DNA from: Saprospiraceae bacterium
Lineage (GTDB): Bacteria; Bacteroidota; Bacteroidia; Chitinophagales; Saprospiraceae
Reading direction: 5' to 3'
Length of the DNA stretch: 64,000 bases
Assembly (NCBI GenBank): GCA_026982695.1
Contig: JALSGS010000053.1
Coordinates: 124,001-188,000, forward strand
Below the pieces are notes generated by a model. It was not told where the DNA came from. It did not search any database and saw only the letters and a list, made by a program, of their open reading frames with translations. Every line of letters begins with the position of its first letter. Position 1 is the stretch's first letter. Positions 1-64,000 of the stretch are shown piece after piece. The position numbers and the translations under genes were made by a program.

Positions 1-1010
1 TGCACATTGGCCAAGTCAATATGGTGTGGTGCTTTGGGCAATTGGCAAAGTACTGCTTTGAGCGTAGCAAAATGGCCTCTTAGTTTTTGCAGCAGCTGTC
101 TGACAGCTCTATCGTCCATTTTTGCGAAGGCAAATGGGTTTAACTTAAATAACTCGCGTAGTAATGGGCGACTCCAGGTGAGATTTGTTTGGGCAAATAG
201 TTGATCGAACAAGTAATTGACAGCATGCCCTAATAGCAAGTGCGGGGAGGCCGACCACGGCAAAAAACGCTGTAGCAAGTACAGCTCAGGAATGGCTCCA
301 CTTGTTTGAAAACAATTGGCTATTGCAGTTACATCGATCAGCCAATCAGGCTCAAGCACGATAAGCCATACGATAGCCTCATCCCGCCGTATTACCTGCA
401 CATTCAATAGGGTGGCTACAACGGGAAAGCCAAAATCTCGGCTGATGAGGCGTACTGTTTGTGCGAAATAGTCTTCTGTTTTGTGATGTGGCTTGAGCGT
501 GTAGCGCCTACCGGTTTCATCTTCAGCTAACAAAGAATCTTGACTGCCATGGTCCAAAAGTACTACGCGCAGCTGATCCAGCTGCTGCTGCTCGGGTAGT
601 TCTCGAGGCAAGGATGGTAACGAAGGCAGTGCACTGCACAATGTCTCGGGCACTGTCAGGCCCGTCATTTGAGCTACGGCTTCACTTAGCGCTCGGGCAC
701 CTATTAACAACTCGCGCTCACGCCATTGGATAGTGGGCGAGTGCAACCACCGATCGTATTTGCGACGAAATTGGTGAACGGCTCTTTCTACTGCATCATT
801 TACAGGTATTAGCTGAAAAGCAAAGGCTACACGAGAAAAAAGCGTATAGAAATGTAGGCCACTATCTTCTGTAATGGTCTGGAAAAACTGGTGTAACAGC
901 GTGCCCAACCAACGCACTCGGGCCTCTGAAGGCAAATGGCTTGCTGCAACCCACTTTTGCAGCTTGCCAAAAAAATAGCGACCAATAATTTCGCTTTTGG
1001 GAGCATCCAC
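1..1010 (-). CDS. Partial CDS: N-terminal ~336 residues of a large protein, possibly a DNA2/NAM7-type helicase
   Basis: An uninterrupted reading frame on the minus strand runs off the left edge, so only the N-terminal part is visible. The first in-frame start after the upstream TGA is a GTG at 1010; there is no in-frame ATG there. An ATG two bases upstream is in another frame and gives only a 61-codon ORF. The protein begins VDAPKSEIIGRYFFGKLQKW and is mostly helical, with FYTLFSRVAFAFQLI near residue 60. The visible end, KAPHHIDLANV, resembles the stretch just before the Walker A region (GPPGTGKT) of large Bacteroidota DNA2/NAM7-like superfamily 1 helicases. That assignment is from memory; the ATPase motifs would lie outside the window. 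The open frame itself is well supported, the function only tentative. Confidence 0.7.
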   Translation of the reverse strand, partial: MDAPKSEIIGRYFFGKLQKWVAASHLPSEARVRWLGTLLHQFFQTITEDSGLHFYTLFSRVAFAFQLIPVNDAVERAVHQFRRKYDRWLHSPTIQWRERELLIGARALSEAVAQMTGLTVPETLCSALPSLPSLPRELPEQQQLDQLRVVLLDHGSQDSLLAEDETGRRYTLKPHHKTEDYFAQTVRLISRDFGFPVVATLLNVQVIRRDEAIVWLIVLEPDWLIDVTAIANCFQTSGAIPELYLLQRFLPWSASPHLLLGHAVNYLFDQLFAQTNLTWSRPLLRELFKLNPFAFAKMDDRAVRQLLQKLRGHFATLKAVLCQLPKAPHHIDLANV

Positions 1011-1046
1011 ATGTTTTACTTTTTTATACGCGGATCTCCATCGGCT

Positions 1047-2201
1047 TCACGCCTGCTCGCCGCGCAATATCTGACGGGAAATCACGAGTTTCTGAATCTC
1101 GGAAGTGCCTTCACCTATGGTGCAGAGTTTGGCATCCCGATAGTGCTTTTCGACGGGAAAGTCTTTCGTGTAGCCATAGCCACCAAAGATTTGCACGGCC
1201 TCATTGGCTACTTGCACGGCAATTTCCGAGGCGTAGAGTTTGGCCATGGCAGAAATCGTCGTAGTGCGTTGGCCGGCATCTTTCTTGGCGCCGGCTTTGC
1301 GCGTGAGCAATTCAGCAGCCTGAATTTTAGTAGCCATATCGGCCAACTTGAACGAAATTGCTTGAAAATTGGCAATAGGCTGGCCAAACTGGTGGCGCTC
1401 TTTGGCGTAAGCCACCGAGGCTTCATAAGCGCCTTTAGCAATGCCCAAAGCCAAAGCAGCGATGGAGATGCGCCCACCATCCAGAATCTTCATGGCTTGG
1501 ATAAAGCCTTCACCTGCCTGGCCCAGTACCTGATTTTTGGGGATGCGGCAATCGTCGAAGATCATCTCTGCTGTCTCGGAAGCACGCATACCCAGTTTAT
1601 TTTCCTTTTTTCCAGCAGTAAACCCAGGTGTACCCCGCTCGACGATAAAAGCCGTCATGCCGTGTTTGTCGAGCAGCTCGCCTGTGCGCGCAATAACTAC
1701 TGCTACATGGCCCGATTTGCCGTGCGTGATAAAGTTTTTCGTGCCGTTGAGTACGTACTCGTCACCATCTGCTACGGCCACGCACTTCATACGCGCCGCA
1801 TCACTGCCCGTGTTGGGTTCGGTCAGGCCCCAAGCACCTATCCACTCACCACTGGCCAGTTTGGGCAAATAACGTTGTTTTTGTGCCTCTGTACCAAATT
1901 GCAGGATGTGGTTGGTACAAAGCGAATTGTGTGCAGCCACTGAAAGGCCTATGGAGCCACACACTTTAGCTATTTCTTCTATAATGGTAATATACTCTTG
2001 ATAGCCCAAGCCGGCACCACCGTATACCTCAGGCACCAATACGCCCATAAATCCATAGGCACCCATCTGATGAAAAAGATCGATGGGGAAGTGCTGACTT
2101 TCGTCCCACTCCATTACGTGAGGTCGAATGTATTTCTCGGCAAAATCACGCGCACTGTCCCGTATCATTGTCAAGTTGTCCAGCTGTTCGATGCTGATCA
2201 T
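1047..2201 (-). CDS. Acyl-CoA dehydrogenase
   Basis: FAD-dependent flavoenzyme that makes the alpha,beta double bond in an acyl-CoA in fatty-acid or branched-chain amino-acid degradation. It has 384 residues from the ATG at 2201, the usual family length; the frame is open 23 codons further up but that part looks non-coding. Family signature 1 is at about 123-135 ([13 protein letters not shown]). The C-terminal block contains [20 protein letters not shown] and then IGEGTSEIQ, whose Glu at about 364 is at the position of the catalytic base in MCAD/SCAD enzymes. Chain-length preference cannot be read from sequence. No electron-transfer flavoprotein genes are adjacent. A 36-bp gap separates it from the divergent-oriented start of the partial gene to its left, which is on the same strand and downstream. 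Confidence 0.93.
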
Positions 2202-2315
2202 GCAAATAAAGTTTTTCGGATTGAAGAATCTGGCCCTTATGGCGCGGTGAAGATAAGGCCTCAACAGCAACTTATCGAGTCATGGCACACTTTTGCGCCA
2301 GCTGTTTGCAGAGGA

Positions 2316-3440
2316 TCACAAGCCCAGTAAATGGGCAATTTTGTGCTGCAGTGCTGTATTGTCATAAATGCCACCAAACTGCTCGGCACCGGGCCCATAG
2401 GCAAATACAGGTACCATCGTGGCAGTATGGCTGTTGGTGGAAAAGGCTTCTGCAATGCGGCGTTTGCGCGAAGGAGGTGGTATCGACATGCCTCCCGTTT
2501 CGTGATCTGCTGTAACGATGACTAAAGTATGCCCATCGGCTTGGGCAAAAGCCAAAGCGGCCCCAATTGCGCGATCTAAATCTTGTATTTCCCGAAGGAT
2601 AAAATGCAAGTCATTGGCATGTCCTCCCCAATCGATTTGCGAGCCCTCAACCATTAGCATAAAACCCCTATCGCCTGCACAACGCGCCAAAAACCGAGCA
2701 CCCAAACTGACGGCTGATGCCAAATAACTGCGTCCTAGCTCAGCAGCAGACGGATGATTGCGAGCAGCAAACCATGCAAACCTGTGTGCCTTACGCATAA
2801 GTGCCCAGGAAAGCCCGCCATCTTCGTAGGTGCATACCTTGACGCCTTGATGGCGCAAGCTGTCTTTGAGGTTCTGCCCATCTTCTCGCTCAGTAAAATA
2901 CTGCAAGCCACCACCCACCAGAAAGTCCACACCTGAATGCACGATGTCTTTGGCTATGGCATAATAGCGCGTGCGATGAGGCTGGTGTGCCAGAAAAGCT
3001 GCTGGTGTGGCATGGGTCAGCGCCGCCGTAGCGATTACTCCTGTACAACTGCCCCGCTGCTCCAGCAGCTCAAACAAATTGGTACAGGCTCGACCCAAGC
3101 TATCCATACCTATGGCATTGTTGTAGGTTTTGCAACCACAGGCAAAGGCTGTCGCGCCTGCAGCCGAATCGGTAATGAGGTTGTCAGCGGCATGAGTTTT
3201 TATAAATCCCACTACTGGCATGGATTCCCAATGCATGGACCGCTTTTGGCTATAGGCTGCAGCACTCAGCTGCGCCAACCCCATACCATCACCAATGATG
3301 AGAATTACGTTTCGCGGCGAATCGCGCCATGGCCCCATAGGGCGAGAAGCAGCTTGGTAGCACGATAACCCCACTATCAGTAAGGCACACCAAACTGCAA
3401 AGCGATTCCAACAAACGTGCAGCTTCAAAAAACACTTCAT
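2316..3440 (-). CDS. Alkaline phosphatase, lipoprotein
   Basis: Secreted metal-dependent phosphomonoesterase of the PhoA-type alkaline phosphatase family (374 residues). All core motifs are present: NVILIIGDGMG with the first metal-binding Asp at 51, ITDSAAGATA with the nucleophile Ser at 92, VEGSQIDWGGHAND, and VTADHETGG near the C terminus. The N terminus has a hydrophobic segment ending in LIVGLSC, a plausible lipobox with Cys27, so the enzyme is probably anchored to a membrane facing the periplasm or surface. The ATG at 3440 was chosen because it places the signal peptide correctly; the frame stays open up to 3614 but that stretch has no signal sequence. It diverges from the gene at 3613. 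Phosphate acquisition is the likely role, although no Pho-type regulator is nearby. Confidence 0.92.
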   Translation of the reverse strand: MKCFLKLHVCWNRFAVWCALLIVGLSCYQAASRPMGPWRDSPRNVILIIGDGMGLAQLSAAAYSQKRSMHWESMPVVGFIKTHAADNLITDSAAGATAFACGCKTYNNAIGMDSLGRACTNLFELLEQRGSCTGVIATAALTHATPAAFLAHQPHRTRYYAIAKDIVHSGVDFLVGGGLQYFTEREDGQNLKDSLRHQGVKVCTYEDGGLSWALMRKAHRFAWFAARNHPSAAELGRSYLASAVSLGARFLARCAGDRGFMLMVEGSQIDWGGHANDLHFILREIQDLDRAIGAALAFAQADGHTLVIVTADHETGGMSIPPPSRKRRIAEAFSTNSHTATMVPVFAYGPGAEQFGGIYDNTALQHKIAHLLGL

Positions 3441-3612
3441 ATGCTTCAAAACAGTTGCTATAGCTACGTGTTGAATTTGGCAGCTGTTTTTTAGTCCACA
3501 TAGGCTAATACTCAGCCCCTTCTTTTCGGCGGAAAATTGCCACCTTTCATCCAACAAATGTGTTCCACTAATAGACAAAGAGTTCAATTTTGCCATTGAA
3601 AGTAAAAACAGC

Positions 3613-4647
3613 ATGAAAACACCGACCCTTTATCACATTCTAATTGCCTTTTTCTTGGGGTGGTGGACCCCAGCAGGAAGTGCCCAGCCCTTGCCCAGCC
3701 TCATGGAAGAGCTACAAAAGGCGCAAAGATGGAAAGTGTCGATCCGTGCCAACTTCACCCAACTGATGCAAGATACTCAGCAAAGTGATTGGCTACCCGC
3801 TATCCTCAAATTTGAAGGCCGTCGCTGGGAGCACCCCATCCAAGCCAAGATCAGGTTGCGCGGTCGATTTAGACGCATGAATTGCGACTTCCCCCCCATC
3901 AAAATCAAAATTCCCAAAGCACAATTGGCTTCTTTGGGCCTTCAGCCCCAGTTTAACGACTTCAAACTCGTGACGCATTGCCTCTTTAGCCCATTTATGG
4001 GCAACACCCTAGTATTGCGCGAGTACATGGCCTACAAGCTGTATCAAGCACTTACACCGAAAAGCTTCCGCGTCCAGCTATTGCGCATCACGTACATCGA
4101 CACGGGTAATGGCGACAAAAAAACCAAACGCTACGGGTTTCTCATCGAAGACAAAGATGAGTTGGCTGCTCGCTTGCACAGCACCAAAGTGGACACACCC
4201 TTTGGCATTGATCTGGAGCAAATTGACCCACAACAGCTACACCTAATGGTACTCTTTCAATTGCTGATTGGAAATTACGACTGGGATCTGAATATGGGGC
4301 GCAACATTGCGTTTTTCTACAGCGAAGCGTGTGGTTGCTATGTTCCCGTTCCCTATGATTTTGACTTTTCGGACTTAGTTCATGCCCCCTACCGCAATCC
4401 TCCTCATGGTACGACGGATGCAATCCTCTCTCAATTGAAACTTCAGGATATATACAAGAGCCAAATGGCGAGCTATTTGCTGGCTAAAAGGGAAAAACTC
4501 CTTGCCCTTGTTGCCGCTCAACGATACTTACCCGAGTCTGAAAAGGAGTTTTTGATGGATTTTTTACAACACTCCATTAATCAGCTAGAAAAAAATTTCA
4601 TTTTTCCGAAAATAAGAAAACAAAAAGCAGTTGAAATTGTGGAATAA
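3613..4647 (+). CDS. Secreted protein with CotH-like (atypical kinase fold) features
   Basis: The 344-residue protein starts with a signal peptide (hydrophobic 8-18, then AGSAQ, predicted cleavage near 24). The body has charged beta-rich segments such as IQAKIRLRGRFRRMN (about 76-90), then LREYMAYKLYQAL (135-147) and YGFLIEDKDELAARL (174-188). Two acidic motifs follow: IGNYDWDLNMGRNI (219-232) and PVPYDFDFSDLV (245-256). The order 'LRGxxR, YGxxxxEDxD, NxDWDxN, DxDxS/D' recalls CotH-type secreted protein kinases, where the Asp residues bind metal and ATP. This is a recalled resemblance, not a confirmed match. A clear intrinsic terminator follows at 4714-4739, so it is probably monocistronic. 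Confidence 0.75.
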   Translation: MKTPTLYHILIAFFLGWWTPAGSAQPLPSLMEELQKAQRWKVSIRANFTQLMQDTQQSDWLPAILKFEGRRWEHPIQAKIRLRGRFRRMNCDFPPIKIKIPKAQLASLGLQPQFNDFKLVTHCLFSPFMGNTLVLREYMAYKLYQALTPKSFRVQLLRITYIDTGNGDKKTKRYGFLIEDKDELAARLHSTKVDTPFGIDLEQIDPQQLHLMVLFQLLIGNYDWDLNMGRNIAFFYSEACGCYVPVPYDFDFSDLVHAPYRNPPHGTTDAILSQLKLQDIYKSQMASYLLAKREKLLALVAAQRYLPESEKEFLMDFLQHSINQLEKNFIFPKIRKQKAVEIVE

Positions 4648-4713
4648 ATGAGAAAGATGCATCGTTTATTGGCAATCACAACCATTGATAGTTTCATACA
4701 CATCCAATTTTGG

Positions 4714-4739
4714 CCTGGGCATAATGCCCAGGTTTTTTT
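4714..4739 (+). terminator. Rho-independent terminator after the CotH-like gene
   Basis: CCTGGGCA / TGCCCAGG form a perfect 8-bp stem around a TAA loop, directly followed by seven T. It lies 66 bp after the stop codon of the gene ending at 4647. Confidence 0.9.
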
Positions 4740-4786
4740 GTTTATAGCGAAATATTTTCTTTGCACACATGGATGGGAAACGATCA

Positions 4787-5326
4787 ATGCGCAAGCCACT
4801 CTATTTCGTAGCGACCTTGCCCCCCTACATGATTCGGCAAGAAGTAAGTGCCATGAAAAAAGAGATTGCCACGCGCTGGGGGCCTAAACACGCACTCAAA
4901 TCGCCACCTCACATCACCTTAGTACCACCTTTTCGTTGGCCCGAAGCCAAAGAAGAGCAATTGAAAAATGTGCTCTTTCAATTTGCCAAGCACAATCATG
5001 GTTTCCACGTCGTACTTGAAGATTTCGGTCGTTTCGGCCAGAGAGTCATCTTTGTGCACATACGCCACAACGCCGCGTTGGCTCGCCTCCACTACGATTT
5101 GTGCGCTCACTTGGATCACACTATTGGGCTACACTGCCCCAGCCACCATCCCTTTCGGCCCCACATGACTATTGCCCATCGCGATTTGACCCGCGACCTC
5201 TTCCCGAAAGTATGGCAAACATTTGCCGAAAGGCGCTACCAAAGGCATTATACGGCCTCACATCTCAGTCTACTCAAACACAATGGCCGCCATTGGGAAA
5301 TAGTGGCCGAATATCCTCTGGGCTGA
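4787..5326 (+). CDS. 2H phosphoesterase superfamily protein (2'-5' RNA ligase / cyclic phosphodiesterase-like)
   Basis: A 179-residue protein beginning MRKPLYFVATLPP, typical of LigT-like 2H proteins, which hydrolyse or make 2',5'- or 2',3'-cyclic phosphate bonds in RNA-type substrates. The two catalytic HxT motifs are HITL (42-45) and HMTI (126-129), about 80 residues apart as the fold requires. Another in-frame ATG lies six codons upstream at 4769 and could be the true start. The spacing to the preceding terminator suggests an independent transcript. The natural substrate is unknown. The hairpin at 5368-5388 may end the transcript. Confidence 0.85.
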   Translation: MRKPLYFVATLPPYMIRQEVSAMKKEIATRWGPKHALKSPPHITLVPPFRWPEAKEEQLKNVLFQFAKHNHGFHVVLEDFGRFGQRVIFVHIRHNAALARLHYDLCAHLDHTIGLHCPSHHPFRPHMTIAHRDLTRDLFPKVWQTFAERRYQRHYTASHLSLLKHNGRHWEIVAEYPLG

Positions 5327-5525
5327 CCTCCTTGGCAAGTACCCTACCCTTTCACTTTGAAAATGCCACCTTTTCATTTTGAAAAGGTAACCCCTTCCTT
5401 ACACCCGATAATCAGCGTCGAGAAATATTTTAATACACTCATTTTCAAAAACATACAAAAAACACTGAGACATATTGGCATACTCGGTACAGCTTTAGCC
5501 ATAAGGATAGGCAAATAAGCAAAAG
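5327..5525. other. Intergenic region before the ECF sigma factor
   Basis: No gene is seen. It holds a perfect 9-bp hairpin (ACCTTTTCA / TGAAAAGGT with a TTT loop, 5368-5388) that lacks a T tract. A related direct repeat precedes it (TTTCACTTTGAAAA, then TTTTCATTTTGAAAA). No TAnnTTTG box is evident, which would fit use of an alternative sigma factor, but this is only inference. Confidence 0.5.
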
Positions 5526-5657
5526 ATGTGGCAAGTGTGGTTATTCGTGGGGCTTTTTATTCTACTGACTCTGGCTGCATGGCTCATTACACTTGCCGAA
5601 CGGCGAGGCGAAAACAAACAATCATCAATCAAAAACGGGAACCATGACCGCACTTGA
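5526..5657 (+). CDS. Putative 43-residue single-pass membrane protein
   Basis: A short ORF starts at ATG 5526 and ends with TGA at 5655-5657, overlapping the start of the ECF sigma gene (ATG 5644) by 14 nt in a different frame. Its product begins MWQVWLFVGLFILLTLAAWL, a strong transmembrane helix at about residues 3-22, followed by a charged soluble tail (ERRGENKQSS...). The overlap suggests translational coupling. It is too small to be a classical anti-sigma factor, yet the membrane topology next to an ECF sigma is suggestive. I do not recognise a family; codon-level conservation would decide whether it is real. Confidence 0.45.
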   Translation: MWQVWLFVGLFILLTLAAWLITLAERRGENKQSSIKNGNHDRT

Positions 5658-6165
5658 ATTCAATCGGTACTTCACAGAAATGGAACACCAACTTTTGCCC
5701 TTTGCACTGCGCATGACCAAAAATGTGGAGGACGCCCGTGATCTATTGCAAGAAACAGCCATGCGAGCGTGGTTTCACAAAGACAAATTTGAAGTAGGTA
5801 CCAATTTCAAAGCTTGGGCAACTACCATCATGCGCAATACCTTTATCAATATGTACCGCAAGAAGCGCAATCGCGCTACCAGTGCTGAACCATCTGATAG
5901 CCACATTTTCATCAACGAGCGTCACGCTACCGAAAACGAGGCCCACAGTCGCATCATGATGGCCGAACTCGATCAGATCATCGATGAAATTGGCTCCACC
6001 TATAGTGTTCCCTTCATGATGTACTACAAAGGATTCAAATATGAAGAAATCGCTGCACAGCTCGATATTCCCATTGGTACAGTAAAAAGCCGCATATTCA
6101 CTGCACGACAAAAGCTACGCGAAGCCATACTAAAACGTTTTCCAGAAATGCAATGTAGTGAGTAA
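5644..6165 (+). CDS. ECF-family RNA polymerase sigma factor
   Basis: An alternative sigma factor of 173 residues from ATG 5644. Region 2 lies at about 10-75 (QLLPFALRMTKNVEDARDLL ... FKAWATTIMRNTFINMYRK), matching the sigma70 region 2 core-binding and -10 recognition helices. Region 4 is at about 115-170 (PFMMYYKGFKYEEIAAQLDI, then GTVKSRIFTARQKL), a helix-turn-helix for -35 recognition. The frame is open upstream to a TTG at 5593, but the ATG gives a standard length. No anti-sigma gene of ordinary size is adjacent; the only candidate partner is the 43-codon membrane ORF just upstream. A terminator follows at 6225-6259. Confidence 0.93.
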   Translation: MTALEFNRYFTEMEHQLLPFALRMTKNVEDARDLLQETAMRAWFHKDKFEVGTNFKAWATTIMRNTFINMYRKKRNRATSAEPSDSHIFINERHATENEAHSRIMMAELDQIIDEIGSTYSVPFMMYYKGFKYEEIAAQLDIPIGTVKSRIFTARQKLREAILKRFPEMQCSE

Positions 6166-6224
6166 TTAGCTCATTAGCTACTCACATGGTCATACACAAT
6201 AGCACACGACACAATACCTTCAGT

Positions 6225-6259
6225 AAGTTTCTGTCGGCACTATCGGCAGAAACTTTTTT
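6225..6259 (+). terminator. Rho-independent terminator after the ECF sigma gene
   Basis: AAGTTTCTGTCG (6225-6236) pairs with CGGCAGAAACTT (6244-6255), 12 bp with one T-G wobble and a 7-nt loop. It runs into TTTTTT. Confidence 0.9.
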
Positions 6260-6290
6260 CTTTGAGTTATAGGCCGAACACAAGACGAGT

Positions 6291-8222
6291 ATGACACGCA
6301 GGACACAATGGGACGAAATCGCTGCTGCAATCGATCGCCACTTAAAGCAAGGCTTGAGCTTCTTAACTCAAGTATTTCAGGATGTGTGGGAAGAGTTTGG
6401 GGCGCCATTAACTTACGTAAAGACTAAAATCCGCGTAGCGCTATTGTTACTTTTTGGCGCCATCGCTTTATTAGGTGGTGTAGGTTCTTGGGCATTGCAC
6501 AGCATCTCGGAGCATGCCGTGCAGATGATGGAGGAAAACTACCAATCGATGGCCTATACCAGAGAAATGTCGATGGCACTTACGGAAATGGTACAGGTCA
6601 TCGCTTTGCAGCAAAGTACGTCTTCGTTTAGGCGCGTCAACCTGCGCAAGGCCTTCGATCGCTTTGAGCGATACCTGGAGTTGCTCAAAAGCCACATCGA
6701 CGAGCCTTCTCAGTTTGAGTTGCTCGATCAAGTAACTTCGGGCTATGAAATGCTCAAAGCCAACCTCAAGCAGTTGCAGAACACCCGTGAGTTAAGCCCT
6801 CAAGTGTACATTCAACTACTCAACTTGCAGAGCTTGCTCGAGTCGGTATATCGATTACACGAGGTAGAAATCAAGCACAAATCTACAGAGGTGAAACGCA
6901 CTGCCGATCAAGTGTCGCTTTTCATGATCATGCTCGGCATTGTGTTCTTCATCTTTGCACTACTGGCCATGTACTATTTTCCGCTCTACATCACGCGGCC
7001 AATTGCCGAGTTGCATCACGGCATCAAGCAAGTAGCCGCCAAAAACTATAGCGAGCGCCTCGACCTGCCTCAGCACGACGAGTTTGGCATGTTAGCCAGA
7101 GCCTTCAACGAAATGGCAGCTCGCTTAGAACACTACGAAAAACTCAACTACGAGCAACTCTTAGCTGAGAAAAGACGTATAGAGACGCTCATCAACGAAA
7201 CACGCGATGCCATCTTCGGCTTGGACAATGACGGCACTATCCTGTTTGCCAACAAGGCAGCCCGTCATCTATTGGGAGCCGAGTCGAGCCAACAGCTCGA
7301 AGGGGCCCACCCGCGTCAGCTCAAGGAGCAGTTCCCTTTATCCGAAAGGATATTTCACGAGCTGCTCCAAGGTCCTATTACAGAACACACCACCTTTCCC
7401 ACTATTGCCATCGACCACTCACATCAAGAACTATTTTACACCAAAGACATACTAGTAGTACACAGTGAAAACGATGCATCTAAGCCACCCATTGGCTACA
7501 TCCTCGTACTAAAAAACGTCACTGAGCTCAAGCAACAAGACTTGGCAAAAACCAGATTCATGGCCACACTCTCTCACGAGCTCAAAACGCCTATTTCTGC
7601 TATTGGCATGTCATTGCGGCTGTTGCAAGACCCGCGCGTTGGCCAGCTGAACCACGAGCAAGAAGAGTTGCTCCAAACAATCGGCCAAAATGCTACGCGG
7701 CTACTCCAAATGATCAACGAAGTGTTGGATATCTCGCGCATTGAAACGGGCAAATTGATCTATGAAATTGAAACAGCTGCCCCCTGCAGATTGGCTCAAC
7801 AAGCGATCAACCAAATCGCCACATTTGCACACGACAAACGCTTGCAAGTGCTGCTCGACTGTGCCGAGGCCATTCCTATGGTACAGGCCGACGCAAAAAA
7901 AACCATTGCGATACTGACCAATCTGCTCACCAACGCCATCCGATATGCGCCTGAAAAAAGTACCATCCGAGTAAAAGTCTATGCTCCTAAGCTCCAGGAA
8001 ATAGCCTTCGCCGTCATTGATCAAGGTCCTGGCATTGCTGCCGAAGAGTTGCCACGCCTCTTCGGCCGTTACGAACGACGCGCTGGCGACCAAACCAAGG
8101 GCACAGGCCTTGGTTTAGCCATATCGAAAGAATTTGCAGAAGGACAAAATGGAAGAATTGAAGTCCACAGCACGCCTGGCCAAGGCAGTACTTTCATCCT
8201 AATTCTGCCTGCCGCCTCCTAA
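6291..8222 (+). CDS. Membrane sensor histidine kinase (HAMP-PAS-HisKA-HATPase)
   Basis: A 643-residue two-component sensor. A cytoplasmic N-terminal stretch is followed by TM1 (about 48-68), a periplasmic helical region (70-207), TM2 (208-235), HAMP (about 231-283, ITRPIAELHHGI), a PAS domain (about 296-412) and HisKA with His429 in FMATLSHELKTPIS. The ATPase domain shows the N box LTNLLTNAIRYAPE, the G1 box VIDQGPGI and the G2 box KGTGLGLAI. The layout resembles KinB-type kinases. No response regulator is adjacent; the nearest are the LytTR regulator at 12953 and the NtrC-type regulator at 17389, both on the other strand. Its partner is therefore unknown. Confidence 0.94.
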   Translation: MTRRTQWDEIAAAIDRHLKQGLSFLTQVFQDVWEEFGAPLTYVKTKIRVALLLLFGAIALLGGVGSWALHSISEHAVQMMEENYQSMAYTREMSMALTEMVQVIALQQSTSSFRRVNLRKAFDRFERYLELLKSHIDEPSQFELLDQVTSGYEMLKANLKQLQNTRELSPQVYIQLLNLQSLLESVYRLHEVEIKHKSTEVKRTADQVSLFMIMLGIVFFIFALLAMYYFPLYITRPIAELHHGIKQVAAKNYSERLDLPQHDEFGMLARAFNEMAARLEHYEKLNYEQLLAEKRRIETLINETRDAIFGLDNDGTILFANKAARHLLGAESSQQLEGAHPRQLKEQFPLSERIFHELLQGPITEHTTFPTIAIDHSHQELFYTKDILVVHSENDASKPPIGYILVLKNVTELKQQDLAKTRFMATLSHELKTPISAIGMSLRLLQDPRVGQLNHEQEELLQTIGQNATRLLQMINEVLDISRIETGKLIYEIETAAPCRLAQQAINQIATFAHDKRLQVLLDCAEAIPMVQADAKKTIAILTNLLTNAIRYAPEKSTIRVKVYAPKLQEIAFAVIDQGPGIAAEELPRLFGRYERRAGDQTKGTGLGLAISKEFAEGQNGRIEVHSTPGQGSTFILILPAAS

Positions 8223-8254
8223 GATGCCTTTTGTAAAGGTGTCTTAATAAATGA

Positions 8255-8290
8255 TTAGGGTGCCACGCTCCATATGGCACAGCACCCTAA
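8255..8290. repeat. Inverted repeat between convergent genes
   Basis: TTAGGGTGC (8255-8263) and GCACCCTAA (8282-8290) are perfect 9-bp inverted copies. An overlapping, mutually exclusive 6-bp hairpin GTGCCA / TGGCAC (8260-8265 with 8275-8280) lies inside. It sits between the ends of the kinase (+) and thioredoxin (-) genes and may act as a two-way terminator, although T tracts are lacking. Confidence 0.55.
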
Positions 8291-8361
8291 TGGCAATGGC
8301 TAGCTTCCACACAATTCACCGTTGCATCGCTATTCACGCTTTCTCTTTATCCCTTTATCCC

Positions 8362-9498
8362 TTACAGGTGTTTGAGCAGCTCGCGCTCTATGGCAGCAGC
8401 ACCACGCAGCCCAATAGCGACAATGCGTCCTTCGCGATCGATGAGAAACGACTTGGGAATGGAACGCACACCATACAACGCTGCAGCTGAAGACTCCCAT
8501 TTTTTCAAATCGCTCACGTGATAGGGCCACTCTAAACCATCGTCTTCAATGGCTTTTATCCAGCGCTCTTTGGCGCGCGCTCTGAAGTTCTCTACCTTTT
8601 CAGGGTTTCCCAAACGCGCGGCTGTACGGCTATCCACACCATCAAGCGAGACGCTAAATACGGTAAAGCCTTTGTCTTTGTACTTTTTGTACACCTGCAC
8701 CACGTTGGGGTTCTCACGACGACAAGGACCACACCAGCTGGCCCAGAAATCGAGCAATACTACTTTGCCACGCAAATCCGAAAGGCGATATACTGTGCCA
8801 TTAGGGCTGGGAAGGGCAATATCCGGTGCAGGTGATCCTATTTTGATCTTTTCAGCGGCCTGCCGTTGTAGCGCTTGTTGCTCCAAAGAAGCAATATATT
8901 GCGTATAAAGCTGCGTGTATTCACTCCCGGGCATCTCTTTTTCCAGACGCTGGCCGATGGCCTTGTACACATCCATAAAACGAGTATCATTGCCAAGCGC
9001 TTGCACCGCCAAATACATCCCCAATAAAGGATTAGGCCAAGTATCCCCAATTTGGCGAATATCATCAGAGGTTACCTGCCCCGCCATAAGGCCTTTTACC
9101 ATTTCCAAAAGCTTCTGAGTGTCTTCCGAACCGGACACTGAGTAGTCAAAATCTTGCAGGGTAGTGAGGTCGCCCTCAATGCGCACTTTATCTTCGTTCC
9201 CATTCAGAATGAGTACGATTTGTTTGGCACCGATGCGCAAGCGGTAAATGCCTTTCCCTGGGTGTTTGTCCAGCTTAAAGACAAAATGTCCATTGGCATC
9301 TGTTTCGGTACGCTCTAAAGCGAGTATCTGGCTACTACGGACCATCGTAGTGCGATCCAGGTGCACACTCAAATTGGGCGCATTGGCAATATCACCTTCT
9401 ATAATCAAGCCTCCACGTGGAACTGAGTCTTGTTGGCATGCCGCCAAGGATAGAAATATCCACAAGGCCGTACCAACCCAAACAAACACTTTTTTCAT
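8362..9498 (-). CDS. TlpA/ResA-like thioredoxin lipoprotein with N-terminal DUF4369-like domain
   Basis: An extracytoplasmic thiol-disulfide oxidoreductase of 378 residues. The signal peptide ends in a lipobox (LSLAAC), so the mature protein is lipid-anchored. The middle (about 30-200) is a beta-rich then helical region like the DUF4369 module common in Bacteroidota. The C-terminal thioredoxin domain has GSPAPDIALP, KVVLLDFWASWCGPCRREN with the active WCGPC, and a conserved cis-Pro segment SIPKSFLID. The start could instead be the ATG three codons upstream at 9507. Such proteins reduce disulfides in the periplasm, often for cytochrome or secreted protein maturation; the target here is unknown. 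Confidence 0.9.
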   Translation of the reverse strand: MKKVFVWVGTALWIFLSLAACQQDSVPRGGLIIEGDIANAPNLSVHLDRTTMVRSSQILALERTETDANGHFVFKLDKHPGKGIYRLRIGAKQIVLILNGNEDKVRIEGDLTTLQDFDYSVSGSEDTQKLLEMVKGLMAGQVTSDDIRQIGDTWPNPLLGMYLAVQALGNDTRFMDVYKAIGQRLEKEMPGSEYTQLYTQYIASLEQQALQRQAAEKIKIGSPAPDIALPSPNGTVYRLSDLRGKVVLLDFWASWCGPCRRENPNVVQVYKKYKDKGFTVFSVSLDGVDSRTAARLGNPEKVENFRARAKERWIKAIEDDGLEWPYHVSDLKKWESSAAALYGVRSIPKSFLIDREGRIVAIGLRGAAAIERELLKHL

Positions 9499-9542
9499 AA
9501 CTAACATGGCAAATTTTTAGCTGCTATTTTCAATTGTTTTTA

Positions 9543-11774
9543 TCAATTCAACACTTCATTTAGATGGTGTTCATATACCTGTTTCCAAGCCGACACATGC
9601 CCAAAGTCCTCACCATCAACGATCAGCTGGCCAGTAGTCACTTCACCTAAGCGCACAAATGAAACATGCTCACGCGACAGAAAAGCCAACAAGGTATCTT
9701 CCACTTCAGGATTCACACTGACAACTACCCTACCTTGGCTTTCGCCAAAAAGAAAGGCATCCTTTCTAAAGGCCTCCACCGTTTCAATATCAAAGCCCAA
9801 GCTACGGATCATTGCGCTCTCCATCAAGCTCACAAATAGCCCACCTTCTGAGACGTCATGAGCCGACTGAATTAGGCCTTTGCGGATGAGTTTATTCACC
9901 AATTGCTGAAGTTCGTACTCCTCTAATAGATTGAACTGAGGCGCCGGGCTAAAGTGCACCCCATGAATGAGACGCAAGTATTCTGAGCAAGCAATATCAT
10001 TAGTTACATTGCCCAACAAAAAGATGGAGTCATTAGGCTTTTTGAAGTCCAGCGTCATGTGCCACTTTATCTCTTCTAATAAACCAACCATACCTATAGT
10101 CGGAGTTGGATGTACTGGCTCCACGCCATCTTTACCTACTGTCTGATTGTAAAAACTCACATTCCCCCCCGTCACAGGGGTTTGGAACTGCTTACACGCA
10201 TCTCCCATACCCTTTATGGCAAATACAAATTGCCAGTATACTTCCGGATTATAAGGATTACCAAAATTGAGGCAGTTGGTCACTGCCAGGGGTTTGCCTC
10301 CTGAGCATACGATGTTGCGAGCAGCCTCAGCCACAGCGATCATAGTACCTTTATAGGGATCAGCAAATACATAGTTGCTATTGCAATCTGTGGTCATGAC
10401 CAAAGCCTTATCCGTCCCCTTAATGCGGACTACTGCTGCATCTGAGGGTTTGTTGGTGGTCAATGTATTGATACGCACCATGGAGTCGTACTGTTCGTAC
10501 ACCCAGCGCTTCGACACGATGTTGGGCGAATGGAACAACTTCCACGCAACTTCTTTGAAGTCAGTGGGCACATCGATCTTGTGTGGATTAAACTTGCTGA
10601 TTTTTCGGAAGTACTCAGGCTTGGTGTATTCGCGCTGGTATACGGGCGCTCCACCGCCCAGCACCAACTCGTGTGCCGGCACGTCAGCAACCAATTCGCC
10701 ATGCATGTAATATTCGAGGCGGCCCGTATCTGTCACCTCGCCAATTTCTGCACATTCTAAGTCCCATTTTTCAAACACGCGCATGAGCGCCTCTTCTTGG
10801 CCACGCTGAGCCACAACCAACATGCGCTCTTGGCTTTCTGAGAGCAGGATTTCAAAAGGCTTCATGTCGGGTTCTCGGGTAGGCACCTTATCAAGGTAAA
10901 TGCGCATACCCGTACCACTTTTGGCACTCATCTCTGAAGTGGAACAAGTGATGCCAGCTGCCCCCATGTCTTGCATGCCAACAATGGCTCCCGTACCAAT
11001 AGCTTCAAGCGATGCTTCGAGCAAGAGTTTTTCCTGAAAGGGATCTCCTACCTGTACAGAGGGTAAGTCTTTAGCTGAATCTTCCGTGAGGTCAGCTGAA
11101 GCAAAGGTGGCACCGTGAATGCCGTCGCGCCCTGTGCGCGCTCCTACAATAAATACGGGATTGCCTGGGCCATCTGCACGAGCTGGTACGGTTTTGCCCA
11201 CCTCGACTATACCAACAGACATGGCATTGACCAAGATATTTTGATTGTAACAGGGATCAAAATATACTTCCCCACCGACTGTAGGCACCCCAAAGCAATT
11301 GCCATAGTCGCCTATGCCTTTCACTACGCCCTTGATCAAATGTCGCATATGGGGGCGCTGTGGATCGCCAAAGCGCAAAGAGTTAAGCGCAGCAATAGGC
11401 CGTGCACCCATAGTAAAGATATCTCTATGAATGCCCCCTACACCCGTAGCTGCCCCTTGATAGGGCTCTATGGCGGAAGGATGGTTATGCGACTCGATCT
11501 TGAAGGCACAAGCCAGCCCTTGGCCAATATCGACTAAGCCTGCATTTTCCTCGCCAGCGCTCACCAACAGGTGCTTACCTTCACGTGGCAGCGTTTTCAA
11601 CCAAAATATAGAGTTTTTATACGAGCAGTGCTCCGACCACATCACAGAAAAGATGCTCAATTCGGTGAAGTTGGGCATGCGCCCAAGCTTGCACTTCACC
11701 ATTTCAAACTCCTCTTCTGTGAGCCCCAACTTGAGCGCTATATCGACCGAAACTTCCGTTTGCACCTGGCTCAT
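9543..11774 (-). CDS. purL: Phosphoribosylformylglycinamidine synthase subunit PurL
   Basis: Catalyses the ATP-dependent amidation of FGAR to FGAM, the fourth step of purine synthesis. At 743 residues it is the small PurL type, which works with separate PurS and PurQ subunits; neither gene is in this window. Diagnostic segments include [14 protein letters not shown] (about 43-56), [48 protein letters not shown], and the second-half [11 protein letters not shown] and SAHDVSEGG. The start at 11774 gives the usual N terminus. A perfect -7 box (TATCTTTG, minus strand 11834-11827) would start transcription about 45 nt upstream. No purine cluster surrounds it. Confidence 0.97.
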
Positions 11775-11826
11775 AACAGTTGCATGTGATAGAGAATGAC
11801 AAAATGCACCCTATAGGACGCGGCCA

Positions 11827-11834
11827 CAAAGATA
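11827..11834 (-). promoter_or_regulatory. Putative purL promoter -7 box
   Basis: TATCTTTG on the minus strand matches the Bacteroidota TAnnTTTG consensus, about 53 nt before the purL start codon. No TTG -33 box at standard spacing is seen. Confidence 0.6.
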
Positions 11835-11887
11835 CAAATGCAAATGAAGGAAAAACGAATAAGCAATCAGATGTAGGCCTATACAGT

Positions 11888-12511
11888 TCAACCAATTATC
11901 GCATTGATCATCAACACTAAAAGCAAAAACACCCAAAGCCCATCAATAAAATGCCAATACATACGCAATAGACGCAAGCGCAAGCGTTGTTCTGCATCCG
12001 AAAAAAAGATAAGTGGCCCTGCTTCATGGGCTAATCTTTTGTGGGTTTGATACCAGAACACGCCCAAAAAAGGCAGCCCCAATACGACATGCAAAAAGTG
12101 CAAGCCTGACAAGGCGTACAAATAGCCCATTGAGTTGTTGGCACTAGGCCCCAGGTTTTGCAAAAAGAGTACATACCAAGCTACCAGTTGCGAAAGCAGG
12201 AAAAGCACGGACAACACTAACGTATATACCAGGTATTTCAATAATACTTGTACTTCATCGCGTTCATAAGCACGCTGTACTCGCTCCATACTCCAACTCG
12301 CCCCCAAGAGCAACAAAGTGTTGGGATAAAAAAGCCATGGAATACGCACTGCTGGCAGCTCAGCATTAAAGCGATTATATATCCAGGCACCCACTACACC
12401 TAAAAACAGCATTCCCATAGCACTCATCAACAGTACCAAAATGACATTGTAGGGATGGAATGCTAATTGCTCATATTCGCTGTGTGGAAGTTGTGATTGC
12501 TTTTTGGCCAT
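11888..12511 (-). CDS. Heme-copper oxidase subunit III (cytochrome c oxidase-like)
   Basis: A 207-residue membrane protein with five predicted helices: about 24-46, 61-74, 89-116, 128-150 and 183-206. The segments LSGLHFLHVVLGLPFL and MYWHFIDGLWVFLLLVL match subunit III of aa3/bo3-type terminal oxidases. The short form with five helices fits the CyoC/CoxC group. The subunit supports proton-pumping subunit I and helps maintain the oxidase. Subunits I and II are absent from the window, so this gene is separated from them or belongs to a divergent complex. It is encoded alone downstream of a 55-codon gene with its own terminator. Confidence 0.88.
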   Translation of the reverse strand: MAKKQSQLPHSEYEQLAFHPYNVILVLLMSAMGMLFLGVVGAWIYNRFNAELPAVRIPWLFYPNTLLLLGASWSMERVQRAYERDEVQVLLKYLVYTLVLSVLFLLSQLVAWYVLFLQNLGPSANNSMGYLYALSGLHFLHVVLGLPFLGVFWYQTHKRLAHEAGPLIFFSDAEQRLRLRLLRMYWHFIDGLWVFLLLVLMINAIIG

Positions 12512-12598
12512 GAGTTGAACAATTGCCGAAAAGTCAGTCCGCTGGGTAAATCACTGTGGTAGTAAGTTGCAAATATGGCAATTCGACATAAAACAAAT

Positions 12599-12625
12599 GA
12601 GGCTACAAGCTGCACTTGTAGCCTC
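12599..12625 (-). terminator. Terminator of the 55-codon gene
   Basis: GAGGCTACAAG and CTTGTAGCCTC form a perfect 11-bp stem with a 5-nt loop. On the minus strand it is followed by ATTTGTTTT. It lies 25 bp past the stop codon at 12651. Confidence 0.85.
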
Positions 12626-12650
12626 GTTTATCTCTAACCAACACTGACAT

Positions 12651-12818
12651 TCACTGCTTGATGATACCACCGCATGCATTTTTGATGCGCTCAAGGAAGA
12701 TCTGATGCCTTCTTTCTTTCCCCCCATGGGTATTGGCTTGATCTCTGCGTGATATCTCCTTGCCCTGCAGCTGCCTTAGGTGATCCAGCCCTCTAGATTT
12801 ATTCCGCTTGCTTCCCAT
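12651..12818 (-). CDS. Small basic protein of unknown function (55 residues)
   Basis: The ORF runs from ATG 12818 to TGA at 12651. The product is strongly basic (MGSKRNKSRGLDHLRQLQGK..., ending NACGGIIKQ) and probably helical between about residues 38 and 48. Three features support a real gene: AAAAAGG sits 8 nt before the start codon as a Shine-Dalgarno-like site, a perfect TATGTTTG -7 box lies about 95 nt upstream, and a strong terminator lies just after the stop. I do not recognise a family. The high Lys/Arg content would fit nucleic-acid binding, but this is inference. Confidence 0.65.
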   Translation of the reverse strand: MGSKRNKSRGLDHLRQLQGKEISRRDQANTHGGKERRHQIFLERIKNACGGIIKQ

Positions 12819-12911
12819 AGTATTACCTTTTTCAAATGTTCAAATAGTGCCTCACGGGATATTGGTTTAGGGCAAATGTCGCAAATTTCAAGCCGAAAAG
12901 TCCAGCCTTTA

Positions 12912-12919
12912 CAAACATA
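12912..12919 (-). promoter_or_regulatory. Putative promoter -7 box for the 55-codon gene
   Basis: TATGTTTG on the minus strand matches TAnnTTTG exactly, placing the start of transcription about 85-90 nt before the ATG. No clear TTG at -33. Confidence 0.5.
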
Positions 12920-12952
12920 TTTTTACTGATTATGAGTCGATCACATAATTTG

Positions 12953-13756
12953 TCAGTTTGTGCCATTCCTACTAAAGCTGGCCAATAGATTGAGCAAGTC
13001 GTTGCGACGACGCCTCGCCACGGGTATTTCTGCTCCATCGCGCATTAGGAGTGTGGAATCAGCACGAACCATCTTGTATACATAGTTGAGGTTAATCAAA
13101 TGCGCCCGATGTGTACGGAAGAAACCATGGGGTGATAACATATCTTCATAGGTACCAATAGTATGGGACAGTGTAATGGTCCGATAGGCATCTTTGCCAT
13201 TTTTCAATATTACTTCTGTGTAATTGCCCGAAGCGACCATGCGCACCACTTCATCGATAGGCACCACATAGATCTCGTTTTGCGTGCTAAAAGTGATCTT
13301 GTCTAAGGTACTTCTATCACGAGTAGTATAGTGTATCACTTGTTCCACACGAGGCCCAATATGGCGCCCTTTATAGGTGGCAGCTCGCTCTATTGCCTTA
13401 TTGAGCATTTCTTCGGAAATGGGCTTGTTTAAGTAAGCAATAGAAGCATAGTTACAAGCCTTGCGTGCAAACTCGTCGTAAGCTGTAATGAAGATAATTT
13501 CAAACTGTATTGGGCTTACAGCCTCTAGCAAGTCAAACACAGGGCCATCAGGCAAGTCGATATCTAAAAAGGCAATATCGGGGGGGTGTCTGAGTGTGTG
13601 CAAGCAAGTGATGGCTTCTTGTACAGAGCTGCACGAGGCAAGCAGTTCAACGTCAGCTACGTGCACTTTTTGCTCAATCATTTCCTCAAGCATGTGCCGA
13701 GTGCGCAGCTCATCTTCCACCAAGATCGCTCGGTATTGAGGTAAAGCTGGATTCAT
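12953..13756 (-). CDS. LytTR-family response regulator
   Basis: A 267-residue two-component response regulator. The receiver domain (about 8-125) has the acidic pair ED at 14-15, the phosphoacceptor Asp65 in IAFLDIDLPDG, a Thr at 91 and the conserved Lys111 in YLNKPIS. The C-terminal LytTR DNA-binding domain (about 160-260) has DEVVRMVASGNYTEVIL and FFRTHRAHLINLNYVYKM, which are typical. These usually pair with LytS/YehU-type membrane kinases, and none is encoded nearby, so it is an orphan here. It lies downstream of the DUF115 gene with an 84-bp gap and is transcribed in the same direction. Confidence 0.94.
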   Translation of the reverse strand: MNPALPQYRAILVEDELRTRHMLEEMIEQKVHVADVELLASCSSVQEAITCLHTLRHPPDIAFLDIDLPDGPVFDLLEAVSPIQFEIIFITAYDEFARKACNYASIAYLNKPISEEMLNKAIERAATYKGRHIGPRVEQVIHYTTRDRSTLDKITFSTQNEIYVVPIDEVVRMVASGNYTEVILKNGKDAYRTITLSHTIGTYEDMLSPHGFFRTHRAHLINLNYVYKMVRADSTLLMRDGAEIPVARRRRNDLLNLLASFSRNGTN

Positions 13757-13840
13757 CGTTCAAGGGATTGTTATGTAAAAGCTTAGTGTGCTTAAAGGTA
13801 AGAGGAATTCCCAAAATTTCATTCATTTTCGTGACATTAC

Positions 13841-14650
13841 TCATCTATGTTTTTTTGGCCGAGCCATTGTCAAAGCTTCTTCATATGCAATTTTGGGAAA
13901 CACCTCTAATTGGCCTTCAACTGTGGCATCAAAAATTTGTCGCCCATCGCGCAGATAGTGGTAATTGGCCAAATGATAAGACACTTCTGAGCCATATACG
14001 TCAGCCAGTTGCCAGGGTTGTCCTTTGAAGTAATCGGGATGAAAGTGATTTTCATCGGCGCCTTCATATATCTGTATTTCGTGCGCACTTCCCTTTTGTT
14101 TGAAACTGTGATCTACACCGATGAGAAACACGCGTTTAAAACCCATAAAATAGGCTATTTGCATGGCTACATAAGTTACTGTATTACCTTCGCATATGGG
14201 TTGGGTAATATCCGTATAGAAGCTCCAAATGTTGAGTGTGTGCAGATAATATAGATGTTCTTTGGGTGGAAAGAGATGGCGTGATGCAGTCCAGGATAAG
14301 AAAATGGGAAAAAGCAATTGAGGGTATATCTCCTTGCTTTGTTCAATGACAAAAGGGTTAGTCGCTACTAAATAGCTCAAATTCAGATCTACCCGATCGA
14401 AGATCAGATAGATTTTATTGAGCCCAAAAGTGTGGTAATGTGCCAAGGGGCTCAGGTCCATTTTATTGAGAGAAGGACCATTGCCAATGATAAAGCAGTC
14501 CTGGCCCTTGTGCTTATCCTTAAATTGCCGCAAGCGCGGTGCTTGGCGCCAGCGCCACCACAAGTAGTCTTTTCCTTCACGCAATTTTTGCGCCCATCCT
14601 TTCTTTTCCAATAAGTTCACCCCGTACAATGCGCCTTGTGGTCTTCTCAT
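13841..14650 (-). CDS. DUF115 / MptE-like protein (6-hydroxymethylpterin pyrophosphokinase-like fold)
   Basis: A 269-residue soluble protein. The key segment QDCFIIGNGPSLNKMDL (about 50-66) and the later VFLIGVDHSFKQ (174-185) match the Rossmann-like nucleotide-binding motifs of the DUF115 family. That family includes archaeal MptE, and in bacteria it is found near flagellin-glycosylation and surface-sugar genes. The N terminus is basic and the C terminus ends in a Lys/Arg tail. It lies 39 bp after the SDR gene and in the same direction as the SDR and the 2-hydroxyacid dehydrogenase, so a joint role in making or transferring a surface sugar is plausible. That role is inferred from context. 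Confidence 0.75.
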   Translation of the reverse strand: MRRPQGALYGVNLLEKKGWAQKLREGKDYLWWRWRQAPRLRQFKDKHKGQDCFIIGNGPSLNKMDLSPLAHYHTFGLNKIYLIFDRVDLNLSYLVATNPFVIEQSKEIYPQLLFPIFLSWTASRHLFPPKEHLYYLHTLNIWSFYTDITQPICEGNTVTYVAMQIAYFMGFKRVFLIGVDHSFKQKGSAHEIQIYEGADENHFHPDYFKGQPWQLADVYGSEVSYHLANYHYLRDGRQIFDATVEGQLEVFPKIAYEEALTMARPKKHR

Positions 14651-14689
14651 AATAGCTGTTTAAGTGTGTGCACTTCGATAGTGAATGTA

Positions 14690-15418
14690 TTAGAGATCTT
14701 TGAGTACTGAGCTGATACCTCCATCAAGCATAATATTGGCTCCATGGATAAATCCAGTGTGCTCTTCGGCCAGGAACCAGGCCAAGCGAGCCACATCGTC
14801 TGGGGTACCGATGCGTTGGACAGGGTGGATGTGCCGCAAGGTGTCCAGTGCATGAGGCTGACCTTTAAAGCCATCGCGCAACATTTCAGTTTCGACAGCA
14901 GCGGGGCTAATGCAGTTGACTCGCACGCGCCCTTGCAGGTCTACAGCCATTGCTTTTGTAAGCGTGACCAAAGCACCTTTTGAAGTAGCATACGCTACAA
15001 AACGCGGTTTAGTCAGCCTGTAATGAATACTCCCGATATTGATAATAGCACCATGAGTGGCTTCAAGACGCTGAACGAATAGTTTGCTCAGCAGCATAGG
15101 GGCTGTGAGATTGACGTTGAGCGTCTCGTGCCAGTCATCCAAAGTGATATCTTCTAGCGGGTCGAGCAGTTGTACTGCTGCGTTATTGATCAACACGTTG
15201 AGCTTAGGCACTAGCTCATCCAACTCGGTGGTTTTGCGGATGCGGTATTCGGCATTGCGTACAAATTCGTGTAGGTCAAAGCGGATAAACCGATGACAAT
15301 CGCTTTTATAGTCTTCGCGTTTATCCAAGCCGTATACGTAATAGCGCCCTTGTCGAAAACGACGAGCAATAGCGGCACCAATACCGCCTAAAACTCCTGT
15401 AATGAGCACTGTTTTCAT
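14690..15418 (-). CDS. Short-chain dehydrogenase/reductase (SDR)
   Basis: A 242-residue NAD(P)-dependent oxidoreductase of the classical SDR family. The cofactor motif is TGVLGGIG (7-14), followed by LINNAA (about 80-85), the catalytic Ser in INIGSIH and the YATSK Tyr/Lys pair. The C terminus has ISPAAVETEM and a typical IMLDGG ending. The substrate is not predictable, but the neighbours (2-hydroxyacid dehydrogenase upstream, DUF115 downstream) suggest sugar or hydroxy-acid metabolism. The gap to the upstream gene is 42 bp, so co-transcription is likely. Confidence 0.9.
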   Translation of the reverse strand: MKTVLITGVLGGIGAAIARRFRQGRYYVYGLDKREDYKSDCHRFIRFDLHEFVRNAEYRIRKTTELDELVPKLNVLINNAAVQLLDPLEDITLDDWHETLNVNLTAPMLLSKLFVQRLEATHGAIINIGSIHYRLTKPRFVAYATSKGALVTLTKAMAVDLQGRVRVNCISPAAVETEMLRDGFKGQPHALDTLRHIHPVQRIGTPDDVARLAWFLAEEHTGFIHGANIMLDGGISSVLKDL

Positions 15419-15460
15419 GGTTTAGCGTCTTTTGGACATTGCCTATATTAGGAGCCCGCA

Positions 15461-16396
15461 CTATGCCACGCCGAGCAAATCGAACAATAGTGCTACAGCC
15501 CGTTGTGTAGCGCGGCGCACCGCATCTACGGTATTGGAGGCATTGTGTGTGCCAAAGATACAGCGCGAGCACTGGCGCAGGGGTGAGTCAGCTGGTAAGG
15601 GCTCGTGTTCGTATACATCGAGTGCGGCGCTATGAACTTTACCTGAGCTGAGCGCATCTACCAGGGCACTTTCCGATATGATGGGTCCTCGAGATACATT
15701 GACGATGCGCACGCCATCTTTCATTTTGGCGAAAGCCGAATGATCGAGCATGTGATGGGTCTGAGGTGTAAGCGCACAAGTGACAACGACAAAGTCGGCC
15801 TGTTCGAGCTGTTGTGGCCACTGGGCAAAGTGGTATTGCGATAGCGCCTGGGCAGTAGAGCAGACATAGGGATCGTATACGGTCAACGTCATCTCATGAG
15901 CCACAGCTCGGCGGGCAGTATGACGCCCTATATCGCCAAAACCGATAAGTGCCACGTGTTTCCCCTGCAGCGAAATGCCAGCTGGTTTCGGCCACTGCCC
16001 CTTGCGCACCGCTCTATCGATCCAAAAAGTATGACGTGCCAGGCCTATGAGATAGTGGATAGCTATGTCGGCCACTTCGGCACCAAACATGCGCGGTGTA
16101 TGGGCCACTTGTATGCCCAAGGTGCGCGCTGCCTCAAAGTCCACGTTATCTACGCCAACGCCCCACTTTACCGCTGCTTTGAGGCGGCCAGCACAACCTG
16201 CCCGAAAGACGCGCTCGGTGGCAGGATCGTCGCCAATGATCCAGCCATCAACTGTGGGCACTAATTGTTCGAGCACATCCTCGCTAAGCGTTTGTACTAC
16301 ATTTGGCGTGATAAGCTCGATACCTTTCTCTTCGAACAGAGGCCTAAACTCAGAGATAAGGCCCAACATGGGTGGGCAAGTTACCAACACGCGCAT
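15461..16396 (-). CDS. D-2-hydroxyacid dehydrogenase (phosphoglycerate dehydrogenase-like)
   Basis: An NAD-dependent dehydrogenase of 311 residues. VKWGVGVDNVDFEAA (76-90) is followed by the Rossmann motif IGFGDIGR (151-158). The catalytic triad regions are NVSRGPII (Arg), LDVYEHEPLP (Glu) and GTHNASN (His). It lacks the C-terminal ACT domain of long SerA enzymes. Members act on 3-phosphoglycerate, hydroxypyruvate, lactate or sugar acids, and sequence alone does not choose. It is first in a three-gene group transcribed towards 13841, divergent from the potassium channel gene. Confidence 0.9.
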   Translation of the reverse strand: MRVLVTCPPMLGLISEFRPLFEEKGIELITPNVVQTLSEDVLEQLVPTVDGWIIGDDPATERVFRAGCAGRLKAAVKWGVGVDNVDFEAARTLGIQVAHTPRMFGAEVADIAIHYLIGLARHTFWIDRAVRKGQWPKPAGISLQGKHVALIGFGDIGRHTARRAVAHEMTLTVYDPYVCSTAQALSQYHFAQWPQQLEQADFVVVTCALTPQTHHMLDHSAFAKMKDGVRIVNVSRGPIISESALVDALSSGKVHSAALDVYEHEPLPADSPLRQCSRCIFGTHNASNTVDAVRRATQRAVALLFDLLGVA

Positions 16397-16531
16397 AGAA
16401 ACTCGTTTTCAATACTTTTGTGTGAAATGTCGATTTGCCGAAAGGCCATATCGTGCACCTAGCCTAATAGATTGGCAAGTCTGTGTTTTCTTTGCAGGGG
16501 CAAAGGTGATCAATTGAACGCAAAAAATCAC

Positions 16532-17380
16532 ATGGCTACCTCATCTCGATACAAACGCCCCACTCCACTACAACAGAAACTGCACGAAATCATTTTCGAG
16601 GCCGACACGCCTGCAGGCAAATGGTTTGATGTGGGCCTGCTCATAGCCATTGTACTGTCTATTATCGCGGTAATGCTCGAAACAGTTGAGCCGTTCAGTG
16701 AAAACCACCGCACATTGCTCAACATAACGGAATGGGTGCTCACTGGTCTGTTTACAATCGAGTATGCAGCGCGATTATATGCGGTGACAGAACCACGTAA
16801 ATATGCCATGAGCTTTTACGGAATCATCGACTTATTGGCCATATTGCCCACTTACTTGAGTATTTTCATACCTGGTACAGAATCCTTTCTGGTAATTCGC
16901 GCCTTGCGCATTCTGCGCGTATTTCGCATTTTCAAGCTTACCCATTTCTTGGCCGAAGGGCGCCTGATCGTACGCGCGATGGAAGCCAGCCGGGAGAAGA
17001 TTACGGTATTTTTTTTGTTTGTCTTATTGATGGTCACCATTCTGGGATCGATCATGTACCTGATCGAGGGGGGGGTCAATCCCGATTTTTCCTCTATTCC
17101 CAAAGCCGTCTATTGGGCCATTGTCACGCTGACTACAGTGGGTTATGGCGACATTACACCTGTCACAGGGTTGGGGCAGTTTCTCTCTGCTTTTGTCATG
17201 ATTTTGGGCTATGCCGTAATTGCGGTACCTACGGGTATTGTCACGGCTGAGCTGGTGCATTCCACTCCAAGTACGCAGACCCAAGCTTGCCCTGCCTGTG
17301 GGCGTGAAGGGCACGATGACGACGCATTGTTTTGCAAGTATTGTGGGGCTGAGCTATACCCCGAGCATTCATCGACCTGA
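16532..17380 (+). CDS. Voltage-gated K+ channel with a C-terminal zinc ribbon
   Basis: A 282-residue six-helix ion channel. S1 is at about 34-50, S2 at 64-84 and S3 at 96-113. S4 (about 120-136) carries Arg every third position (IRALRILRVFRIFKL). S5, the pore helix and the selectivity filter TTVGYGD (201-207) follow, then S6 with a PTG hinge (233-235). After S6 the tail has CPAC (253-256) and CKYC (268-271), a four-Cys zinc ribbon of the kind found at the ends of many regulators. It may sense metal or bind a partner. The ATG at 16532 was preferred over in-frame starts upstream. It converges on the NtrC-type gene with only 8 bp between. Confidence 0.92.
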   Translation: MATSSRYKRPTPLQQKLHEIIFEADTPAGKWFDVGLLIAIVLSIIAVMLETVEPFSENHRTLLNITEWVLTGLFTIEYAARLYAVTEPRKYAMSFYGIIDLLAILPTYLSIFIPGTESFLVIRALRILRVFRIFKLTHFLAEGRLIVRAMEASREKITVFFLFVLLMVTILGSIMYLIEGGVNPDFSSIPKAVYWAIVTLTTVGYGDITPVTGLGQFLSAFVMILGYAVIAVPTGIVTAELVHSTPSTQTQACPACGREGHDDDALFCKYCGAELYPEHSST

Positions 17381-17388
17381 GGCAACAA

Positions 17389-18741
17389 CTATTTTTTCCG
17401 TTCGCCAACAAGGGCAATGCCGTATTCCTCTATTTTGCGATAAAGCGTGGTCAGGCCAATGCCAAGCAGCTGAGCAGCGCGGGTTTTATTGCCATGAGTG
17501 TGCTGCAACACGCGTACGATGTGAGCGCGTTCCATCTGAGCGAGGCTCCAGTCGGCTAGTAGCTGTGTGTTACTTCCAGGCAAGGCAAGCAAATCTGGAG
17601 TCAGTTGGCCATGCGGGGCCAAGATCACTGCGCGCTCAATAGCATTGCGCAATTCGCGCACGTTACCCTTCCACTCCATGCGCATGAGTTGCTCTACAAA
17701 GTCGGGATGCATTTGAGGTGGATGTTGTCGCATGCGCAATGCGATCTGCTCTACAAAATGCTGGGCCAGCAAGGGGATATCCTCAGGGCGTTGGCGCAGA
17801 GGAGGCAATTCAATGCGAAATACCGACAGCCGGTAGTAGAGATCTGCGCGAAAGGTGCCCGATTGGCTAGCTGCCGCCAAATCGCGATTGGTAGCGGCAA
17901 TGACCCGCACATTTACTTTTGTTTCTTTTGTCTCACCTACCTTGATAAAGGTACCCGTTTCGAGCACGCGCAAGAGCTTGGCCTGCAGCTCAAGATCCAT
18001 TTCGCCAATCTCGTCGAGAAAGAGCGTACCTCCAGAAGCTTCCTCAAACAGGCCCTTTTTGTCGCGTGTGGCACCCGTAAAAGCTCCTGCTTTATGGCCG
18101 AACAGTTCACTTTCGAGCAAGTCGCGCCCCAAAGCCGAGCAGTTGATTGCTACGAAGGGCTTTCCTCTCCTGGGGCTTTCATAGTGGATGGCTTGCGCAA
18201 ATACTTCTTTGCCAGTGCCTGTCTCGCCTGTAAGGAGTACGGTGGCTTCAGTAGCAGCTACTCGCTGGGCCAATGTAATAGCTTGTTTGAGGGCAGCAGA
18301 CTGGCCCACAATATCGGCAAAGGAATGGCGCTGGCCTGCCTGCGCTTCTAATTCTCGTACCCGAAACTGCAACAGAGCCTTGTCTGCAGCTTTGTGGATC
18401 AGGGGAATGATGCGATTGTTGTCGTCACCTTTTGTAATGTAGTCGAAAGCGCCGTTTTTGATGGCACGCACGCCATCTTCAATATTGCCAAAGGCCGTAA
18501 GCAAGATGACTTCCGTTTCGGGAGAGATTTTCTTGATCTCAGCTACCAGCTCGACACCATAGCCGTCGGGCAAGCGCACATCGCTGAGCACTACGTGAGG
18601 CTCGAAAGTACGCACGCGTGCTAGTCCCTGCTGCGCCGTAGCTTCTTGGGCTACCTCAAACCCTTCGAGCTTGAGCATACGCGTCAGTAGATTGCGAATG
18701 TCAGCTTCGTCTTCAATAATGAGCAGGCGGATCATAAGCAC
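17389..18741 (-). CDS. NtrC-family sigma-54-dependent response regulator
   Basis: A 450-residue activator with three domains. The receiver (about 3-120) has Asp54 in VVLSDVRLPDG and Lys104. The AAA+ domain (about 140-375) has the Walker A GETGTGKE (172-179), the sigma-54 contact loop GAFTGA (219-224) and GGTLFLDEIGEM. The C-terminal Fis-type helix-turn-helix has NKTRAAQLLGIGLTTLYRKI. It would activate RpoN promoters on phosphorylation. No kinase gene is adjacent; the nearest is at 6291. RpoN itself is not in the window. The start codon could be the ATG two codons further in, at 18735. Confidence 0.95.
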   Translation of the reverse strand: MLMIRLLIIEDEADIRNLLTRMLKLEGFEVAQEATAQQGLARVRTFEPHVVLSDVRLPDGYGVELVAEIKKISPETEVILLTAFGNIEDGVRAIKNGAFDYITKGDDNNRIIPLIHKAADKALLQFRVRELEAQAGQRHSFADIVGQSAALKQAITLAQRVAATEATVLLTGETGTGKEVFAQAIHYESPRRGKPFVAINCSALGRDLLESELFGHKAGAFTGATRDKKGLFEEASGGTLFLDEIGEMDLELQAKLLRVLETGTFIKVGETKETKVNVRVIAATNRDLAAASQSGTFRADLYYRLSVFRIELPPLRQRPEDIPLLAQHFVEQIALRMRQHPPQMHPDFVEQLMRMEWKGNVRELRNAIERAVILAPHGQLTPDLLALPGSNTQLLADWSLAQMERAHIVRVLQHTHGNKTRAAQLLGIGLTTLYRKIEEYGIALVGERKK

Positions 18742-18852
18742 TTTGTTCTATTTAGGGGGCAAGATTACATTGCAGGCTTTCTCCCGTTTTCCACTATGAC
18801 GCTACTTTTGTGAAGATAAAAAACCCCTTTTCACCTCATTCTTGTTCAATGC

Positions 18853-19269
18853 TCATCGAGGCACTTTTGTAGTAGCAAAAATGCGTCGAACACTATAGCG
18901 CCCACTGCCATGAGCCATCACGTGTAGCACGCCGCCAGCAATAGCTAAATTGCGCATAAACATAATAGCTTCATAGCGCTGGACATCTATTGGATCGTTC
19001 CACCACGAATGCACGATAAAAGTCACAGGCAGCCAATACAGCAATACTAGTGTGCCACCTAACCTCACCCGATAACCTATAAGGAGGAGTATTCCCCCAA
19101 ACAGCAGTGTGAGAATAGCGCCCACCAACAACAAATCACGGCTTTGCGCAATGCCATAAGCGGCCATCTGCAACTTGGTAGCTTTGTAGTAAAAAATCGA
19201 ATCATAGGCTTCATACAAAAAAATGAAGCTCAACAAAACGCGACCCAAAAAATCGAATGTATCTTTCAT
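18853..19269 (-). CDS. DoxX-family membrane protein
   Basis: A 138-residue four-helix inner-membrane protein. Helices are at about 5-20, 40-65, 70-90 and 100-120. The arrangement of LGRVLLSFIFLYEAYDSI..., LLLVGAILTLLFGGILLLIGYRVRLGGTLV and MFMRNLAIAGGVL fits DoxX/DoxD. These proteins are often tied to thiol or redox homeostasis, but their biochemical role is uncertain. The ATG at 19269 is preferred; an earlier in-frame ATG lies at 19296. The next gene upstream is the flavoprotein at 19362. Confidence 0.85.
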   Translation of the reverse strand: MKDTFDFLGRVLLSFIFLYEAYDSIFYYKATKLQMAAYGIAQSRDLLLVGAILTLLFGGILLLIGYRVRLGGTLVLLYWLPVTFIVHSWWNDPIDVQRYEAIMFMRNLAIAGGVLHVMAHGSGRYSVRRIFATTKVPR

Positions 19270-19361
19270 GTTACCATTGATTTTTAATCGATTCACTTTT
19301 TTTTATTCACTACTTACTCCCCCACAGACACCAATTGTCCTAAGGCCGTTACATTCAACCT

Positions 19362-20942
19362 CTATTCACTATTTTCATGGGCAATGCCTATCCATTGTGC
19401 TACACTATGCGCAGTGTTTTGTCCATCCATTGCTGCTGATATGATACCGCCTGCATAGCCTGCCCCTTCTCCGGTAGGAAAGAGCCCTAACACCTGTGGA
19501 TGCATGCGACTTTTCGGATCTCGAGGGATGCGCACAGGAGCCGAAGTGCGACTTTCCGTTGCAATCACATTGGCTTCAGCAGTCAAATACCCTTTCATCT
19601 TTCTATCAAAGATGCGTACGGCTTTGCACAAACGGGTATAGATAAAATCGGGCAACAGCTCGTGTACAGGCGCACTAAACAGCCCTGGAATATAGGACGA
19701 TGGCGGCAAAGTGATCGACAGCCGTCCAGCTACAAAGTCTGGAAGCCGCTGAGCGGGTGCCTTTTGTGAGCCATCGCCTGCAGCAAAGCAGCGCTGCTCT
19801 ACGTGTTGTTGTAAAGCTAGCCCGGCAAAAACACCTCGATCGGCCCAGCCCTGCCAATCACGTGCATCTAGGGCAGTCACAGTGCCACTATTGGCATAGG
19901 CCGAATCGCGCCGCGACATCGACATGCCATTGACTACGATCTCGCCAGGTGCTGTAGCAGCTGGCACTACCAATCCACCTGGGCACATGCAGAACGAAAA
20001 CACGCCTTTTTGCGCTATCTGGCACACCAACTTGTAGCTGGCTGCTGGCAAGTTGGGATGACGCGGACTGTGTTTGTACTGTATCTCATCGATGAGTGCT
20101 TGCGGATGTTCAATGCGCACGCCCAAAGCAAAAGGCTTAGGCTCGAGCAATAATCCCTTTTGGTGGAGCAAGTAGTATATATCGCGTGCGGAGTGACCTG
20201 TAGCTAGTATGACTGCTTTGGCCCAAAACACGCCCTTCCCTTCTACATGTACCCCTCGAATGCGCCCTTGGGCTATGAGCAAATCCGTGACGAAATGCTC
20301 AAAGTGGATTTCTCCACCATGCGCCAAAATTGTCTGACGAATGTTGGCCACTACTTTAGGCAACTTGTTCGAGCCTATGTGTGGATGTGCATCTATAAGT
20401 ATATCGGGCTGAGCTCCATGAGCTACCAACAACTTAAGTGCCTTGTAAATGTCGCCACGCTTATGGCTACGGGTATAGAGCTTGCCATCTGAATAGGTAC
20501 CTGCGCCTCCCTCGCCAAAGCAATAATTGCTGTGTGGATTAACTTGACCAAATTGCTGAATGGCCCGCAAATCGCGTCGTCGAGCACGCACATCTTTGCC
20601 TCTTTCCAATATAATGGGCTTGAGGCCCAACGCCAATAGTTCTAATGCGGCAAAATATCCCGCAGGCCCTGCTCCTACAATGAGGACGGGTTCGCTATCC
20701 GACACATCTCGAAATAGGGGCAAGTGTACGGCCTCTGGCTCAAATGGCTCAGCCAACGACACGTCATAGCGCAGCACATACACGGGTTCCCGGCCACGTG
20801 CATCGATAGAGCGCTTGCGCAAGCGCATATCCACAATTTCTTCATCAGCCACGCCGATACGACGCGCTACAGCACGCCGATGTGCACTTGGATCGTTTAT
20901 TAGTCCGGGAGCTATCCGGATATCGACTTGTTGAGCCATCAA
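19362..20942 (-). CDS. FAD-dependent oxidoreductase (COG2509 family)
   Basis: A 526-residue flavoprotein. The N-terminal part (1-80) is the RNA-binding-like region typical of this family. It is followed by the FAD Rossmann motif VLIVGAGPAGYFAALELL (about 87-104), then ILERGKDVRARRRD and NPHSNYCFGEGGAGTYSDGK. Later motifs include VILATGHSARDIY and, near the C terminus, LFPTGEGAGYAGGIISAAMDG, which closes the FAD site. The family has no settled substrate. The start is either ATG 20942 or the adjacent ATG at 20939. A short GCCGAAAGGC hairpin lies in the 41-bp gap before it. Confidence 0.9.
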   Translation of the reverse strand: MMAQQVDIRIAPGLINDPSAHRRAVARRIGVADEEIVDMRLRKRSIDARGREPVYVLRYDVSLAEPFEPEAVHLPLFRDVSDSEPVLIVGAGPAGYFAALELLALGLKPIILERGKDVRARRRDLRAIQQFGQVNPHSNYCFGEGGAGTYSDGKLYTRSHKRGDIYKALKLLVAHGAQPDILIDAHPHIGSNKLPKVVANIRQTILAHGGEIHFEHFVTDLLIAQGRIRGVHVEGKGVFWAKAVILATGHSARDIYYLLHQKGLLLEPKPFALGVRIEHPQALIDEIQYKHSPRHPNLPAASYKLVCQIAQKGVFSFCMCPGGLVVPAATAPGEIVVNGMSMSRRDSAYANSGTVTALDARDWQGWADRGVFAGLALQQHVEQRCFAAGDGSQKAPAQRLPDFVAGRLSITLPPSSYIPGLFSAPVHELLPDFIYTRLCKAVRIFDRKMKGYLTAEANVIATESRTSAPVRIPRDPKSRMHPQVLGLFPTGEGAGYAGGIISAAMDGQNTAHSVAQWIGIAHENSE

Positions 20943-20983
20943 ATACAGTTGTATCCCATTTGCCGAAAGGCAAACATGCGTAT

Positions 20984-22129
20984 TTACTTCACTTGCACAC
21001 GTGCTCTTCCTTCAGAAAAATCGCGCACATCTAAAAAGTTTGGAGCGATGACGAGTTCCCCGTCTTTATTTATAAAGCCAATTCCTTCAGCAAAAGCTAC
21101 TCGTGCCAACCCCTCTTTGAAGGCCCAAGCCAAGCCAAAATGTGGAGGCGTCACCGCAATCCCCATCGTATCGAGGTATCCCCATAAAAAATCGTTCATG
21201 TAAGGTGCCAAGCCTTCAGAAAAGGGTGCAATCTGATCCCATTTGGGCTCAAGCACTATTTGCGCCTGCGCGTCCAGTAAGCCAAATTTTCCTGCTTGGC
21301 TCACGATCCATCTATGTGCATTGCCCCATGCCACGTAGTCCCATTGTGGTGCACTTACTACCTGTCCGAGGGTGTCGATAAATCCCCATTGTCCTTGCTG
21401 CTGTACAGGTGCCAGGCCTTGGTGAAAGTCCCCTGCTTGCGTCCAACGCGCATCAATCGTCCATTGGCCTTTGGCATCTACATAGCCTACCTGCGAACCT
21501 TTTTTAGCACGAGCTCTACCTTCGCTAAAGGGCCAGAGCCTATCAAATTGGAAAGGTAGGGCTTCTTGGCCGCTCAGATCAATCATGCCGTACTTCTCCC
21601 CGCGTTGCACTACGGCTACTCCATTCTGAAAATGGGTTGCTTTATCGTACAGGGGTGGTATTACCTGCTTACCCTCCCGATCGATGTAGCCCCATCGTCC
21701 TTGTTGGCTAAACCTTGCGCGCCCCTCGTGAAAATCGTCTGCAGTAAACGGCAACAAGGGTAAGACTTCCTTACCTCGAGCATTTATGTAGGTGGTGTGC
21801 CCTTCATAAGTTGTGACTCTCCCTAGCCCTTCGCAGAAGCTATAAGCCTCCTTATATTTTGGTGAGGCCACTTCTCGTCCATCCCGATCGATGTAGCCCC
21901 AATAACCACCAATGCGCACTGCTGCCAGCCCATTGACAAACTCGCGGCAATCGTCGTATTGGGCATCAATAACAACTTGCCCCTGCCTATCGATATAGCC
22001 CCACTTGTGCTCGGCTATAGGATAATCCGCTTGAGGTGGCGGCAACTGCTCTTGATTTGTCGAAGTATCATCCGGCTGGCAGGCACTCCACAACAGCAGT
22101 ACACTGAAATAGTATAAAATGCGCATCAT
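20984..22129 (-). CDS. WG-repeat lipoprotein
   Basis: A 381-residue exported protein whose signal peptide ends in LLLWSAC, a lipobox at about Cys17. After a Pro-rich linker, the rest consists of about ten repeats of roughly 34 residues. Each follows the pattern W-G-Y-I-D, then G-xx-V, then F-xx-G-L/R-A (for example KWGYIDRQGQVV, RWGYIDREGKQV, QWGFIDTLGQVV). These are WG (KWG leptospira) repeats, thought to form a beta-propeller-like surface. The function is unknown; it probably binds a ligand or protein at the cell surface. Confidence 0.92.
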   Translation of the reverse strand: MMRILYYFSVLLLWSACQPDDTSTNQEQLPPPQADYPIAEHKWGYIDRQGQVVIDAQYDDCREFVNGLAAVRIGGYWGYIDRDGREVASPKYKEAYSFCEGLGRVTTYEGHTTYINARGKEVLPLLPFTADDFHEGRARFSQQGRWGYIDREGKQVIPPLYDKATHFQNGVAVVQRGEKYGMIDLSGQEALPFQFDRLWPFSEGRARAKKGSQVGYVDAKGQWTIDARWTQAGDFHQGLAPVQQQGQWGFIDTLGQVVSAPQWDYVAWGNAHRWIVSQAGKFGLLDAQAQIVLEPKWDQIAPFSEGLAPYMNDFLWGYLDTMGIAVTPPHFGLAWAFKEGLARVAFAEGIGFINKDGELVIAPNFLDVRDFSEGRARVQVK

Positions 22130-22147
22130 GCGGTTAGGTGTTTTTCA

Positions 22148-22867
22148 TTAAATATCAAAATCTACCGCCTTGCGAAGGGCACCCAATGTATCTTTTCGGC
22201 GCATGCGCTCCCATGCAACCTTATCAAAGCTATATAACTTGGCGGGGCGATGTGCCACACCCTCCTGTTTGCCTACCTCCTTGAGCAGCCCTGTCTTCAA
22301 GATGCGTGACCTAAAATTGCGTTTGTTGAAGCCTTCTTGCACCCCCATTACCTTTTCATAGATCTGTTGCAGTTGAGTAAGCGTGAACACCGCAGGCAAT
22401 AATTCAAAAACGACGGGCTCGTGTCGCACTTTTTGCCTTAGGCATTCTATAGCTACTACCATGATTTCATCGTGATCAAAGGCCAAAGGCGGCAATTGAT
22501 CGATCTCAAACCACTGCACACAACGCGCATCGGAGCTGGGATGCACTGGATGATCTTCAAGATTGACCAAAGCATAGTGGGCCACACTCACCACGCGTCC
22601 TCGAGGATCGCGATCTGGGCGGCCAAAAGTGTGGAACTGCTCGATGTACACATCGCGTACTCCCGTCTCTTCTTCCAGCTCGCGCAAAGCCGCTGCCTCT
22701 AAGTCTTCGTCTATACCTACAAAACCTCCCGGCAAAGCCCAATAGCCCAAATATGGCTCATTGGCGCGTTGAATGAGCAATACTTTGAGTACACTGCCAG
22801 CATCGAGGCCAAAGATCACACAGTCCACTGTAAGCGCTGGCCTAGGGTATTCGTAGCAATAAGACAT
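22148..22867 (-). CDS. NUDIX hydrolase with C-terminal winged helix (NrtR-like regulator)
   Basis: 239 residues from ATG 22867; the frame is open further upstream but this start is preferred. The NUDIX box GGFVGIDEDLEAAALRELEE plus ETGV fits Gx5Ex7REUxEExGU, so the catalytic residues look intact. The C-terminal part (about 160-235) contains NKRNFRSRILKTGLLKE and then a Lys/Arg-rich winged-helix region, as in NrtR repressors that bind ADP-ribose and control NAD or sugar genes. It could be an active ADP-ribose pyrophosphatase, a regulator, or both. It lies 38 bp downstream of hemF. Confidence 0.85.
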   Translation of the reverse strand: MSYCYEYPRPALTVDCVIFGLDAGSVLKVLLIQRANEPYLGYWALPGGFVGIDEDLEAAALRELEEETGVRDVYIEQFHTFGRPDRDPRGRVVSVAHYALVNLEDHPVHPSSDARCVQWFEIDQLPPLAFDHDEIMVVAIECLRQKVRHEPVVFELLPAVFTLTQLQQIYEKVMGVQEGFNKRNFRSRILKTGLLKEVGKQEGVAHRPAKLYSFDKVAWERMRRKDTLGALRKAVDFDI

Positions 22868-22905
22868 ATAATTACTTTTTTCAAAAATATTTTGACATCG
22901 CGCGC

Positions 22906-23802
22906 TCAAGTTACCCAATCGATGCCCTTTTGCAGCCATTTCAAGGTATGTGCCTCAGCACTATCCTCAGGTGGATGATAGTCGTATTTCCATTGAGCTA
23001 GAGGAGGCAAGCTCATCAAAATAGATTCTGTACGCCCCTGAGTATCCAGCCCAAAGCGCGTGCCCTTGTCGTACACCAAGTTGAACTCCACGTAGCGCCC
23101 TCTCCTCAATGCTTGCCATTGTCGTTGCCGTTCGGCAAATGGACGGTCTTTGTGCTTACGCGCAAGTGGTACATAGATGGGGCAAAAAGCTTCACCTACT
23201 GCACGCACAAAAGCAAAACGATCAGCTTTGTCAAAGCCCGCCTCAGCACCAAGCCGATCAAAGAAAATACCTCCTACACCACGCGTCTCGTGGCGATGGG
23301 GTAAATAGAAATAATTATCTGCCCACTCTTTAAATCGAGTATAATAGCCTGCATCGAAGCGATCGCACACAGCTTTGAGTTGCCGATGGAACCACCGCGC
23401 ATCCTCTTCTTCTACATAGTGAGGTGTCAGATCAATTCCGCCACCAAACCACCACGTCCCTTCTTCGAGTTCAAAGTAGCGCACGTTGGCATGAATGATG
23501 GGCACATATGGATTGATGGGATGCAATACAATAGATACACCGGTAGCAAAAAAGTGCACTGCTGCAACCCCCAAAACCTGGGCAATGCGTTGAGGTAACA
23601 CACCATGTACAGCAGAGAAATTAACCCCGCCCTTTTCGATTACTTGCCCTTCAAGAATACGGGTACGACCGCCACCACCACCTGGACGTTGCCACAGATC
23701 TTCGCGAAAACGTCCCGCACTATCCAATGCCTCCAGCTCCACACAAATATCATCTTGAAGCTGTTTAAAGTACAGCTCAATTACTTGCTTACTCACTCCC
23801 AT
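22906..23802 (-). CDS. hemF: Oxygen-dependent coproporphyrinogen III oxidase (HemF)
   Basis: Converts coproporphyrinogen III to protoporphyrinogen IX with O2 in heme synthesis. It has 298 residues, the family's usual length. Signatures include WQRPGGGGGRTRI, EKGGVNFSAVHG, FFATGVSIVLHP and WWFGGGIDLTPHYVEEEDARWFH, then GRYVEFNLVYDKGTRFGLDT. An in-frame GTG at 23811 touches the stop codon of the upstream arsC-like gene; the ATG at 23802 leaves an 8-bp gap. The tight spacing suggests one operon with the upstream arsC-like gene and the NUDIX gene. Confidence 0.96.
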   Translation of the reverse strand: MGVSKQVIELYFKQLQDDICVELEALDSAGRFREDLWQRPGGGGGRTRILEGQVIEKGGVNFSAVHGVLPQRIAQVLGVAAVHFFATGVSIVLHPINPYVPIIHANVRYFELEEGTWWFGGGIDLTPHYVEEEDARWFHRQLKAVCDRFDAGYYTRFKEWADNYFYLPHRHETRGVGGIFFDRLGAEAGFDKADRFAFVRAVGEAFCPIYVPLARKHKDRPFAERQRQWQALRRGRYVEFNLVYDKGTRFGLDTQGRTESILMSLPPLAQWKYDYHPPEDSAEAHTLKWLQKGIDWVT

Positions 23803-23810
23803 AGTCCACA

Positions 23811-24170
23811 CTACTTTTGCATCAGTGCCTCTTTAGCAGCTGCAATACTTTTTTTGCTACTACCCACAAACGCCTCTTCGCCCACCACAATTACGGGCCG
23901 CTTTAAAAAGGTGTAGTTTTCCAATATTAACTGCCGATAATCACGCTCAGACAACACGTGCTGGTGCAATCCCAATGCCCGATACTGACGGGCTCTCTTC
24001 GAGAACAACGCCTCATAGCTACCTACTTTTTGTCGCAGTGCATCCAGCTCTCGTACCTCAATAGGTCGCTCTTTAATTTCGTGGTGCTCTACATCTTCCA
24101 GTACATCGGCCAACTCTTTCATGATGCGCTTGCAAGTGCTACAGGTGGCCAGATAGTAGATTTTCTTCAT
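23811..24170 (-). CDS. ArsC/Spx-family reductase-like protein
   Basis: A thioredoxin-fold protein of 119 residues beginning MKKIYYLATCSTCKRIMKEL with a CxxC motif (10-13). ENYTFLKRPVIVVG near residue 90 supplies the Arg-Pro motif of the ArsC/YffB/Spx family. Glutaredoxin-linked arsenate reduction, a related thiol reductase role and Spx-type regulation are all possible. The frame is open further upstream (to 24296), but that stretch is not protein-like for this family. It lies just upstream of hemF. Confidence 0.85.
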   Translation of the reverse strand: MKKIYYLATCSTCKRIMKELADVLEDVEHHEIKERPIEVRELDALRQKVGSYEALFSKRARQYRALGLHQHVLSERDYRQLILENYTFLKRPVIVVGEEAFVGSSKKSIAAAKEALMQK

Positions 24171-24368
24171 ACACGATGGCATTAGGCTTAAGATCAAGGA
24201 CAAGGTGCACCCAATTTCCAACAAAGCCCCTTGATATTTTTTACTTTTCAATCGGATGCGTTTCCTTTGCCCGACGAACAAAGGTCTTAAAAACACTCCA
24301 TACCTACCACCTTCCTCTCATCCACTCACCTTTTGCCAAATCAGAAAACAATATTCAAACGAAGCACT

Positions 24369-25241
24369 ATGCAATACCTACACGACTCCGAGCTGATCCT
24401 CAACCCCGATGGCAGCATCTACCATCTCAATCTCCTTCCTGACGAAATCGGTCAAATTATCTTTACAGTAGGTGACCCACAAAGAGTAGAGATGGTATCT
24501 CAACACTTCGATGCAATAGAAATAAAAAAATCCAAGCGCGAGTTTGTCACCCATACGGGGCGATTGGGCAACAAACGCGTCAGTGTAATGAGCACGGGCA
24601 TTGGTCCAGACAATATCGACATCGTCGTTAATGAGTTAGATGCCTTGGTCAATATCGACTTACAGGCACGTATCCCAAAACCCAAACACACCTCCCTTAT
24701 CATCATCAGGCTGGGCACTTCTGGGAGTCTACAGCCCGATATCGAAGTCGACCAAACAGTAGTCTCTGCGTGGGGCGTGGGCCTGGACAACCTTCTGTTC
24801 TTTTACCCCGACTACCGCAAAGTACACCACAAAGAACTGGCCCACCGCGTCGAACTGGCCCTAGACAACAAACTGGCGGTATACGCAGTAGAAGGAGCCC
24901 CTTCACTCGTAGCACATTTTTCTAGGCACTTTAAACACCTTGGCATCACCTTGACTAGCCCCGGCTTTTATGGCCCACAGGGGCGGTCGCTACGCCTCCC
25001 TACGGTACTACAACCTACTCACCTCGACGAGCTACGTGCCCTGCGATGGGGGCACTGGCGCATCACTAACTTCGAAATGGAGACTGCTGCACTTTTTGGT
25101 CTGGCACGTCTGTTGGGGCACCGGCCACTGTCGTGCAATACTATTCTGGCCAATCGATCTGGGGGCAGCTTTAGCCCAGACCCCTACCGAGCAATCAGAA
25201 AAATGATTGAACGTGCTATGGAAACAGTAGATGCCCTGTAA
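24369..25241 (+). CDS. Nucleoside phosphorylase (uridine phosphorylase-like)
   Basis: 290 residues from ATG 24369. The N-terminal TVGDPQRVEMVSQHF matches the phosphate-binding GDPxRV motif of the PNP/UDP family. STGIGPDNIDIVVNEL is the second conserved block, and TNFEMETAALFGLARLLGH supplies the Glu-Met-Glu nucleoside-binding motif. The family splits nucleosides with phosphate to give a free base and ribose-1-phosphate; uridine is the closest guess. A minus-strand terminator-like hairpin overlaps the stop codon region. Confidence 0.88.
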   Translation: MQYLHDSELILNPDGSIYHLNLLPDEIGQIIFTVGDPQRVEMVSQHFDAIEIKKSKREFVTHTGRLGNKRVSVMSTGIGPDNIDIVVNELDALVNIDLQARIPKPKHTSLIIIRLGTSGSLQPDIEVDQTVVSAWGVGLDNLLFFYPDYRKVHHKELAHRVELALDNKLAVYAVEGAPSLVAHFSRHFKHLGITLTSPGFYGPQGRSLRLPTVLQPTHLDELRALRWGHWRITNFEMETAALFGLARLLGHRPLSCNTILANRSGGSFSPDPYRAIRKMIERAMETVDAL

Positions 25242-25370
25242 AAAAAATGATGACCTCTGATTGTTGAACCAGAGGTCACCGACAAAGAAACGCTCCGAGA
25301 AGGTGTTGGCAAAAACCGGGTAGGAAAGAACTATTCGCAACCGAAAAGGTGGGAAAGCTTGCCAACGCCC
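25241..25370 (-). ncRNA. Candidate structured small RNA (about 125-130 nt)
   Basis: On the minus strand a TTG -33 box (25402-25400), a 21-nt spacer and TATCTTTA (25378-25371, one mismatch to TAnnTTTG) would start transcription near 25366. The transcript opens with GGCGTTGGCAA (25369-25359), which pairs with TTGCCAACACC (25312-25302) in an 11-bp stem with one wobble. A perfect 9-bp hairpin TGACCTCTG/CAGAGGTCA (25278-25251) follows, then TCA and eight T. So promoter, closing stem and intrinsic terminator all lie in order. I cannot identify it as SRP, tmRNA or RNase P. The size and long hairpin would allow a 6S-like RNA, which is speculation. Confidence 0.4.
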
Positions 25371-25402
25371 TAAAGATACGCAACTGATTAGTTTGCCTAC
25401 AA
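25371..25402 (-). promoter_or_regulatory. Putative promoter of the candidate small RNA
   Basis: TTG, 21-nt spacer, TATCTTTA on the minus strand. The last base deviates from TAnnTTTG. Confidence 0.45.
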
Positions 25403-25501
25403 GTGTTTTAACAAAGTTTTTTCACACCTATTCGACAACATATCACATACGCACCTACTACCTGTAAGCTATTTTATACCAAAGCCCCAAGGCCCGTAAA
25501 C

Positions 25502-25532
25502 TTGGTCAAATGGATTAAAGGACCTATCTTTG
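25502..25532 (+). promoter_or_regulatory. rplU-rpmA promoter
   Basis: TTG at 25502-25504 and TATCTTTG at 25525-25532 are separated by 20 nt, matching the Bacteroidota -33/-7 consensus. The start of transcription would be about 35 nt before the rplU ATG. Confidence 0.8.
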
Positions 25533-25574
25533 CGCACCTTTAAAAAAATTCGGTTTCACCCAAAACAATTATCC

Positions 25575-25886
25575 ATGTTTGCGATTGTTACCATTGCCGG
25601 TCAGCAATTTAAAGTGAAGGAGGGCGACAAGCTCTTCGTCCACCGGCTGGCAGCTCAGCAAGGTGATACGCTCACCTTTTCCGAAGTATTGCTCGTCGAT
25701 AAAGACGGAAAAGTACAAATCGGCACCCCTACGGTAGCCAATGCCAAAGTAGAAGCCAAAGTACTGGACCACGTGAAGGGCGACAAAGTCATCGTCTTTA
25801 AGAAAAAACGGCGCAAAGGCTATCGCGTGAAAAAAGGCCACCGCCAACAATTCACGCAAATCGAAGTAACTGCCATTCAGGCCTAA
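25575..25886 (+). CDS. rplU: Ribosomal protein L21
   Basis: A 103-residue large-subunit protein starting [20 protein letters not shown]. The internal [21 protein letters not shown] and the end [11 protein letters not shown] are the conserved rRNA-binding signature of L21. The frame extends upstream of ATG 25575, but the promoter -7 box lies there, so the ATG is preferred. It has no C-terminal extension, unlike many Bacteroidota L21 proteins. In this genome the extension seems to sit on the next gene, rpmA, 32 bp downstream. Confidence 0.97.
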
Positions 25887-25918
25887 TCACATTATTGCTC
25901 ACTTGAAAACTCTCTATC

Positions 25919-26530
25919 ATGGCACATAAGAAAGGTGTAGGTAGTACAGATAATGGCCGCGATTCCCATAGCAAACGATTGGGTGTGAAACTGTTTGGCG
26001 GTCAAGTGGCTCGCCCTGGCAACATCATCGTGCGCCAACGTGGCACGAAATATCATCCGGGCAAAAACGTCTACATGGGGAAAGACTTCACGATCCATGC
26101 AGCTATAGAAGGCGTAGTTACCTTCAAGCGCGGCCGCAAAAACCGCACGTTTATTCACGTATTGCCCTTGGAAGAAGTAGCCGAAGTAGCTGCCCCCGCA
26201 GCAGTAGCACGCCAGGCCAAAGCCCGTAAAACTCCAGAACAAACTACAACGAGTAGTAAGACGCAAAAGGAGTCGCCAGCTGACGATCTGCGCAAAATTG
26301 AGGGCATAGGCCCTAAAATTGCTTCATTGCTCGTAGAGGCGGGTATTGACACTTTTGCTAAGCTAGCTGCTACCGATGCAGACAAAATCCGTGAAATTCT
26401 CGAAGCTGCTGGTAGCCGTTACAAAGTACACGACCCCACTACCTGGCCACAACAGGCTGCACTAGCTGCTGAAGGCAAGTGGGAGGCGTTAGCCGAGCTT
26501 CAGGATAAACTAAAAGGAGGGAGGCAGTAG
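25919..26530 (+). CDS. rpmA: Ribosomal protein L27 fused to a C-terminal helix-hairpin-helix domain
   Basis: 203 residues against about 85 for ordinary L27. Residues 1-85 are standard L27 ([20 protein letters not shown], later [20 protein letters not shown]). Residues 86-120 form an Ala/Lys/Thr-rich flexible linker. Residues 121-203 form a domain with [20 protein letters not shown], a helix-hairpin-helix, ending in [17 protein letters not shown] and [10 protein letters not shown]. The same domain is, as far as I recall, appended to L21 in many Bacteroidota. The base composition is continuous and there is no stop or frameshift at the junction, so the fusion looks real. Its role on the ribosome is unknown. 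Confidence 0.93.
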
Positions 26531-26568
26531 CACTGCGCTTTTCGCTTTTATTCCACACCTATCCAAAG

Positions 26569-26609
26569 AGGCATCTACTCATCATACCACTGACGGAGAG
26601 TAGATGCCT
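26569..26609. terminator. Hairpin between convergent rpmA and batE
   Basis: AGGCATCTACTC (26569-26580) and GAGTAGATGCCT (26598-26609) form a perfect 12-bp stem with a 17-nt loop. T content on either side is modest, but the position between convergent genes fits a shared terminator. Confidence 0.7.
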
Positions 26610-26650
26610 TCACTCTCCTGTTATGTATAACCAATATCCCTTTCCCCACA

Positions 26651-27424
26651 CTACTCCAAATGGTGCAGATCCAACACACTCACAAACTCTACATCGCCAA
26701 CCCACACCCAGCCTTCACGGCCATCTGGCAACACGACTTTAAGCCAATCGCTAATGCGGTCGATGCGCTGCAACTCCACACCTGATGCCAAAGTACTTAC
26801 TGGTGGTGCATCTTCACTAGCTCCTTTCCGTGCCGTCGTTTCCTGAAGCACCACTACCTGAGGATGATTTCTTTCTAGGCTTGCTCGAGTAACGCCCAAC
26901 GCAATGGATATTGCCACTAAAAAAAGCGCAAACACTGCAAGGCGTGCCCACCATCTGTGCCTTTTGCGAAACCACAACCAACCAAAAACGACACTACCCC
27001 ATGCCCATAAAATGCACCACACAGCCCACACATCTGAGGAAAAGCAGTTGGCCCACGCTTGCCACCAACGCAAAAGAAAAAAAGGTGACAGCGGCGGATG
27101 CTCATAAGCTACACGCTGACGTGCTACATTGAGATTGTGCACTATCCGCTTGTCCCAAGGTGCCCATAGCTGTGCCCTGCGCAAATACAGCACAGCCCGC
27201 CCTATATCATCCTGCATTAAATAAGCTGTACCCAAGTTGTAGTACAGCTCAGCCGACCACCACCCCTGGCGCTCTAATGAGTCGAGCAAATGCACTGCCT
27301 CACCCACTGCACCTTGATCCAATAAGCGAATAGCACGTTGCCACATGGTATCAGGAAGAACATTCGTAGCAGGTAAGGCCGATATCCATAGGCTCAGACC
27401 TAAGGCCCAAAAATACCACCTCAT
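26651..27424 (-). CDS. BatE-like protein (TPR, membrane, SH3-like domain)
   Basis: 257 residues: signal or TM segment (1-19), a TPR pair (about 28-100, LLDQGAVGEAVHLLDSLE and ELYYNLGTAYLMQDDIGRAV), two transmembrane helices (about 125-150 and 158-180) and a C-terminal SH3-like domain (about 205-250, VELQRIDRISDWLKVVLPDG then REGWVWVGDVE). This is the architecture of BatE of the Bacteroides aerotolerance locus. Here the batA-D genes are absent and the neighbour upstream is the OstA-like gene, with which it overlaps by 4 nt (ATGA), showing translational coupling. Its role may thus be in envelope biogenesis. Confidence 0.8.
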   Translation of the reverse strand: MRWYFWALGLSLWISALPATNVLPDTMWQRAIRLLDQGAVGEAVHLLDSLERQGWWSAELYYNLGTAYLMQDDIGRAVLYLRRAQLWAPWDKRIVHNLNVARQRVAYEHPPLSPFFLLRWWQAWANCFSSDVWAVWCILWAWGSVVFGWLWFRKRHRWWARLAVFALFLVAISIALGVTRASLERNHPQVVVLQETTARKGASEDAPPVSTLASGVELQRIDRISDWLKVVLPDGREGWVWVGDVEFVSVLDLHHLE

Positions 27425-29241
27425 CTTTCCGTGTTTTTGGGAATAAACAGATCTTCAACCGATTGGGGCCTGCTGTGATAGTGCCATTGAAAACCTCTCA
27501 GTTTCAGCGACTGGTGATCAGCTTGTTGCATCGGCAATACTTCCATCTCTGGAGCTCCAAGAAAGCGAATAGCTTCTACTTCATTACGGTCAAAGTTAAG
27601 CCACATCTCGCTACACACTGTCTTGTTCACACCTATATAGGCCTCCTCTTCATCGAGCATGTAGTAAATAGCTGTGGCATTGCCCTGTACATGCAGACGT
27701 GCCAAATCTTCCCCTGTAAAGAAGGCCTTAATCTGCCGGCCAAATATCTGATTGAAGAATAGCTCGTCTTTTGTGTTTAATATCAAAGCATTAGGCCTAA
27801 GCACCATCCAATCGATCGCCTCACCAGTCATATGCATCCACATCGTATCAGCTGTAAACTGTGTGGTATCTGCCCACAAGATGGGCTGACCATAAAAACT
27901 AAAAAGCGAGTCGCCGCTAAAATAGGACAAGCTGTCGCAGAGGGCTTGCAAGTCCGATTTATACACACGTACATCGTACCAAGCCGATACAAAGCGATTA
28001 CTATCTTGGCTGAGACTATCAGTTGGTTGCCACGACATGAGCGTATCTGCTGTCAGAAAAAGCGAATCACTCTCCCACACAGCAATAAACAGTGGGCGTC
28101 CCTTTGTGCCCCCACTAGCTTTAAAAAAACCAGCGTGCTGATTATACTGCGCCTCTTCGCATAAGATAGTCCAACCGGCTGCCGTATCTTGCCATATCAC
28201 CTCGCCTTTAGCTATGCCCAAGCCTCTCTCATCCACGTACTCGATAGCCAAGGCTTCCAGGCGTCGACCCTCGTTCCACACTACCGTATGCCCGCGAGTG
28301 GTATAAGTTTGTGTTTGCCCAAAAAACGTTACGGTATCGCTGCGAATCGAGCGGCCAGGTTCGAGAATAACTACTTGCCCCTTTAGCGTTGAAAGCTTTG
28401 TCTGCTCCTCGTATTGGATGTGGTCCGCACGGATTAATCGATCATGCTCTTTAATGCGGGCATGCCCCACCAACTCAACCTGACCTTGCGCAGCGTGATA
28501 AAAAATTGAATCGGCTATACCCTGCTGTGCACCGCGCACATATTGCGGGCTACCCGTAAAAGCACCCTTTCGACTCTGGATATCAAACCAACCCGATTCG
28601 CAATACAACAAAACAGTATCTACGCGTAACAAGGTAGGCCCCAAAAACTCAACCCGACGCGCACTGGGCAAAAATTTAAGTGTATCCGCATGAAGTTCAA
28701 ACTGAGCACCTACTACTTTCACACTATCCTTGAAGTAAATGGCATCTTCATCCAAGTAGTAATACCCCCGCTCGCTACGCAAATAAGTCGAATCATTGGT
28801 CAGCAAAGCCCTAGAGGCATAATAGGCTAAGTTGCGCTGGAAGTCATAGTCGAGCCGATCTGTAAAGAGCGTTTGATCACCTCGCTGTAACACTACGCGC
28901 CCAAACAAGTGGCCCTGCCGCATCAAACCCGAATATTCCAGTGAGTCGGAAAAGATGAGTAGACTGTCGCCATGTTCGATTTGCACCTGCCCCCAGGCAC
29001 TAAGGGCATGTCCGTTGCGCAATCGCGCGGAGTCGCACAACATACGCGTACTGTCGTGGCGCAATACGACATTACCACTAAGCACCATGATGGTGTCGGA
29101 GCCTTCTTTTTGATACAAAAACTCATCTGACCACTCTATCTGGACTTCAGCACTCGCAGAGTCAGCAGCAATCTGCTGAGCATATATCACACCACTGCAC
29201 AACAAGCCCATAAGGAGCATCCAATAGCGCAAATCGTTCAT
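27421..29241 (-). CDS. OstA-like protein (LptA/LptD-type, LPS transport)
   Basis: 606 residues from ATG 29241. A signal peptide (hydrophobic 8-20, ending IYAQQ) is followed by many short beta repeats with the Asp-Ser/Thr pattern of OstA domains, for example GNVVLRHDSTRMLCDSARLR, GQVQIEHGDSLLIFSDSLEY and GHARIKEHDRLIRADHIQY. The family carries lipopolysaccharide through the periplasm to the outer membrane. The length and repeat number fit the large Bacteroidota OstA-like proteins. It overlaps batE by the ATGA junction at 27421-27424. It lies 60 bp downstream of the oxidase gene at 29302 and on the same strand, so an operon is possible. Confidence 0.85.
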   Translation of the reverse strand: MNDLRYWMLLMGLLCSGVIYAQQIAADSASAEVQIEWSDEFLYQKEGSDTIMVLSGNVVLRHDSTRMLCDSARLRNGHALSAWGQVQIEHGDSLLIFSDSLEYSGLMRQGHLFGRVVLQRGDQTLFTDRLDYDFQRNLAYYASRALLTNDSTYLRSERGYYYLDEDAIYFKDSVKVVGAQFELHADTLKFLPSARRVEFLGPTLLRVDTVLLYCESGWFDIQSRKGAFTGSPQYVRGAQQGIADSIFYHAAQGQVELVGHARIKEHDRLIRADHIQYEEQTKLSTLKGQVVILEPGRSIRSDTVTFFGQTQTYTTRGHTVVWNEGRRLEALAIEYVDERGLGIAKGEVIWQDTAAGWTILCEEAQYNQHAGFFKASGGTKGRPLFIAVWESDSLFLTADTLMSWQPTDSLSQDSNRFVSAWYDVRVYKSDLQALCDSLSYFSGDSLFSFYGQPILWADTTQFTADTMWMHMTGEAIDWMVLRPNALILNTKDELFFNQIFGRQIKAFFTGEDLARLHVQGNATAIYYMLDEEEAYIGVNKTVCSEMWLNFDRNEVEAIRFLGAPEMEVLPMQQADHQSLKLRGFQWHYHSRPQSVEDLFIPKNTER

Positions 29242-29301
29242 CTCACTAAACCTGCTTGATTGATGCCTTACGGCAAATGACACAACAACAATTGTCCCCA
29301 C

Positions 29302-30453
29302 TCAAAGTGCCTCATGCACCATAACTGCTGCCTCTTGTCCTATCAAAGACCCAATAGCTACTCCCATTCCCCCCAGGCGTACCGCTACATGCATGCGGGG
29401 GCTAAGGCTTCGCACAATAGGACTTTTGGAAGCGCCCACCCCCATGATGCCACTCCACCAATAAGCTGGCTGGGCCATTCCATTGGGCAGCACCACTTCA
29501 CGCAACATGCTGAGCAAAAACGAGCGAATGCGCTGAGTAGTACCTAGCTCATCAGTACATTCCTCCTCAAAATCCAAATGACGCCCACCGCCTAGCAAGA
29601 TGCGGCCATCTACATTTCGAAAGTACACATACCCCTTACAATAGTGAAAAGCAGCATCAAAAGGCAAAGCTGGTACGGGCTGTGTGATAAGCACCTGGTT
29701 GCGGGCAGGCTGTACGTCCAGCTGTGGCAACAACCTACGTGCAAAGCCATTGACAGTACACAATACATGCTTGGCGCTAAAAGTATAGCCCACTTGCGTG
29801 TGGACGCATACTTCTCGATCTTTTTCCTCCCATGCTCCCACCTCCACACCATACAGCAAATTAGCACCTCGCATCCGCGCTAAGTCCATCAGTGCATGCA
29901 TCATTGCCCCCGTATCTATCAATCCTTCTCCTTCGGTACGAATCAAATGTGCCACACGCCTAAAACCAAAAGCATCGATGCGATCATCAGCCACTTGCCA
30001 CGTAGAGGATATGCCGCTAATGGCTTGCATCTTTTGGTTGAAGACCTCCATATACGCACAGCAAGTTTCAAAGGTGTCTTCATCACGCTGTATCTCAAAC
30101 AGTTCATAACCACCCGTTGGACGGAAGCCTATGCGTCTGTCACCCAAACGATGGCGCAACAATTGTAAGCCCTGCCAACGGCGTGCGACCAACTGCCAAG
30201 CAGCTTCAGATCCCATCTGTGCTATATCGTCGAGTAGCTCGGTCATGCTCCCAAAGCAGGCAAAACCCGCATTGCGCGTACTGGCCCCTATGGGCAGAAA
30301 GCCACGATCCAATACGGTCACTTTCAATTGGGGGGCCATGTCTAAAAGCGAAATCGCAGCACTGAGTCCTGTAATACCTCCCCCTACAATCAACACATCG
30401 CAAGGATATAAGAAAGCAGCGCGCTCCCAATAACTCCAATCCATTGTATGCAC
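29302..30453 (-). CDS. FAD-dependent oxidoreductase (DadA/GlpD-like)
   Basis: 383 residues of the DAO family (D-amino-acid oxidase and glycine/sarcosine oxidase relatives). The N-terminal FAD motif is DVLIVGGGITGLSAAISLL (about 19-37), followed by GASTRNAGFACFGS. The C-terminal part has YFRNVDGRILLGGGRH, WWSGIMGVGASKSPIVRSL and VRLGGMGVAIGSLIG. The substrate cannot be deduced. Start is the ATG at 30453 or 30444. It is divergent from the DUF4293 gene across about 160 bp. Confidence 0.88.
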   Translation of the reverse strand: MHTMDWSYWERAAFLYPCDVLIVGGGITGLSAAISLLDMAPQLKVTVLDRGFLPIGASTRNAGFACFGSMTELLDDIAQMGSEAAWQLVARRWQGLQLLRHRLGDRRIGFRPTGGYELFEIQRDEDTFETCCAYMEVFNQKMQAISGISSTWQVADDRIDAFGFRRVAHLIRTEGEGLIDTGAMMHALMDLARMRGANLLYGVEVGAWEEKDREVCVHTQVGYTFSAKHVLCTVNGFARRLLPQLDVQPARNQVLITQPVPALPFDAAFHYCKGYVYFRNVDGRILLGGGRHLDFEEECTDELGTTQRIRSFLLSMLREVVLPNGMAQPAYWWSGIMGVGASKSPIVRSLSPRMHVAVRLGGMGVAIGSLIGQEAAVMVHEAL

Positions 30454-30576
30454 TTTGAGTTGTAGTTTTTTGCTTTTTAATATATAATTATACGATGTAC
30501 AAATTGGGAAAGCGCCTAAAGTTAGTAGCCTAATAAAATGATTGTACTACTTATCACAGCTGCTGTCTTTTGAGTT

Positions 30577-30584
30577 TATCTTTG
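30577..30584 (+). promoter_or_regulatory. Putative promoter of the DUF4293 gene
   Basis: TATCTTTG matches TAnnTTTG exactly and would start transcription about 25 nt before the ATG at 30617. No TTG at -33. Confidence 0.6.
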
Positions 30585-30616
30585 TCGGCCTATTTGTTCA
30601 CAAAAAAAGCTTGCCC

Positions 30617-31057
30617 ATGATTCAACGGATTCAAACACTCTACCTCTTAGCAGCTGCTGTGGCCACAGCAGTGACCATATGGCTACCTTTGGCTACTACC
30701 GATGAACCCATGAGTAGTAGTGCACTTTTCGCCGATAGCCAATTCACAGCTACCGACCACCCTGCCTTGGTGGGCTTATTGGGATTGGCATCACTTGCCT
30801 CGCTGATTACCATATTTTTATACCGCAATCGTCCCTTGCAATTGCGCCTCAGTGTGGTGAGCATGTTAGCTACGATCTTGGCATTGATCATTGCAATGGC
30901 ACTCTATCTGAACGAGGCTCGTAGCCTCACCGACCTCAACACTAAAGAAGGCTGGGGCATTGCACTACCCGTCTTGGCCATCGTCTTATGGGCCATGGCC
31001 CAGCGCCGCATCCGAAAAGATGAAGCTTTGGTGCGTGCTATGGACCGGCTGCGCTAA
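30617..31057 (+). CDS. DUF4293 family membrane protein
   Basis: A 146-residue protein starting MIQRIQTLYLLAAAVATAVT, the diagnostic N terminus of the family. Four predicted helices: about 7-22, 50-66, 79-98 and 112-128. A polar Ser/Asp-rich loop lies between helices 1 and 2. It ends in a basic tail (AQRRIRKDEALVRAMDRLR). This family is specific to Bacteroidota and its role is unknown. It is followed by a strong terminator. Confidence 0.85.
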   Translation: MIQRIQTLYLLAAAVATAVTIWLPLATTDEPMSSSALFADSQFTATDHPALVGLLGLASLASLITIFLYRNRPLQLRLSVVSMLATILALIIAMALYLNEARSLTDLNTKEGWGIALPVLAIVLWAMAQRRIRKDEALVRAMDRLR

Positions 31058-31101
31058 AAGTGAGCTGTCCAATCATACAGTGCGACTTATTTCGAAAAGC
31101 G

Positions 31102-31142
31102 AAAAAGCGCGTGCGGAGGCTTTTACCCCGAACGCGCTTTTT
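31102..31142. terminator. Bidirectional terminator between DUF4293 gene and exbD
   Basis: AAAAAGCGCGT (31102-31112) and ACGCGCTTTTT (31132-31142) form a perfect 11-bp stem. T-rich arms serve both strands, as expected between convergent genes. Confidence 0.88.
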
Positions 31143-31175
31143 ATCACCAAGCAAGTTGCTACTACTCTCGATGAC

Positions 31176-31643
31176 TTACTCGACCTTAGGACGGGCCGAA
31201 TAGTTGACGAGCAACTGACCAGATTTGCGCAGCTTGGTCTTCACATCCGTGACAATGCCCATTGTCACATCACCATCTACGCGCAGCGAAGTAGTGATGC
31301 GCCCATGCTGGCTCTCTGGCACCGTGAGTTTGTGCTTTTCAATAAAAAGCGGAATATCCTCAAGAGTAGCAAACTTGTCACCTAGCTGAAGGCGAGGCGA
31401 GGTGCCATAGACAGCTTGGTATTTTTTCAATGGCCGCCCAATATACATGTAATGCACCAGCGACTTTTGCTCCAGCTTGTCCAGCTCGGTAGCCTCCGGC
31501 ACAATGACGCGCACCATCAACTCGGAGTCGCGCAACACCGTCACCACCATAAAGAAGAACAACAACATGAAGATGATGTCGGGTAGCGAAGCCGTAGAGA
31601 TGGCAGGCGTTGTTTTGCCCCTCTTTTTTTTAAACTTGGCCAT
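31176..31643 (-). CDS. ExbD/TolR-family biopolymer transport protein (second copy)
   Basis: 155 residues with a basic cytoplasmic N terminus (MAKFKKKRGKTTPAIS), one transmembrane helix at about 20-38 with the conserved Asp in SLPDIIFMLLFFFMVV, and a periplasmic domain. It is a proton-channel partner in the TonB-ExbBD motor. It is the last gene of the ExbB operon. Having two different ExbD proteins in tandem is common in Bacteroidota. The periplasmic domain has an unusual segment (KSLVHYMYIGRPLKKYQAVY) not shared by the other ExbD here. Confidence 0.9.
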   Translation of the reverse strand: MAKFKKKRGKTTPAISTASLPDIIFMLLFFFMVVTVLRDSELMVRVIVPEATELDKLEQKSLVHYMYIGRPLKKYQAVYGTSPRLQLGDKFATLEDIPLFIEKHKLTVPESQHGRITTSLRVDGDVTMGIVTDVKTKLRKSGQLLVNYSARPKVE

Positions 31644-31710
31644 AACGAGCGTTTTAAAAAATCAAATGGAGTTATACAAAATGCCTGTAAATGATTCATT
31701 CAGAGCATCA

Positions 31711-32268
31711 CTATTGCTCCTCACCATAATTTGTAGGCTCGGCCTCAGACAGAACGAAGGGGATCTTCTTCTTGATCGCCTTACGCATAGCCAAAGGCAA
31801 ATCCTCACTATACGGCACGCCATACATCTTACGGCATTCCTCATCCCATAGTTCATTATAGGCTGCCTTCAACTCATTGTACACCTGTAGGTAAGTCTTG
31901 TAGTTGGTACCTCGGTCGTTCTTGAGCGAGATGATGGCCTTGGTGGGCTTTTCTGCCAAATCTGGCCGGTTGTTGGGGTTCATAATGAACTCCTTAGCCC
32001 GATCCTTCAGCTCATCGAGCTTAGCCAGCTCGCCACGCACCAATAACTGGTTTTGAGCATTGACCAACACGCTGAACACATTGCGCTCCTTGAGCCTCTG
32101 GATATCGGGTTCCTCATCCGACCAAGGTGGCAATTTCACCCTGATGCCTTTGTCTACATCGATTGTGGTTGTCACTAAAAAGAAGATGAGTAGCAGAAAA
32201 GCAATGTCGGCCATTGAGCCTGCATTGATTTCCGTAGAGACCTTGTCCCGTGCTTTACTCTTTGCCAT
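31711..32268 (-). CDS. ExbD/TolR-family biopolymer transport protein (first copy)
   Basis: 185 residues. The N-terminal helix (about 19-37) has the conserved Asp in SMADIAFLLLIFFLVTT, the proton-translocating residue. The periplasmic region is longer than that of the downstream ExbD and ends with a Glu-rich tail. It lies 8 bp after the gene for the 156-residue membrane protein and 67 bp before the second exbD, so the four genes form one operon. Confidence 0.92.
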   Translation of the reverse strand: MAKSKARDKVSTEINAGSMADIAFLLLIFFLVTTTIDVDKGIRVKLPPWSDEEPDIQRLKERNVFSVLVNAQNQLLVRGELAKLDELKDRAKEFIMNPNNRPDLAEKPTKAIISLKNDRGTNYKTYLQVYNELKAAYNELWDEECRKMYGVPYSEDLPLAMRKAIKKKIPFVLSEAEPTNYGEEQ

Positions 32269-32276
32269 GAGTCAAA

Positions 32277-32747
32277 TTATTTAAAGAAGTTGCGCACTTC
32301 GGATAGCACTACAGCCACTGCTGCCAAGCCTGCCATCACCAGTGCGGTGGTCAAAGCGCCAGAAATAGTAGCACTTTGCTCGGGCGTCACGTTAAACTCA
32401 CGGGCCGTTTCAGCAAGGCTGCCTGCATCTGGAGCTGCCATAGTACGCGAAACAAAGAATATGGCCACCAATAGCCCTACGCCAATAATGCCCTTGAGCG
32501 AGCCTTTGGGGTTGTCCACCACATGATAGATCCCAAACAGGATGGCCACGCCAGCACACAACACTGTCAATACAATGGCTGCATAAAGACCGAAGTTAAA
32601 TATGTCCGACGTCTTTTGCTGTTCCTGAGGCAAGAGGCTGAACTCTTCTAATCCATTCATCACGTTGCCAAAGAAGATGAGGATGAGCAACAGCCCCAAG
32701 CCAAAGGCCACAGCCTGACCATGTTTTATCAAAAAGTTATACATCAT
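32277..32747 (-). CDS. Membrane protein of the ExbB-ExbD operon, function unknown
   Basis: 156 residues with four predicted helices: about 12-30, 50-75, 84-103 and 128-148. The start MMYNFLIKHGQAVAFGLGLL is typical of a small protein that sits between ExbB and ExbD in many Bacteroidota. No known domain is recognised. Its constant position suggests a role in assembling or regulating the motor. The gap to exbB is only 21 bp. Confidence 0.82.
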   Translation of the reverse strand: MMYNFLIKHGQAVAFGLGLLLILIFFGNVMNGLEEFSLLPQEQQKTSDIFNFGLYAAIVLTVLCAGVAILFGIYHVVDNPKGSLKGIIGVGLLVAIFFVSRTMAAPDAGSLAETAREFNVTPEQSATISGALTTALVMAGLAAVAVVLSEVRNFFK

Positions 32748-32768
32748 TGGTTTCTTTTTGTTTAAAGC

Positions 32769-33629
32769 TTACTTCTTGAGCATACCGCTGTCGATCAAGA
32801 TGTCGATCAGGGCAATCGAGGCTTCCTCCATCTTCTGCGTAATGCCATCGATTTTGGAGACGATATAGTTGTAGAAAATTTGGAGAATAATGGCGACAAT
32901 CAGACCGAATACCGTAGTAAGCAGGGCCACCTTGATACCACCGGCCACTACAGAAGGCGACAAGTCACCTACAGCCTCAATGCGGTCAAAGGCTTGAATC
33001 ATACCAATCACCGTACCCATAAAACCGAGCATCGGGGCAATGGCAATAAATAGAGAAATCCAAACGAGCCCTTTCTCCAACAAACCCATTTGCACACTGC
33101 CGTACGATACAATAGCCTTTTCTACAGCTTCAGCACCCTTATTGACATGCTTGAGGCCTTCATACAGAATGGCTGCTGTGGGGCCAGGCGTAGCCTTGCA
33201 CACTTCCATGGCACCTTCCAAGTCACCTTCTCTGAGGTGTTCGTCAATGCGCGCCAAGAGCTTGTCCGTATTGGTAGTTGCAATGTTCAAAGTAATAATG
33301 CGCTCAATACAGAAAGCCAGACCCAAAATCAAACACAACAACACAAGGCTCATAAAGCGCCAGTCGCCTTCAATGAACTTCTCTTTGAGCACCTGAAAGC
33401 CTGTAGGCTCTTCGCTGGCACGCTCATCAGCGGGAGCAGCTGCTGGTACTTCTGCTGCTTGTTCTCCTTCCTGGACAGCAGCAGCTGTAGTGTCTGAGTT
33501 TACAGCTTGTGCATCATCTGCGGCAGCTTCCTCAGTCTGTTCAGGCTGGTTTTCGTCTTGTGCGTATGCGTCGTTGACCTGGAATACCGCGAGGCCAAAC
33601 ACCAGCATCAGAGCTAACAATTTTCGCAT
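32769..33629 (-). CDS. ExbB/TolQ/MotA-family proton channel protein
   Basis: 286 residues. A signal peptide (1-23, ending NDAYAQ) and an acidic, Ala/Glu/Pro-rich periplasmic linker (24-75) precede three helices at about 92-112, 186-208 and 222-250. The family's pore segments are seen: LVWISLFIAIAPMLGFMGTVIGMIQAF and VAGGIKVALLTTVFGLIVAI. It uses the proton gradient to drive the TonB system, most likely to power receptors like that at 54870. The acidic linker is unusual for E. coli ExbB but common in this phylum. Confidence 0.93.
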   Translation of the reverse strand: MRKLLALMLVFGLAVFQVNDAYAQDENQPEQTEEAAADDAQAVNSDTTAAAVQEGEQAAEVPAAAPADERASEEPTGFQVLKEKFIEGDWRFMSLVLLCLILGLAFCIERIITLNIATTNTDKLLARIDEHLREGDLEGAMEVCKATPGPTAAILYEGLKHVNKGAEAVEKAIVSYGSVQMGLLEKGLVWISLFIAIAPMLGFMGTVIGMIQAFDRIEAVGDLSPSVVAGGIKVALLTTVFGLIVAIILQIFYNYIVSKIDGITQKMEEASIALIDILIDSGMLKK

Positions 33630-33672
33630 AGTCAGGAAAATTTAATTTGTGAATAGTTGGTCTTTCAAAAAA

Positions 33673-33765
33673 TGGCGGAGAGAGCGGGATTCGAACCCGC
33701 GATCCCGGTCTTCCCGGGATACACGCTTTCCAGGCGTGCGCCTTCGACCACTCGGCCACCTCTCC
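33673..33765 (-). tRNA. tRNA-Ser(GGA)
   Basis: Minus-strand cloverleaf. The acceptor stem is GGAGAGG with TCTCTCC, the D arm is GCCGAGTGGTCGAAGGC, and the anticodon stem is CACGC/GCGTG with the loop CTGGAAA (anticodon GGA). A long variable arm (ATCCCGG/CCGGGAT) marks it as a class II tRNA. The T arm is GCGGG TTCGAAT CCCGC. A discriminator G and an encoded CCA complete it (CCA at 33673-33675). Confidence 0.97.
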
Positions 33766-33901
33766 GTATGCAATGCAAAAAATAGCTTTTAAGGCCTAAC
33801 TGGTAAAAGGGAAGTCCCTTGAATGTATGCGATCTCGACTCCAAAATTAACAATCCCAGCATGCATTCATGCCTGGTCATTTATTTGATTTTGGCTCGGG
33901 G

Positions 33902-33909
33902 CAAAAATA
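33902..33909 (-). promoter_or_regulatory. Putative -7 box upstream of tRNA-Ser
   Basis: TATTTTTG matches TAnnTTTG. The only upstream TTG is 24 nt away, which is long. Transcripts from here would reach the tRNA after about 130 nt. Confidence 0.45.
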
Positions 33910-33945
33910 GGTACCTCAACACGTATTTGCCGACAAAAAGGGTGA

Positions 33946-34002
33946 CAAAAATTACCTTCTTCCTGAAATTATCCAAATAATCAATGGATACAAGAAAGAA
34001 GG
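33946..34002 (-). terminator. Terminator-like hairpin of the candidate small RNA
   Basis: A 10-bp outer stem (one wobble) plus a 6-bp inner stem, then TAATTTTT on the minus strand. Confidence 0.65.
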
Positions 34003-34055
34003 CCCCATTTTTTATCCTCATCTGATGCAATAAAGAACCTTTTTGGCGTTAGAAT
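33946..34055 (-). ncRNA. Candidate small RNA or micropeptide transcript
   Basis: The promoter at 34061-34090 would start a transcript near 34055. It ends at the hairpin between 34002 and 33955: CCTTCTTTCT pairs with AGGAAGAAGG over 10 bp including one wobble, with an inner TATCCA/TGGATA stem. TAATTTTTG follows. Inside, ATG at 34008 opens an 18-codon ORF ending in TAA at 33952-33954, with AGGA 7 nt before it. The peptide MGPSFLYPLIIWIISGRR is hydrophobic with a basic end. It could be a micropeptide, a leader or chance. Confidence 0.4.
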
Positions 34056-34060
34056 CGGGG

Positions 34061-34090
34061 CAAAAATATTCCTTTTCAGACGCTGCCCAA
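34061..34090 (-). promoter_or_regulatory. Strong consensus promoter downstream of tatD
   Basis: TTG (34090-34088), 19-nt spacer, TATTTTTG (34068-34061) on the minus strand. It matches the Bacteroidota consensus but does not precede an annotated protein gene. Confidence 0.65.
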
Positions 34091-34107
34091 GCACAATTTT
34101 ACTTTTT

Positions 34108-34908
34108 TCATTGAGCAACTGAAGATTTTAGCTCAAAAAACTTGCGAAACACCTCCCGCGCATTTCCAGTAGTACGGGCTGCTATTTTGTCTATGGACAG
34201 TTGTTGTACTTCGGCCAACTTGCGCGCAATGAGTGGGAGGTAGCTGCTTTCATTGCGTTTGCCTCGCCATGGAGTAGGTGCCAACCACGGGGCATCGGTC
34301 TCGAGCACCAGATGCTCCACGTCTACTGAAGCCAATACTCGATCTAAACCGCTATTTTTAAAAGTAAGCACACCGCCTACACCAAGCTTTAACCCCAGAT
34401 CAATGGCGCGCTGGGCCTCTTCCTGACTACCTGTAAAACAGTGCATAATGCCATACAAGCGTGCATCAGCGATAGATTCCAAAATATCTAGCACATGAGA
34501 GATAGTTTTTCTCGTGTGGATCACCACAGGCAGATCCAATGCCATAGCCCACTTTACTTGAAGAGCAAAAGCTTCTTTTTGCTGAGCAAACCAAGTGTCG
34601 TCCCAGTGCAAATCTAGGCCAATTTCACCTACTGCAGCAAAAGACTGCTTGCCCAGCCACTTGTAGACTCTGTCCAGTGCCTCCCTATAATCTTGCTGGA
34701 CTGAACAAGGGTGCAAACCCATCATCGGCACGCAATATTCTGGCCACATAGATGCCACTTCTAACATAGGCTCAATGGAAGCCTCATCGATATTAGGCAT
34801 AAACATGTGTGTCACACCAGCTGCCAAAGCACGTGCCACTACTGCTTCCCGATCCGAGTCGAACGCCTCGGCGTAGAGATGTACGTGTGTGTCAATATAC
34901 TGGAGCAT
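34108..34908 (-). CDS. TatD-family metal-dependent hydrolase
   Basis: 266 residues from ATG 34908 (MLQYIDTHVHLYAEAFD). The metal-binding His pair is DTHVH (6-10). Other signatures are AAVGEIGLDLHWDD, LPVVIHTRKT, GIMHCFTGSQEEA and HLVLETDAPWLAP. TatD proteins are DNases or related phosphoesterases; the cellular substrate is uncertain. A TACCTTTG -7 box lies about 18 nt upstream, giving a very short leader. It is transcribed alone. Confidence 0.92.
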   Translation of the reverse strand: MLQYIDTHVHLYAEAFDSDREAVVARALAAGVTHMFMPNIDEASIEPMLEVASMWPEYCVPMMGLHPCSVQQDYREALDRVYKWLGKQSFAAVGEIGLDLHWDDTWFAQQKEAFALQVKWAMALDLPVVIHTRKTISHVLDILESIADARLYGIMHCFTGSQEEAQRAIDLGLKLGVGGVLTFKNSGLDRVLASVDVEHLVLETDAPWLAPTPWRGKRNESSYLPLIARKLAEVQQLSIDKIAARTTGNAREVFRKFFELKSSVAQ

Positions 34909-34925
34909 CGTTTCCAATTTTCGGC

Positions 34926-34933
34926 CAAAGGTA
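34926..34933 (-). promoter_or_regulatory. tatD promoter -7 box
   Basis: TACCTTTG on the minus strand, perfect TAnnTTTG, about 18 nt before the start codon. A -33 TTG at normal spacing is not seen. Confidence 0.55.
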
Positions 34934-35075
34934 CGGGCTTCGACCAAAGCTCAGAAAGAAATGCCCATGACGACAAATAGCTACCTTTGTTTCATTACTA
35001 CAGGAAGGAAGAATTTGCCAGCGCGTCAGGAGCAAATAAACAAATGTGTTATCACACGCAATGAGCTGAATGTCT

Positions 35076-35104
35076 TTGCATTTTTGACAATAGAAATAAA
35101 TTTG
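35076..35104 (+). promoter_or_regulatory. Promoter of the haloperoxidase-like gene
   Basis: TTG (35076-35078) and TAAATTTG (35097-35104) are 18 nt apart. The transcript would have a leader of about 105 nt. Confidence 0.55.
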
Positions 35105-35217
35105 CACAAAAGCCACCTAAACGAATAGTTAGCCCAAATACGCGCTTTTATCTTACCCTATTCACTTATCTTCCAATAAATAGTGTATTTCAAAAATTCA
35201 ACTAATCGAAGGTCATC

Positions 35218-36591
35218 ATGGACAAATTAATTAAGCTACTTACACTGGGAATCCTCGCCAGTATATTTTCCATCGGATGGTTGAGCTGTGAACAGGTCAA
35301 CCCCAACTGGAAAGAAGAGGCGCACAATGCGGAGTTTATCCACCGCTCGATGCAACAGCTTACAGACGTGATCGTACACGACATTTTCTCCCCACCAGTA
35401 GCTGCACGCATTTACGTTTACCCCTCTATTGCGGCCTATGAAGCCTTGCGCCACGACTTTCCCGAATATCGAACACTAGCTGGCCAGCTCAATGAGTTAA
35501 CTCCCTTACCCGAACCTGAAGCAAATAAAGAATACTGTTTTCCACTAGCTTCCATTAAGGCCTTTCTCACAGTAGGCAAAGCACTAATATTTTCTGAGGC
35601 GATGATGGAAGAGTTTGAGCAAACGCTTATGCAAGAGTTCGCAGCCATTCAAATGCCTTCAGATGTCTTTAACAGGTCTGTGGCTTACGGGCAAGCTGTG
35701 GCCCAACACATCCTCCAATGGGCTGACAAAGACATGTACAAGCAAACGCGCACTTATCCTAAATATACCATTACTGACGACCCTGCACGCTGGCGCCCCA
35801 CCCCACCTGATTACATGGATGGCATTGAACCTCATTGGAACAAAATTCGCACCCTAGTCCTCGACTCTGCACAGCAATTCGTTCCGCCACCTCCTACGCC
35901 CTTCTCCACTGACCCTAATAGTCAGTTTTGGAAAGAAACTATGGAGGTATACCATGCCCTTAATGTACCAGACTCAGCTGAACGCCAAGAACGCATTGCC
36001 ATTGCAAAGTTTTGGGACTGTAACCCCTATGTGTCGCATCACAAGGGGCACGTCATGTTTGCGGTAAAGAAAATCACGCCAGGTGGCCATTGGATGGGCA
36101 TTTGTGCTACCGCTTGCAAAAAGGCCAAGGCCAATATGATGGAATCGGTTAATGCCTACGTGTGGACATCTGTGGCCCTGTTTGATGCCTTCATTTCGTG
36201 CTGGGACGAGAAGTATCGATCGAACCTGATTCGGCCCGAAACGGTAATCAATACTTACTACGACGAAAACTGGAAGCCTCTGCTACAAACACCCCCTTTC
36301 CCCGAATACACGAGTGGGCATAGTGTAATTTCGCGAGCCGCAGCAGTAGCACTTACACATGTATTTGGCGAGCCATTTCCCTACGTAGACTCAGTAGAAG
36401 TGGCATACGGCATGCCTCCCCGCTCATTCAACTCTTTCATAGAAGCATCTGACGAAGCGGCTATTAGCCGTCTGTACGGAGGCATTCACTATCGGCCCGC
36501 TTGTATGATTGGTGTACAGCAAGGCAATAAAGTGGGTCAATTCATCACTACTCACCTGGTCACCAAAGAAAGCCAGCTAAGCAGCAGATAA
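35218..36591 (+). CDS. Vanadium haloperoxidase/PAP2-like lipoprotein
   Basis: 457 residues. The signal peptide ends in IGWLSC, a lipobox at about Cys24. The body is helical, and two blocks near the C terminus give the family: PPFPEYTSGHSVISRAAAVAL (about 361-380) with the SGHS motif, and AISRLYGGIHYRPACMIG with the Arg-His pair. These form the vanadate or phosphate pocket shared by vanadium-dependent haloperoxidases and PAP2 phosphatases. The long form with a lipid anchor is common in Bacteroidota and is often annotated as 'vanadium-dependent haloperoxidase', though activity is rarely shown. A very strong terminator follows. Confidence 0.87.
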   Translation: MDKLIKLLTLGILASIFSIGWLSCEQVNPNWKEEAHNAEFIHRSMQQLTDVIVHDIFSPPVAARIYVYPSIAAYEALRHDFPEYRTLAGQLNELTPLPEPEANKEYCFPLASIKAFLTVGKALIFSEAMMEEFEQTLMQEFAAIQMPSDVFNRSVAYGQAVAQHILQWADKDMYKQTRTYPKYTITDDPARWRPTPPDYMDGIEPHWNKIRTLVLDSAQQFVPPPPTPFSTDPNSQFWKETMEVYHALNVPDSAERQERIAIAKFWDCNPYVSHHKGHVMFAVKKITPGGHWMGICATACKKAKANMMESVNAYVWTSVALFDAFISCWDEKYRSNLIRPETVINTYYDENWKPLLQTPPFPEYTSGHSVISRAAAVALTHVFGEPFPYVDSVEVAYGMPPRSFNSFIEASDEAAISRLYGGIHYRPACMIGVQQGNKVGQFITTHLVTKESQLSSR

Positions 36592-36609
36592 TCGAATAGC
36601 TGATACTTG

Positions 36610-36640
36610 TGGCCTGCAGCAAAGGCATTGCTGCAGGCCA
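36610..36640. terminator. Strong terminator after the haloperoxidase-like gene
   Basis: TGGCCTGCAGCAA and TTGCTGCAGGCCA form a perfect 13-bp stem with a 5-nt loop, followed by TTGCTTTTCT. It lies between convergent genes. Confidence 0.88.
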
Positions 36641-36655
36641 TTGCTTTTCTAGCAC

Positions 36656-37036
36656 TCAGGCGCCTATTACTTTGCGCAAATCTTCTATTTGGCTGGCCCA
36701 TAATTGACGCGTGTCATCCACTTCGTCCTCATCACAGAAGTCCGTAATCTCCAGTACCGTTTCCCCCGTGATAGGCGACTTAGAGATGCGATACTCTAGA
36801 TATTCACCTTCTCTGTCGTCGTCGAGCCACTCGAATCGCAAGCGCTCATTTTCGACCGACTCGACCAATTGTGCGACTTCCTCACTTCCACTCCATTCAA
36901 AGGTGAACACATCGCCCGATATATCCACACTATCGCAAAACCAACGAACCAATATGGCTGGCTGCAAAAAATATCGATACAGGATCTCTGGCGAACAACG
37001 CATAATGAATTCCATGTCAACCTTTACCCGATCCAT
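36656..37036 (-). CDS. START-like (SRPBCC fold) domain protein
   Basis: 126 residues with the pattern of a Bacteroidota START-like protein: VKVDMEFIMRCSPEILYRYF (4-23), PAILVRWFCDSVDISGDVFTFEW, LRFEWLDDDREGEYLEYRI and a final helix RQLWASQIEDLRKVIG. It is highly acidic in the middle. These small helix-grip proteins bind an unknown hydrophobic ligand. A consensus promoter (TTG, 17 nt, TATTTTTG) lies just upstream at 37055-37082 with a 14-nt leader. Confidence 0.82.
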   Translation of the reverse strand: MDRVKVDMEFIMRCSPEILYRYFLQPAILVRWFCDSVDISGDVFTFEWSGSEEVAQLVESVENERLRFEWLDDDREGEYLEYRISKSPITGETVLEITDFCDEDEVDDTRQLWASQIEDLRKVIGA

Positions 37037-37054
37037 ATGTCAAATTTGAATAAC

Positions 37055-37082
37055 CAAAAATACATGACACACATGGCGGCAA
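37055..37082 (-). promoter_or_regulatory. Promoter of the START-like gene
   Basis: TTG (37082-37080), 17-nt spacer, TATTTTTG (37062-37055) on the minus strand. Confidence 0.65.
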
Positions 37083-37253
37083 CACTTTGCACTCATGCGC
37101 AATAAAAACCAAATTCGGCATATATCAAAACTAAATGATCACACATCATACAATATGCAGTGTAGGGCCACCACACAAACAGCCCCCAAATGCCTATTGT
37201 TGCCATCCCACGCACCATGCCAAAGAAAATTTGGCCTACCATCCGCATCATCC

Positions 37254-37284
37254 TTGACAGCGAAGCCAAAAAGGAATACCTTTG
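37254..37284 (+). promoter_or_regulatory. Strong promoter upstream of rpoD
   Basis: TTGAC at 37254-37258 and TACCTTTG at 37277-37284, with 20 nt between the TTG and the TA. It could drive rpoD through a roughly 250-nt leader or a short RNA ending at the hairpin near 37416. Confidence 0.65.
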
Positions 37285-37544
37285 CACGACGCTGGCTAAA
37301 TTAGTGCGATTCACTCTGCTTGAGGCATTGGAAAACCATGCACAGAAGCAACTTGAAAATGAACGCAAATCTCGTCGACTCACCTTGTCCTACCTCAACG
37401 GGTGGGCTTTTTTGCAATTATTCCCACTGTCATTCAACAAAAAAGAGAATTGCGCATTAACACCTTGGCCCCTTCTTTAAATAGGGTGAATAGGGTGGAT
37501 CAAGATGTGGAGTTTTTGCTCGTATAGATGAAAAACGTTGATAG

Positions 37545-38414
37545 ATGAGACAACTAAAAATCACCAAGTCTATTACCAATCGCGAAAGCCAATCGTTGGA
37601 GAAGTATCTCCAAGAGATTGGGAAAGTAGATTTGCTGACCCCTGAAGAAGAAGTAGAGCTTGCCAAGCGCATCAAACAAGGTGATCAGGAAGCCCTCGAA
37701 AAACTCACTAAGGCCAACTTGCGCTTTGTCGTTTCTGTAGCCAAGCAATACCAAAACCAAGGCTTGTCGCTCAGTGACCTAATCAATGAAGGAAATTTGG
37801 GTCTCATCAAAGCAGCACAGCGTTTCGACGAAACACGTGGCTTCAAGTTTATCTCTTACGCCGTGTGGTGGATCCGTCAGTCCATTCTTCAAGCGCTAGC
37901 CGAACAATCACGCATTGTGCGTTTACCACTCAATAAAGTGGGCTCACTCAATAAAATCAACAAAGCCTTTAGCCAACTAGAGCAAGAATTCGAACGCGAA
38001 CCCAGTGCCGAGGAGCTAGCTGAAGTGCTCGAAATCTCTTCTGACGAGGTGGAAACTACGCTAAGCGTCGCAGCGCGCCATGTATCCATGGATGCCCCCT
38101 TTGTCGATGGGGAAGACAACTCGCTGCTCGACGTGCTCGAAAATAGTACCACACCCAAAACCGATGAAGATTTAGAATACAGAGAGTCGTTGCGCCGCGA
38201 GATCGAACGCTCGCTAAGCACTCTGACCGAACGCCAGCGCGACGTGGTGAAGCTCTACTTCGGCATTGGTGTAGAGCACCCCATGTCGTTGGAAGATATA
38301 GGCGAAAAATTCGGCTTGACGCGCGAGCGCGTGCGCCAAATCAAAGACAAAGCCATTAGCAAGCTGCGCGCTACTAACCGCAGCAAGCTGCTCAAATACT
38401 ACCTAGGCGCTTAA
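37545..38414 (+). CDS. rpoD: Primary RNA polymerase sigma factor RpoD/SigA
   Basis: 289 residues, the short form without region 1.1 spacer that is normal for Bacteroidota (about 287). Region 1.2 is [18 protein letters not shown]. Region 2 includes [20 protein letters not shown] and the -10 contact segment (about 100-118, [20 protein letters not shown]). Region 3 is at about 130-200, and region 4 ends with [20 protein letters not shown] for -35 recognition. It should recognise the TAnnTTTG/-33 TTG promoters seen here. A terminator follows. Confidence 0.97.
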
Positions 38415-38436
38415 ATCCCCCTTGCTGCTTTGGAAG

Positions 38437-38472
38437 AAAAAGCACCCTGCAAATCACTGCTGGGTGCTTTTT
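38437..38472 (+). terminator. rpoD terminator
   Basis: AAAAAGCACCC (38437-38447) and GGGTGCTTTTT (38462-38472) form a perfect 11-bp stem with a T-rich 3' arm, 22 bp after the rpoD stop and 30 bp before the era start. Confidence 0.92.
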
Positions 38473-38501
38473 CTTTGCATAAAAACTATCATCACAGCGT
38501 T

Positions 38502-39410
38502 ATGGAAACACCAACTGACCACAAGTCGGGATTCGTCAACATCATTGGCAACCCCAACGTTGGCAAGTCTACACTGATGAACGCACTGGTAGGAGAAAAG
38601 CTAGCTATTATCACCAACAAGCCGCAAACTACGCGCCAGCGCATCATCGGCATCGTCAACGATGCCCACTACCAGATTGTCTTTTCCGACACACCTGGCT
38701 TTGTGCATCAACCTGCCTATAAAATGCACGAGCTGATGAATCGCTTTATACACACCAGCCTCGAAGACGCCGACGTGTTGCTGTTTGTCACAGACGTCAA
38801 AGAGATCTATCCCGACGACCACCCACTGCTCGAAGCACTGCACAAAACTCAAGTACCTATTATCTTCGTATTGAACAAAGTGGATCTATCGACTCAGGAT
38901 GAAATAAAAACCAAACTGGCATTGTGGAAAAAACGCATCAACTACACTGAAGGCATCCCCACCGCAGCATTACATGGTTACAATGTGGACAAAGTATTTG
39001 ATACCATCTTGAAGTATTTGCCGCAAGCCCCCCCCTATTATCCCAAGGATCAACTAAGCGATAAGCCCGAACGGTTTTTCGTAGCCGAGATCATTAGAGA
39101 AAAAATATTCGAGCAATACCGACAAGAAATCCCATATGCTACGGAAGTAGTTGTCGAATCCTTCAAGGAAGGCACTACCACCCAAGGTATACCCATCGTA
39201 CGCATTATGGCCTACATCTTTGTAGAACGCAACTCGCAGAAAAACATCATCATTGGTCATAAGGGCGAAGCCATCAAGCGAGTAGGCATGGAAGCCCGTC
39301 GCGCCTTAGAAGCATGGCTCGACCGAAAGGTACACTTGGAACTGCGCGTAAAAGTGCGCGAAAAATGGCGCAACAACGAAAACTTACTCAAAAAACTGGG
39401 TTACCAATAG
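38502..39410 (+). CDS. era: GTPase Era
   Basis: 302 residues from ATG 38502; an earlier in-frame ATG at 38430 would lie upstream of the rpoD terminator and is rejected. The G domain has GNPNVGKST (16-24), the switch TTRQRIIGI, DTPGF and NKVD. The C-terminal KH domain contains NSQKNIIIGHKGEAIKRVGM, which binds the 3' end of 16S rRNA. Era checks 30S assembly. It is followed by der after 35 bp, a pairing common in this phylum. Confidence 0.97.
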   Translation: METPTDHKSGFVNIIGNPNVGKSTLMNALVGEKLAIITNKPQTTRQRIIGIVNDAHYQIVFSDTPGFVHQPAYKMHELMNRFIHTSLEDADVLLFVTDVKEIYPDDHPLLEALHKTQVPIIFVLNKVDLSTQDEIKTKLALWKKRINYTEGIPTAALHGYNVDKVFDTILKYLPQAPPYYPKDQLSDKPERFFVAEIIREKIFEQYRQEIPYATEVVVESFKEGTTTQGIPIVRIMAYIFVERNSQKNIIIGHKGEAIKRVGMEARRALEAWLDRKVHLELRVKVREKWRNNENLLKKLGYQ

Positions 39411-39445
39411 TAAATACCTCATACCATACTCAAAAGCAACTAATC

Positions 39446-40750
39446 GTGAGCAACATAGTAGCTATCGTAGGGCGCCCCAATGTGGGTAAATCCACATTTT
39501 ATAACCGCCTCATTGGCCAACGCCAAGCCATTATCGAAGATATGCCCGGTGTAACGCGTGACCGCCAATACGGCCTCACTGAATGGAACGGCAAAACCTT
39601 CACCGTAGTGGACACAGGTGGGTTTGTGCCCAACCCCAATGACATCTTCGAGCAGTCTATTCGCGAACAGGTACAAATCGCCATTGAAGAGGCGAGTGTG
39701 CTTATCTTTATGGTTGACGTCACTACGGGCATCACCGACTTAGACGAGATGATGGCCGACCTGCTACGCCGCACCGATAAGCCCGTGTTCGTGGCTGTTA
39801 ATAAGGTAGACAATAGCGAACGCTACTTCGAAGCCAACGAATTTTGGAGCTTGGGCTTTGAAAATACCTTTTTCATATCCAGCCTTACGGGTAGTGGCAC
39901 CGGAGATCTGCTCGACGCGCTCACTGAACACCTCGAAGATGAGCCCGCCCAAATTAACACCAATCTGCCGCGTTTTGCCATTGTAGGCCAACCCAATGTA
40001 GGCAAATCCTCACTTACCAATGCATTATTGGGCGAAGACCGTACACTGGTCACCCCCATTGCAGGTACCACGCGCGATAGCATCCACAGCGTGTACAACA
40101 AATACGGCAAGCAATTCGTACTGGTCGATACCGCAGGTATCCGGAAAAAGTCCAAAGTGCACGAGAATATAGAGTTCTACTCGGTGATGCGCGCTGTAAA
40201 GGCCATCGAGCAATCAGATGTGGTATGGCTGCTAATCGACGCCACACTTGGCATCGAAACGCAAGACCTCAAGATCATGCGATTGGCACAACGCCGCCAC
40301 AAAGGGCTCATCATTTTGGTCAATAAATGGGATGCCATAGACAAAGACACTCATACGGCCAAAAATTTCGAACAAACCATTAAAAAACGCATTGCTCCAT
40401 TCACCGATGTGCCCATCATTTTCATTTCCGCATTGGAAAAAACGCGCATCTTCAAAACCATAGATGCTGCCCTGCAAGTGTACGAGAACCGACGCCGAAA
40501 GATCAAAACTTCCGAACTCAACGACATACTCTTGCCCCTTATAGAAAAAACGCCCCCCCCTATGCATAGAGGCAAGCGCATAAAAATCAAATACATCACC
40601 CAACTACCCATGGCCTATCCGGCCTTTGCATTCTTCTGCAACCACCCCAAACACATCAAAGAGCACTATAAAAATTTCTTGGAAAACCAGCTTCGCAAGC
40701 ACTTCGGCTTTACGGGTGTGCCCATTTCCATATTTTTCAGGGAAAAATAA
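39446..40750 (+). CDS. der: Ribosome-associated GTPase Der (EngA)
   Basis: 434 residues, with a GTG start at 39446 (VSNIVAIVGRPNVGKSTFYN). The frame is open upstream inside era, but the GTG gives the standard length. Two tandem G domains are visible: GRPNVGKS (9-16) with DTGG and NKVD, then GQPNVGKSS (about 181-189) with DTAGIRKKSK and NKWD. The C-terminal KH-like domain ends LRKHFGFTGVPISIFFREK. Der is essential for 50S maturation. It forms an operon-like pair with era. Confidence 0.96.
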   Translation: MSNIVAIVGRPNVGKSTFYNRLIGQRQAIIEDMPGVTRDRQYGLTEWNGKTFTVVDTGGFVPNPNDIFEQSIREQVQIAIEEASVLIFMVDVTTGITDLDEMMADLLRRTDKPVFVAVNKVDNSERYFEANEFWSLGFENTFFISSLTGSGTGDLLDALTEHLEDEPAQINTNLPRFAIVGQPNVGKSSLTNALLGEDRTLVTPIAGTTRDSIHSVYNKYGKQFVLVDTAGIRKKSKVHENIEFYSVMRAVKAIEQSDVVWLLIDATLGIETQDLKIMRLAQRRHKGLIILVNKWDAIDKDTHTAKNFEQTIKKRIAPFTDVPIIFISALEKTRIFKTIDAALQVYENRRRKIKTSELNDILLPLIEKTPPPMHRGKRIKIKYITQLPMAYPAFAFFCNHPKHIKEHYKNFLENQLRKHFGFTGVPISIFFREK

Positions 40751-40760
40751 GCATTCCACC

Positions 40761-40815
40761 TCAGGGCAAAAAGGAACAGTTATTGTTGTGGAAGGCTTAC
40801 ATGCACTTGCCCTGA
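40761..40815 (+). repeat. Inverted repeat after der
   Basis: TCAGGGCAA (40761-40769) and TTGCCCTGA (40807-40815) pair perfectly over 9 bp with a 37-nt loop. There is no T tract. It may be a weak terminator or an element of the rfbC leader. Confidence 0.45.
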
Positions 40816-40869
40816 ACACGCGCAGCTAAACCCCATTTGTTTCACACCACCAAACCAACGCGAACATTC

Positions 40870-41445
40870 ATGCCTTTCAGGGAAACGGGAATCGACGGAC
40901 TTTTGCTCTTCGAGCCTCGCCTTTATAAGGACACACGTGGCTATTTTTTTGAAAGCTTCAACAAGCGCCTATTCGAACAGGCGGGCATCCCTGCCGATTT
41001 TGTACAAGACAACCAAGCGCGCTCGGTATATGGCGTCGTACGTGGGTTGCATTATCAATTAGCACCTATGGCCCAAGCCAAGCTCGTCCGCGTACTCGAA
41101 GGTCGAGTGCTCGATGTAGTAGTCGATCTGCGTGAAGATTCCGCCACCTACGGGCACACCTTTAGCGTAGAGCTATCGGCCCAAAACAACTTACAGCTCT
41201 ACGTGCCACGTGGCTTCGCCCATGGCTATGCCGTATTAAGCCCTACAGCCGTGTTTTTCTACAAATGCGACAATTACTACTCGCCCCCACACGAAGGTGG
41301 TATACGCTATGACGACCCTACCCTTCAAATCGATTGGCAGCTACCTCAACAAGACATTGTCATATCAGAAAAAGACAGCAAGCTACCGCCTTTCGGCAAA
41401 CACCGCCGCAAGTTGGACGATCCCGTTTTTCTTCACTCAACCTGA
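40870..41445 (+). CDS. rfbC: dTDP-4-dehydrorhamnose 3,5-epimerase
   Basis: 191 residues from ATG 40870. The start MPFRETGIDGLLLFEPRLYK, then GYFFESFNKRLF and DNQARSVYGVVRGLHYQ, match RfbC. The catalytic His is in GLHYQ; the later PRGFAHGYAVLSP and DNYYSPPHEGGIRYDDP are family signatures. It makes dTDP-L-rhamnose with RfbD (next gene, 6 bp downstream); rfbA and rfbB are not in the window. Product: surface polysaccharide rhamnose. Confidence 0.95.
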   Translation: MPFRETGIDGLLLFEPRLYKDTRGYFFESFNKRLFEQAGIPADFVQDNQARSVYGVVRGLHYQLAPMAQAKLVRVLEGRVLDVVVDLREDSATYGHTFSVELSAQNNLQLYVPRGFAHGYAVLSPTAVFFYKCDNYYSPPHEGGIRYDDPTLQIDWQLPQQDIVISEKDSKLPPFGKHRRKLDDPVFLHST

Positions 41446-41451
41446 CGTGCT

Positions 41452-42375
41452 ATGAAACCACTGATACTCATCACTGGGGCATACGGCCAATTGGGACAAT
41501 CATTTCAAGAGCTTGCAGTACAATACGATGAGATGAGCTTTCTCTTCACCTCCCGTGCCCAACTAGACATAACCGATGAGCATACAGTGACTAACTTCTT
41601 TCAAAAACACCAATTACACGCCTGTATCAATGCAGCCGCCTACACAGCTGTAGATCTGGCCGAACAAGAAGCCGACAAAGCACTACAAACCAACGTCACG
41701 GCAGTCTATCACCTGGCCAAAGCCGCCGCCCAACGTCGTATCCCGTTTATACATTTTTCCACCGACTACGTCTATCACAATGAGCTCAACCGCCCCTTGC
41801 GTGAAACGGATCCCCTATTGCCCCGCAGCGTGTATGCACGCACCAAGCTCAAGGGCGAACAAATGGCCCAACAAGTACACCCTGCAAGCACCATCTTTCG
41901 CACCTCCTGGGTCTATTCCCGCCACGGCCACAACTTTTTAAAAACCATGCTACGCTTAGCTCAAGAGCGAAGCCAACTTCAAGTAGTGTACGACCAAGTA
42001 GGCGCACCTACCTGGGCCCAAGACTTAGCCCAAGCCATACTCGACATATTGCGCGCCTTTTTTTCCGGCCAATTGTCCGGCCGCTATCTCAGTGGCATAT
42101 TCAACTATGCCAACGAAGGCGTGAGCAGTTGGTATGACTTTGCCAAAGCCATCTTCAAGCTCACGGGTAGCTCATGCCAAGTACTTCCCATACGATCTGA
42201 GCAATACCACACAGCTGCACCACGCCCACACTATAGCCTCTTGGACAAAAGCCGCTTTCGCAAAACCTTTCAACTCGACATCCCCCATTGGCACGACAGC
42301 CTCGAACGCTGCCTCTCAGAGATGGAGCTACATCGCACGCCCACTTCAACTAACCACAGTAACAACAACTCTTGA
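41452..42375 (+). CDS. rfbD: dTDP-4-dehydrorhamnose reductase
   Basis: 307 residues. The NAD(P) motif ITGAYGQLGQ (7-16) opens the Rossmann fold. INAAAYTAVDLAEQE (about 59-73), FIHFSTDYVY (about 99-108) and the Tyr-Lys pair in YARTKLKGEQ (about 127-136) are RfbD signatures. It reduces the keto group to give dTDP-L-rhamnose. The C-terminal Asn/Ser-rich tail (TPTSTNHSNNNS) looks disordered. It lies 6 bp after rfbC, so the two are co-transcribed. Confidence 0.95.
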   Translation: MKPLILITGAYGQLGQSFQELAVQYDEMSFLFTSRAQLDITDEHTVTNFFQKHQLHACINAAAYTAVDLAEQEADKALQTNVTAVYHLAKAAAQRRIPFIHFSTDYVYHNELNRPLRETDPLLPRSVYARTKLKGEQMAQQVHPASTIFRTSWVYSRHGHNFLKTMLRLAQERSQLQVVYDQVGAPTWAQDLAQAILDILRAFFSGQLSGRYLSGIFNYANEGVSSWYDFAKAIFKLTGSSCQVLPIRSEQYHTAAPRPHYSLLDKSRFRKTFQLDIPHWHDSLERCLSEMELHRTPTSTNHSNNNS

Positions 42376-42632
42376 ACTCCTAAAAAAACACTTCTCATTG
42401 TACACAGCACCTCGTAACCTCGCGCTACACTATCCCATACACCCTTTCCAGCTTACCCTACAAGACTCATAAACCTTCCCCACTAACAACCACAACGGGC
42501 ACATTAAAGCGTTTGTATATAAAAAAATGAACAAAAAAGGACTTACCACTCACCTATGCCTTTAGAGAATCAACCTAAATTGGCATTGCCTTGGGAATGG
42601 TAAAACTGTTTGCATCATCGAATCTGTCGATT

Positions 42633-45398
42633 ATGAAATATTATCTCCCCATTGTATTCTTATTCTGCTTGCCCATCAGCGTGTGGGCTACCCACAACCG
42701 TGCGGGTGACATCAGCATCGAGCAGCTGGAAGACGAAAATGGCGTATGTGGCCTTAAAATACGCGCTACCATTACCACCTATACTAAAGCCAGCTCAATA
42801 GCTGCTGATCGCGACACGCTGACCATCTGCTGGGGTGATGGCTCATGCGAGAAAGTAGCCCGCATCAATGGCAATGGCAATGGCGTATTGCTGGGCAATG
42901 ATATCAAAAAGAACATCTACATCGCCGAACACACTTATCCAGGACGCGGCATCTACCGCATCACCATGACCGACCCCAACCGCAATGGCGGCATCCTCAA
43001 CGTCAATTATCCCAATTCCGACCAAGTCCCCTTTCATTTAGCTACCACCTACGCCTTTCTCAACCCACAATTCGATGGGTGCAATAACACCCCAGTGCTC
43101 CTACAACCCCCAATCGATTTCGGTTGCGTAGGCCAACCCTTCATCCATAACCCCAATGCCTACGACATCGATGGCGACAGTATCTCCTACCAGCTTAGTG
43201 TGCCCCTAATGGATGTAGGCACCCAAGTGCCCAATTACGTATATCCCCACTTAGTACCTGGCAATGAAGGCAGCTTTATCGATTTCAATGAAATCACGGG
43301 TGACTTTATCTGGGACAACCCCCAAATACCCGGCGAATATGTCATCTCCATGCTCATTATCTCTTGGCGCAATGGTGCCCCCATCGACACTGTGCGTCGC
43401 GATATGCAGTTCACCATACGCCAGTGTGAAGACAATCTACCGCCACAAATCGAAGTGCCCGACGAGATTTGTGTGGTGGCAGGGCAGCTCATCGAGTTTG
43501 ACGTAGTAGCTACCGACCCCAATACTGATGACCTCATTGAGCTCAGTGCATTAGGGGGACCATTTGAAGTGAGTATCAGCCCTGCCGATGACGCAAATGG
43601 ATGGGCCAACCCCACTTATCAGCCTCAACCTGTGGTCAAAACTTTTAGATGGCAAACCACCTGCGAACACATATCTGATAGCTATTACTCTGTCGTGTTT
43701 AAAGCCGTGGACAACCACTTCGACTCAGTGGGTTTGGCTACCCTAAAAACCGTCCGCATCAAAGTGGTAGGGCCACCACCTCAAGACGTGCAAGCTGATG
43801 TAGGGTCTGGGCAGGTGCTCGTACACTGGGCCAACCCTTATAGCTGTGATCAGGCTGCAGCGGACTACTTTTTTGGCTTCAGTGTATGGCGACGAGAAGG
43901 CGCTCAAAACATTTTAATCGATACATGTACTCCACCCGATTTGAGCAATTACGGATACACTCTTATCGAGCCTACCACCAAAGAAATACAAGGTGGCCGG
44001 TATAGCTTCCTCGACACCAATGTAGCACGAGGCCGTACCTATTGCTATCGAATTGTAGCCAAATTTGCCCGTTACACTAATCTGAATCCTCCTCAGCCTT
44101 ACAACGTAGTGCAAAGTCTACCCAGCAATGAGTTATGCGTACAACTCAGTCGAGATGTACCACTTATGACCCATGCATCTGTGGCACTTACCGACCCACA
44201 AGACGGGCAAATATTCGTATCATGGTCAAAACCCAAAGCTGATGACCTGGACACATTACTCCATCCTGGCCCCTATCGTTATGAGCTGTGGCGCAGCACA
44301 GGCATCGGCACCGAGGATTTTGTCCCAACGGGCTTCGCTGCCTCTGCCGACGAATTCTGGCAAGCCAACGATACCACCTTTGTCGACGTAGGTATAGACA
44401 CTCGTACACAAGGTTATACCTACACCATTGCATTCTATAGTGGCACTCAAAGCGAACCTCTGGGTTGGTCTGCACCTGCATCTACGACCTACCTGACAGC
44501 GATCGGTCAAGACGAAGCCATACACTTAAACTGGACTTATAAGGTGCCTTGGAACAACAAATCATTCGCCGTATTCCGCCTCAATCCCGCTACTAATCAA
44601 TGGGACAGCATTGGGCAGACCTATGAGCCATTCTTTATCGATGTAGGCCTAGTGAACGGGCGTGAATACTGCTACTACGTGCGTGCCACAGGTAGTTACG
44701 GTATCGAAGGCATTGCAGATCCACTCATCAACTACTCACAACAAACGTGCACTGTACCAGTCGACTCCATGCCACCCTGTCCTCCTCAGCTACATGTGAG
44801 CAACATCTGTACACAGGGGGGTAACTCTTGCGATGCAAATGAGCTGAGCAACCTACTCGAATGGTCCCACCCGCAAGTAGTTTGCCCCGAAAGCAACGAT
44901 GTCATAGGATACAGAATCTACTATGCGCCCACTCAATCGGCCAATTTAGAACTGGTAGCCCAAATTGAGCAAGCTGACCAGTTCAGCTTCTTCCACGAGC
45001 CTCCTGATGGGCTTGCTGGCTGCTATGCACTCACCGCTATAGACAGCTTTTACAATGAAAGTGCCTTGAGCGAGATCATCTGTGTGGACAATTGCCCCAT
45101 CTACACCTTACCCAATACCTTTACCCCTAACGGCGATGGGCAAAACGACCTGTTCCAACCTTATCCCTACTGTTTCATCGACCACGTAATCTTTGAAGTG
45201 TACAATGTATGGGGACAGCTGGTCTTCCGCACAGAAGACCCTTCACTCAACTGGGACGGCACCAATCTCAGTGGGCAAGATTTGCCGGAAGGCACTTATT
45301 ACTATATCTGTCGCGTATTTGAGCAACGAGTAGAAGGCGTGAGCGAGCGCCCAGAGCTATTGCGTGGATTCATCGAACTAATCCGCCACAAGCCATAA
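42633..45398 (+). CDS. Secreted CHU_C (T9SS type B sorting domain) protein with Ig/FnIII-like modules
   Basis: 921 residues. The signal peptide MKYYLPIVFLFCLPISVWAT is followed by HNRAGDISIEQLED. The middle comprises PKD/Ig-like modules (for example YDIDGDSISYQLS, then FDVVATDPNTDDLIEL) and FnIII-like repeats with VHWANPYSC, SWSKPKADDL and LNWTYKVPW cores. Several Cys-pair positions may form disulfides. The C-terminal domain (about 830-921) has LPNTFTPNGDGQNDLF, VWGQLVFRTED and GQDLPEGTYYYICRV: this is the gliding-motility-associated C-terminal domain that targets proteins to the type IX system. It is a probable surface adhesin or matrix protein. No T9SS machinery is in the window. Confidence 0.9.
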   Translation: MKYYLPIVFLFCLPISVWATHNRAGDISIEQLEDENGVCGLKIRATITTYTKASSIAADRDTLTICWGDGSCEKVARINGNGNGVLLGNDIKKNIYIAEHTYPGRGIYRITMTDPNRNGGILNVNYPNSDQVPFHLATTYAFLNPQFDGCNNTPVLLQPPIDFGCVGQPFIHNPNAYDIDGDSISYQLSVPLMDVGTQVPNYVYPHLVPGNEGSFIDFNEITGDFIWDNPQIPGEYVISMLIISWRNGAPIDTVRRDMQFTIRQCEDNLPPQIEVPDEICVVAGQLIEFDVVATDPNTDDLIELSALGGPFEVSISPADDANGWANPTYQPQPVVKTFRWQTTCEHISDSYYSVVFKAVDNHFDSVGLATLKTVRIKVVGPPPQDVQADVGSGQVLVHWANPYSCDQAAADYFFGFSVWRREGAQNILIDTCTPPDLSNYGYTLIEPTTKEIQGGRYSFLDTNVARGRTYCYRIVAKFARYTNLNPPQPYNVVQSLPSNELCVQLSRDVPLMTHASVALTDPQDGQIFVSWSKPKADDLDTLLHPGPYRYELWRSTGIGTEDFVPTGFAASADEFWQANDTTFVDVGIDTRTQGYTYTIAFYSGTQSEPLGWSAPASTTYLTAIGQDEAIHLNWTYKVPWNNKSFAVFRLNPATNQWDSIGQTYEPFFIDVGLVNGREYCYYVRATGSYGIEGIADPLINYSQQTCTVPVDSMPPCPPQLHVSNICTQGGNSCDANELSNLLEWSHPQVVCPESNDVIGYRIYYAPTQSANLELVAQIEQADQFSFFHEPPDGLAGCYALTAIDSFYNESALSEIICVDNCPIYTLPNTFTPNGDGQNDLFQPYPYCFIDHVIFEVYNVWGQLVFRTEDPSLNWDGTNLSGQDLPEGTYYYICRVFEQRVEGVSERPELLRGFIELIRHKP

Positions 45399-45407
45399 TT
45401 GTGAAAT

Positions 45408-45437
45408 TGACGCGACATGCACAGATTCTTCGCGTCA
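45408..45437. terminator. Hairpin between convergent CHU_C and ZIP genes
   Basis: TGACGCGA and TCGCGTCA form a perfect 8-bp stem with a 14-nt loop in the 39-bp gap. It lacks a clear T tract. Confidence 0.5.
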
Positions 45438-46130
45438 CTATAAGCTCAGTGCACCTGCACCAATGCCCAACAGCAACGCTGCAATGCGCATGCCCACTAC
45501 CTGATGGGCACTTTGTGGATCTGTCTCAAACACAATGGTAGTGGCAATGTGTAGAAAAGAACCTGCAACCAATGCCAATAAAGTATGTGCACGCTCATGC
45601 AGTACAGGCATGACCTCACCCAGCCACACTCCCAGAGGGCTGGCTATGGAAAAAAACGCGACAATGAGCCAAGGAAAACGCCTTCGGTAATTCATGCACA
45701 TCGCCGTCAAGGCCATAGCAGCTGGCAACTTGTGCCATACAATAGCCAGTAGTAGAGGGAGCTCACGCCCGTCGGTAGCGCCTAATGGCATCCCCTCAAA
45801 CAATGAGTGCAAGCCCAACCCTACTGATAAAGCAAAGCCTGGCATTCGGCCATGTAGGTGCACATGACCGTGTTCTACCCCACCACTGAAGTGTTCTAAA
45901 AACAGTTGCAAAAGCAGGCCACTTAGCACCATCCATCCTACTTCTATACCATTGTGGCTATATACATCAGGCAACAAGTGCAGTACCGTTACTGCTAATA
46001 TGTACCCCCCACTAAAAGCTAATAATCCCGGTAGCAAATGCCGGCGCTGCTGAGCAAATAGCCAGGCGATGGCGGCCCCTATCCATACCGTAGTGAACAA
46101 AACTGCCACTGCCAACAATGCGTTCATCAA
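45438..46130 (-). CDS. ZIP-family metal transporter
   Basis: 230 residues with about seven transmembrane helices. The metal-site helix contains GLGLHSLFEGMPLG (H-S-x-x-E-G), and the next helix contains VWHKLPAAMAL. A His-rich loop (VEHGHVHLHGRM) precedes the first. ZIP proteins import Zn2+, Fe2+ or related ions. It overlaps the upstream PAP2 gene by 4 nt (ATGA), so translation is coupled. Metal specificity is unknown. Confidence 0.9.
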   Translation of the reverse strand: MMNALLAVAVLFTTVWIGAAIAWLFAQQRRHLLPGLLAFSGGYILAVTVLHLLPDVYSHNGIEVGWMVLSGLLLQLFLEHFSGGVEHGHVHLHGRMPGFALSVGLGLHSLFEGMPLGATDGRELPLLLAIVWHKLPAAMALTAMCMNYRRRFPWLIVAFFSIASPLGVWLGEVMPVLHERAHTLLALVAGSFLHIATTIVFETDPQSAHQVVGMRIAALLLGIGAGALSL

Positions 46131-46723
46131 TCTGGAATTTTTTGAACAGCCTCAGGCTCAACTATCTCTCGCATCACTACGGCATTAAGCCACCCGATGA
46201 ATGTGCCTAATAAGGCACCGGCCAACACGTCTAATGGAAAATGTACGCCCACATACACCTGTGCGAAAGCTATAGACGCCGCCCAGAGCAGCCACAAATA
46301 TCTACCTCTTCGGAAAAATCGCCCCATCGTTCCTATCAAGTACACGGCCAATGCAAAGTGATTTGTAGCATGAGCACTGGGGAAGCTATACCCACCACCA
46401 CAGGGTACCAGCACCTCCGCACGCTCGTGCACCAATACATCGCGGCAGGGTCGCTCGCGTTGCACAAAAGGCTTGAGCACTTTGCTACTGATAGTATCTG
46501 AAATGGCAATAGTCACCACAGCTCCCAACACAATCCACGCGCCCTTTCCTCGCAGATTGAGCCACAAAAATACAGCCACACCTACATAAAGGGGTATCCA
46601 GAAAAACTTGTTGCGCAGATAAGGCATAAGCACGTCCAACCATGGATGGTGCATTCCCGGGTTGACGCTCTGAAAGGCCGCATAATCCCAATGAAGCAAA
46701 GCCTCAAGCATGAAATCACTCAA
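46127..46723 (-). CDS. PAP2-family phosphatase
   Basis: 198 residues, five to six transmembrane helices. The three-part active site is complete: KPFVQRERP (Lys-x6-Arg-Pro, about 84-92), GYSFPSAHATN (about 111-121, with SAH replacing SGH) and the final Arg-less block QVYVGVHFPLDVLAG (about 155-169). It probably hydrolyses a lipid phosphate such as undecaprenyl diphosphate or phosphatidate. It overlaps the ZIP gene, and the methyltransferase gene 16 bp upstream may belong to the same transcript. Confidence 0.9.
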   Translation of the reverse strand: MSDFMLEALLHWDYAAFQSVNPGMHHPWLDVLMPYLRNKFFWIPLYVGVAVFLWLNLRGKGAWIVLGAVVTIAISDTISSKVLKPFVQRERPCRDVLVHERAEVLVPCGGGYSFPSAHATNHFALAVYLIGTMGRFFRRGRYLWLLWAASIAFAQVYVGVHFPLDVLAGALLGTFIGWLNAVVMREIVEPEAVQKIPD

Positions 46724-46739
46724 TTAGCACACCGCCTGG

Positions 46740-47507
46740 CTACAGCGGTGGGAGTTTGCGACATACCATAATTAGGCGATCAGACTGCCGGCGCACATAC
46801 GGATTGAGCTCGTAATCGCCATACACCCTATTGATGTACAAGCCCACTTGTTTAAACATGTCCTTGAAGTCTTCAAGCCTAAAAGCCCGTACCCGCTCTT
46901 CAAAATGCCAATGACGCCCCTCAGCATAGAATTCAATTTCCTTGACGATTGTGCGCAAAGAAGGCAAGTAGTACTTGTTGATGTGAAAATCGATTCCATC
47001 GATTTTTTTCACCTCAGAAACGGGCAAAGTACGCAGCACCTTTTTGGTATTGAAATAGTCCAGCACAAATACACCCTTGGGCTTGAGCCCATCGGCCACA
47101 TTCTGCAAGGTACGCAAATGATCTTTGTCGTACTCAAAGTAACCAAAGCTGGTAAAGAAATTGAAGATGCAGTCGAAATAGTTGGTTCGGCAAGGCCGAC
47201 GCATGTCGTGTTTGTAGAAAGAAAGATGGTCATTTTCGAACTGACGGGCAAACTCAATGTTGGTATCCGAGATGTCAATACCCGTGACGTGAAAGCCCTT
47301 TTCGGCCAAATACCGAGCAAAGCGCCCTTTGCCACACCCTAAATCCAAAATTTCTGCACCTGAAGGGATGGGCAATGCCTGCTCTAACAAGTCGATAAAC
47401 CGACGCGCTTCTTGCTCGTCGTGGTGCTTATACAAAATGTCGTAATACGGCGAATTGAACCACTCAATAAACCACTCACCTTTGTGCACAGCTGAAATAT
47501 TTGCCAT
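46740..47507 (-). CDS. Class I SAM-dependent methyltransferase
   Basis: 255 residues from ATG 47507. The SAM-binding motif AEILDLGCGKGRFARYLAEK (about 51-70) and the acidic loop VTGIDISD are clear. A second conserved block, YFDCIFNFFTSFGYF, is also present. The C-terminal part (IDFHINKYYLPSLRTIVKEI and on) probably sets the substrate, which is unknown. A TATATTTG -7 box at 47518-47511 (minus strand) is so close to the ATG that the mRNA may be leaderless. Confidence 0.87.
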   Translation of the reverse strand: MANISAVHKGEWFIEWFNSPYYDILYKHHDEQEARRFIDLLEQALPIPSGAEILDLGCGKGRFARYLAEKGFHVTGIDISDTNIEFARQFENDHLSFYKHDMRRPCRTNYFDCIFNFFTSFGYFEYDKDHLRTLQNVADGLKPKGVFVLDYFNTKKVLRTLPVSEVKKIDGIDFHINKYYLPSLRTIVKEIEFYAEGRHWHFEERVRAFRLEDFKDMFKQVGLYINRVYGDYELNPYVRRQSDRLIMVCRKLPPL

Positions 47508-47510
47508 GCG

Positions 47511-47518
47511 CAAATATA
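47511..47518 (-). promoter_or_regulatory. -7 box immediately before the methyltransferase start
   Basis: TATATTTG on the minus strand, perfect TAnnTTTG, ending 4 nt before the ATG. No TTG at -33. Confidence 0.4.
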
Positions 47519-47602
47519 AATGCAAAAGTTGCCGCTTAGCACATCACACTCACTGAGGCAAAACAATTTTCAACTAAGGGCGCTCTCCAGATTTGCTTTC
47601 GC

Positions 47603-47610
47603 TAAATTTG
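47603..47610 (+). promoter_or_regulatory. Putative glmM promoter -7 box
   Basis: TAAATTTG matches TAnnTTTG, 29 nt before the TTG start codon of glmM. No -33 TTG at normal spacing. Confidence 0.5.
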
Positions 47611-47638
47611 CCGCGTTGTCTACCAAAATTCCCGTGTC

Positions 47639-49027
47639 TTGACTTTTATTAAATCTATTTCGGGCTTCAGAGGTACTATTGGCGGCAAAACAGGCGAAAA
47701 TCTCACACCCGAAGATGTAGTGGCATGTACTGCAGCTTATGGCCAATGGCTACTCGATCGAGGACATACCCCAAAAGTAGTAGTAGGACGCGATGCACGA
47801 CGCTCAGGCCAGATTATCAGCCAGTTGGTGTGCAGTACATTGCGCAGTATGGGCATTGACGTAGTCGACTTGGGGCTGAGCACGACACCCACAGTAGAAA
47901 TGGCCGTAGCACATGAACGTGCAGGAGGCGGCATCATACTCACTGCCAGCCACAATACCGAACAATGGAACGCCCTCAAACTGCTCAACGAAAAGGGTGA
48001 GTTCATCTCCGCCCAAGACGGCCGAACCGTCCTGCAATATTTGGACAATGGCCGAATCACTTATGCCCCTGTAGATCGCCTGGGCAACTATACCTTCAAA
48101 GAGGGGGGTTATATCGAATGGCACGTACGCCAAATCCTCGAGCTACCATTAGTCGATGTAGCAGCTATTCGTGCAAAGGGTTATAAAGTAGTGGTCGACC
48201 CTGTAAATTCAACAGGTGCGCTGGCAGTACCAGCACTGCTCGAAAGCTTGGGATGCCAAGTACGACTCATCAATGGCGAGCCCAATGGACACTTCGCCCA
48301 CAACCCCGAGCCACTACCCCAACACCTCACCGAACTCTCCCAACAAGTACGCCTACAGCGCGCACACTTGGGCATCGCTGTCGATCCCGATGTAGACCGG
48401 CTCGCTTTGGTATGTGAAGATGGCAGTATGTTTGGCGAAGAGTACACACTCGTAGCCGCAGCAGACTACGTGCTGCGCCACCAGCCAGGCAATACCGTAT
48501 CGAACCTGTCGTCTACCCGAGCCCTGCGCGACCTAACCCTCCAACGCGGCGGTCAGTACTACGCCTCAGCAGTAGGCGAAGTGAATGTAGTAGCTAAAAT
48601 GAAAGCAGTCAATGCCGTAATCGGCGGCGAAGGCAATGGTGGCGTCATCTATCCGGCGCTCCATTACGGCCGCGACGCATTGGTAGGCATCGCACTCATC
48701 TTGTCGCATTTAGCGCAAAGCGACATGAGCTTGTCGCACTTGCGCGCGCAGTATCCCAACTACTACATGCACAAAGGCAAAATACAACTCGAAGGGCTCG
48801 ATGTAGATGCCATCCTTGGGTGGCTCCAGCGCAAATATGCTTTTGCCCAACTCGACACCACTGACGGATTGAAAATCGACTTGGAAGAAGGATGGATTCA
48901 CCTGCGCAAGAGCAACACCGAACCTATCGTACGCATTTACACAGAAAGCACTTCAGAGGTGTTGGCTGCACGACTGGCCGAAAAAATCAAGGCAGACATT
49001 CAAGAGTTTTTTCGACAAGGCTGCTAA
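47639..49027 (+). CDS. glmM: Phosphoglucosamine mutase
   Basis: 462 residues with a TTG start at 47639; MTFIKSISGFRGTIGG is the family N terminus in Bacteroidota. The phosphoserine is Ser104 in ILTASHNTEQWN. The metal loop is VDPDVDRLA (Asp249, 251, 253), the sugar loop is GGEGNGGV, and the phosphate-binding loop is RKSNTEPIVRIY near the C terminus. The product converts glucosamine-6-phosphate to glucosamine-1-phosphate for cell-wall and LPS precursors. A phosphomannomutase role is possible. The cysteine desulfurase starts 20 bp after its stop. Confidence 0.9.
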   Translation: MTFIKSISGFRGTIGGKTGENLTPEDVVACTAAYGQWLLDRGHTPKVVVGRDARRSGQIISQLVCSTLRSMGIDVVDLGLSTTPTVEMAVAHERAGGGIILTASHNTEQWNALKLLNEKGEFISAQDGRTVLQYLDNGRITYAPVDRLGNYTFKEGGYIEWHVRQILELPLVDVAAIRAKGYKVVVDPVNSTGALAVPALLESLGCQVRLINGEPNGHFAHNPEPLPQHLTELSQQVRLQRAHLGIAVDPDVDRLALVCEDGSMFGEEYTLVAAADYVLRHQPGNTVSNLSSTRALRDLTLQRGGQYYASAVGEVNVVAKMKAVNAVIGGEGNGGVIYPALHYGRDALVGIALILSHLAQSDMSLSHLRAQYPNYYMHKGKIQLEGLDVDAILGWLQRKYAFAQLDTTDGLKIDLEEGWIHLRKSNTEPIVRIYTESTSEVLAARLAEKIKADIQEFFRQGC

Positions 49028-49047
49028 TCCCTCCAAATCACTTGCCC

Positions 49048-50193
49048 ATGAAAAAAAGTGTATATCTCGACAATGCGGCCACTACCCCGCTTCTCCCCGA
49101 AGTAATTGAGCTGATGAATGATATCATGAAAAATCAGTTTGGCAATCCCAGCTCAATACACGAAGAAGGACGCAAAGCACGGGCTATTATCGAAGATGCC
49201 CGCAAGACAGTAGCACGTGCCATTGGCGCCTCCATCGGAGAGATATTTTTCACTTCTGGCGGAACTGAAAGCAACAACTGGGCTCTAAAAGGCGCTGTGC
49301 GCGATTTAGGCATCAAACGCATCATTAGCTCGCCTACAGAACATCACTGTGTGCTACATTCATTACAAAGTATTGAAGCGCACTACGATGTGACGCTTAT
49401 TTTCTTACATACTGACCAACTAGGACATATCGATTACACCCAACTCGAAGACCTACTTGCCGACTCAACAGTACCTACGCTTGTATCGCTCATGCATGCT
49501 AACAACGAAATGGGCACCTTGCACGATATTGAACGCGTTGGCCAGCTATGTCACCAATACGGTGCACTCTTTCATTCCGATACTGTACAAACAATAGGTC
49601 ACTACCCACTCGACGTTCAAGACCTCTATATCACTTTCCTTTCTGGAAGTGCCCACAAGTTTCATGGACCCAAAGGAGTAGGTTTTCTCTACATCAACAG
49701 CAATCATTTCATCAAGCCCTACATTGATGGAGGGTCACAAGAGCGCAATATGCGTGGTGGCACGGAAAACATCTATGGCATCGCGGGCATGGCCAAAGCA
49801 CTTGAGCTGGCAATGGATCAACTCGATAGTCGTCGTGCTCATATCGAATCGTTACGCTGCTATTTCGTACAAAAGCTGACTGATACATTTGGCGACATCC
49901 AGTTCAACGGCGACTGGGAAAATGGCCTGTATACCGTCCTCAATGTGAGCTTTCCGCCATCTGACAGATCAGACCTATTGCTCATACTCCTGGATATTGC
50001 CGGCATACGTGCATCAGGTGGCAGTGCATGCAGCTCGGGGGCAGAAACACACTCACACGTGCTACAAGCCATCCAAGCTGATCCTGCACGTAAAGCAGTG
50101 CGCTTTTCCTTTTCACATTTCAACACAGCTGGAGAAATAGATTACGTCGTAGAGCAGCTAAAGACAATTTTTTCCCAAAAAGCTACTGTGTGA
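49048..50193 (+). CDS. Cysteine desulfurase (NifS/IscS-like)
   Basis: 381 residues from ATG 49048. A PLP enzyme that takes sulfur from cysteine for Fe-S clusters and thiolated tRNA. It starts MKKSVYLDNAATTPLLPEV. The PLP region includes TSGGTESNNWAL (69-80), TEHHCVLHS and the Schiff-base Lys204 in SGSAHKFHGPKG. The active Cys328 is in RASGGSACSSG. The class fits IscS/NifS type I. No isc or suf genes are adjacent. Confidence 0.93.
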   Translation: MKKSVYLDNAATTPLLPEVIELMNDIMKNQFGNPSSIHEEGRKARAIIEDARKTVARAIGASIGEIFFTSGGTESNNWALKGAVRDLGIKRIISSPTEHHCVLHSLQSIEAHYDVTLIFLHTDQLGHIDYTQLEDLLADSTVPTLVSLMHANNEMGTLHDIERVGQLCHQYGALFHSDTVQTIGHYPLDVQDLYITFLSGSAHKFHGPKGVGFLYINSNHFIKPYIDGGSQERNMRGGTENIYGIAGMAKALELAMDQLDSRRAHIESLRCYFVQKLTDTFGDIQFNGDWENGLYTVLNVSFPPSDRSDLLLILLDIAGIRASGGSACSSGAETHSHVLQAIQADPARKAVRFSFSHFNTAGEIDYVVEQLKTIFSQKATV

Positions 50194-50213
50194 TCAATAT
50201 ACCCAACAAAAAG

Positions 50214-50237
50214 AGGGTATGACATTGGTCATACCCT
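50214..50237 (+). terminator. Hairpin after the cysteine desulfurase
   Basis: AGGGTATGAC and GTCATACCCT form a perfect 10-bp stem with the loop ATTG, 20 bp after the stop codon. There is no T tract, so it may be a weak terminator. Confidence 0.65.
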
Positions 50238-50360
50238 TCGCTAACAAACAAAACCAACTAAAAACCAAGTATCTTTTATGAGTATACCATATTGGCAAAA
50301 AAAAGATCAACTCGTTCCTGTCTTTCCAACCTCTATTGCAAATAACGCACATTTTGCCAA

Positions 50361-50395
50361 ATAAAAAAAGCCATGTAGCGCTTACTACATGGCTT
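50361..50395 (-). terminator. Terminator of the large T9SS protein gene
   Basis: AAGCCATGTAG and CTACATGGCTT form a perfect 11-bp stem with a 6-nt loop. On the minus strand it runs into seven T. Confidence 0.92.
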
Positions 50396-50436
50396 CAAAA
50401 GCAATGATAAATTCCACGAAGAAATATCTTGAATGT

Positions 50437-53019
50437 TTACCTCGCCACTTGAATTTTCTTCGAGATCGTTCCGGCTGTCGTGATGGCGCGCACCACATAC
50501 ATGCCTGGCGGGTAATCCCTTACACTCATCTGCCAATGCTTGGCCCATATTTGTCCTGAATCGTATAGCATTTGCCCCGCAAGTGTAAAGAGTTGCACGC
50601 GATTGAATTCATTGCTCCAACCATTGATGTGCAAATCAAGCACGTCGCGTGCAGGGTTGGGATAGGCTTTAAGCAAAGAGGCATCAGTCACGGGAACATC
50701 CTCCTTAGTGGTTGCACCCCAACGAAGCGTTACTTGCGTTTGCGCACCAGGCAGTGCGCCCATATATCCACTGCCCAACATGAATGTGCCACCTTGCAAC
50801 TGGATAGGCAACTGCACCTGCCCTTGACCAATCTTAAATCCAGGTAGGTCATCTACTACGATAAATCGTATGGTGCCAATAATGCCATATCCATGTACTG
50901 CCTTGCCGCTGGTACGCGTAATTGCTGCGTCAAGCCGCCCAGAAGTAGGTTGATGTGTCATGTAGAGCAGTGGCGAGTCATAGCCCAGCCAGCTCTGTGT
51001 AGCCTGTTCGAAATCGATTTGTACCTCTTCAAATATCGAAGGCTCATAGGCAATGCTAAAGCTAATGCCATAGCCATCCTGTACGGGATACTCGGGCGTG
51101 CCCAGCCAAATTTGTGCTTCTAGTACATCTCCTGGGCTAATCACCGTATCGAGTGGCACGATATAGGGCTGCAGGCCTTCAATTGCAGGTAAAGGCTCTA
51201 CATACGGCAAGTGCACCTGACCGTAGAAAGCAGCAATGGCAGCTGTATCACTAGCACTTACCACGCCATCGCCATCTGTATCGACATTTTTGGCATCAAA
51301 GCCCATAAGGCCCAATTGTAAGCCCCAGTCTTCACCAAACTGGCCGTACCATTCATTCAAATTGGGGTTAGCACGAGCTTCTCCCACCTCGCCCATACAC
51401 AGACCAATGGGCAACAAATCAGCCAGATCGACTTTTCCGTCCCAGTTCACATCGCCAGGCCATACACAGTGTTTGGCCACGCAATACTGGTCGGCAGGCA
51501 CTGCAATATCTTTCACCTCAATCTGCACTTGGATGGAAGGACAGTTATTGCTATTAGCCCCTATGCAATAGGAAAAGTCAAAGCTATCGGATCCCGAAAA
51601 TCCCGAGTCGGGGGTATATACCAAAAGGTTGAAGCCTTCTACGATCTGGCCACCAATAGTAAGTGTATGCCAGCCCGGGTAGTAAGCTACTGTACCGTGC
51701 TGAGGTTGGGTGAGGATGCTGAGCGAATAGTTAAATACTGGGATATTGTAGCCCACTACCAGGGGTTTGTCTTTGGTAGTAGTCAGCGGAAATACACTAT
51801 CTGCTGGCTCAAAACTACTTACCACCACGTAGACTATCGCTTCTTCCGGTGCACCACTAAAGCCAGCCGGATAAGCCAAATAGGTAAACTTATCTACCCC
51901 TTCAAAACCAGCATCAGGCTCATAGGCAAACACACCACTACCCAAATAAGTCACAGTACCGTGTGCGGCATCCTGACCCAAGACAAATTCTAACGTAGTA
52001 CCACCTACATCGTTATGATACACGGCCACCTCGACGGAAGTATCGGGCGTGGTAAAAGCTACATCATTGAAGGCAAAGGTCTGTACATCAGGTGCATCGA
52101 ACACCTGTATAATAGCTGTACGCGTGAATACATCCTGACCTACTGTCTTGGTATAAATAAATTCATCCCAGCCAGTAAAACCAGCATCGGGCTGATACCA
52201 CAACCGACCAGCCTGCATCTGCAAGGTGCCATGTGCAGGTGCCTGGCTCAACTGATAGCCCGATACATCCATGAGCACTACTTGCGCCTGGTTTTTGATC
52301 GTAAATAACTGAATAGTATCGCTCACAGGTGGGGTGTCAGCTATTACCTGGATAGTAGCGACAGCTACATCGCAGGTACCTACATCGTCGCAAATGGTAT
52401 AGTGGAAAGAGGCCAAGCCTGAAAAAGAAGCACCTGGAGTAAAAGTGGCCAAGGTACTGTCAGCATTTAGGCTCACTTGGCCATTATTTGACAACGCAAT
52501 TGAAGAGATTTTCAGCACATTACCACCTACGGTAAAATCGTTGGCCAAAACATCTACTGTAACACTGGTACCTTGAGTAGTAGTGGCAAAATCGTTTTGG
52601 GCAGTGACCACACTCGGCACAACTTCAAAAGCTACAAAGAGGTCTGCCGGGTCGGCGCTACCATAGGGATTGAGCACCCAATAGTCAATGCCTACTGTAT
52701 CTAAACCCAAAAAGCCTGGATCAGGTGTATAGTACAGTTCATTATTGCCTGGCACCCCCAAGTTGGGGTTGTTACCACCTAAGAGTTGTGCCGAACCATA
52801 TTGGGGTTGTTGACTAATTTGAGGAAGGTACACAATGCTACCCGAATAGAAGCTGTAAGTGGCCGTAGTACCACTCACCACTTGTATACGGTCAAAAGTG
52901 ATGGCATTTTGTGCAGTTGTTTGGGGTAACACGCCCCACACGCAGCCCCAGCTCAACACGAGCACCCAGACCGCTTTTAAAGGCGTAGAGGATATATTCA
53001 TGGTTCGTGGATTTTTCAT
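50437..53019 (-). CDS. Secreted multidomain protein: cadherin-like repeats, dockerin-like and cohesin-like parts, T9SS type A domain
   Basis: 860 residues. The N-terminal signal is at about 15-37. The region to about 530 has five similar modules with the motif Y-x-P-D-x-G-F-x-G-x-D-x-F (YTPDPGFLGLDTVGIDY, FTPGASFSGLASFHYTI, YQPDAGFTGWDEFIY, YEPDAGFEGVDKFTY, YTPDSGFSGSDSFDFSY), like cadherin-type Ig domains. GDVNWDGKVDLADLLPIG and VDTDGDGVVSASD are the two Ca-binding loops of a type I dockerin-like unit. A cohesin-like beta domain (about 650-775) follows. The end (about 785-860), LKAYPNPARDVLDLHI to the C terminus, is a T9SS type A sorting domain. Start at 53019 or at the internal ATG six codons later. 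Confidence 0.88.
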   Translation of the reverse strand: MKNPRTMNISSTPLKAVWVLVLSWGCVWGVLPQTTAQNAITFDRIQVVSGTTATYSFYSGSIVYLPQISQQPQYGSAQLLGGNNPNLGVPGNNELYYTPDPGFLGLDTVGIDYWVLNPYGSADPADLFVAFEVVPSVVTAQNDFATTTQGTSVTVDVLANDFTVGGNVLKISSIALSNNGQVSLNADSTLATFTPGASFSGLASFHYTICDDVGTCDVAVATIQVIADTPPVSDTIQLFTIKNQAQVVLMDVSGYQLSQAPAHGTLQMQAGRLWYQPDAGFTGWDEFIYTKTVGQDVFTRTAIIQVFDAPDVQTFAFNDVAFTTPDTSVEVAVYHNDVGGTTLEFVLGQDAAHGTVTYLGSGVFAYEPDAGFEGVDKFTYLAYPAGFSGAPEEAIVYVVVSSFEPADSVFPLTTTKDKPLVVGYNIPVFNYSLSILTQPQHGTVAYYPGWHTLTIGGQIVEGFNLLVYTPDSGFSGSDSFDFSYCIGANSNNCPSIQVQIEVKDIAVPADQYCVAKHCVWPGDVNWDGKVDLADLLPIGLCMGEVGEARANPNLNEWYGQFGEDWGLQLGLMGFDAKNVDTDGDGVVSASDTAAIAAFYGQVHLPYVEPLPAIEGLQPYIVPLDTVISPGDVLEAQIWLGTPEYPVQDGYGISFSIAYEPSIFEEVQIDFEQATQSWLGYDSPLLYMTHQPTSGRLDAAITRTSGKAVHGYGIIGTIRFIVVDDLPGFKIGQGQVQLPIQLQGGTFMLGSGYMGALPGAQTQVTLRWGATTKEDVPVTDASLLKAYPNPARDVLDLHINGWSNEFNRVQLFTLAGQMLYDSGQIWAKHWQMSVRDYPPGMYVVRAITTAGTISKKIQVAR

Positions 53020-53307
53020 TGCCTGGAACAGATGCTGTACACAAAATGATTCAGCTGTACCGGTCCAGATTGGCTTTCAATATACAATATTCTCAAAACA
53101 TTTCGCGTGCGTGCCAGTACAGCTATCAGTAAATGTGAATGTTAAATCCAATTCACTTGCACAAAAGTAAAATTCGCACAGTTCTGGTACAAAGATACTT
53201 AAAGTTTTATCATATGCATTTTTTCTTTTTTTTGTGAAAAAAATTAATACTTACTTTTACTTTACGAAAACAAAGCTCAAAAGTTCCTCTTTCTTAGCAA
53301 ACAGCAT
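53020..53307. other. Divergent promoter region of the T9SS gene and the helical-protein gene
   Basis: No gene is seen. It holds TATCTTTG on the minus strand at 53197-53190, and an AT-rich stretch before 53308. No sure promoter for the plus strand. Confidence 0.5.
53190..53197 (-). promoter_or_regulatory. Putative promoter of the large T9SS gene
   Basis: TATCTTTG on the minus strand, perfect TAnnTTTG, giving a leader of about 165-170 nt. Confidence 0.55.
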
Positions 53308-54744
53308 ATGAGAAGCAGCAAATTGTATTCCATACTTGAAACTTTTAACAAATATGAACAAAATCGATTGAGAAAATTTTTGCACTCCCCCTATTTCAAC
53401 AAGAATGAGCGCATCCATGTGCTGTTCGAGTTGCTCACTCAAGATGTCAACAAACCACAAGAAAAGCGCCCCAAGGAATTGGACAAATACCAGCTTTGGG
53501 CGGCACTCCATCCCGCCAAAACCTACGACGATGTACGTTTCCGCAAATACTGCTCCGATTTACTCAAGTTGGTAGAAGCCTACTTAGCTCAAGAAATGTT
53601 CGAGTCCAACCCACTATACAAAGCGACACTGCTCATTGAAGCTGTAGGTCACCGTAAGATTGAGAAGTTGTACAACTCAGTAATGCGCACAGCCAATCGC
53701 TATGCAGAAAACTATCCGTACAAATCAGCGCTGTACTACTATCATCAGTACCAGAAGGAAAAAAACTTTTACGACTTAAACGAAGCTGAGTTGAAGCGTG
53801 CTGAAAAGAGCAACATGGAAGAGATTGCCAACAATCTCGACCGCTTTTTTTTAGCCGAAAAGCTGCGCATTTATTGTGCCGTACTTAACCAGCAAAAGCT
53901 CGTATCCGTAGAATACAACCTGCTCTTCATTGAAGAGATCATTCGGCACATCGAACAGCATTTGGAAGACAAATATGCAGAAGTACCACCTATTGCAGTG
54001 TATTACCAAATATACTTAGCCACCCAATATCCTCAAGAGGAACGGCACTATAGAAAGCTCAAAAAGTTATTGGCCAAGCACATAGATGCTTTTCCCAAAA
54101 AGGAAGCACTGACCATATACTACTCAGCTATCAACTATTGCATACAAAAAGTCATTCATGGCCATGCCGAGTTTCAAAAAGAGCTATTTGACCTGTATCG
54201 CACCATGCTCGAAAAAGACATCTTGTTGGCCAATGGCGAGCTTTCTCCTTGGGATTTCAAAAATATCGTATTGGTCGGTTTGCGCATGAAGGCATATGAC
54301 TGGACGGAGCAGTTTATCCGAAACTATCAGAATGACCTGCCGGAGCAGTTTCGGCGCAACGCTGTAACCTACAACCTGGCCACCCTTTATTTCCGCAAAA
54401 AGGAATACCCCAAGGTAGTGGAGCTATTGCGCGAAGTAGAATACGAGGAATTCAGCTACAACCTCAACTCAAAAGTACTGCTAATGGCTACCTATTACGA
54501 AATGGAAGAGTTTGACCCATTGCACTTCCTTATGGAAAGCTTTCGCACTTACCTGATGCGGCACAAAGAAATTCCGCCGGACCGCAGAAAGATCTTCAGC
54601 AACTTCATTCGCTATACCCGAAAACTTACGCGCCTCATTCCTGGCGATGTAAAGGCTATAGAAAAGGTGCAAAAGGAGCTGGAAGCCGACAAAGAAGTAG
54701 TCAATAAAGATTGGTTACTCGAAAAACTGGAAGAACTCAAATAG
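53308..54744 (+). CDS. Helical repeat-like cytoplasmic protein, function unknown
   Basis: 478 residues with almost only alpha-helical character, many Tyr and Lys/Glu pairs. It starts MRSSKLYSILETFNKYEQNR and has SPYFNKNERI near residue 28. Pairs of helices such as VTYNLATLYFRKKEYPKVVELL and KVLLMATYYEMEEFDPLHFLME suggest TPR-like solenoid folding from about 330 on. No signal peptide or TM helix. I recall similar large helical proteins in several Saprospiria-type genomes, often in many copies, but the function is unknown. A bidirectional terminator follows. Confidence 0.8.
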   Translation: MRSSKLYSILETFNKYEQNRLRKFLHSPYFNKNERIHVLFELLTQDVNKPQEKRPKELDKYQLWAALHPAKTYDDVRFRKYCSDLLKLVEAYLAQEMFESNPLYKATLLIEAVGHRKIEKLYNSVMRTANRYAENYPYKSALYYYHQYQKEKNFYDLNEAELKRAEKSNMEEIANNLDRFFLAEKLRIYCAVLNQQKLVSVEYNLLFIEEIIRHIEQHLEDKYAEVPPIAVYYQIYLATQYPQEERHYRKLKKLLAKHIDAFPKKEALTIYYSAINYCIQKVIHGHAEFQKELFDLYRTMLEKDILLANGELSPWDFKNIVLVGLRMKAYDWTEQFIRNYQNDLPEQFRRNAVTYNLATLYFRKKEYPKVVELLREVEYEEFSYNLNSKVLLMATYYEMEEFDPLHFLMESFRTYLMRHKEIPPDRRKIFSNFIRYTRKLTRLIPGDVKAIEKVQKELEADKEVVNKDWLLEKLEELK

Positions 54745-54782
54745 TGCCATCAATACAAATACAGATAGCTGAAGTAAAGTAT

Positions 54783-54819
54783 GCGGCCCGAAGAGGAGGT
54801 CATTCCTACTTCGGGCCGC
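54783..54819. terminator. Terminator between the helical-protein gene and the TonB receptor
   Basis: GCGGCCCGAAG and CTTCGGGCCGC form a perfect 11-bp GC-rich stem with a 15-nt loop, between convergent genes. Confidence 0.85.
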
Positions 54820-54869
54820 TCAACTTTTCACCACAAAGTACGATTACAATCAGCTATTTGCTACATGCA

Positions 54870-57608
54870 TTAGAAGTTGACTTTGATACCAGCACTCCAG
54901 GTGCGACCAAAGCCAAACACACCTCGGTTGTCGTAGAACTCGTTGCGATCGGGGGTGTTGGGATCGTCTTGGATATTGGTCACCAATTCCGATACGTACT
55001 GCTCATCCAACACGTTGTACATATTGAACTTCACGCGTACGGGCAGTTCACCCATCTTAAAGCGATAGGAGATACCTGCATCGACTAATGAGTAGGCAGG
55101 CAGTTGCACTATTTGGCCACCTGGCTGGAGGAACTGGCTATCAGTCACATCATAGCGTGCGTACAAGTTGTCGGCTATGTAATAGTCCGCCCAGAAGCGC
55201 AGGCCTTTCACGGGTTTGAGTACAAAGCCCAAACTTGCAGTGGTTTGCGCAGCATCACCTACTTTGAGGCCATCGGCATAGATGGTAAGGGTACCTTCGG
55301 GCTTGTTCTGGTCGAGGTTGTATCCCTGAGCTTCGAAGTTAGAGCTGTACACCCAGTTGCCTACAGATAACATACCATTGATTTCGATCATGCTTGAAGG
55401 CTTAGCCGTGAACTCCAACTCGATACCCGAATGCGTTTGCGATACGTTTTCAAAGTTGTAGAACACTTCTTCGCCCAAGTCGTTGTCAACTGTAATATCA
55501 AACTGACGGTTGCCCCAAACGGTGTAGTAGTAGTTGAGGTCTACATCTATTGCTGCACTGCGATAGCCGTACCCTATTTCAAATGCCGAAACCGTCTGGT
55601 TTTTGACGTCCTCGTTGATGTCGTTACGGTAGTTGATAAAGACGTTGTCAAAAATGGGTTGACGTGAGAAGTAGCCACCATTGACAAATACATTGTGATG
55701 CTCGTTAATGTTGTAGTTGGCACCTGCCTTCACAGTGCCGCCAAGGAAGTTTTGCCAATCTGTAGCTTGATTTGGATCGTTGTCTGCGTAATTAAAGTAG
55801 TCTATACGCTTAAAGCCTTGATTAGACCCCGTCAGTGCAATGAAAGCAGAGAACTGATCGGTAGTGTATTCCAACTGTGTAAACAGACCCATCCAGGTGA
55901 CCAAGCCATCGTTGTAGTAATTGATCACATTGGTGCGATCGCGATAATCGGTGTTGTAGAATGAGCCGAACTTTGCAGGAGCTTCAATTGTGATGTAGCG
56001 CCCTCCAGGTGCATTGACATCAGCAGTAGACAGGTAAGCATCGTTGCCCAGCAAGTTTTCCACACGGCGGAAGTGCTCCCCTTTATACCAGCGACCATCT
56101 ATACCAGCAATCAAGTTCAGGTTGCTGTTAAACTTGTGCGTCAGGGTCGAGTATATTCCGTACCAACGATGGTAGTTCATTGAAGCACGGCGGATGAAAC
56201 CTTCACCCGATCGCGTCGTGATGTACTTACCTGCAAAGGGACCATCGGCTTCGGGTGCTTTTTGCCCCCACACATCCGTATTTACTGCCTGGCCTTGGTT
56301 CCAAGCTACAATGTCGTCAAATAATACATGGCCATTTTCATCGCGTAGGCGGCTATCCGAATCATAAATGCGGCCATTGGGGCTGTTGATACGGCCGCGG
56401 GGGCCCGTACCGCCACCTATACCCCACGAAGCATACAAAGAAGTTTTAACGTCAGTTTTGGGCGAGATGGTCCAATAGTGGTTGACAAAAGCGATGGGCT
56501 TGTTGTAGAAGTTGCGGCGCCAGTTAAATTCTTCACCGTTGAGGGTGCCCCACAACCAATTGTACTTGATACCACGATTCGTACCGGGTTCACCCGTATT
56601 GTCAGGATCGACAAAGGTGCGCAGCGTCACACCGTCGAAACGGCCAGGGATAAAGCGCTGGTGGTGCCATTGGGGTGCCCCTAATGCAGTAATGGCTAGC
56701 GTGTGCTTGTCATTAAATTGCTTGGTCAGCGACAGAAAATAAGAATACGCACGGAACATCGTGCCTTCTACGTAGCCATCGCCACGCGTATGAGTCAATT
56801 GTCCTGTAAAGGCAAAGCCCTTGTCGCTCAAGCCGGTATTATACACCAAGGCATACTTCTGGTAACCATCGTTGCCGATATTGACTGCTACCGAACCGCC
56901 CTTCTTCATGCTGGCGGCATTGGTTACGATATTAATCGAACCACCCACAGAGGGCACGACTAGCTTGGAAGCACCTAGCCCGCGCTGATAGTCGATGCGG
57001 CTGGTCACATCAGCCAAACCTGCCCAGTTCGACCAGTACACCCAGCCGTTCTCCATGTCGTTGACAGGTACACCATTGATCATTACGGCGGTGTTGCGCT
57101 GGTCAAAGCCGCGCACGTTGATGCGGCTATCGCCAAAGCCGCCACCTTGTTTGGTTACATAGACGGAAGGCGACTTGCGCAGTACTTCTGGAAATTCTTG
57201 GTTGCCTACCACTTCAGCAATGTAATCGCCTTTGAGCGAGGTCACAGCCACAGGTGTACGACGATCGATAGCTACAGAGGCAATCACCTCTACCTCTGAG
57301 AGCCCTACAGCTCCAAAGCCTACTTCGATTGTACCCAGGTCGGTGTCACCCTTCACGTTAAGCGGCACTTCAGTAGTTTCGTAGCCAGTGTAGCTGATCA
57401 CCAGTGTGTACGCTCCATTGTCGAGACGCAACTCGAACATACCGTCCAGGTCGGTCACTGTGCCCTGATCGGTGCCTTTGACCACCACCGAAGCGCCAAT
57501 AAGTGACTCGCCCGTTTCGGCATCTACCACTTTACCCTTGACCATGTTTTGCGCATAGCCAGCAAGGGCAAATACAGCCAACAGGAGTGTTGCCACAAAC
57601 TTGTTCAT
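54870..57608 (-). CDS. TonB-dependent outer-membrane receptor with N-terminal carboxypeptidase-regulatory-like domain
   Basis: 912 residues from ATG 57608. The signal peptide MNKFVATLLLAVFALAGYAQ is followed by a CarboxypepD_reg-like domain (about 22-105, VKGKVVDAETGESLIGASVV). The plug is at about 125-245 and includes PSVYVTKQGGGFGDSRINVRG and GVPVNDMENGWVYWSNW. The beta-barrel fills the rest, ending FGRTWSAGIKVNF with the terminal Phe expected for BAM insertion. It is not SusC-like in length or in SusD partnership, since no susD is adjacent. Ligand unknown; Fe-chelate, vitamin or peptide are possible. Energised by ExbB/ExbD such as the operon at 31-33 kb. Confidence 0.93.
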   Translation of the reverse strand: MNKFVATLLLAVFALAGYAQNMVKGKVVDAETGESLIGASVVVKGTDQGTVTDLDGMFELRLDNGAYTLVISYTGYETTEVPLNVKGDTDLGTIEVGFGAVGLSEVEVIASVAIDRRTPVAVTSLKGDYIAEVVGNQEFPEVLRKSPSVYVTKQGGGFGDSRINVRGFDQRNTAVMINGVPVNDMENGWVYWSNWAGLADVTSRIDYQRGLGASKLVVPSVGGSINIVTNAASMKKGGSVAVNIGNDGYQKYALVYNTGLSDKGFAFTGQLTHTRGDGYVEGTMFRAYSYFLSLTKQFNDKHTLAITALGAPQWHHQRFIPGRFDGVTLRTFVDPDNTGEPGTNRGIKYNWLWGTLNGEEFNWRRNFYNKPIAFVNHYWTISPKTDVKTSLYASWGIGGGTGPRGRINSPNGRIYDSDSRLRDENGHVLFDDIVAWNQGQAVNTDVWGQKAPEADGPFAGKYITTRSGEGFIRRASMNYHRWYGIYSTLTHKFNSNLNLIAGIDGRWYKGEHFRRVENLLGNDAYLSTADVNAPGGRYITIEAPAKFGSFYNTDYRDRTNVINYYNDGLVTWMGLFTQLEYTTDQFSAFIALTGSNQGFKRIDYFNYADNDPNQATDWQNFLGGTVKAGANYNINEHHNVFVNGGYFSRQPIFDNVFINYRNDINEDVKNQTVSAFEIGYGYRSAAIDVDLNYYYTVWGNRQFDITVDNDLGEEVFYNFENVSQTHSGIELEFTAKPSSMIEINGMLSVGNWVYSSNFEAQGYNLDQNKPEGTLTIYADGLKVGDAAQTTASLGFVLKPVKGLRFWADYYIADNLYARYDVTDSQFLQPGGQIVQLPAYSLVDAGISYRFKMGELPVRVKFNMYNVLDEQYVSELVTNIQDDPNTPDRNEFYDNRGVFGFGRTWSAGIKVNF

Positions 57609-57866
57609 AACTAATGATTTGGTTAGAAAATTGGCAATAATAGCTTTGAATTGATACAAAAAGCCACCGCTCCCACCTGACAAGTGGAAGCAAGTATACG
57701 TATACCCAAAAGTGCAAGGTGGGGAAAAGGCCTCCAGTGAAAAGGCACTGGAAAGGCACTCAACCATTGAAGAGCTTACGGTGCTGTCGCACTTTAGTTT
57801 CATTCACGCAAAGTTGTGCACCGAAGTGCAGGCCTCTATCTATGACTTAGGCTCTCTGAGGCTATG

Positions 57867-57874
57867 CAAAGATA
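57867..57874 (-). promoter_or_regulatory. Putative promoter of the TonB receptor
   Basis: TATCTTTG on the minus strand, exact TAnnTTTG. It would give a 5' leader of about 250 nt, long and hairpin-rich. Confidence 0.55.
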
Positions 57875-58280
57875 AGGCGGCAGAGGCAAATCCACCCGTT
57901 TTACAAGCAGCAAAGTTAGCTTTCTCATCACTTGGCGCAAGCAATCATGGTCACTTGAGCACATTAAGTTTTCGTAAACAAAGCCCGTAACTGATCAATT
58001 GTGTGCCACACCTTTGCAAGTAGCATCACACACGCGTAAAGAGCTAAGAAAAAGCATATTACACAAAAAACGATAGAGATTTGGCAGGTCGAATCTAATC
58101 ATATTGAGCGACAAAGTGAAATGCCCACAGCTCAGACATTCCTCGTAGTGTGATTAGAAAGGAGTACGCAAAATGGAGTTTCATTAAGGTGGAAAAAATT
58201 AGTACTTCTTTTTAAAGAAATTTTTGGAAAAGTAATTGACAAGAAAAAAATAAACCAAAATATTTTCAGAAACAAATGAT

Positions 58281-58310
58281 TTGGTTCAGAATAATTATTC
58301 ATTATATTTG
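58281..58310 (+). promoter_or_regulatory. Strong consensus promoter of the 241-residue gene
   Basis: TTG (58281-58283), 19-nt spacer, TATATTTG (58303-58310), a textbook Bacteroidota promoter ending 27 nt before the ATG. GCCGAAAGGC follows immediately in the leader. Confidence 0.8.
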
Positions 58311-58337
58311 CCGAAAGGCCAATAATTTCCATTATTT

Positions 58338-59063
58338 ATGAAGAAGCAATCGATCAATAGAAAGCACAACTTTGCCGATCCAGAGCTTCACTTGCGCGCG
58401 ATGAAAGCTATTCAGATGGCGCATCGCGACTTGGATGCCTTCAAGCAATACGGCTACGATTTGGAACGGCTCAAGCGCTTTAAAGCCTTGGCAGATAAAT
58501 TTCGGGATTTACCCGACGATGACGAGTTGTTGGGTGACCAGATGTTGATGACTGAAAAAAAGTATCAAGCGGCTAATCGTTTGCGCGCCGCCATTCGCAG
58601 CCTCATGACACGCGTGGCGATCAAATACAGCAATCGATCGGGGCGTTATCGCAAGTTTGGCACGGCCAAATTGGGCGACATGACTGATGCACACTTGCTC
58701 TTCTGCGCCCGCCGGGTAGTACGCGTAGCGCGTCAACAAATGGATTTTTTGGCAGACGTAGGCGTAAACGAATCGCTCTTGGCACGCATCACAGAGGCAG
58801 CCAAAGACTTCGAGCAGGCAGTCAATCTACAACAGGACCGCATCGCCGATCGAGATATTGCCGTGGAGCGCCGTATCGAGATGGGCAACAAACTCTATGA
58901 CGAACTAGTAGTAGTATGCGACATTGGAAAAGACATTTGGAAGGATCTGGACCGCGACAAATACGAGCAGTATTGCCTTTACGAAAGCAATAACGAGTAT
59001 AAAAAAGCACTTAAAGCGCGCAAGATGCAAAGCCGGCAAGATGTACATACTTCAGAAGACTGA
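58338..59063 (+). CDS. Helical cytoplasmic protein of unknown function
   Basis: 241 residues. A basic start (MKKQSINRKHNFADPELHLR) leads into long amphipathic helices with many Asp/Lys/Arg, for example AMKAIQMAHRDLDAFKQYGY, RLKRFKALADKFRDLPDDDE, RVVRVARQQMDFLADVGVNE and SLLARITEAAKDFEQAVN. The end is charged (ALKARKMQSRQDVHTSED). No signal peptide, membrane helix or catalytic motif is seen. I do not recognise a family. A very strong promoter suggests high expression. Confidence 0.82.
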   Translation: MKKQSINRKHNFADPELHLRAMKAIQMAHRDLDAFKQYGYDLERLKRFKALADKFRDLPDDDELLGDQMLMTEKKYQAANRLRAAIRSLMTRVAIKYSNRSGRYRKFGTAKLGDMTDAHLLFCARRVVRVARQQMDFLADVGVNESLLARITEAAKDFEQAVNLQQDRIADRDIAVERRIEMGNKLYDELVVVCDIGKDIWKDLDRDKYEQYCLYESNNEYKKALKARKMQSRQDVHTSED

Positions 59064-59068
59064 GCACA

Positions 59069-59599
59069 TTATTTGCTAGCAGGCACAAAACGCAGTGAGA
59101 CAGAATTGATACAATAGCGCAACCCTGTAGGTGGTGGCCCATCGGGGAAGACGTGCCCTAAATGCCCATCGCAACGCGCACACAACACTTCTGTACGCAC
59201 CATGCCATAAGAAGTATCGACCTGTTCGGCTACGCACCACTCATTAATGGGCTGAAAGAAGCTGGGCCACCCAGTACCAGAATCGTATTTGGTATCGCTT
59301 TGGAATAAGGGTAAGCCACAAGCACGGCATAAGTAAGTGCCTTTTTGCTTCCAATTCCAGTATTCACCTGTGAAGGCTCGTTCGGTGCCCTTTTCGCGCA
59401 GCACGTAGTATTCGAAATCAGTGAGTATTTGGCGCCATTCTGAGTCAGACTTTTGGATGCGCCACATGGTATCGCCCTCGGAAATGTGTATCCACGGCAT
59501 TTGCTTTTGCGAGGCAGCAGGTTGTGGCTGCGTGACTTGACAGGCTCCCAAAAAAGGCAGACACATCCAACAGATCCACAACTTCTTAGCGTATTGCAT
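59069..59599 (-). CDS. msrB: Peptide-methionine (R)-S-oxide reductase (MsrB), lipoprotein
   Basis: 176 residues. The signal peptide ends in LPFLGAC with lipobox Cys20, so the enzyme works outside the cytoplasm. MsrB signatures: [11 protein letters not shown] and [17 protein letters not shown] supply two CxxC zinc motifs; [13 protein letters not shown] contacts the substrate; the catalytic Cys163 is in [13 protein letters not shown]. It repairs oxidised methionine in surface proteins. Codes for a stand-alone MsrB without MsrA fusion. It converges on the 241-residue gene with 5 bp between them. Confidence 0.95.
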
Positions 59600-59626
59600 G
59601 ACTCAATGAAGTTAAATTCGAGGCAC

Positions 59627-60115
59627 CTAAATGCGTTTGCGCGGCTTGCGATAGCGCAGGCGTGGTTGGTTCCATTCTTCGCGCTGGGCATAAGCCACAA
59701 TGCGCTTGATCAGCCCCATGATGGAAAGAAAAACCAAATAACAAAAACCCAACACAAAAAAGATCCATCTATAAGTACCTGCCTCGTTTATCGGTATACC
59801 AGAGATGAGGCGTGCCAGTAGCCAGGATACGGCTACCAATGCTAAAAAAGCAAGGATGGATCGCCCCATGTAGTGGTCGATATTTTTGCTGCTAAGACTA
59901 AAGACGGCGTTGAAAATCGCATACACCAATAGGAAAGAAGCAGCGGTGAGCCACGGGAAGCTCTGCGACACGCCCATCCATCCCATGGCATAACACAATT
60001 TGCCACCCAACATGACCAGTAAAGAGATGCCACCGACTATCGCACTGATCAGGAACGGGTTATAAGCTTTTGCTAAATAGGATCTCCGTTCGTATATTTC
60101 TCTAATGTCTTCCAT
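59627..60115 (-). CDS. Small polytopic membrane protein, function unknown
   Basis: 162 residues from ATG 60115 (MEDIREIYERRSYLAKAYNP). Four predicted helices: about 23-42, 55-73, 85-103 and 117-139. It ends in a strongly basic tail (NQPRLRYRKPRKRI). I do not recognise a family. A TATCTTTG -7 box is 25 nt upstream, just after the rimO stop, suggesting its own transcript. msrB follows 27 bp later on the same strand. Confidence 0.78.
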   Translation of the reverse strand: MEDIREIYERRSYLAKAYNPFLISAIVGGISLLVMLGGKLCYAMGWMGVSQSFPWLTAASFLLVYAIFNAVFSLSSKNIDHYMGRSILAFLALVAVSWLLARLISGIPINEAGTYRWIFFVLGFCYLVFLSIMGLIKRIVAYAQREEWNQPRLRYRKPRKRI

Positions 60116-60139
60116 GATGGGTGTTGTTTTTACTTGAAA

Positions 60140-60147
60140 CAAAGATA
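60140..60147 (-). promoter_or_regulatory. Putative promoter of the small membrane protein gene
   Basis: TATCTTTG on the minus strand, exact TAnnTTTG, about 25 nt upstream of ATG 60115. No -33 TTG. Confidence 0.55.
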
Positions 60148-60153
60148 GCTGCC

Positions 60154-61482
60154 TCAAGTTTGTGGGGGTATAGTGACCAAACGCCCATACAAGTCATATT
60201 CTGTAGCTTCTACGATCTGTACTGACGCAAAATCGCCCACGCGCACGTAGTGGTCACGTGCGGACACGCGCACTTCATTGTCTACTTCTGGCGAATCGCC
60301 TTCGGTACGCCCTACGAAATAACCATCTTCTAAGCGGTCAAATAGCACTTTGAATGTTTGACCCACTTTTTGGAGGTTTTTGCGCAAGCTGATTTGCTGC
60401 TGAATACGCATGAGTTGCTGCGCACGTGCTTCTTTGACATGTGGCGGCACATCATCGGGCAATTGGTAGGCTCGGGTCTGTGCTTCATGCGAATACTGGA
60501 AAACTCCTACCCGATCGAACTCCATTTCCTCTACAAAGTGACAGAGCGCATCGAATGCCTCCTCTGTTTCACCCGGGAAGCCCACCAAAAAAGTGGTACG
60601 CAGCGTGATATCAGGTACGCGCTCCCGTATTTGATGAATGAGTTGTTCGGTCTGGGCACGAGTAATTTGCCGACGCATGCGTGTCAACACATCGTCATGG
60701 GCGTGCTGCAACGGGATATCGAGGTAGTTGCACACTTCAGGGCGTTGTGCCATGACGTCGAGCACTTTCATGGGGAATTTGCTGGGATACGCATAGTGCA
60801 GACGGATCCATTCAACACCAGGCACATCGGCTAAGGCATGTAACAACTCTGGCAAGGCTCTTTTTTTATACCTATCCAAGCCATAATATGTCAGCTCTTG
60901 GGCGATGAGTATAAGTTCTTTAGTGCCGTGCTTGGCCAAGTATTTGGCTTCGGCCACCAGCTCTTCGATGGGTCGCGACACGTGTTTACCCCGCATCAGG
61001 GGGATGGCGCAAAAGCTGCAAGTGCGGTTACAGCCTTCAGAGATTTTCAAGTAGGCATAATGGCGAGGTGTCATGATTTGGCGCTCGCCCAGAAGTTCAT
61101 GCCGATAATCAGCTTGAAAGCGCGCCAGGAGCATGGGCAAGTCCATCGTGCCGAACCAGTCGTCTACTTCGGGTATTTCGCGCTGTAGCTCTTCTCGATA
61201 GCGTTGAGACAAACAGCCCGTGACATATAGCTTGCGAATACGACCCTCACTTTTTGCCTGGGCAAACTCAAGTATGGTCTCGATGCTTTGAGCTTTGGCC
61301 AAATCGATAAATCCGCAAGTGTTGACAATTACAATTTCTGCTTCTTGTACATCAGCATCATGGACGACCTGCCAACAGGCATGTCGCAGCTGGGTTGCGA
61401 TGTTTTCACTATCTACCTGATTTTTGGCGCAGCCCAAAGTGACGACATTGACGCGAGGCTGTTTGTCAGGTCTTACCTTCAT
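60154..61482 (-). CDS. rimO: Ribosomal protein S12 methylthiotransferase RimO
   Basis: 442 residues. Radical-SAM enzyme that adds a methylthio group to an Asp of ribosomal protein S12. The N-terminal MTTase domain has its three Cys at about 18 (TLGCAKNQVDSE), 56 (NTCGFI) and 90 (VTGCLSQRY). The radical SAM cluster is C151-x3-C155-x2-C158 (EGCNRTCSFCAIP). The C-terminal TRAM domain (about 375-440) has VLFDRLEDGYFVGRTEGDSP. LGCAKNQVDSE and the domain length favour RimO over MiaB. It lies 46 bp downstream of cca. Confidence 0.95.
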   Translation of the reverse strand: MKVRPDKQPRVNVVTLGCAKNQVDSENIATQLRHACWQVVHDADVQEAEIVIVNTCGFIDLAKAQSIETILEFAQAKSEGRIRKLYVTGCLSQRYREELQREIPEVDDWFGTMDLPMLLARFQADYRHELLGERQIMTPRHYAYLKISEGCNRTCSFCAIPLMRGKHVSRPIEELVAEAKYLAKHGTKELILIAQELTYYGLDRYKKRALPELLHALADVPGVEWIRLHYAYPSKFPMKVLDVMAQRPEVCNYLDIPLQHAHDDVLTRMRRQITRAQTEQLIHQIRERVPDITLRTTFLVGFPGETEEAFDALCHFVEEMEFDRVGVFQYSHEAQTRAYQLPDDVPPHVKEARAQQLMRIQQQISLRKNLQKVGQTFKVLFDRLEDGYFVGRTEGDSPEVDNEVRVSARDHYVRVGDFASVQIVEATEYDLYGRLVTIPPQT

Positions 61483-61528
61483 AATACAAGTGGTTTGTGG
61501 CGTCGACGCGCCAAGAACTGTTTGGTAT

Positions 61529-63019
61529 TCAAGCTTTGAGCTTATCTGAGGCGCCTTGAGGCAGTGGATTTCGTGGTGGAATCAGGTCTTTGGGTGGTTC
61601 AGTAATTTGAGGCGTGAGGCCTAATTCTTGCCCTTTGCGCAGCATAAAGTGCCAGGCGGCCTCAAAGTCGTTGGGAATCTCGCCATCGAGTATAGCCTCC
61701 CTAATTGCTCTTTTGATGATACCTACTTGGCGAGAAGGTTGGATACCAAAAGCCTGCATAATCAGTTCGCCGCTAATAGGGGGTTGCCAATTGCGGATTC
61801 GATCCTTGGCCTCTACTTCTTGCAGGCGTTGGCGCACCAGTTCGTAGTTTTCAAGGTAGCGTTTTACTTTTCGTGGGTTCTTACTCGTAATATCGCTTTC
61901 ACAAAGGATCATGAGATCTTCCAGGTGGTCACCTGCATCGAATAGCAGCCTTCGTATGGCACTATCTGTAATATTTTCTTTGGTCAGGCTAATGGGTCGC
62001 AAATGGAGCGCCACCAATTTTTGTACGTATTTCATTTTGTGATCGAGCGGCAAGCGCAAGCGGCGAAATATTTTGGGAACCATAGCGGCACCTACAGCAT
62101 CGTGCCCGTGGAAGGTCCATCCTTTGTCTTTTTCAAATCGCTTGGTAGGTGCTTTGCCAATATCGTGGAGCAGCGCAGCCCAGCGCAACCATAGGTTGTT
62201 GGAGCGCTGGGCGACATTGTCGAGCACTTGGAGAGTGTGATAGAAATTATCTTTATGACCTTTGTTGTCTACGTATTCGACGCCACGCAAGGCAGCCAGT
62301 TCAGGCAGGATGCGTGCAAGCAGCCCTGATTGTTCCAACAGTTTGAAGCCAATAGATGGTTTGGCTGCAGCCAAAATTTTGTTCAGTTCGGTGGCAATGC
62401 GCTCCATCGACACGATGTGGATGCGAGCCGCATTAGTCACAATACCTTGCCAGGTAGTGGGTTCAATGACAAACTTGAGTTGGGTGGCAAAACGAATGGC
62501 GCGAAGCATGCGCAGGGGGTCGTCGCTAAATGTCTTACTCGGGTCAGTAGGCGTACGGATTATCTTTTGCTCCAAATCTTCCAGCCCATGAAAAGGGTCG
62601 ATGATGGTGCCAAAGTCCTCGGGATTAAGGCTTACAGCCAACGCATTGATGGTGAAATCTCGACGAAGCTGGTCGTCCTCCAAAGAACCCGGCACGACAT
62701 CGGGCTTGCGCGAGTCGATGCGATAGCTTTCCTTACGTGCACCGACAAACTCGATTTCCATACGGCGGTAGCGTAGCATGGCCGTACCAAAACGGCTATA
62801 GACGGTAACGCGTGGCAGAGGTCTCAGTTTAGAAGCCACATGACGTGCCAGTGCAATGCCATCACCAACACAGACAATATCCATATCTTTAGATGGGCGG
62901 CCCAGCAAGCGGTCGCGCACATAACCACCCACCACATATGCAGACACACACAACTCTTGGGCCGCTTCGCTGATGAGATAAAACAATTTTCTTTCAAAGG
63001 GTTGTATGTCGAATATCAC
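61529..63019 (-). CDS. cca: CCA tRNA nucleotidyltransferase with HD domain
   Basis: 496 residues. Adds or repairs the 3' CCA of tRNA. The head domain has [20 protein letters not shown] with the catalytic Asp pair, then [13 protein letters not shown] and [15 protein letters not shown] for nucleotide and tRNA binding. The C-terminal HD domain has [16 protein letters not shown], giving a phosphohydrolase motif of uncertain use. A Pro-rich tail follows ([15 protein letters not shown]). The start ATG overlaps the stop of dusB by 4 nt (ATGA), so translation is coupled. Confidence 0.95.
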
Positions 63020-64000
63020 AGTTGGTTATTTTGATGTAGGGCATAGGCACTACGAGCATCTGTTTGCAGTGCGGCATAGTGCGCCTCCAGTTCATCGAGT
63101 ATATCGAATAACACCTGGGGATCCTCTTCAGTGACCAGACGAGTGCGAAATAGCTTGATATGGGGCAAGCCACGGAAATAATTGGTGTAGTGGCGTCTCA
63201 TTTCGAGCACACCCAGTTTGGGGCCTTTCCACTCCAGTGATCGACGCAAGTGAGTGCGTGCGGCTGCTACTCGTTCATGAATTGTGGGTGGGTCCAGCAG
63301 CTGGCCCGTGGCAAAGTAGTGCTTAATTTCTCTGAAAATCCATGGATACCCAATTGCCGCACGACCAATCATAATTCCATCTACGCCATAGCGACGCCGA
63401 TATTCGAGCGCCTTTTGCGGGCTATCGATGTCGCCATTGCCAAAAATGGGGATATGCATCCGGGGGTTTTCCTTCACCTTGGCAATCCAAGACCAATCAG
63501 CCTGCCCTTTGTACATCTGCTTACGCGTACGAGCATGAATGCTAAGTGCCTTAATGCCGACATCTTGAAGGCGCTCGGCTACCTCTACAATGCGAATGCT
63601 ATGCTCATCCCATCCCAAGCGCGTTTTGACGGTAACGGGCAAGCTCGTGCGCTTGACAATGGCTTCTGTGAGTTTGACCATCTTGGGAATGTCGCGCAGG
63701 ATACCGGCACCCGCCATTTTGCACACTACTTTCTTGACTGGGCAGCCGAAGTTGATGTCGAGCACTTCGGGCTGTGCTGCTTCCACAATCTCAGCGGCGC
63801 GAATCATCGAGTCGAGTTCGGCACCAAAAATCTGAATGCCTATGGGGCGCTCTTCGTCGTAAATGTCGAGTTTTTTGACGCTCTTTTGGGCATCTCGGAT
63901 CAGCCCTTCTACCGAAATAAATTCGGTAAACATCATATCGGCTCCCTGCTGCTTGCACAGCGCACGGAAAGGCGGATCACTCACATCCTCCATAGGTGCG
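63016..64000 (-). CDS. dusB: tRNA-dihydrouridine synthase (DusB-like), 5' end outside the window
   Basis: About 327 visible residues; the frame stays open through the right edge (an Ala-Pro before MEDVSD), so the true start lies beyond 64000. FMN enzyme that reduces uridine to dihydrouridine in tRNA. The visible start (A)[19 protein letters not shown] is the FMN-binding region. [20 protein letters not shown] holds the catalytic Cys, followed by [30 protein letters not shown] and [18 protein letters not shown]. About 7-15 residues are probably missing at the N terminus. It is coupled to cca by the ATGA overlap at 63016-63019. Confidence 0.93.

Follow-up and report, generated by a model that had tools for sequence, protein, structure and literature searches.

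To our knowledge, the small RNAs (sRNAs) of the Bacteroidota have been little charted outside a few model genera. 6S RNA consists of a long helix interrupted by a central bubble that resembles an open promoter, and it is present in most species of a lineage. In Bacteroides thetaiotaomicron, the sRNA FopS is described in 14 copies with a single-stranded 5' stretch that carries the seed and is followed by a terminator, and its structure is reported as deposited in Rfam, according to the accessible part of the source (PMC11697453). In Caulobacter, CrfA and SisA-D represent an experimentally tested system in which one sRNA pairs with others and inactivates them, as the accessible sections of the report present it (PMC12559287).

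Here, we describe a minus-strand locus between a phosphorylase gene and rplU of a Saprospiraceae bacterium, within a stretch of 64,000 nucleotides that was analysed as a whole (the window). A sequence-only reading had proposed an sRNA at this place with its 5' end near 25366, and conservation, covariation and the comparison with Rfam all support the proposal. The RNA, termed A, is probably a trans-acting base-pairing sRNA of a family outside Rfam, having the segment CCUUCUCGGAGCGUUU as its putative seed, and in the genus g44 a second RNA, B, would titrate it or serve as its partner. A resembles FopS and GibS of Bacteroides in its exposed conserved seed, its intrinsic terminator and its primary-sigma promoter (canonical in FopS), while it differs from them in having one copy per genome, as counted by pattern, and in starting with a stem-loop instead of an open 5' stretch, as far as the accessible text of the source allows the comparison (PMC11697453). 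A would work like the FopS/GibS-type sRNAs but, judged by copy number and architecture, is outside their family. It is also similar to Rfp18 and the other Rfp sRNAs of Flavobacterium psychrophilum, being lineage-limited, structured, stand-alone and provided with a TAnnTTTG promoter; the predicted pairing region of Rfp18, unlike that of A, lies in the third stem-loop, a comparison made by description from the accessible part of the article (PMC9723704). Together, A and B of g44 have the anatomy of sponge pairs such as CrfA with SisA-D, which belong to another phylum, whereas A and B are known from complementarity and from conservation in two species (PMC12559287, accessible sections).

Predicted elements of RNA A at the window locus

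The features of the locus are presented in Table 1. All the elements that had been read in order on the minus strand (a TTG, 21 nt, the box, a stem, a 9-bp hairpin and eight T) were found in the window. Transcription was predicted to start at 25366, the first base of the closing stem P1, because the -7 box TATCTTTA was set at -12 to -5, the position given for F. psychrophilum in the accessible part of PMC9723704. Concerning the closing stem, GGCGTTGGCAA (25369-25359) does stand opposite TTGCCAACACC (25312-25302) on the minus strand with 46 nt between them, and the stem claimed earlier is therefore present; its length of 11 bp did not hold, as the pairing includes one C/A mismatch, the outer three positions precede the predicted start, and the stem that is conserved and covaries in relatives has 8 bp (25366-25359 with 25312-25305). 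The inner stem P2 of the window has four pairs only, one of them G.U, while the terminator hairpin has a perfect 9-bp core (TGACCTCTG/CAGAGGTCA) and 14 pairs according to the terminator scan. Folding energy gave z = -2.69 for the window copy (3/200 shuffles equal or better) and z = -5.59 for the copy of the same genus in G001 (0/200 shuffles equal or better).

Table 1. Predicted features of the A locus, of its neighbouring genes and of RNA B (window positions unless another locus is named).
Feature	Position	Strand	Basis or remark
RNA A, predicted sRNA transcript, about 127 nt	25366..25240	-	Start from the -7 box, end from the U-run
TTG, -33-type element	25402..25400	-	21 nt upstream of the -7 box
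TATCTTTA, -7 box (Bacteroidota primary sigma factor type)	25378..25371	-	Consensus TAnnTTTG (PMC7366714, accessible part)
Closing stem P1, 5' arm GUUGGCAA	25366..25359	-	Partner 25312-25305; 8 pairs
Closing stem P1, 3' arm UUGCCAAC	25312..25305	-	Alignment of 10 members
Inner stem P2, 5' arm UCGG	25344..25341	-	Partner 25319-25316
Inner stem P2, 3' arm CCGG	25319..25316	-	Alignment of 10 members
Apical loop, pyrimidine-rich stretch (GUUCUUUCCUA in the window)	25340..25320	-	Letters judged by eye
Segment CCUUCUCGGAGCGUUU, 16 letters, proposed seed, mostly unpaired	25303..25288	-	Identical in 10/10 members
Intrinsic terminator hairpin	25280..25249	-	Covariation and terminator scan
Terminator U-run, eight T	25247..25240	-	Overlaps the phosphorylase stop codon
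Phosphorylase superfamily protein (PNP_UDP_1), convergent neighbour	24333..25241	+	Pfam PF01048, E 1.1e-23
rplU, ribosomal protein L21	25575..25886	+	Pfam PF00829, E 2e-38
TATCTTTG, promoter-like box, likely rplU's own	25525..25532	+	Read in the sequence; same letters before rplU of G001
RNA B, 93-nt intergenic RNA gene (G044 and G155)	L222, about 1437-1546, and matching stretch of L223	+	Complement search

Covariation and promoter conservation

In the alignment of the ten members (A6), both-side changes occurred in 18/23 pairs and 97.8% of the 227 cells were paired, against a mean of 76.6% in shuffles (0/500 as high) and 30-51% when the columns were slid by 1-3 positions, although A6 was fitted to the structure of the model, which favours the paired-cell score. 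The closing stem is conserved and covaries in the ten members, with both-side changes in five of the 8 P1 pairs and 100% of the cells paired. P2 has both-side changes in all five columns (paired cells 95.7%, 10 members) and the terminator in 8/10 modelled pairs (97.0%, 10 members). RNAalifold, to which the structure was not supplied, returned the same three helices from A6 and added two C-G pairs within the segment as well as two further terminator pairs. The number of further pair types in A6 was not distinctive (30, compared with 27.7 in shuffles; 95/500 as high). The apical loop was pyrimidine-rich by eye in 10/10 members.

A -7 box of the form TAnnTTT[GA] ends 2-3 nt ahead of the first aligned stem base in 10/10 members, where about 0.0012 per member would be expected from the frequency of the box in the window. 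A TTG is located 19-22 nt before the box in 9/10 members, the only TTG of G001 being at 25; as a background, 12/76 boxes in the window carry one. The promoter was absent from all the models and patterns by which members were found, and it was used as one sign in the sorting of 34 contigs (see below). Both the predicted promoter and the intrinsic terminator, as would be expected of a trans-acting sRNA, are conserved in 10/10 members. Taken with the folding z, the recurrence of box, stems, segment and terminator in all ten members, and of the TTG in nine, bears out the earlier statement that such an ordered set exceeds chance; a fortuitous arrangement with no RNA behind it is practically untenable, being refuted by the covariation and by the conservation of both promoter and terminator across ten species. 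Comparison establishes A as a putative stand-alone non-coding RNA gene with a sigma-type promoter, conserved stems, an open segment and a terminator.

Homologues and distribution

A DNA search revealed a syntenic copy of A in G001, of the same genus, with 79% identity over 99 query bases (E 8e-16). A covariance model (R1) was built from the window and G001 sequences and applied to 150 family genomes, the best 22 candidates per genome being scored. At E <=1, 42 genomes matched, of which five were kept (E <1e-10), and three more copies of A were obtained from other genera (G044, G155 and G084; E 1e-11 to 1e-13). Among the matches at E 5e-4 and weaker, L063-L068 were inspected and all were without the full set of elements, L065 having a one-mismatch look-alike of the segment. 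In the match at L063 (1277-1385, minus strand; G086; E 5e-4), the closing and inner stems are good and the segment is missing; it is perhaps a chance match or a diverged relative of A.

A pattern scan of 248 family genomes matched 22, eight of which are members including the window genome, and added three copies of A (G104, G193 and G250), for which R1 gave E-values of 1e-9 or better when run on their loci. A scan of a named-species collection (84,980 species) with the segment matched 34 contigs. Nine were accepted as members by promoter, stems and terminator, seven of them already known and two new (HyVt-532, i.e., G546, and NAT133, i.e., G541); in the other 25 this combination of box, stems and terminator was not seen by eye, L116 being a plain terminator hairpin. 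The family includes ten species with that of the window, in four genera; those that have a name bear the label Saprospiraceae, Saprospirales or Bacteroidetes. The order scan covered 396 genomes with the best 8 candidates per genome scored, and 8 matched, the weak G428, G503 and G532 being dropped as they had no segment. Within the order scan (best 8 candidates per genome) and the family scan (248 genomes), A is limited to the genera g1, g44, g83 and g103. Diverged members may be missed, since the best few candidates per genome were scored and several of the searches require the segment.

Each of the five member genomes checked for copy number has one site of A by pattern; that pattern matched 21 genomes, of which these five are members, and the rest were judged by their letters. 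G546, and no other genome, has a second, shorter look-alike of A (L169, 1501-1598, plus strand; E 1e-4) composed of a hairpin, TTTTCTCGGAGCGTTT (the segment core) and a terminator, which is possibly a second member type beside A in that genome.

Comparison with 6S and other Rfam families

All Rfam models (4227 families) were run over A, as the sequence-only reading had advised, and no family matched on its own strand, either in the window (E <=10) or in the members (E <=5 in eight others). 6S-Flavo was tested within these scans. RAGATH-33 (RF03102) was rejected, as its hit was on the plus strand with 11.7 bits against a gathering cut-off of 120.4 (E 7.7).

The likeness to 6S-type or other housekeeping RNAs that had been suggested from the size of A was not upheld. 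A is in the size range of 6S RNA (RF00013) and is likewise an independent transcription unit, and a search of the whole window genome with RF00013 (E <=1) gave no match elsewhere, all of which would suit an RNA of the 6S type, or another housekeeping RNA, so diverged that the Rfam models no longer recognise it. Its structure, its terminator and its distribution are different: an 8-bp closing stem, a lopsided internal loop and a short inner stem replace the two long helices with a central bubble, and the open segment and the terminator follow the stem-loop. A was found in 4/112 sampled genera of the family (8/248 genomes) and in 3/14 species of the genus g83, and because of this it is unlike a housekeeping RNA. 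On these three grounds (no Rfam match, other architecture, patchy distribution) the 6S or housekeeping identity was rejected, and we consider it very unlikely. The distribution fits an old chromosomal sRNA gene that has often been lost; spread of A by transfer between genera is also possible.

Genomic context

The genes adjoining A vary from genus to genus. Downstream, A meets a convergent gene in the window, G001, G155 and G084 and a co-directional one in G044 and in the g103 species. Farther downstream, the window (from 4.4 kb) and G044 (from 3.0 kb) have a run of genes in common, and since this run is shared, the two copies may occupy a common ancestral place. Another gene of the window, at 25919-26530 on the plus strand, encodes ribosomal protein L27 with a C-terminal helix-hairpin-helix extension (Pfam Ribosomal_L27, HHH_5); a stretch similar to the extension recurs in the g103 species, in the gene downstream of A.

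As had been noted from the sequence, overlap of A with protein genes is limited to the tail of the phosphorylase gene, where the U-run meets the stop codon (25239-25241). An RNA extended by readthrough would run antisense to the phosphorylase gene, and this overlap, as well as the co-directional gene that follows A in the g103 species, could be expected if A were a cis element, namely a riboswitch, a leader or an antisense regulator of its neighbour. We regard this as improbable, as the antisense overlap is confined to the terminator, and A is not a leader, because its flanks vary among genera and a convergent gene comes next in the four genomes named above. A is also outside the leader of rplU, since rplU has a likely promoter of its own, TATCTTTG, beyond A; the identity as an rplU leader or riboswitch was rejected on this ground and on the variation of the neighbours.

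The comparisons made gave no hint that A or B came from a mobile element or a virus: viral contigs gave 0 matches to the 18-letter pattern of the segment, the window copy of A had no match when compared with plasmids, and B had none when compared with phages. The reverse complement had 15 hits in viral contigs.

The conserved segment

The segment is identical in 10/10 members, and in each member its mean probability of being unpaired (0.60-0.74) is higher than that of the whole RNA (0.40-0.49), which is what a conserved accessible seed of a trans-acting sRNA would look like, with the reservation that selection for the segment was in part built into the searches. Specifically, five members (G104, G193, G250, HyVt-532 and NAT133) were found by segment-based patterns, three with one mismatch allowed, and since half of the ten came in this way, the search itself accounts for part of the identity; G001, G044, G155 and G084 came from the DNA comparison or from the model, which contains the segment as one part. 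No occurrence of the segment core letters, as RNA or DNA, was found in the literature, and no description of a Saprospiraceae RNA like A was met among the leading matches of topic searches, most subscription papers being outside the coverage in both cases.

A frame reading PSRSV[FS] passes through the segment in every member, with an in-frame ATG, GTG or TTG upstream in 9/10, as would be needed if A coded for a short peptide. These starts are at varying places and are mostly TTG or GTG of P1, G084 has no start, the frame overruns the end of the RNA in 6/10 members, and the segment is without any synonymous change. A peptide gene was rejected on account of the inconsistent starts, the overrun and the missing synonymous change, and we hold coding to be extremely unlikely.

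Returning to the segment as a putative seed, its complement sites (16-mer, <=2 mismatches) in the ten member genomes numbered 26 outside the RNA itself, compared with 32 for the reversed control, and hence there is no general excess. Nineteen of the 26 were inspected; 15 overlap an open frame of at least 80 codons on either strand, and no recurrence at the same gene across genera was seen by eye among the 19. One of the 26 is the G546 look-alike. A wobble-tolerant complement pattern gave 24 matches in the same genomes against 56 in the control, and among 15 further wobble sites none combined a promoter box with a non-coding place and none was similar to B. Small RNA targets often lie near the start codon. 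At L249 (G084:C186:13655-13683), a wobble-pairing site is located about 15 nt after the ATG of an open frame, and it is possibly an mRNA target of A, a candidate that, as one site among many, serves as a lead only. In G104, a non-coding site around 1501 of L220 carries AAACGCTCCGAGGAGC with no terminator visible, while the opposite strand has a TATTTTTG box followed by a CTCGGAGCGTTTT stretch, which lies within a possible 5' leader.

Candidate partner RNA B in genus g44

Two of the 26 complement sites, those in G044 and G155, are intergenic and led to B, which comprises a TATATTTG box of its own, a small hairpin, a stretch complementary to A's segment and a terminator. B is 90/93 identical between G044 and G155, with the aligned flanks diverged. 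These are the only two of 20 genomes that carry it, as by pattern it was absent from the 18 others, eight of which are carriers of A. Pairing of B with A extends over the whole segment and its edges, with 20 contiguous pairs (two G.U) and -36.1 kcal/mol. The pairing of the segment with B was equalled in 0/1011 and 0/966 genomic stretches of 93 nt (G044 and G155, respectively), taken from the fetched portions of the two genomes with any stretch that holds the exact complement of the segment excluded. For the duplex of the whole RNAs, 0/1000 shuffles were as good in each species; compared with genomic stretches it was not exceptional (34/1001 and 15/958 as good). Because it was a complement search that brought B to light, finding it does not test the pairing independently. 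B is in part supported as a candidate sponge or partner, by its conservation as a gene and by a predicted pairing over the full segment such as either role would entail.

An alternative view of the segment is that it binds a protein or the transcription or translation machinery, perhaps together with the pyrimidine-rich loop, and that A would sequester or guide its ligand instead of pairing with mRNAs. A protein footprint could equally keep 16 letters unchanged in ten species while the stems vary freely, and it would agree with complementary sites not being enriched in the member genomes. B argues against it, as in g44 this separate RNA gene is complementary to the entire segment, counting G.U pairs, and we find a purely protein-binding A rather doubtful.

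Proposed mechanism and implications

As a base-pairing sRNA, A would act in trans. Its 5' stem-loop would shield the 5' end and display the pyrimidine-rich loop, while the exposed CCUUCUCGGAGCGUUU, which separates the stem-loop from the terminator, would be the seed for pairing with other RNAs. In the genus g44, B bears the full complement of the segment and would probably titrate A or act as its partner. One may tentatively go further and envisage A and B as a dedicated two-RNA circuit, in which the frozen seed would serve a broad set of targets and an unlinked anti-sRNA gene, newly arisen or recruited in g44, would pair with the entire seed and silence A; we offer this as a conjecture that has the odds against it. 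If it were true, A may have different partners, not yet recognised, in the other genera.

A represents, as far as the searches reach, a new family of a known kind, and perhaps one half of a two-RNA circuit. Plain sequence search misses sRNAs of this type, because little beyond the fold and a short segment is conserved. With the A family, a covariance model, a testable seed and predicted positions for both ends become available, and the g44 pair of A and B would offer a convenient test case for RNA-RNA titration in Bacteroidota.
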